Part shown: positions 1 to 22,121 of the stretch, in pieces
How the letters are laid out: every line of letters starts with the position of its first letter
Numbering within the stretch: the stretch's first letter is position 1
Source of the DNA: a virus
Length of the DNA stretch: 22,121 nt
Direction: 5' to 3' (one strand)
Virus record (IMG/VR): IMGVR_UViG_3300042090_001157
Coordinates: 1 to 22,121 of that record
Notes under the pieces: model-generated
Databases searched by the model: none
Told to the model about the DNA's origin: nothing
The model's input: the letters and a program-made list of their open reading frames with translations, nothing else
Position numbers and translations under genes: made by a program

Positions 1-74
1 TGGCGACCGGCTGCGGTCTTCAGAATCTGACCAAGCTGGGCGGTCTGTGCTTGGGTGCGGGATAGAATAGTCAT
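1..74 (-). CDS. N terminus of a virion-module gene, cut by the window edge
   Basis: An ATG at 72-74 (minus strand) opens a frame that runs off the left edge; the visible N terminus begins MTILSRTQAQTAQLGQ. A strong ribosome binding site (GGGAGA) lies about 8 nt upstream, and the gap to the preceding split gene is only 15 bp, so the two are probably co-transcribed. The 24 visible residues do not identify the protein. In T4-like late modules the gene after the protease, scaffold and decoration genes is often the major capsid protein, so this is the positional guess. It is an inference from order, not from sequence. Confidence 0.6.
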   Translation of the reverse strand, partial: MTILSRTQAQTAQLGQILKTAAGR

Positions 75-89
75 TGTATTTGTCTCCCT

Positions 90-897
90 TTACAAGAACG
101 AAGCAACGCCAAGCCAGGGCTCGGTGGCAGAGATTGGGTGGGTGCAGATACCCACGACGATGGATCCGGCAGTGTTTGCGGAACCAGGGGTTGCCGTAAA
201 CATTCCAGGACCAACCGAACCACCAACGTTAGCAGTGTAGAGACGCTGACCGTTGAGGGGGGTGCTGCCTGTCACCTGAGAGGCGGGAACCTTGAACTTG
301 GGGAATGCGCGGACCACAGGGGTCTTGCCAGAACCCGAAGGGGTAATGGAAGACGAGAACTGGCCAGCACCCAAGAGCAAGAAGCCGTAGGGGACTTCTG
401 GAGCGGCTCCGGTGAGGGAGGTTGCGCCGTCCAGAGGGTGAACGATGAGATTGAGAACGCCAGGGGTAGTGGCCCCATTGTAAAGAATGCTAACGATGGC
501 TCCAGAATTATAGCCAGCAGCAGTCAATGCAGCATTATCAGTCCCAGGATCACCTGTGAGAGTCAGATTGGGGACGCAAGTTCCGTCATTCTGACCGTAA
601 TATTCGCATTTGTTTCACTTGTGGTTTTCAGACCCACTAGGAAATTTTTCTCTACCACTTCAGTTTTCACTGCCACTACCATTAGTGTTTGTGGTCTGGA
701 CTATGCCTTCATCTTGTTGAAATTTCTTCAAGTTAGATGGGTTATTATAGTCTCTACACGTTCAAATCTCAGCACCGTATGATTTGCTTCGCTCGGCGTT
801 GGCATCAGGGTTACCTGGAAGCGTTCACCGAATTTAAACCTTACGAACGTAATGTTTCCACTGCGCCGACCCGATATATATTAAGTTCGAGATACAT
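90..897 (-). CDS. Intron-split virion protein, probably head decoration type (exon 1 about 897-851, exon 2 about 606-90)
   Basis: The frame ending at 90 runs back through a beta-rich, Gly/Ser/Thr-rich sequence (LTLTGDPGTDNA, VPYGFLLLGAGQF) to a stop at 615-617 with no ATG and no ribosome binding site. The only start in that stretch is a TTG at 527, well inside sequence that reads as coding, so the 5' part of the gene must lie elsewhere. Upstream on the same strand an ATG at 897-895 follows a good AGGAG and opens a short frame (MYLELNIYRVGAVET) that meets a stop after 18 codons. Between them lies a group I intron core. Joining 851 to 606 keeps the frame, gives VETFEYYGQNDG across the junction, and yields 187 residues. 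Small size, beta-rich composition and position after a scaffold-like gene suggest a decoration or other capsid protein. The family is not recognised, and the exact junctions are inferred. Confidence 0.6.
607..850 (-). ncRNA. Group I self-splicing intron, compact, without internal ORF
   Basis: Read on the minus strand, the four conserved core elements occur in order. P-like AAATTCGGTGAAC is at 835-823, Q-like ACGCCGAGCGAAGC at 799-786, R-like GTGTAGAGACTATA at 759-746 and S-like GAAGGCATAGTCC at 710-698. P7 pairs GACTAT (752-747) with ATAGTC (704-699). P8 is TTGAA/TTCAA (731-727 with 721-717). Two P9-region hairpins follow: CACTA/TAGTG (687-683 with 678-674) and CAGT-GAAA-ACTG (672-661); GTGGT/ACCAC (658-654 with 625-621) closes a third. 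A P1 hairpin TTACG-TT-CGTAA spans the proposed 5' splice site, and a possible P10 pairs intron TTCG (847-844) with exon 2 CGAA (606-603). The proposed 3' end is a G at 607. The canonical U-G wobble at the 5' site is not evident, so the 5' end is uncertain by several bases. Confidence 0.75.
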
Positions 898-905
898 TCT
901 CTACT

Positions 906-909
906 CTCC
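906..909 (-). promoter_or_regulatory. Ribosome binding site that supports exon 1 of the split gene
   Basis: GGAG lies 8 nt upstream of the ATG at 897 on the minus strand. It is among the better Shine-Dalgarno matches in the window. The frame it serves is only 18 codons long unless the intron is removed, which is the main reason for placing the gene start here. The AT-rich stretch just upstream (ATATATA) could hold a promoter, but no clear -35/-10 pair is visible. Confidence 0.6.
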
Positions 910-1056
910 TATATATGATTTTTCGCTTCTCCATGGATCAGCCGAGGTGGCGAGATCGCTACAAGATGGAGTCGCTTGTGCATATGAGGAAGGGATATTA
1001 GCAAAACAAAGTTACTTATATAACGTGGTTTTCCAGTATTAGATATAGAGGTTAGA

Positions 1057-1719
1057 ATGACAAGACCACTAGGTATTTACCCATTTCCATATGACACCAG
1101 GGCAGGGGTGTACCAAATTGAAAATAAACTGAGTGGAGTCGTATATATTGGCTCTGCCATTAATTTCTATCGAAGATGGAGGAGACATCACAATGAACTC
1201 ACTAGGGGAGTTCACAGCAATCAGCATCTCCAGAGAGCTTGGGATAAGTATGGGCCTGACTCGTTTATCTGGACTGTGTTGGAAGAAACCAACTGCACCC
1301 GTGAAACACTGCTAAGCCGTGAACAGTACTGGATGGATAGAATAAAAAAAGAGGGGGTATTACTTTACAATACCTGCGTCACTGCTGGTTCCCATCTAGG
1401 TGTAAAACGTTCTGAAAAAACCAGGAAATTAATGTCTGAAATTGCTAAAAAACGAGGAGATAATGGTATTAGACGAGATGAAGAATGGTGCAGGCAAGTG
1501 TCAGAAGCAAATAAGAATAATGTAGAAACTAGATGTGATGCGAAGTTTAGAGAGAAGATGTCAAAACTAAAGATTGGAAATATGTATTGTAAAGGAAAAA
1601 AATGGATCAATAAAAATGGGTGCAGCAAAAGAGTGTCTTTAGAGGAGCTGCCTCTATTCTTGGAGCAGGGTTGGAAGAAGGGGAGAGCCACTATAGTAAT
1701 TCTGCCACCTGAGAAGTAA
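1057..1719 (+). CDS. GIY-YIG homing endonuclease, free-standing
   Basis: Encodes 220 residues with an N-terminal GIY-YIG nuclease domain: GVY at residues 17-19, VYIG at 29-32, the Arg/His helix YRRWRRHH at 38-45, the metal-binding Glu at about 89 (REQYWM) and the YN element near 104-105. A linker with NUMOD3-like stretches (SEKTRK) follows. The C terminus ends in the W-N-G-R...E.L..GW..G element common in phage homing nucleases (KKWINKNG then FLEQGWKKGR). The start is supported by GAGG 7 nt upstream. The gene is on the opposite strand to the virion genes, is AT-richer than they are, and its last 29 bp overlap the 3' end of the minus-strand gene ending at 1691, as expected for an inserted mobile gene. 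It lies 159 bp from the start of the intron-split gene. Its target is unknown; the intron insertion site is an attractive candidate. Confidence 0.9.
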   Translation: MTRPLGIYPFPYDTRAGVYQIENKLSGVVYIGSAINFYRRWRRHHNELTRGVHSNQHLQRAWDKYGPDSFIWTVLEETNCTRETLLSREQYWMDRIKKEGVLLYNTCVTAGSHLGVKRSEKTRKLMSEIAKKRGDNGIRRDEEWCRQVSEANKNNVETRCDAKFREKMSKLKIGNMYCKGKKWINKNGCSKRVSLEELPLFLEQGWKKGRATIVILPPEK

Positions 1720-2152
1720 AAGTTACCAGAGGGAATTCTCTAATTACCTGTAATTTGGTATCACCCTGATAAAAAAAGGAGTCGTATCTACTGGAAAAAG
1801 AATCCATATCATCAAGATTGAGCCCGGTTACTTCTACCCACTTACATTCTTCTGGATGTTCCACATCATCCATGAGAACTTTGTACTTCATATTCATATA
1901 ACTAGCAGTAGGATTAGAATAATCAGGATTAGATTTTTTGATCTTAAATTGCTCGTAAATCCACATCCAATTTCGAACATATTGAGCCGTATAGACTTTA
2001 TTCTGAAAATCAGGGTAATAGGGGTCTGTAAAATAATAAAATTTAGCACTGGAAGCTCGTTGTTTGAGCGATTCCCAAATTTTAAGAGTCATCATTCTTT
2101 TATCCTTGAGAATACGAATAAGATTCCAGGTTGGGTCTTCATTAGTCCACAT
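1691..2152 (-). CDS. Protein of unknown function, 153 residues
   Basis: I chose the ATG at 2152 (MWTNEDPTWN) because the more upstream in-frame ATG at 2170 lies inside the terminator hairpin loop; GAGGGG from the hairpin arm sits about 12 nt upstream. The protein is rich in aromatic residues (KFYYFTDPYYPDF, VRNWMWIYEQF) and has no signal peptide or membrane segment. No family is recognised. It follows a terminator, so it may be transcribed separately from the scaffold-like gene, and its 3' end is overlapped antisense by the GIY-YIG gene. The aromatic-rich, apparently soluble sequence suggests a small folded accessory protein and gives no further clue to its role. Confidence 0.65.
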   Translation of the reverse strand: MWTNEDPTWNLIRILKDKRMMTLKIWESLKQRASSAKFYYFTDPYYPDFQNKVYTAQYVRNWMWIYEQFKIKKSNPDYSNPTASYMNMKYKVLMDDVEHPEECKWVEVTGLNLDDMDSFSSRYDSFFYQGDTKLQVIREFPLVTFTSQVAELL

Positions 2153-2157
2153 AAGAA

Positions 2158-2183
2158 ATCGGCCCCTCATGTAAGGGGCCGAT
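2158..2183 (-). terminator. Hairpin terminator after the scaffold-like gene
   Basis: A perfect 10-bp stem (ATCGGCCCCT with AGGGGCCGAT) closes a 6-nt loop. On the minus strand it is followed by the T-rich TTCTTAT. It lies 77 bp past the stop codon of the gene ending at 2260. The T tract is short, so it could also act as an mRNA 3'-end stabiliser. Confidence 0.65.
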
Positions 2184-2259
2184 ATTCAGAGAGCTATTTG
2201 CTTACTGTTTATTTCAATCCACTCATAAGGAAATTCCGTATGAGACTACCACCTTCATT

Positions 2260-3522
2260 TTAGATGTCATCCGTGAAGACAAGGTTAGCAAGCATTGCCT
2301 GCTCTTTGCTCATATCCGTGGCGGTCTTGACATTGCCGAGACTGCGGATTGAAGCGGCCTTAGCGGCTGGCTTGGCAGGGGCCTTGGAGGCGACTGACTT
2401 CTTTGGGGGTTCGAGCTTTGGCTCACCCTCACGCTTGGCACCCGGATCATACTTGTCAACGCCTAGGGTCTTCAGAACCTCATAGAGGATCACATCTTCA
2501 TGATCTTCCTCAGCGTCTGGCACTCCACCTTCATTCAGAAGATCATCAGCCATATCGCCACGCTCGACAATCGGATCATCCACACCCTGGACCTTTGCAG
2601 CTACCTTCTGATCGGCAAGCAGCACATCGAGGGAAGAGATGTCATAGCGAGAGGCATGATGGAAGAAATCTTCAGGGGATGCGGTTGCTCCACCCTCTTC
2701 AAGCTCATTGGGCTCGGATCCGAAGAATCCTGCGCCACCATCAGCTTCAACGGGAAGACCATCCTCACCAAACTCCTCACCCTCACCCTCATTTGCCAAC
2801 GCATCGGTCTTGTCGCCCATGTCGTCTTCGTTGAAGATCTTGGTGAAATCGAGTTCCTCTTCGCCTTCAATTGCTTCCTCAAGGGAAGTAACATCGGCTT
2901 CAAGATTGTCAATCTTTTCCTGGAGTTCCTGCTTCTTTTCGTCAGGAATTGGCTCACCAGCGGGGGCTCCACCTTCAGGAGGCATCGTCTCATCCATCGG
3001 AGGAGTAGTTTCGTCAACTGGAGGAACCGTCTCATCAACTGGAGGAACATCACCTTCTGGGGGAACATCACCCATTGGGGGCATTTCGTCCTTGGGGGCC
3101 TCATCCTTTGGAGCCTCATCTTTCTTGGGCTCTTCAGTCTCATCAGCCTTCTTGTTCAAGTCGGCAGTCTTGGGCTCACCCTTCAATTCCTTCTCGACTT
3201 CACCCTTCATCTTCTTGAGGAAGGACTCATCTTCGAGGAACTCATTGAGTTCAACTTTGTGTACCTGCTCGAACTTCTCGGCAATCTTGGTATAATGAGC
3301 ATTGATGGCCGTCTGACGCAGCATTGCAGTCAGTGCCTTGGTGCTATTCGCCAAGAGCGAGGAAGCGAGTTTGTACTGGATTTCGTTCGGAGCGGTCGGA
3401 AGCAACGACTTGGCAAGCGTCCATGCAGAGGCTACGCGAATCTTAGCTTCCTTATGGGTAGACTGCTTTGTTTCTCGGATGCTAGCGAGGCGTTCTTTCA
3501 GGGACTTACGATCTTCGGCCAT
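2260..3522 (-). CDS. Acidic, low-complexity virion or scaffold-like protein
   Basis: Encodes 420 residues. The N-terminal part (about 1-110) is helical and basic/mixed (LKERLASIRETKQ, YTKIAEKFEQVHKVEL). The middle is a Lys/Glu/Asp/Pro low-complexity segment with tandem KDEAP and PPVDET units. A predicted coiled-coil stretch (QELQEKIDNLEADVTSLEEA) and a strongly acidic region follow, and the last 60 residues are Ala/Lys/Pro-rich. AAGGAG precedes the ATG. Its place directly after the prohead-protease-like gene matches the position of the T4 scaffold gp22, and acidic coiled-coil composition fits an internal scaffold. There is no sequence match I can name, so the scaffold role is inferred from position and composition. 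Confidence 0.7.
   Translation of the reverse strand: MAEDRKSLKERLASIRETKQSTHKEAKIRVASAWTLAKSLLPTAPNEIQYKLASSLLANSTKALTAMLRQTAINAHYTKIAEKFEQVHKVELNEFLEDESFLKKMKGEVEKELKGEPKTADLNKKADETEEPKKDEAPKDEAPKDEMPPMGDVPPEGDVPPVDETVPPVDETTPPMDETMPPEGGAPAGEPIPDEKKQELQEKIDNLEADVTSLEEAIEGEEELDFTKIFNEDDMGDKTDALANEGEGEEFGEDGLPVEADGGAGFFGSEPNELEEGGATASPEDFFHHASRYDISSLDVLLADQKVAAKVQGVDDPIVERGDMADDLLNEGGVPDAEEDHEDVILYEVLKTLGVDKYDPGAKREGEPKLEPPKKSVASKAPAKPAAKAASIRSLGNVKTATDMSKEQAMLANLVFTDDI
2968..3126 (-). repeat. Tandem PPVDET- and KDEAP-type codon repeats
   Basis: Within the scaffold-like gene, short imperfect units are repeated in frame. They encode KDEAP-KDEAP-KDEMP, then PPMGD-PPEGD and PPVDET-PPVDET-PPMDET-PPEGG. 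The repeats vary in length between units and probably form an extended, disordered acidic linker. Such runs are prone to length change by slippage. Confidence 0.75.
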
Positions 3523-3607
3523 GGTTCTGACTCCTTTTTGGTGGTGAAATAGGCTCTCTATTCCTTGATTCAGAAAGTTTGTAAACTCTCTAGTTTTAGT
3601 AAACGTA

Positions 3608-4456
3608 CTACAGCTTCAACCTACCCAATTCGGCATAGACCGCATCGGGTTTAGGTAGAATGAGTTGGGATGCGGCTTTACTCGCATACCCAGCGTCTTT
3701 TGTATAGGCTGTTTTCGGGCCTTCCCACTCAATGGAAATGATAGTCCGAAGAGAGGCACCGGGGAAAGCTGGGATTGCAACCCATGATGCTTCGATAAAC
3801 TTGACTCCACCATTAGGAAGAGATCTGTGTCCGCAAAGCTCAGCTACACGACGAGGAATACCGTCTTCGTCAGGGAGGAAAGAGCCCTTGTTATATTGAA
3901 GATGGGAACAGTAATTACCATTGTCAGTAACCCGCTGTCCACAGTAAGAGCAGATGACCAAATCAGTCACACAGCCCATAGAAAGGTACTTAACCTTCTC
4001 ACTTCTAATCTTGCTAACAAGATCTTCGTGAGCCAGATCAGTGGCGACGAGAAGATCCACGAAATAGACCCAAACTTCCCCACTAATCCTGATTTTTCTC
4101 AACACAGCATCAAGGATGTGGCCTTTTGCCGCTTTGGAGTTCTGATAATGCTCAAGGAAATTGAACGCACCAACAAAACTACGATAACTGAGCTTCAAAA
4201 CCTCATTTTCCCAGCCATCGTCATTGTTATTGACCAGATAGGAGCACTCTGGAACAATCAGCCAATCTGAAGGCTCTTTTTCACACATCACGGAGGCCAT
4301 AATGGTCACGTGAGAGAGCAAATACTTAGAGGTATTGCCAGCAATTTTGGAGAACGAGGCGTTCTTGTGGCCAAACTTCGCCCCGTGGAGACTATCCCAC
4401 TGTTGGAGGCTGATTATGGGGTCTGAGATGATGCCAGTGGCTTGCTTTTTCAACAT
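3608..4456 (-). CDS. Prohead maturation protease-like protein
   Basis: I place the start at ATG 4456 (MLKKQATGII), one base after the previous stop; a longer frame from 4489 would overlap the upstream gene. The 282-residue product contains SFVGAFNFLEH (His at about 103) and, 56 residues on, YLSMGC (Ser at about 159). This His and Ser arrangement, the preceding KGHILDAV and VDLLVATDLAHEDLV, and the later RFIEASW-like block (KFIEASWVAIPAF) resemble assemblin-fold prohead proteases of large myophages. Directly after the Ser is a zinc-binding-looking cluster, CSYCG...CSH, with CGH further on. The enzyme would cleave scaffold and capsid proteins during head maturation. The location just before the scaffold-like gene supports this. 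The family assignment rests on remembered motifs and has not been searched. Confidence 0.7.
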   Translation of the reverse strand: MLKKQATGIISDPIISLQQWDSLHGAKFGHKNASFSKIAGNTSKYLLSHVTIMASVMCEKEPSDWLIVPECSYLVNNNDDGWENEVLKLSYRSFVGAFNFLEHYQNSKAAKGHILDAVLRKIRISGEVWVYFVDLLVATDLAHEDLVSKIRSEKVKYLSMGCVTDLVICSYCGQRVTDNGNYCSHLQYNKGSFLPDEDGIPRRVAELCGHRSLPNGGVKFIEASWVAIPAFPGASLRTIISIEWEGPKTAYTKDAGYASKAASQLILPKPDAVYAELGRLKL

Positions 4457-4457
4457 C

Positions 4458-5123
4458 TTACACCAACATGAACTCGAAGCAAACTCCATCGAAGCCAGCG
4501 TTGAGCACTACATGTGCATATTTAGCACGTACATTCAAAGTTGCGGAAAGTTCCCGCTCCATCCGGATCATAGTTGTAGGCCCGAACTCCGCCTGAGCAA
4601 CTTTTCCGCGAGGGATATTGACCATCAAAATGTCATTATTGGTCTTCACGTTTTCAGCCGACACATACTGCTTGAAGTAGCGGTTGGCAGCCACTCTATT
4701 CGCAATTTTCTTATTGCGATCCGATTCAAAATCATAGGAGTGATTCTTGGCTGTCAGACTACTGTGGTGATGGATCCAATCCTCACCCTGCTCATCTCCA
4801 AGCTCTTCTTTTGTCGTTTCTGACATGATTTTCTTGTCTTTCTGAGGGTAATGGCGTTCGTGTCCGTCCACCATATCTGTTTGGAGCATCCTGGCATTAG
4901 GATCAGATGCTTCCTTCGGATCACCCTTGACGGGGACTTCATCAAAACGGGAGTCAGCGTACGGATTCTCATGCTTAGTCTGGTAGTCTCGGTCATAGGT
5001 GGTACCCACACCGGGTCTAGCCATTTCAGTCAACAGCGCATCTACAGCCTCTTTCCGAACGAGCAAAGAAGCACCCGCCTCTTTATTGGCTGAGGGCGAG
5101 TGCTTCTTGAGTAATTCGTTCAT
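4458..5123 (-). CDS. Protein of unknown function between tube and protease
   Basis: Encodes 221 residues and starts at an ATG that shares its A with the stop of the tail-tube gene (TAATG), which implies translational coupling. The N-terminal half is polar and probably flexible (VGTTYDRDYQTKHENPYADS, HERHYPQKDKK). The C-terminal 70 residues look like a folded beta-rich domain (NDILMVNIPRGKVAQAEFGP, YAHVVLNAGFDGVCF). No motif is recognised. In T4-like genomes small head/core genes lie here, but no specific equivalence can be claimed. Confidence 0.7.
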   Translation of the reverse strand: MNELLKKHSPSANKEAGASLLVRKEAVDALLTEMARPGVGTTYDRDYQTKHENPYADSRFDEVPVKGDPKEASDPNARMLQTDMVDGHERHYPQKDKKIMSETTKEELGDEQGEDWIHHHSSLTAKNHSYDFESDRNKKIANRVAANRYFKQYVSAENVKTNNDILMVNIPRGKVAQAEFGPTTMIRMERELSATLNVRAKYAHVVLNAGFDGVCFEFMLV

Positions 5124-5809
5124 TAGGAAGTGGCACCAGAGAAGAGGAGTGAAGCACCCGTAACGTCTGAAGGAGCCAGACCGGAGTCGATGAAATCTCC
5201 GTAGACGGATCCGTTGACATCAAACACATCGGTGACGATAATGGTTGCGTCTTCGGTAACGGCTGCCTGCTCGATCTGGAAGTTGCTGGTGTAGGACTCC
5301 ATCCAGCAGCCCTCGTAGATCGTGACAACTGCGTAGAGGCCAGGGTTGCCAGTGTTGTTGAGTCCACCCTCTGCGGCCACATCAGCCAAATCGGCCTGAC
5401 CGACATTCTGAGCCATGGAGGCGAGTTCTGAGAAAGCGATCTCGGTCTTGATATCAAACGGCCATTTGTGATGCTTGAGACTACGAACCAAGCCACTCAC
5501 GCCTGCCTTGTATCCCAGCATCTGCATGATGTTGGCAAGGTAGAGTGCGGTGCGGTTGATCGTCAGCGTCATCGGCTGGGTGATACCGGGCACAAGCTCG
5601 GCAACGATGTCCCCATAACCCAGACCACGAATGGCTTCTACATTCTTTGATTCTGAGATATTGAAGCTGGAGGTGACACCCATCTTCACAAACTTCCCGA
5701 CTCCTACCGCATGGGTAAAAATCTTGAAGCGGCTGGAGATAACGGTCTTAGTCTGGGCCGTTGTCCCCTGTCTGTAAAGATAGCTATCAGTGAAAGGTGA
5801 ATTGGCCAT
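5123..5809 (-). CDS. Tail tube protein
   Basis: Encodes 228 residues and begins MANSPFTDSYLYRQG after a strong AGGGGGAT ribosome binding site. The pattern of a beta-rich N-terminal core (RFKIFTHAVGVGKFVKMGVT), a conserved-looking mid section (LTINRTALYLANIMQMLGY) and paired strands near the end (VTIYEGCWMESYTSNF, DATIIVTDVFDV) fits myophage inner tail tube proteins of the gp19 type. These stack as hexameric rings inside the sheath. It follows the sheath gene by two genes on the same strand, in the order expected for a contractile tail. A tube-initiator or other tail paralogue is the main alternative. Confidence 0.65.
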   Translation of the reverse strand: MANSPFTDSYLYRQGTTAQTKTVISSRFKIFTHAVGVGKFVKMGVTSSFNISESKNVEAIRGLGYGDIVAELVPGITQPMTLTINRTALYLANIMQMLGYKAGVSGLVRSLKHHKWPFDIKTEIAFSELASMAQNVGQADLADVAAEGGLNNTGNPGLYAVVTIYEGCWMESYTSNFQIEQAAVTEDATIIVTDVFDVNGSVYGDFIDSGLAPSDVTGASLLFSGATS

Positions 5810-5884
5810 GTTTAGATCCCCCTATTGGAACGCAAGTTAAGCATTGAACCCTCAGAGTAGGATTCAGTAGATACAAAATTCATT

Positions 5885-8341
5885 TTACTCTCCCGCCGCA
5901 GCGAGATTAAGTCCATTAAACTTGGACTTAGAGCCATACTGCTTGATTGGAGACGGGCTGACTGGTCCGTTCTGAGGCAGCTTGGGTGCGGCTGGGGTGG
6001 TGTTCTGAGGGGCTCCTGGGGTCTGTGTGGAGGGCTTATTGGCACAGTTGGGGCAGAGCACACCATTCGTGTCCTTACCATTCTGCATCACCGTGGCCCC
6101 ACAAACCGGACAAGCTGCTGTCTTAGAAGCAGACCCGTGTTTGCTGCGTTCCATACCTGAGAAAGACTCCTCAGCTAGTTCCTTAGTCTTATGACGACTC
6201 AGGATATTACCCGTGCCCTTCTGAAGGATACACCAGGGGGCTTCGTTACCCTCTGAGTCCTTGCCAGGGCGATTCACGATATACTGATTGGCTTCTTTCT
6301 CGATGGTGCCCTCATGGTCAGAGCAACAATCACGCTCATCTGAGGAAGTCTTTGATTCTTCCTTTTTTTCATTCTTGCACTTCTCACAGATAACGGAGCC
6401 CTCAGCCTTCCCGTAGGGAGAGTGCATGACCATTTCGCCACACTTTTCACAGGGAGTCCCACCATCAGCCATAAGGAAGGATTTCTTACCATTCAGATCT
6501 TTCTTGTCCTGAATGGCTGACTCAGCAGTCTCCAGAACCTGAAGCTGCTTGCTCAGAATCTTTTCCACATCTTCCAGCTTGGTCTTCAAGCCAACAAAGA
6601 CTTCTCCAACATTTTTAATCAGAGAAGAATCATTGGCTTCCTGGACGATCTTCTTAAATTCGAAGAATTTGTCAGCGATATCCTCTTTGAGAGTCTGGGT
6701 AAATTTCAGAGCTTTTCGGGTTTCTGCACTGGTGACATCAGGAAACTCTACGGCTGTTTTGGCTGCCGCACTCTTCAGACCGCCCGTTTTCGGAGCCTCC
6801 GGAAGGAGGGCCTCATCTTCTTCATCTGCTGCGGTATTGAGTCCATCAGCTTCGGGGAGTTCACCTTCACCCATTTCCATGGATTCTGGGGCTTCCTCTT
6901 CTGGAGGGGCGACATTAAGAGAACCAACTCCAACAGAGCTACCCCCGCCTTCAAGTCCTTCATCAACGTTCTTGCTATAGAACTCACCTTCGACCAGCTT
7001 GTCCTCAACCTTTTTAATGGCTGCAACGAGTTCGTCATTGAGACTTAGAAGGGCGCGATCAATTTCTTTCGGCCAAGTAGCAGGATTGACTGGATCACCG
7101 AGGTTGGTCCATTCGGTCTTGCAGGCTTCAAGTAGGGAGACAACGACCGTATCAACGGAAGTCTCTTCTTCGGATTCTGGCTCTTCTGAAGAACCTCCGG
7201 CTGCTGCCTTTTTGGTGGCCTCAGTGGGGTTCAGGATGGATGCATATTTATTGGTGGGGGCGGTGGACTGAGCGTCGAACACATCGCCCTGTGCGGAGAT
7301 TACAGCCACTGCTTCAGAAGCATTCAGAATGAACGAGGGCATACCTCTCTGGAAAGTGCCAGTAGCGAGACGGTGGCCGACCCATGAACCTGAAGCCTCA
7401 ACAATCATATCAACTTCTTCAGCGGTCTTAGGGGTGAATACTTCCAAATCAGAGCCGCACTTACGCTTCATCTGATCCTGTTCCTCAGTAGTGAGTTCCT
7501 TCACTTCATGTCGCATCTCACGAGTATTGTCAACTGCGAAAGTGGAGGGGGCTGGATCAGTTTTTGCCTCAGTAGGCTTCTTGGTATCAAAAGTCCCAGC
7601 AGCTTTGTGCTGAAGCTCACGAGTGTTGTCAACCGACCATGCGGAAGGGGCTGGGTCAGCTTCAGTCTTCTCATCCAATTTCACGCGACGATGGGTACCT
7701 GGAAGCTCTGGATTAGCAGCCTTGGGAGTATTATCGGCAGATGGCTTGACTGGCTTTTCAGCAGGAATGGGGCGTTTTGGATCAACAAATCCTTCAGGCT
7801 GTTCACCTGGGGTTTCTGTTTTCTTGGGGGCATCAATTTCCACGGAGGACTCCTCAGCTTTCTTTTTAGATGCAGTTGTCCGCTTGCCTTGGACAATGGT
7901 TTCGAGTTCTCCAACCAGAGCAGAGGAGTTTCCATCCTGAACAAACTGATTGACGGGATTCTGAAGAGCGGCAGGACCGACCTTACGAGCAATCGGAAGA
8001 GCTTGAACTTTCTGGTTCAAATCTGGGTCATTCCTATGTTGGGTCAGATACTGCACGGTCTGTTTGATCAGATCACCAATCCAATCGGCGTTTTTGTTTG
8101 TTCCACAATCAGGGCAACCGGGTTTCCCACAGGTGCAGCCAGAGGCTTTCTTGTCTTTGTCACAGCCGGGGCAACCCTTAGTGCCACATGGACAGGCAGC
8201 ACTTCCACCCTTTGAAACGGCAACGGCTTTGTTACCCGGAACATCAAGCTCTTCCAGGGTCTCATCCTTGGGCCAATCCTTTTTATCGGTCTGCTCAAGG
8301 GCCATTTTGTTTAATCGGTTGTTAAGTCTGTTAGAACGCAT
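5885..8341 (-). CDS. Large zinc-motif virion-module protein, 818 residues
   Basis: The ATG at 8341 follows AGAGGT. Near the N terminus there are two copies of the same cysteine motif, CPCGTKGCPGC (50-60) and CTCGKPGCPDC (69-79). Both have the spacing C-x-C-x4-C-x2-C and probably bind metal. A 14-residue repeat DPAPSxxxVDNTRE occurs twice in the middle. Long acidic, Pro/Glu-rich linkers surround a helical section (KALKFTQTLKEDIADKFFEF, KTKLEDVEKILSKQLQVLE). Two zinc ribbons lie in the C-terminal third: CEKCG...CEKC and CPVCG...CPNC. No enzyme motif is seen. It sits between the beta-rich protein after the sheath and the tail tube, so a virion or assembly role is likely. The domain mix is unlike any phage protein I can name. 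Confidence 0.75.
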   Translation of the reverse strand: MRSNRLNNRLNKMALEQTDKKDWPKDETLEELDVPGNKAVAVSKGGSAACPCGTKGCPGCDKDKKASGCTCGKPGCPDCGTNKNADWIGDLIKQTVQYLTQHRNDPDLNQKVQALPIARKVGPAALQNPVNQFVQDGNSSALVGELETIVQGKRTTASKKKAEESSVEIDAPKKTETPGEQPEGFVDPKRPIPAEKPVKPSADNTPKAANPELPGTHRRVKLDEKTEADPAPSAWSVDNTRELQHKAAGTFDTKKPTEAKTDPAPSTFAVDNTREMRHEVKELTTEEQDQMKRKCGSDLEVFTPKTAEEVDMIVEASGSWVGHRLATGTFQRGMPSFILNASEAVAVISAQGDVFDAQSTAPTNKYASILNPTEATKKAAAGGSSEEPESEEETSVDTVVVSLLEACKTEWTNLGDPVNPATWPKEIDRALLSLNDELVAAIKKVEDKLVEGEFYSKNVDEGLEGGGSSVGVGSLNVAPPEEEAPESMEMGEGELPEADGLNTAADEEDEALLPEAPKTGGLKSAAAKTAVEFPDVTSAETRKALKFTQTLKEDIADKFFEFKKIVQEANDSSLIKNVGEVFVGLKTKLEDVEKILSKQLQVLETAESAIQDKKDLNGKKSFLMADGGTPCEKCGEMVMHSPYGKAEGSVICEKCKNEKKEESKTSSDERDCCSDHEGTIEKEANQYIVNRPGKDSEGNEAPWCILQKGTGNILSRHKTKELAEESFSGMERSKHGSASKTAACPVCGATVMQNGKDTNGVLCPNCANKPSTQTPGAPQNTTPAAPKLPQNGPVSPSPIKQYGSKSKFNGLNLAAAGE
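7517..7657 (-). repeat. Two in-frame copies of a 42-bp unit
   Basis: Positions 7616-7657 encode DPAPSAWSVDNTRE and 7517-7558 encode DPAPSTFAVDNTRE. They are 14-codon copies separated by 57 bp that encode a Lys/Ala-rich spacer. The third positions differ between copies, so the duplication is not recent or is under selection at the protein level. They could be short linear binding motifs or protease-recognition segments; the sequence does not decide this. Confidence 0.8.
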
Positions 8342-8352
8342 GTTTTTACCTC

Positions 8353-9105
8353 TTACACTGTGGAATCAGGAAGCGCAACAAGTTGCGGAGGTTCATTTCC
8401 TCGCAAGGCTGTCATCACTAAAGAAATACGCGAGTCCATCTGTTCACACCAAGCAGCCGCAGCATCAACTGGATCAGAGACGATAGACTGAGTGGGTAGG
8501 AGACCTGGAGATCCTAGTGGAAGCTGGGTCATGAAACTCACGGGGGTTTGAGCCATTTGAGTGGTCACACCTCTAAACACTTCCGCTGACCCCATTTGGA
8601 AAGTAAGGGCTTCTCGACCCCACTGGGTTCCTCCAAGGGTACCGTTGCCATCCATAGACATATTTGAAGAAGTGTTTATGAAGGCAATTTGATTTCCAGC
8701 TTCACCATTAGTTACAGCAGTAATAGTGATGACTGATCCACTAATGGAAGCGGTGACAGCAGTCAATGAGGCAGCAGTGATAGCGGTGATAATGTTCGTT
8801 GCACTAGTTGGAGCATCTGTACCTAAAAGAACTTGCCCTGTAGTGGGAGTGCCAGAGGCAATCCAAGTAAACAGTTGAGTGCTAATGGCAAAAGTTTCAC
8901 CTGGATTTGGAATCCCAGTAAGGGTAAGAGTTCCGATGGCCGGAAGAGCAAGACTAGTGAATAACCCTCCTAGATTCACCAAAGGATCACCATACGCTGC
9001 AATTCTTTGCTTGTCAGTCGTATCCGTAGAGTCACCGACAAACGATGCCTGTAACGTCACTGTGACAGTGCCATTCAGATGCTGAACTACAGGATGAATC
9101 TTCAC
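8353..9105 (-). CDS. Beta-rich virion protein of unknown function
   Basis: The frame starts with GTG at 9105, supported by GGAG 6 nt upstream; no ATG fits better. The 250 residues have an N-terminal segment (MKIHPVVQHLNGTVTVTLQ), a central Thr/Ala/Gly-rich domain (residues about 58-150, GETFAISTQLFTWIASGTP to GEAGNQIAFINTSS) of a type that recurs in phage tail and fibre proteins, and a C-terminal section (FRGVTTQMAQTPVSFMTQLP, CEQMDSRISLVMTALRGNEP). It lies directly after the sheath terminator and 11 bp before the next gene. A tail-associated role is likely from context. The specific function is not known. Confidence 0.7.
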   Translation of the reverse strand: MKIHPVVQHLNGTVTVTLQASFVGDSTDTTDKQRIAAYGDPLVNLGGLFTSLALPAIGTLTLTGIPNPGETFAISTQLFTWIASGTPTTGQVLLGTDAPTSATNIITAITAASLTAVTASISGSVITITAVTNGEAGNQIAFINTSSNMSMDGNGTLGGTQWGREALTFQMGSAEVFRGVTTQMAQTPVSFMTQLPLGSPGLLPTQSIVSDPVDAAAAWCEQMDSRISLVMTALRGNEPPQLVALPDSTV

Positions 9106-9124
9106 TCAAATCTCCAGAAGGATA

Positions 9125-9148
9125 GATGGGGGACCGAAGTCCCCCATC
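9125..9148 (-). terminator. Strong UUCG-loop hairpin after the tail sheath gene
   Basis: GATGGGGGAC pairs perfectly with GTCCCCCATC (10 bp). On the minus strand the loop reads TTCG closed by C-G, the exceptionally stable tetraloop. It starts 7 bp past the sheath stop codon, and a weak T/C-rich stretch follows. It may terminate transcription, or protect the 3' end and set a higher dose of sheath transcript than of downstream genes. Confidence 0.65.
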
Positions 9149-9154
9149 CAGGGT

Positions 9155-12100
9155 TTATAGCTGAGTCGTAACCGTCAAGGTGACAGAGATCCAGAGCAGG
9201 CTGAAGATTGGTTTAACAGTGAAGCTAACATTCAGAGTGGTTGGATCAGAGGGGTCCACTGCGACTACGATGGTGCTGTAGCCTTCGATAACCTGCTCAG
9301 CCACCAGAGAGACTAGAGTGGAGCTAACCACTGAAGTGACAGTATTGATGGTGCTGTTGATGAGCTTACGACCAATGAACTGGTTCAGGCTTGAGCGCAT
9401 CGTCTGGCGAACGTAATCGATCACCAAGCGAGAGGTTGGTTCACGCTTCAAGGGGCTGGAGTTGTCGGTGGTAACCCAGTGGCGGATGATCAGAGCACCT
9501 GGGTTCTCCACTAGGCAAGTCAGGCCGCTTGCAGCCATATTGTCCATGGTGGGGTCGTCGTAGCGGGTGATGAGACCCTGGAATCCGACGATTCCCTGGC
9601 GAGTCAGGGTGGTGGCCACATCGATTGCCGGGGAGACCATCATGCCAGCCATTGCAGCGGCGATCAGGGATCCATCGACCGTGTAGTTGGTGGCCAGACC
9701 GGTGGTGGGGTTGACAAGCTGGAGAATTGCTCCGATGGAAGCGATTCCGATCATGCGCTCACTCTTGAGGCTAGTAGCTAAGCTGATCATGGACGAAGGA
9801 GTGTCGCTGAAGCCGTAGCCGTAGACGCTCATTGCTTCTCCACTGTTGCGTGGGGAGGCTTGAGTCAAGAGGAAGCGGCTCAGGTACTGGATAACCGTTG
9901 GGCTGGTAGTCAGAACCTGGATCATGCCTGCCTTCTGCTCGTTTCCAGGAACTGGAGCGGCCAGAGTGCTGATGGCGTTGATGTAGGTCTGATCGGCGGC
10001 GGTATTCAGGCCAGCCTGTTTGGGAACCTGGAGGCAGGCGAAGATGTTTCCACCATTCTGAGCGAACAAGCTAACTGCCATGGAGAGGCGGTTATCGGGG
10101 GTAGGCTGACCATACTGAGCGTAAGCGTTCCCAACGTTGTCAAAGATCTTCAGAGCAAAGTCTGAAGCCTTCTTTTCGGTCGTGTAGGAGATGTAGTAGT
10201 AATCTCCGACAGAGGGCTCATTTCCAGAGGCGTTGAAGGTAGTCACAACAGCCGTGTTTCCTGCGTTCATTCCGTAGGTGGAGATGACTTCAAGATTCAA
10301 ACCGTAAACGTTCACGGTTGGAATAACGCTAGTGACGCGAGGAGTTTCCTTGCTGGTGGTGAAGGTGAGGGTGTCACCGGGCTCGAAGTGGTAACGGGGG
10401 CTCGGGAGGGACTGGAAGCCATAGAGCGGATCAGCCAGAACATCATCTGGGTTGAGAATGGTGAACTGAATGCCCGTATCGGGGTCCAGGAAGGTCTGAT
10501 TCAGCCAGCCGGTAGCTCCGACCGCATTGGAACCCACATTGGAACTCAGGGGGGTTGTAGCCCCACCAGTGATGCCAAATCCATCCGTGCTGGCCTGGAG
10601 GGAGGTGCGGTTAGAGGTCACGCAGTAGTGAAGAGAGCGAGGAGTAGAAACGGTTGCCGCACCATTGGCGAAGAACTCTGCCGTTCCAGCCGCAGCCGAA
10701 TTGGTGAGATTGGGGGTTCCGACCGTCTCAGCGAGGATAATTCCAGTCGTTGGAGTGGAAGTCGGGTAGGTGGTGAACAGGTTGAGGACATCCTGAAGGG
10801 TGCGAGTGGTCGTATCCAGCTTTTCCGTATAGACGGTCACTGCATTACTGGTTACCGCGATAGCGGCGGAATCTGCCTTGGCCGTGGCTCCGACGAACTG
10901 GATGGAGGCCACAGCGTTGGGGCCGGTGCCGATGTTGGTGGCAACAAATTTCAATCCAACGTTCACGGTGGAGACCAAGCTGGCCTGAACACCAGGGGTG
11001 ATGACGAAAGGAGCATCCCCTTCCTGGAAGGTCACAGTGATGGTTTCATCTGGGCTCTTTCCTCCCACGCCATTCAGATCAGAGAACTTATTGGGCCATA
11101 CGACCCCACCATACTCTGTGAAGGCGGCTTCTGTGACTGAAGAGGCTCCGGAGGCGACGACTGGGAGAACATTCCCCTTTTCATCAGCGATGGAGTAAGT
11201 GCCCTGGCCGGTAATTCCGGGGTTGACCACGGTCAGAGTGAAGGTGTGGTCATTCAGAATGTTGCGGTAGTAAGTTGCGTAGACGTTCTGTCCGATTGGA
11301 GGGGGATTGTAGAGCACAACCGTGGAGGTGGCTCCAACTACCTGAGTGACCGTTACCTCACCCGCCAGAAGGGCTTCCTCTGGGTTGGTTCCGACATACA
11401 CATGAACCAGGGCGGGGTTGTTGGTAACAACGCTCAGGCCGGATCCGTCAGTTGGGACATCCGGAAGGGTGAAGGTGTAGTTCTTGCCAGTGACGGCTCC
11501 CTGGACAGGGCGGAGGAACATGATCTCATCAACCAACGTGTCGGTGATGACCGAAGCGTTGAATGGGGTGTAGCCAGAGGTGGAAGTGCCTGCCATGACT
11601 GAAGCAGAGCCGCCCCACTGGATACGGGCATCAGCGTTAGGAGGAGTCTGAAGAACGTAGTCCACGCCATTGACAAAATCGTTGCGGCTTGGGCCGTAAC
11701 CCACTGCATCAATGCTTACCACGTTAGTGGCAGGAATCATGTCGTAGGTATCCTGATACTTGTTGGTGTAGTAAGAGACAGTGAAAGTCTGACCAGCCAG
11801 AACTGGGGAGGCCATGACGAAGGTGCCGGTCTGGCCATTCAGAGAGGTGATGGTGGCAGGCTGGCCGTTGACCAGAGCCTTCATGTTGAGGGGGTTGGTG
11901 GTGACGACTCCACCGTTGGTCCCATCGACCACAGGGACGAAGGAAGTGGTGAAGACGGTATTGGAGTTGGGGCCTGCTCCGTTCACGAATGGAGCGGAGG
12001 TGACTGCACCCGTCACAGTCTTGGCAGCGACGAGGCTAGAAAGGGGGGCCTGGAGGACGAGGTTACCGGCCAGGGTGGGGATTCCCACGGTGAGGAGGCT

Positions 12101-13030
12101 GGCCAAATCGCCGTAAGTGCGGACCACATAAGCAGTCACAGTGGCGGAGGCGTCCACTTCAACAGTGAAGGTTGCAGTGGAGAAAGTCAGCGTGTCATTT
12201 GCGGTGGTAGTGGTGGAAATACCCGTCACAATCTGGTAAGCACCTGAAACGGTATTGTTGGCAGTTGTGCCAGCAAAACGAACAGCAGTGCCGATCTGAA
12301 CGCCATCAGTTGCCCACGAACCAGAAGCACGTTGAACCGTGTGAGCCGCGAAGGTGAGGGAGCCGGTGGTGCTGATCGTGAGAGCAGCTTCATTCAGTTC
12401 GATAGAGATTGCATCAGTTCCGACACCGCTAATTGCTAGCGCATCAGAGACGGGGGAAGCTGCGGTGAAGGTGAATCCAAGGTCCACATCGTTCCCAAGC
12501 TCACCGGGAAGAGAGAGGGTGAGAGGGAAGTTCGGGTCAGAGGCCCAAGTGGCGTAGGAAGGCACCTGAGCGGCTTCATTCTCATTTGCCACATAGGTGT
12601 CCTTGCGCTTGAAGTAGTAGGTGACGAGAAGTTCTGTCCCGACTGGGTAGACGCTGAAGATTGAGAAAGCTCCGGTCGTGCCATTGAGGCTCGTAACCAC
12701 AACTGGGGTCTGTCCGTCAGAGAGAGTGACGGTGATATCGGTTGGGGTGTTGGTCAAAGTTCCGGTGCCGTTCCCCGTAACGATGGGGGTGTAGGTCAGG
12801 TTGAAATTCAACTGGCCAATCGTCAAAACCGGAATTGTTTCCTGAACAACCAAGTCGTCCGCATAGGCGGAGCTTCCGCGATGCATTTCGGTGTTGATTA
12901 CAGAGAAGGTCTCCTGTCCCTCACCGATGAACACGGGAAGGCGAATATTCCCGTAGGTGATTACTCCAGGATTGCTCACCGTTTCAAACGTGTAAACACC
13001 CGGTGCGGTATATTGTGCGAACAGAGCCAT
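9155..13030 (-). CDS. Contractile tail sheath protein, unusually large (1291 residues)
   Basis: The N terminus MALFAQYTAPGVYTFE carries the YxxPGVY signature of tail sheath proteins. The last 300 residues hold the conserved sheath core (NAISTLAAPVPGNEQKAG, VSPAIDVATTLTRQGIVGFQ, PTSRLVIDYVRQTMRSSLN and the terminal strand region). A GGGAGAG site precedes the ATG. Between the two ends lie inserted beta-sandwich-like modules. Four related ones, at roughly residues 79-155, 358-434, 513-593 and 883-957, each end in a V-x-Y-Y or I-S-Y-T strand followed by a short polar tail (VTYYFKRKDTYV, VSYYTNKYQDTYD, ATYYRNILNDHTF, ISYTTEKKASDF). Typical sheath subunits are about 400-700 residues. The insertions would decorate the outer tail surface. 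The sheath drives contraction and genome injection. Confidence 0.9.
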   Translation of the reverse strand: MALFAQYTAPGVYTFETVSNPGVITYGNIRLPVFIGEGQETFSVINTEMHRGSSAYADDLVVQETIPVLTIGQLNFNLTYTPIVTGNGTGTLTNTPTDITVTLSDGQTPVVVTSLNGTTGAFSIFSVYPVGTELLVTYYFKRKDTYVANENEAAQVPSYATWASDPNFPLTLSLPGELGNDVDLGFTFTAASPVSDALAISGVGTDAISIELNEAALTISTTGSLTFAAHTVQRASGSWATDGVQIGTAVRFAGTTANNTVSGAYQIVTGISTTTTANDTLTFSTATFTVEVDASATVTAYVVRTYGDLASLLTVGIPTLAGNLVLQAPLSSLVAAKTVTGAVTSAPFVNGAGPNSNTVFTTSFVPVVDGTNGGVVTTNPLNMKALVNGQPATITSLNGQTGTFVMASPVLAGQTFTVSYYTNKYQDTYDMIPATNVVSIDAVGYGPSRNDFVNGVDYVLQTPPNADARIQWGGSASVMAGTSTSGYTPFNASVITDTLVDEIMFLRPVQGAVTGKNYTFTLPDVPTDGSGLSVVTNNPALVHVYVGTNPEEALLAGEVTVTQVVGATSTVVLYNPPPIGQNVYATYYRNILNDHTFTLTVVNPGITGQGTYSIADEKGNVLPVVASGASSVTEAAFTEYGGVVWPNKFSDLNGVGGKSPDETITVTFQEGDAPFVITPGVQASLVSTVNVGLKFVATNIGTGPNAVASIQFVGATAKADSAAIAVTSNAVTVYTEKLDTTTRTLQDVLNLFTTYPTSTPTTGIILAETVGTPNLTNSAAAGTAEFFANGAATVSTPRSLHYCVTSNRTSLQASTDGFGITGGATTPLSSNVGSNAVGATGWLNQTFLDPDTGIQFTILNPDDVLADPLYGFQSLPSPRYHFEPGDTLTFTTSKETPRVTSVIPTVNVYGLNLEVISTYGMNAGNTAVVTTFNASGNEPSVGDYYYISYTTEKKASDFALKIFDNVGNAYAQYGQPTPDNRLSMAVSLFAQNGGNIFACLQVPKQAGLNTAADQTYINAISTLAAPVPGNEQKAGMIQVLTTSPTVIQYLSRFLLTQASPRNSGEAMSVYGYGFSDTPSSMISLATSLKSERMIGIASIGAILQLVNPTTGLATNYTVDGSLIAAAMAGMMVSPAIDVATTLTRQGIVGFQGLITRYDDPTMDNMAASGLTCLVENPGALIIRHWVTTDNSSPLKREPTSRLVIDYVRQTMRSSLNQFIGRKLINSTINTVTSVVSSTLVSLVAEQVIEGYSTIVVAVDPSDPTTLNVSFTVKPIFSLLWISVTLTVTTQL

Positions 13031-13122
13031 GTTTATCTCTCCCTATGGTTGCGATGTTGGATCAAGAGCCCTTTAATATCGTGGTTTCATTTTAGGTCGG
13101 AGAAGTCTTTTCTTTCGCCACT

Positions 13123-13545
13123 TTAATCAGTGCCTAAAATTTTCCGGTCAGTTTTAGTGTCAGGAGCGTGTTTAAAACCATCTTTTGTAATAGCTTCAAG
13201 GGCTTCTGTCCTATTTTTCTTCTCCGCTTCTGGCAGAGGGGCAAACTCATTTCGTCCGACCATGGAGAGTCCGACCTCTCCGGATTGTGCGCGAACTTTT
13301 TCTCGGAGGGCATTTCTATCAGAAATATCCTGCCAACGTCGATTTGCATCCTTACCGATAGTAATATCGATCTTCTGCTCAGAGAAATTCTCTGTCAAAA
13401 GCCCCACACTGGAAGGAATGGGCTGAAAAATCGCGTTTTCCCCACATTTTGTGCAGGGAATGGATTCTTTTGGAATCTGGGCAGTAGGAATGATTTTTTC
13501 AATCATAACCCCACAGGCTGAACACTTGTACTCTCTGATGGCCAT
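13123..13545 (-). CDS. FmdB-like zinc-ribbon protein
   Basis: Encodes 140 residues. The N terminus (REYKCSACG then IPCTKCGENA, about residues 4-38) matches the FmdB-type putative regulatory zinc ribbon, with CxxC pairs and the aromatic YKC start. The remainder is charged and helical (EAEKKNRTEALEAITKDGF), without a recognised domain. AAAGGAG precedes the ATG; the previous gene ends 10 bp upstream and the sheath starts 92 bp downstream. Such small zinc ribbons occur in phage structural modules, where they may be virion or assembly factors as well as regulators. Function is uncertain here. Confidence 0.75.
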   Translation of the reverse strand: MAIREYKCSACGVMIEKIIPTAQIPKESIPCTKCGENAIFQPIPSSVGLLTENFSEQKIDITIGKDANRRWQDISDRNALREKVRAQSGEVGLSMVGRNEFAPLPEAEKKNRTEALEAITKDGFKHAPDTKTDRKILGTD

Positions 13546-13555
13546 AAATCTCCTT

Positions 13556-15148
13556 TTAGGCGTAATATGGGACGAACAAGGCCGACCCCAATGCGGTTAA
13601 ACGTGGTAAAACTTCGGGTTTTCCTGGAAAATCAGTGGTAAAGCCGTCTGTAGGCCCACCAATTTGAATCGTAAAGTAGCCAATTCGAGTGATAAGAGGA
13701 AGATAATATTCCCAATCAGCCGCAGCGGACACTGTGAGAGTGAATGTGGTTGAGGGGGTGACTCCGCTCATATCCTTCGGCTCGGTCATGGAGGCTCGGG
13801 ATATTTCGAAGATAGTCAAGCCATTTGCTTCCATATTTTCTCTTCCCTGAACGAGAAGGAAGGACCGAATCATAGAAGATATGTCTGAGGCGGTCAAACG
13901 GTCGTTCGCTTTGACCCTAATTTCGAAACTGACATTTTCTTTGGAGCCGTACACCTCATAAGTTTCAGTGAGATTGGGGGAAACCATAATTACACATTGA
14001 TCCCCAACCGTAACCATATCTCCAATTCCAACCGTAAGCCCATTGATGATGTTTTTATTGGCGGCTAGTTTCTTAGCCATCATACTGCTCTGTCCAGAGT
14101 TGACTCTGACTTCCCAGAACACCTTTTCACCAGGGCGAAGTAGATTTTTCAACCAGATTGTGCCATCTCCGGCGACAACTAAATCTGATTCAGTGTAGAC
14201 TGGCCCAAAGGTTGAACGAACCACAACTTGACCGGCTGCCATCAATTCAGAGGGGGATAGGGGTGGGATGGGGAGCATGTTCTCACTCTGAACCACTGGA
14301 GTGACACTAGGGTCGGCCTGCACGGTAAAAGTTCCAGTGAGGGTTGACCCTGGAGGAGTAAACTGCTGGAGAACGACTGTAGTGGTAGAGGTGAACTGAT
14401 AGTCAATACCACTTCGCAATTCATAGCCATCCTGGTCTGTGATAACTAAATTGGAGTAGGAACTGACCGGAAGAGTGACAGTTTGGGTGCCAGTAAACGT
14501 AGATTCACAAATCACATAAGACGGCTGCCTTACATACCAAAAATCTACATTAGGGGTCAGGATGCCAGAGGCTGTCCTGAGTTGAAGTGGTTGCTGAGTC
14601 GTATAAGAGGTTACGTAAAGGATGCCACCTTGAATTATGAAAGAAATGGTCGGATCCACCGTATATACAGTAGTTGGATCAATCAGAGGGGAAAAATATA
14701 CCCCGGAACCGACCCCATACCCGGTCTTTCCGGTTGACCATGTGTAAGTTTGGACCGTAAGCCCCACTTCACGGGTTCCCTCATCAACTGAGTCCACATT
14801 TAAGTAGTAAACCCCAGGCTGGGGATAAATTAAAGTGCTGGAGGTCTTTGGAGTATTGGTCAAAACTTGATTTTCTTGAACCCAATCAACGAAAACCCCA
14901 TCATGACCCTGAAGTTTGGCTAGAACGCTGTGACCGTGCTGGGTACACATGAAATAGTCGGGGCTGAGGCGGTTACCGGAGGCTGAGACGTTACTGATTT
15001 GAACCTGAAGGTCTCCCCACTGAATCAAATTAGATGCTTGGACGAATGTCTCTCCACCCAAGCTCTTAAAGCGAGGATTTCGATTTACCACATCTTTCAA
15101 CTCACGCAGAAGGTAGGTGGCTAAGTTCTCGCCAGTCAGATCCAGCAT
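13556..15148 (-). CDS. Virion structural protein, 530 residues, function unassigned
   Basis: I chose ATG 15148, with AGAGG upstream, over a TTG one codon earlier. The protein starts MLDLTGENLATYLLRELKDV, a short helical region, and is otherwise strand-rich with many Thr, Val and Tyr residues. A region near residues 210-280 (VTLPVSSYSNLVITDQDGYE, GIDYQFTSTTTVVLQQF) resembles the beta modules inserted in the sheath. The C-terminal section (FEIRVKANDRLTASDISSMI, GYFTIQIGG) looks like a separate folded domain. It lies between neck-type genes and the sheath, where tail-completion or sheath-terminator proteins sit in myophages. That role is plausible but not shown by any motif. Confidence 0.75.
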   Translation of the reverse strand: MLDLTGENLATYLLRELKDVVNRNPRFKSLGGETFVQASNLIQWGDLQVQISNVSASGNRLSPDYFMCTQHGHSVLAKLQGHDGVFVDWVQENQVLTNTPKTSSTLIYPQPGVYYLNVDSVDEGTREVGLTVQTYTWSTGKTGYGVGSGVYFSPLIDPTTVYTVDPTISFIIQGGILYVTSYTTQQPLQLRTASGILTPNVDFWYVRQPSYVICESTFTGTQTVTLPVSSYSNLVITDQDGYELRSGIDYQFTSTTTVVLQQFTPPGSTLTGTFTVQADPSVTPVVQSENMLPIPPLSPSELMAAGQVVVRSTFGPVYTESDLVVAGDGTIWLKNLLRPGEKVFWEVRVNSGQSSMMAKKLAANKNIINGLTVGIGDMVTVGDQCVIMVSPNLTETYEVYGSKENVSFEIRVKANDRLTASDISSMIRSFLLVQGRENMEANGLTIFEISRASMTEPKDMSGVTPSTTFTLTVSAAADWEYYLPLITRIGYFTIQIGGPTDGFTTDFPGKPEVLPRLTALGSALFVPYYA

Positions 15149-15157
15149 CAAAACCTC

Positions 15158-15541
15158 TTAATTGTACACGACCCCTGGAATTGGCGCTGGAACCTTTACG
15201 TTCACAGGCTCAACCCACATCGCAATACTGCGACGAACATCATTGGTCGTAACATTAGCGATCTGTCTCGGATACCAACGGTTTTCAAGACCTAAGCGGC
15301 CATCCCACTCATAATCGGTAATGAGCCATTGAGAGCCATCATGAGCCTCAAAAACGGCCCCCGGCATCAGGTAAGTGAAGAAATCAGCGTCTTCCATAAT
15401 GGGGCTGAGCGGATTTGGCATTTGATTTTGAACACCAGGAGCCGTCTGTGCGAACTGACTAGATGCGTCCATTGCAGGATCTGCTTCTTCACAGATTTCA
15501 ACGTTGTCGGCAATTAGTGAAGCAAGATGTTTTGAGTCCAT
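15158..15541 (-). CDS. Small virion-module protein of unknown function
   Basis: Encodes 127 residues from an ATG with AGAGG upstream; the next gene starts 9 bp after its stop. The N-terminal third is acidic and flexible (VEICEEADPAMDASSQ). The rest looks like a compact beta domain (FFTYLMPGAVFEAHDGSQWL, DYEWDGRLGLENRWYPRQI). It may be a small neck or tail-completion protein from its position between connector-type genes and the sheath. No family is recognised. Confidence 0.7.
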   Translation of the reverse strand: MDSKHLASLIADNVEICEEADPAMDASSQFAQTAPGVQNQMPNPLSPIMEDADFFTYLMPGAVFEAHDGSQWLITDYEWDGRLGLENRWYPRQIANVTTNDVRRSIAMWVEPVNVKVPAPIPGVVYN

Positions 15542-15570
15542 GGGTAACCTCTATGATAGGGAGTAGAAAG

Positions 15571-15649
15571 TCATTTTTTGAGGCCGATGCCGATTTGCTT
15601 ATGGGTTATCCCATATTGGTAACCCCCTTTTACTAACATTTCTGCGATT
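15571..15649 (-). pseudogene. Out-of-frame C-terminal tail of the GIY-YIG gene
   Basis: After a run of six C (minus strand, 15655-15650) the annotated frame stops within six codons, but the -1 frame stays open to a TGA at 15571-15573. It encodes IAEMLVKGGYQYGITHKQIG. Joined to the upstream RRWVTNGIENRF, this rebuilds the W-N-G...R...E.L..G...G element that ends the other GIY-YIG protein (KKWINKNG, LEELPLFLEQGWKKGR). One extra C would restore the frame. Sequencing error, a real inactivating indel and programmed slippage are all possible. Confidence 0.65.
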
Positions 15650-16382
15650 GGGGGGTAGCGAATCTATTTTCAATCCCATTGGTTACCCACCTACGACCTT
15701 TACTGCTTTCACTTATTTTGCATCTTTCCTCATCTGAAACGTGACGACCTCGAAGACTCTCACTTATTTTTTTCTTCGTTTCGTCTGAAGGGTGTACACC
15801 CCGCATTCTCTCACTTTTCTTTCTCCGTGTTTCATCAGAATCCACCCGGCCCTGAGCCGCTTCACTATGTTTTCTTCTAGTTTCCTCAGATTGATGCACT
15901 CCGGTGTGCGCGATTCTCATTTTTTGTTTGGATTCTTCTGAATGTGGGGTAGTATGCCGCGCTTGCCCGGTAGCTAAGATTCGGAGTTTTTGAATCGTCT
16001 CATCAGACCGTTTCTTTCCAGAATTTCCTTTACTTATTTTTAATTTATCTTCTTTGGTGCGAGGGCCACGCTTTTGGCCTAGGCACGAACCCGCTGTGGG
16101 GCAAACATTATATAACGTGTAACCCAGATTTCTAAACATGTTCATCCATGCTTGCTCCTGACAGCGCAAGGTAGCATCCAAGGGATTTGTTTCCTCTATT
16201 ACTTCAAATTTAAAATTACTCTTTCCATATTTATTCCAAGAGTGCTGTAAATGAGGGCAGTGGTGCTTATTAGTATTAAGTAAGTAAACATGCTCCTTCC
16301 ATCTTCTTTCATGATAAGCAGAAGAGCCTACATAAACTTCATGTTTAAGTATATTGTAAATACAGTAGACAATGAACCTCAT
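15633..16382 (-). CDS. GIY-YIG homing endonuclease with NUMOD3 repeats, C terminus frameshifted
   Basis: Encodes 249 residues. The nuclease domain has FIVY (3-6), VYVG (16-19), the helix HERRWKEH (24-31), the metal-binding Glu at about 76 (CQEQAWM) and YN at 91-92. It is clearly related to the plus-strand endonuclease: both share EETN, LYN.C.TAGS and LGxKR. From residue 108 on there are about six NUMOD3-type DNA-binding repeats of the form SDETRRKxSExxxGR. The ATG overlaps the TGA of the upstream neck gene (ATGA), with no good ribosome binding site, so it may depend on translational coupling. The gene is AT-richer than its neighbours and sits between two virion genes without disrupting them, typical of a free-standing homing gene. 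The C-terminal motif is out of frame, see 15571-15649, so activity is doubtful. Confidence 0.88.
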   Translation of the reverse strand: MRFIVYCIYNILKHEVYVGSSAYHERRWKEHVYLLNTNKHHCPHLQHSWNKYGKSNFKFEVIEETNPLDATLRCQEQAWMNMFRNLGYTLYNVCPTAGSCLGQKRGPRTKEDKLKISKGNSGKKRSDETIQKLRILATGQARHTTPHSEESKQKMRIAHTGVHQSEETRRKHSEAAQGRVDSDETRRKKSERMRGVHPSDETKKKISESLRGRHVSDEERCKISESSKGRRWVTNGIENRFATPQSQKC

Positions 16383-17728
16383 AACATTATATTACCAAAG
16401 ACCACAGATCTTCCTTCAGGTTTCTTTTTATTATCCCATTGTTTATCGGGATGACCAGTCGGATTTGTAAGTGGTTCAGCCGGAAGCTCTCGCTTTTCAA
16501 CAAAACGAGGATCGTAGGTCTGAATGGGGAGGTTGGGGGGCTGCGGAGAGACCAGCGGGATGAGATAACGGGTGTCGTTGGGGCTCAGGAGATTCACATT
16601 GAAGTCCTGCTGTAACAAAACGCCACGGGGGGATTTGTAAACCGGATCAGAGATGACTAAGCGTTCACCATTACGACGAACAATGAAATCACCAGCTTGA
16701 ATCAAAGGAGTAGGGCCGAGATAAGAGCGGCTGGCTCGTTCCACCTTGACCCCACCTTCGTTTATGGTTCGGATTGCGGCTACATCGGGGTCGATGAATA
16801 GAATCTCATAGGGGCCATAATAACCTCCAATGATCCCAGTCTCATAGCACGACTCACATCCAGTTCTAGGCTCTCCATTGGCAATCAGGCACCCACATGG
16901 TGTTCCTTTTGTGCGTCTAATCATCAAATTAGCTGGCTCACCCGACTGTTCAAAAATGAAGGCATTCCTTCTGACCATTTCAGCATACATATAATCCATG
17001 CTGTCAATCTCATAGGTGGTCTTCACCTCAGTTCCGAAGAATCCAGGCTTATGGGCCTCATACCCTCCAGCCATAACCGGAACTACTGTATAGAATGTCC
17101 TTGTTCCCGCTGCACCAGCCAGATAAATATCGACATAATTCAATAGGGAGTAGTAAGTGATGGTTACGGTTCGGGTGGTGATCTCATTCTTAACAAAATC
17201 AGTGGTGGGAAGAACCGTGACCGATCCTTCTCCGCTGAGGCCGTATTGTTGAATGTAAATCAAAGCCTCTTGACCATCCACTCTGGCAACCGGCACAAAT
17301 TCACCGTCAATGGTGAGTTGCACATCACCTGGGTTATTCGCCACGGTCGGGTGTCTCTTGGGAACCGGAGTAGACCAAATAGGGGCGGTTGGAATTTTGA
17401 ATACGTATGACCCATCCCCACCAAAGCTCACCCAGTCGGCAGGTTGAACCGTATAGGTGACGGTCTGATAAGTGGTCTGATCCCGATAGAACGGAATGGG
17501 GAGAGGGTTACCTGAGTTCAGGAGAGCCCATGCGGTCGGGGAATCAAATGCTCTATATATATTGTAACCAACCACGTTCTTATCATCCGAGTTGGTCCAA
17601 CAGATGTCCCTAGAGCCATTATAGTTGCTGTTAAGAACAATAAGGTTCTGGACCATAGAAGGTTGCTCTGTATGCATGTGCATAGCAGGCCGGTGGTTCT
17701 CTGGATGATTGAAATGAAGCTCTGCCAT
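16379..17728 (-). CDS. Neck/connector-type virion protein with FnIII-like domain and cysteine cluster
   Basis: Encodes 449 residues. After a His-rich N terminus (HFNHPENHRPAMHMHTE) comes a fibronectin-III-like strand pattern (ICWTNSDDKNVVGYNIYRAF then PIPFYRDQT). A beta module follows (VQLTIDGEFVPVARVDGQEA), like those inserted in the sheath. Then a helix (EMVRRNAFIFEQSGEPANLM) leads to a putative metal site CGC...GCESC with GIIGGYYGPYEI, and a final domain with IQAGDFIVRRNGERLVISD. This architecture recurs in large myophage neck or head-tail joining proteins, though I cannot name the family. The ATG follows the upstream stop by three bases (17732-17728), with GGGA as weak ribosome binding site. 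Confidence 0.75.
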   Translation of the reverse strand: MAELHFNHPENHRPAMHMHTEQPSMVQNLIVLNSNYNGSRDICWTNSDDKNVVGYNIYRAFDSPTAWALLNSGNPLPIPFYRDQTTYQTVTYTVQPADWVSFGGDGSYVFKIPTAPIWSTPVPKRHPTVANNPGDVQLTIDGEFVPVARVDGQEALIYIQQYGLSGEGSVTVLPTTDFVKNEITTRTVTITYYSLLNYVDIYLAGAAGTRTFYTVVPVMAGGYEAHKPGFFGTEVKTTYEIDSMDYMYAEMVRRNAFIFEQSGEPANLMIRRTKGTPCGCLIANGEPRTGCESCYETGIIGGYYGPYEILFIDPDVAAIRTINEGGVKVERASRSYLGPTPLIQAGDFIVRRNGERLVISDPVYKSPRGVLLQQDFNVNLLSPNDTRYLIPLVSPQPPNLPIQTYDPRFVEKRELPAEPLTNPTGHPDKQWDNKKKPEGRSVVFGNIML

Positions 17729-17731
17729 GCA

Positions 17732-18595
17732 TTATCCCAGGAGCCAGCGGCTCTGACGAAGACCCACAGAGGCGGGGCGATTAGCAGTGATCAGAGGAGC
17801 CCAGATCTGGAACTCTGCGTCATATGCGCTGGCTAAATTTTGGTAAGTGGCAGCCTTATTAATGTCTAGACTCACACCATTCAAACTATAGCCAAATTCC
17901 TCAGCAGCCCATCTGGCACCTTCAGAAGATAAGCATTTTGCGGCTGCGCCCAAGGCTGCGGCCTCTCCCCAGTCATTCCCACCCCTAGAAACTGGCAGGG
18001 TGTCGAGGGAGTAGTTGTACCAATTCATCGGGTTCCAAGTATTAAGCTGAGCGATGGCCAACTTGAGCATTCGAATAATGGTGTGGTCTTCCCAGATGAA
18101 CCCTACTCTTGATGTGTATCCGGCTACGGTTTTAGCAGGGGTTGGGGGACGGAAATGATAATTTCTATCCGGATTAGTGTCAGAAAGAAGCTCTCTAACC
18201 TTCATAACCAGTTCAGCAGTCTGCGGGGTCACTCCGGGGCGCATGGCGAGGTAGACACTCATCGCTTCCACGGAGTTGGTTGGGGGATTGAACTCCACTA
18301 CCTCGAAATCTTCATAGATAGTGGAAATAGGGTCGCCTGCGTTTTGAGCCACATACCATACGAGCTTGAACTGACCAGTCCAGATAGTGGGGATGGCCAT
18401 TTGCACATAATAAACCCCTGTCCACCTCTGCTGAGGGGTCAGATTGGGTTGACTCATGAGAGTTTCAACCCCGTTTACCGCTGAAAAAATACTGTAAGTG
18501 ATGGTGGCGGGGTTGAAGGGAGCCCCGTGTTCATCTCTGATGGTGATCGAGAGATCCCCAGGACCAAGCTGCCGACCAGATGCAATTGCTATCAT
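17732..18595 (-). CDS. Neck/connector-type virion protein, first gene of the late module
   Basis: I chose ATG 18595 (MIAIASGRQLGPGD) because GTGAGG lies 6 nt upstream; earlier ATGs at 18616 and 18679 lack one, and the latter overlaps the divergent helicase gene. The product is 287 residues. An N-terminal beta domain (about 1-110) contains DLSITIRDEHGAPFNPATI and RWTGVYYVQMAIP and looks immunoglobulin-like. A helical C-terminal half follows (QTAELVMKVRELLSDTNPDR, AAALGAAAKCLSSEGARWAA), with NPMNWYNYSLDTLP between. This two-part layout recurs in head-tail connector or neck proteins of large phages. The exact role is inferred from composition and from its place at the head of the virion operon. 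Confidence 0.7.
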   Translation of the reverse strand: MIAIASGRQLGPGDLSITIRDEHGAPFNPATITYSIFSAVNGVETLMSQPNLTPQQRWTGVYYVQMAIPTIWTGQFKLVWYVAQNAGDPISTIYEDFEVVEFNPPTNSVEAMSVYLAMRPGVTPQTAELVMKVRELLSDTNPDRNYHFRPPTPAKTVAGYTSRVGFIWEDHTIIRMLKLAIAQLNTWNPMNWYNYSLDTLPVSRGGNDWGEAAALGAAAKCLSSEGARWAAEEFGYSLNGVSLDINKAATYQNLASAYDAEFQIWAPLITANRPASVGLRQSRWLLG

Positions 18596-18649
18596 ACGAA
18601 TCCTCACCAAAGGCATAGGTAGACGGAAAGTTTTGAGTAATATCTGGGT
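18596..18649. promoter_or_regulatory. Divergent intergenic region between late and replication-type genes
   Basis: Transcription diverges across 54 bp. Promoters for the plus-strand helicase operon, and perhaps the minus-strand virion operon, should lie here or just inside the genes. On the plus strand TAATAT at 18638-18643 resembles a -10 box, but it is only 6 nt from the ATG and there is no Shine-Dalgarno site before that ATG. A leaderless transcript or a more upstream promoter is possible. No convincing -35 element is seen. Confidence 0.35.
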
Positions 18650-21391
18650 ATGGACTTCTCTGCTCTGAATGACGAACAACGCCTAGCTGTAATACACCCT
18701 ATCGGAACCCCCGCTGCAATCTGTGCGGGGGCGGGGAGTGGCAAAACCACCGTTTTGACAGCCAGAATTAAACATCTTATAGATGATGAGGTATCCCCGA
18801 AGCGGATCCTTGCCCTCACCTTCACCAACAAAGCTGCAAACGAGATCCTGGAACGGGTCGGCATGGCGGCTGAGCCAAATCATCCCTGGATTGGTACGAT
18901 TCACTCATTAGCGTTGAGTGCGATCCGTCGAGCCCCCAAGGGGTTCGGTCTGAATGAAAAAGTCACCCCTCTGGATGAATATGACCAGAAGGAGATGCTG
19001 AAGAAGTTGATCGAAGACCGAGAGTTGGGAGACATACTCAACCCCTACTTGCTCAAGGACAAGCTATCCTATCATCGGGCCAGAGGAGTGGGGTTCCGGG
19101 TCGATTACACCTCTGAGGTGCATCAGAAGGCTCTGGTGGCCCATGCGGGGTATCATGCGATGTCCACTCAGGAGTTAGAAATCTGGCTGGCTTATGAGAA
19201 GCAGAAAACCCATGATTCGGTCGTGGATTTTGATGATATGATTCATTTGTTCGTACGAAGGGGGCAAACAGATGAAAGGTGGCTTCACAATCTTCAACGG
19301 CAGTTCGATTTTGTGCTGATGGATGAGGCCCAGGACACTAACACTTGTCACCCCCCAGGGACAATGATTCGTAAACTAATGGGCATGGATGGGATCAAAG
19401 CAGTGCATGGAGAAGTTCCCATAGAATCCCTTCAAAATGAGGATAGAGTTATTCCTTGGGAGCGGGGACATGGCAAATTAATTATGCATGGATCCCCTAT
19501 CACTATTGGAAAACGTGAGTATAGCGGAGAGCTTATAAATATTACTTATGGGGAGAGAAGCCTTCAAATGACTCCAGATCATCGGGTGTATGTTGCTCTA
19601 AATGATAGTAATAGCTATGCTATCTACTTAATGTGGAGAGCGGAATTTGGTTTTCGAGTTGGGCAATGTTCACTAAGTTATAGGAGATCAGGCTGTGGCC
19701 CTTATGGGGGGTTCGTACGACGAATTCAAGAAGAGAAGGCAGATAAGGCGTGGATTCTAAAAGTCGTAGAAACTAAGCAGGAATCACGAGCATGGGAACA
19801 GATAATCTCATGTCAATATGGAATTCCTATGACTCAATTTGAACCTACAAATGGAGAAAGACACGAAGAATTAATCCGTTTGGTATTTAATGAAGTAACA
19901 GGAGATGGAGTAAGCTGTTTAAGAACTTATGGACGTTTATTTAGCTACCCTTTATATTCAAAAGAAAGTAGTGAAGTAAATGCAATCCATAAACGATGGT
20001 GTGAAACTAGAGCTACTAATTTAATTCCAGGACTAATGTCTCTCCCATCCCCAGAGACATGTAAAAGAATTATCATAGAAAAAGTCGAAAGAATTCCTTA
20101 TTCTGGCCCGGTATATTCCATGGATGTTAAAGACTATCATACTTACGTAGCTAATGGGATTGTAGTAAAAAATTGTCAATGGAGCATGATTAATCTCTTG
20201 TTGCCCCCTGGTAACTTCAATATGCTCTGCGTGGGGGACATCAATCAGTCCATTTACGGATTCAATGGTGCTAACCCCGGCATTCTCTTGAATTACACTA
20301 AAGAATGGCGAGGAGTGCAACCAAAGCTCTACAAACTAGAACGAAATCACCGGTCAGTCCCTGAAATCGTCACCCTGGCGAACAAGGTCCAGACTTTCAT
20401 GACCGACACGATTCCTCTCCGCATGGAATCCCATCGTGGAGGGAAGGATGAGCACGGTCAGATCATTCTCCGGCACTCCAATACCCCCAGAGACTTGGCG
20501 GAATCGATAAGTGTGGAGATTTTGAACAAAACTGCAAAAGTTCAATACAAAGACATCGCCATTCTTGTCCGTGCAGGGTCTCAGGTCCGTGATATTGAGA
20601 CCGAATTGGTAAAGAATCGAATCCCCTACATCATTCGGGGAGCAATGGGGCTGTTGCAGGCTGAAGAAGTCAAGGATATCCTTTCTTATCTCAAAATCGC
20701 ATCTAATCCTCATGATTTCTCAGCCATGCGACGGTCTAGCATGGTGCCAAAGCGTGGTGTTGGGGATGCAGCATTGGATAAGGTGCTTCTGAATGCCAAT
20801 CTGAAGCATGAGGGTAACTTAGTTGAGAGTTTGCGGGGAAGCCAGCTTCAAAAACTGGAAGGGTACCTCAATATTGTCGATGAATTGATGAGACGCTCCC
20901 ATGATCCTTCAGACGCGATTGACTATCTGGTCAGAGCCATCGGGTATGAGTCATATCTGAGGAAAAAATACGAGAAGCACAAGGACAAGATTGAGCAAAA
21001 GCTGAATAATATCGTGCGACTCAAGGAGATGATCAATGCGTTAATGGCCGAAAGGGAGATGACGATTGATGATGTGGTATTCCAGCTAACGATGCAGGAT
21101 CAAAAGGACATCGGTGGAGAAGGAAAAATCGTTATCAGCACCATCCATGCGGCGAAAGGGTTGGAGTGGAAGACTGTTTATGTCGTGGGGCTCTATGACG
21201 GCAGCCTTCCTCACAAATTCTGCACCTCAGACGAAGAAATCAGTGAAGAAAGACGCCTATTTTACGTGGCTTGCACCAGGGCCAAGGATACGTTAGTGCT
21301 TGGGGTGCCAGCAGCAATTGAATTTGCCTATAAAGAACCACAGTGGGTGGCTCCGAGTAGGTTCTTAACTGAGCTAGGGGTGTGCAAATGA
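18650..21391 (+). CDS. UvrD/PcrA-type superfamily 1 DNA helicase containing an intein
   Basis: The precursor is 913 residues; removing the intein (233-508) leaves a 637-residue helicase, close to the size of Rep or UvrD. All SF1A motifs are present: Q motif LNDEQRLAV (6-14), Walker A AGAGSGKTT (26-34), Ia LTFTNKAA, Ib IGTIHSLAL, Walker B DEAQD (225-229), III VGDINQSIYGFNGA, IV LERNHRS, V VISTIHAAKGLEW and VI ERRLFYVACTRAKD. It would unwind DNA 3' to 5' in ATP-dependent phage replication, recombination or repair. The intein splits motif II just after DEAQDTNT, so the helicase should be inactive until splicing restores DEAQDTNTCQW. The flanks are GC-richer than the intein. The start MDFSALNDEQ is set by family alignment; no ribosome binding site is obvious. 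The next gene overlaps by ATGA. Confidence 0.93.
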   Translation: MDFSALNDEQRLAVIHPIGTPAAICAGAGSGKTTVLTARIKHLIDDEVSPKRILALTFTNKAANEILERVGMAAEPNHPWIGTIHSLALSAIRRAPKGFGLNEKVTPLDEYDQKEMLKKLIEDRELGDILNPYLLKDKLSYHRARGVGFRVDYTSEVHQKALVAHAGYHAMSTQELEIWLAYEKQKTHDSVVDFDDMIHLFVRRGQTDERWLHNLQRQFDFVLMDEAQDTNTCHPPGTMIRKLMGMDGIKAVHGEVPIESLQNEDRVIPWERGHGKLIMHGSPITIGKREYSGELINITYGERSLQMTPDHRVYVALNDSNSYAIYLMWRAEFGFRVGQCSLSYRRSGCGPYGGFVRRIQEEKADKAWILKVVETKQESRAWEQIISCQYGIPMTQFEPTNGERHEELIRLVFNEVTGDGVSCLRTYGRLFSYPLYSKESSEVNAIHKRWCETRATNLIPGLMSLPSPETCKRIIIEKVERIPYSGPVYSMDVKDYHTYVANGIVVKNCQWSMINLLLPPGNFNMLCVGDINQSIYGFNGANPGILLNYTKEWRGVQPKLYKLERNHRSVPEIVTLANKVQTFMTDTIPLRMESHRGGKDEHGQIILRHSNTPRDLAESISVEILNKTAKVQYKDIAILVRAGSQVRDIETELVKNRIPYIIRGAMGLLQAEEVKDILSYLKIASNPHDFSAMRRSSMVPKRGVGDAALDKVLLNANLKHEGNLVESLRGSQLQKLEGYLNIVDELMRRSHDPSDAIDYLVRAIGYESYLRKKYEKHKDKIEQKLNNIVRLKEMINALMAEREMTIDDVVFQLTMQDQKDIGGEGKIVISTIHAAKGLEWKTVYVVGLYDGSLPHKFCTSDEEISEERRLFYVACTRAKDTLVLGVPAAIEFAYKEPQWVAPSRFLTELGVCK
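19346..20173 (+). mobile_element. Intein in helicase motif II, with a putative GIY-YIG-like nuclease domain
   Basis: The intein spans residues 233-508, 276 in all. Block A starts with the nucleophile Cys233 (CHPPGTM). Block B is LQMTPDHRVYVAL, with the TxxH Thr308 and His311. Block F is YSMDVKDYHTYVANGIVV, followed by block G Lys507-Asn508 and the +1 nucleophile Cys509. The usual penultimate His is Lys here. Between the splicing halves, no LAGLIDADG or HNH motif is seen. Instead residues about 323-397 show YLM (326-328), RVG (336-338), an Arg-rich helix, a strand AWILKV and a Glu (383, AWEQ), in the order of the GIY-YIG fold. The DNA is AT-rich with many AGA, ATA and TTA codons, unlike the helicase. 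Splicing is strongly expected; nuclease activity is a guess. Confidence 0.92.
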
Positions 21392-22035
21392 GACAAATCA
21401 AAATTGCCTTCTCCGGATTAATGAGATCTGGCAAAGATGCATGTGGTGATTACATCATAAAAAAGCATGGAGGGGTGATCAAACGATTTGCTGAGCCACT
21501 TTATGATATCATGCACTATGCTCAACGGCGATGCCGACTACCTGAAACAAAATGGCGGAAGTTCCTTCAAGTAGTCGGCACAGAGCTATTCAGAGCGGAG
21601 CACCCTGGTATATGGGTGAATCTACTAATCGAAGAGGTAGTAGACTTAGACCCATCAGTAAATATTATCGTAGTGGATGCAAGATTCAATGATGAATTTG
21701 AAGCCCTCAAGAAAGCAGGGTTCCTCCTGGTCAAAATAATCAGAACAGACGCAGAGCGAGAGGCAGAAGAGCGAGTAAGCAGTGAAGTAGCTCGTCATGC
21801 TTCAGAAGTTGACATGTTATCCTATGAGGGATTTGACCATGTGATCGTCAATTGTGGCACATTGGAAGACCTCTATCGCTCCGTAGACCGTTTGATTGAG
21901 AGCCAGTTCAGAGAAGAAGATCCCTGCCATTGGTATGATCCCGAAGTCGTAGAGGGAGCAGATGACAAATGGGCCTTCATCCGGGGTATGAAGGGGCCCG
22001 CACCTGACCTGGATGACTTCGGGCACCCGATTTAA
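21388..22035 (+). CDS. Deoxynucleoside monophosphate kinase
   Basis: I chose ATG 21388, which overlaps the helicase stop as ATGA and has GGGG upstream; a GTG two codons earlier is less likely. The 215 residues start MRQIKIAFSGLMRSGKDA, where GLMRSGKD is the P-loop of the phage dNMP kinase family (T4 gp1 type). Further support comes from IIVVDARFNDEFEALKKAGF, the strand-helix pair after the substrate region, followed by LVKIIRTDAERE and RHASE of the lid/nucleotide-binding section, and from the C-terminal DHVIVNCGTLEDLYRSVD. The enzyme phosphorylates dNMPs to dNDPs for phage DNA synthesis. Length is close to T4 gp1 (about 240). Co-transcription with the helicase fits a replication operon. Confidence 0.85.
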   Translation: MRQIKIAFSGLMRSGKDACGDYIIKKHGGVIKRFAEPLYDIMHYAQRRCRLPETKWRKFLQVVGTELFRAEHPGIWVNLLIEEVVDLDPSVNIIVVDARFNDEFEALKKAGFLLVKIIRTDAEREAEERVSSEVARHASEVDMLSYEGFDHVIVNCGTLEDLYRSVDRLIESQFREEDPCHWYDPEVVEGADDKWAFIRGMKGPAPDLDDFGHPI

Positions 22036-22121
22036 CTAGCTTGCTTAAGTTTCTTCTTTAACTTTTCTTTTTTAGTCAGAGTGGGGCACCGGTCAACGGA
22101 TCGCCCCACTAATTGTTTGCT
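22032..22121 (-). CDS. C terminus of a convergent gene entering from the right edge
   Basis: A minus-strand frame is open from the window edge to a TAA at 22034-22032, which overlaps the kinase stop on the other strand. It encodes 29 residues ending TKKEKLKKKLKQAS, a basic helical tail. The frame and the tail-to-tail overlap fit dense phage packing, but 29 codons are too few to prove coding. No function can be given. Confidence 0.4.
   Translation of the reverse strand, partial: SKQLVGRSVDRCPTLTKKEKLKKKLKQAS
22080..22110. terminator. Possible terminator hairpin after the kinase gene
   Basis: AGTGGGGC (22080-22087) pairs with GCCCCACT (22103-22110) around a 15-nt loop. On the plus strand it is followed by AATTGTTT, a weak T tract. 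It lies 44 bp after the kinase stop but also inside the possible convergent reading frame, so it may be coincidental. Confidence 0.4.

Follow-up and report, generated by a model that had tools for sequence, protein, structure and literature searches.

On the minus strand of the viral DNA analysed here (IMG/VR record IMGVR_UViG_3300042090_001157, 22,121 nt; hereafter the window), an orphan reading frame ends at 90, and an ATG at 897 is preceded by AGGAG at 910-906. The question is whether the two belong to one gene interrupted by an intron, where the RNA would be cut, and how the intron came to lie there. The original prediction, made from the letters alone, named both elements, and they are present in the sequence. 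Its central claim, that a capsid-region gene is split by a compact group I intron, stood; its exact boundaries did not. Our preferred explanation, which we regard as very likely, is that an ORF-less self-splicing group I intron from a tRNA-gene clade interrupts a probable decoration protein gene and takes part in collaborative homing with a GIY-YIG endonuclease encoded next to it. The sequence-based part of this explanation comprises the predicted splice sites, the conserved core, the empty site in relatives and the block exchange. The companion endonuclease, the block exchange and the tRNA-intron ancestry go beyond the original prediction.

Table 1. Features at the split gene and its upstream flank (window coordinates)
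Feature	Position	Strand	Remarks
Start of major capsid protein gene, runs off the window	1..74	-	next gene after the split gene
Exon 2 including stop	90..606	-	predicted spliced product 176 aa, probable capsid decoration protein
Predicted group I intron	607..883	-	277 nt, without endonuclease ORF; U at -1, last base G; RF00028, intronless homologues, covariation
P9 (695-691 with 658-654), inner hairpin (672-669 with 664-661)	654..695	-	pairing kept across the alignment; double changes in the inner hairpin, none in P9
P7 (752-748 with 703-699), P8 (739-735 with 714-710)	699..752	-	covariation
P3 (840-837 with 743-740) enclosing P4 (831-826 with 798-793) and P6 (786-781 with 768-763)	740..840	-	hand pairing; covariation in P4 and P6
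P2 hairpin, GAAA loop (865-859 with 854-848)	848..865	-	covariation
P1, exon ACU and intron U (886-883) with guide GGGU (872-869)	869..886	-	U-G wobble at the splice site
Exon 1, ATGTATCTCGAACT	884..897	-	14 nt; MYLE and 2 nt of codon 5; from intronless homologues
Shine-Dalgarno AGGAG	906-910	-	ahead of the ATG at 897
Leader hairpin	936..957	-	ends 38 nt before the start codon; conserved
Free-standing GIY-YIG homing endonuclease gene, 220 aa	1057..1719	+	divergent, 159 bp from the start codon
159-aa ORF in the exchanged block, left part	1691..2170	-	block limits; homologous ORFs in L003 and L009

Splice junctions and host gene

Homologues of the split gene were collected from 25 viral-contig loci (exon-2 search), five contigs (alignment search) and Tunturi_5 (tblastn), which gave 31 records. 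The gene start is included in 29 of these; L013 and L026, whose sequences begin within the gene, were not counted for presence or absence. Eleven of the 29 informative records carry the intron (L002-L010, L017 and L018), and 18 are intronless (L011, L012, L014-L016, L019-L025, L037, L054, L055, L060, L063 and L066). All intron-bearing alleles come from metagenome contigs, and Tunturi_5, a phage of Tunturiibacter and the sole annotated phage relative found, is without the intron. When the intron was sought in annotated phages, only partial matches at 22% coverage were obtained, in three records (Kolpuevirus sp. and two uncultured phage cr111_1 entries).

The close intronless alleles (L011, L012, L014-L016, L022 and L025) read as uninterrupted MYLELEYYGQND in the homologue comparison. 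The unsplit start of L011 is ATG-TAT-CTT-GAG-TTA/GAG-TAC, and L022 provides a matching empty site, ATGTATCTCGAACT/CGAATATTACGG. Because the intronless homologues read MYLEL-EYYGQND at the N terminus, exon 1 is set at 14 nt, the intron at 277 nt and the protein at 176 aa, with CGAACT-CGAATATT as the predicted spliced junction. The 3' end originally placed at 607 is exactly the last intron base. The 5' end moves to 883 from the earlier 850, and the split falls after four codons and 2 nt instead of about 15 codons; from the corrected junction the product has 176 residues, not 187. The N terminus of homologues had been expected to resemble NIYRVGAVET followed by EYYGQND, and the second motif was found as expected, whereas the first turned out to be intron sequence. 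The intron is 277 nt long in the window and L002, 276 in L009, 281 in L003 and 275 in L017, and the U at -1 and the terminal G are kept in all four virion-gene alleles examined (the window, as L002, and L009, L003 and L017).

The split gene sits in the head module, immediately ahead of the major capsid gene. The full copy of the latter in L002 matches the PHROG major head protein (E 2.8e-42), and its product is 67% identical to the protein annotated 'major head protein' in Tunturi_5. Upstream of the split gene there are a head-protease match (PHROG) and an acidic ORF, by our own label scaffold-like, which is related to a Tunturi_5 ORF at the equivalent place. The split protein had no Pfam or PHROG family at E≤0.1, and its Tunturi_5 homologue is annotated 'tail fiber protein'. 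A structure model was built from the intronless L012 protein (pLDDT 70.6), and 12 of its 13 best VIA rows were phage capsid or head entries (phiCD508, with Z 6.8 on 58 residues, BB1, FCWL1, T1, phi29 gp8.5, XM1, Sf11, SHP and Pam3), all of them weak at Z no higher than 6.8 on 58 residues. Foldseek alone gave no match with E under 0.001 for this model, so the reading is built on gene order and the weak fold rows, and these suggest that the product is probably a capsid head-decoration protein. The window also encodes a tail sheath protein of 1291 aa (9155-13030, minus strand), in which the recognised sheath part is approximately the last quarter (residues 961-1288).

Neighbouring endonuclease gene and exchanged block

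The GIY-YIG protein matches PF01541 (44.5 bits) and PHROG homing endonucleases, and the ORF-less intron adjoins its free-standing gene as in collaborative homing pairs. In the mechanism that we propose, splicing would begin with a guanosine attacking after the U at -1; P10 would help exon ligation, and release after the terminal G would yield the 176-aa protein. At the DNA level, the free-standing enzyme would cut intronless alleles at or near the insertion site, repair would copy the enzyme gene and the intron together, and the intron, by splitting the enzyme's target, would protect the donor. There is an alternative, unlikely yet credible, in which the intron is real and spliced, the GIY-YIG gene encodes an independent intergenic homing endonuclease, and the exchange described below is ordinary homologous recombination or follows from a cut elsewhere in the block.

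The distribution of the gene bears on both readings. A GIY-YIG homologue lies just upstream in 11 of 11 intron-bearing contigs (the L010 copy is cut by the contig end) and at the same place in 3 of the 18 intronless records (L011, L012 and L025), counts that are not independent because many contigs are near copies. The imbalance argues against an independent enzyme; the three intronless records, in which the enzyme gene and the intron are seen to be separable, speak for one, and so does an apparent remnant without an intron in L054 (2734-2796, plus strand; identical in L055 and L060). By eye this remnant has 21 codons like the start of the window enzyme, then a C-terminus-like stretch, and it occupies the same intergenic spot in the opposite orientation. 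Between the acidic ORF and the GIY-YIG gene, an ORF of about 150-160 aa is found in the window, L003 and L009 and is absent there in L012; the 159-aa ORF of the window has only a weak PHROG match (E 0.081). Two other elements were noted in the window. A second GIY-YIG gene, with a NUMOD3 motif, lies at 15633-16382 (minus strand), its product 43% identical to the first over 126 residues. The UvrD-like helicase gene at 18650-21391 (plus strand) contains an apparent intein after DEAQDTNT, which by eye begins CHPPGT and ends VVKN before CQW; its Intein_splicing match is partial and below cut-off.

Natural alleles were compared in coordinates relative to exon 2, which begins at 0. Contigs L003 and L008 are identical from -1452 to +92 (1,545 bp) and differ by about 10% on both sides of this block: at 121 of the 1,070 positions between -2600 and -1530, at another 6 between -1530 and -1453, and at 43 in the remainder of the gene. 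Against L003, L006 and L007 show the same block limits as L008, and in this region L004, L005 and L018 are nearly the same as L003. A different combination is seen with L002, which is 94% identical to L003 in the gene, 93% downstream and 71% in the intron; the values against L009 are 78, 83 and 97%, respectively. The gene tree joined L002 with L003 and L008 (100/100) and rejected L002 with L009 (p 0.0004), and the intron tree rejected the window with L003 at a modest p of 0.033, both tree-test clades having been named after the identities had been seen. Co-transfer is well supported by these comparisons, in which the GIY-YIG gene, leader, exon 1 and intron appear to have been exchanged as one block.

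The ends of the block weigh differently. On the left it extends beyond the enzyme gene and through the 159-aa ORF, and L005 differs from L003 only left of -1361 within the compared stretch, so the left ends vary separately; both points agree with an independent enzyme. On the right, the change-overs fall at +93 (L003/L008), at +6, the last clustered difference (L002/L003), and at +46, with one earlier at +12 (L002/L009). All three thus lie within 93 bp beyond the insertion site, where repair of a cut at that site would put them. The recombination version instead places the breakpoint in the conserved start of the split gene, where conservation could favour crossovers. We infer the cut by the GIY-YIG enzyme at the insertion site from these exchange boundaries and from the F-CphI precedent (PMC6083498), and keep collaborative homing as the preferred reading. 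Enzyme-only, empty and enzyme-plus-intron alleles of one gene form a natural data set for collaborative homing, and exchange boundaries near the insertion site make this proposed route to mobile introns directly testable.

Ribozyme core, reading frame and ancestry

The match to RF00028 (676-899, 32.1 bits) had an E value of 1.9e-8 in one scan and 2.3e-6 when the short stretch was run against all of Rfam. The Infernal check proposed in the original prediction therefore returned a group I match, with a score short of Rfam's gathering threshold of 50, a threshold that the introns of L003 and L017 also miss. The intron was absent from the whole-window Rfam scan at E≤1 and was recovered by the short-stretch scan. 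The whole-window scan also listed a Ref64 match at 5067-5112, below its cut-off. As anticipated, the ORF list gives a truncated frame of 145 aa with a TTG start. Split genes may be under-counted in phages, because the ORF list shows only such a frame and the Rfam cut-off misses the intron. The low score and the 145-aa frame would also suit a dead or degenerate intron, with a gene that is defective or is translated from the downstream TTG (527), a reading that we consider highly improbable on three grounds: compensatory changes that keep the core pairings, codons upstream of the TTG (EYYGQND and onward) that are conserved as protein, and the U at -1 and terminal G retained by four distinct alleles.

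The pairings were examined in an alignment of 88 distinct rows, consisting of the window intron, counted as a row of its own, and its relatives. Paired cells amounted to 523 of 528 in P4, 439 of 440 in P7, 439 of 491 in P2, 340 of 385 in P6, 365 of 429 in P8, 427 of 435 in P9 and 347 of 348 in the inner P9 hairpin; for the first five of these, a slid-register control, with shifts of 1-3 columns, left 8-53% paired. Double changes were seen in P2 (7 of 7 pairs changed on both sides), P4, P6, P7, P8 and the inner P9 hairpin, and none in P9. P5a pairs weakly (44/83 cells). In the automatic alignment P3 was in register in 183 of 343 cells (53%) and reached 95% once its 3' strand was slid by one column; we attribute this to a shift in the alignment, since P3 could be paired by hand in six of six introns examined. 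Each of the three intron types also accommodates P1 (ACU/U with GGGU or AGGU) and P10 when paired by hand. Exon bases contribute only three pairs to P1, and the guide bases that follow can pair with exon 2 in a P10 of just 2-5 bp. A plain MFE fold was unexceptional (z -1.32; 18 of 200 shuffles fold as well). The sub-threshold RF00028 match and, above all, the pairings kept across the 88 rows bear out the group I core proposed for the minus strand, and the stretch 883-607 has the core and splice sites predicted for a self-splicing group I intron.

The reading frame points the same way. Differing codons at the start of exon 2 are 6 synonymous and 2 non-synonymous between L002 and L009, and 2 and 0 between L002 and L003; judged by these pairs, the first part of exon 2, ahead of the TTG, is conserved as protein. 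The divergent L017 speaks against this, with ratios of 3 to 5 (L002), 3 to 6 (L009) and 5 to 5 (L003), in which non-synonymous codons equal or outnumber synonymous ones. Four codons ahead of exon 2 the window type has an in-frame stop, after which the first start codon is the TTG 26 codons in; because of this stop, only splicing would allow the leading residues of exon 2 to be read from the start at 897. From the start codon the unspliced frame runs into the intron for 55 codons in L003 and L017 and for 18 in the window and L009, and as a coding signal this open frame was considered and left as chance. The junction of the original prediction (intron 850-607, 187-aa product with NIYRVGAVET), where the frames do fuse in phase and the 18 unspliced codons run on from the start, is barely credible and was rejected on the intronless homologues: its NIYRVGAVET residues occur in 0 of the 18 intronless records, the exon would have to contain the P1 guide together with most of P2, and the read-through residues vary between intron types while MYLEL is nearly constant (MFLEL in L017).

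A second conserved structure lies in the leader, where a two-part hairpin of 7 bp is present in alleles with and without the intron. In 15 rows (the window and 14 homologue loci) 104 of 105 cells are paired and 4 of 7 pairs are doubly changed, the rows having been found by a pairing-demanding scan, which favours paired rows. L037 lacked a matching hairpin and was dropped; an initial count without L012 used 14 rows, and the one given here, with L012, used 15. In a shuffle control, 22 of 500 reached the count of doubly changed pairs and 0 of 500 the count of doubly changed cells. The scan of 17 sequences gave six further, chance-like matches elsewhere, and the hairpin had no Rfam match in the short-stretch scan.

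Relatives of the intron were sought with a 15-base core pattern, which found at least 120 viral stretches, and a longer pattern, which found 18 in bacterial genomes. A profile from six introns, four in virion genes and two in tRNA genes, matched 102 of the 120 viral stretches listed and 18 of 18 bacterial ones, in a sample biased by the core patterns and by the two tRNA introns in the profile. ARAGORN called a tRNA with an intron at 88 of the 122 matching loci listed, L029 and L031 included, and at 0 of 114 controls; among the viral loci in the matches listed, 75 of 104 span a tRNA call. In near-full-length loci, bacterial ones included, the most frequent tRNAs are Leu, Arg and Tyr. The four virion-gene introns tried gave no tRNA call. 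Clade members in tRNA genes of viral contigs lie in L029 (7423-7686, minus strand), in L031 (8801-9061, plus strand) and among L067-L186. In a 96-row tree the four virion-gene introns formed one clade (99/97, from a bootstrap that had not settled), and its neighbours were the phage introns L115, L121, L109, L116 and L173, all within tRNA calls. By sequence and tree, then, the ribozyme clade is otherwise found mainly in tRNA genes, and in the simplest reading a tRNA-type intron would have entered the split gene once, then diverged and spread. Subgroup IC3 is the class of such tRNA introns, and by kinship the present one is a candidate IC3-like intron.

The position of the insertion invites a further, speculative reading. 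The first base of the AUG and the 5' splice site are 14 nt apart, and the footprint of an initiating ribosome is expected to cover the latter. With a tRNA-type ribozyme beside the start codon of a protein gene, splicing and translation should compete; because P1 uses exon 1 and the site is within the ribosome footprint, initiation on unspliced RNA and splicing would be mutually exclusive. That the intron gates translation of the decoration protein, so that a late capsid gene would have a tRNA-derived ribozyme as its splice-before-start switch, nevertheless seems to us a long shot.

Comparison with known systems

Introns in capsid genes are known from the major capsid gene of LittleE and the capsid subunit gene of Tuc2009 (PMC3706429), and group I introns in core genes, including that of the major capsid protein (MCP), are typical of Delta-group crAss-like phages (PMC7886860). 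The statement in the original prediction that one in a capsid-type gene would be unusual was thus too strong (PMC3706429; PMC7886860). Introns have also been reported in Bastillevirinae (PMC11878797) and in Jug phages (PMC12363816). Collaborative homing has been described (PMC10448857; PMC6083498). As of 2014, phage introns were all in protein genes in the account of one review (PMC3984707), and tRNA introns of unstated class have been reported in Lak phages (PMC6784885). In the open-licence literature searched, we found no tRNA-type intron reported next to the start codon of a protein gene, and for a group IC3 intron in a protein-coding gene the search gave only the 2014 review (PMC3984707). 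The element itself is of an ordinary class in an informative setting, and the find is largely familiar in kind.

LittleE is similar in having a probable group I intron in a capsid gene, with U before the 5' site and a 3' G, absent from relatives. In contrast to its 819-bp insertion with an internal endonuclease ORF, the window intron is 277 nt long and ORF-less, with the enzyme gene outside, and its host gene, a different one, is interrupted 14 nt from the start codon (PMC3706429). The MCP introns of Delta- and Zeta-group crAss-like phages are likewise group I introns that interrupt core capsid genes in metagenomic phages; they were found mainly via intron-encoded endonuclease domains, a route that the window intron, without such a domain, escapes (PMC7886860).

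Cyanophage S-PM2 likewise has a free-standing endonuclease gene, that of F-CphI, beside its psbA intron. That enzyme carries an EndoVII-type motif and was shown to cleave the intronless gene, whereas the window pair has a divergent GIY-YIG gene and is known from sequence, with block exchange visible in natural alleles (PMC6083498). In ICP1, the gene of T5orf172, a GIY-YIG-related enzyme, adjoins exon 1 of an intron-bearing terminase gene; both the host gene and the enzyme subfamily differ from those of the window (PMC10448857). A further relation is to group I introns of tRNA genes (PMC3984707; for tRNA introns of Lak phages, PMC6784885). The bacterial and phage tRNA introns compared here, which do not include the Lak ones, belong by sequence and tree to the same ribozyme clade as the window intron; they lie in tRNA genes, and the window intron lies in a protein gene. 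Capsid introns and collaborative homing being already known, the new part is a tRNA-type intron in a capsid-region gene, 14 nt after the start codon.
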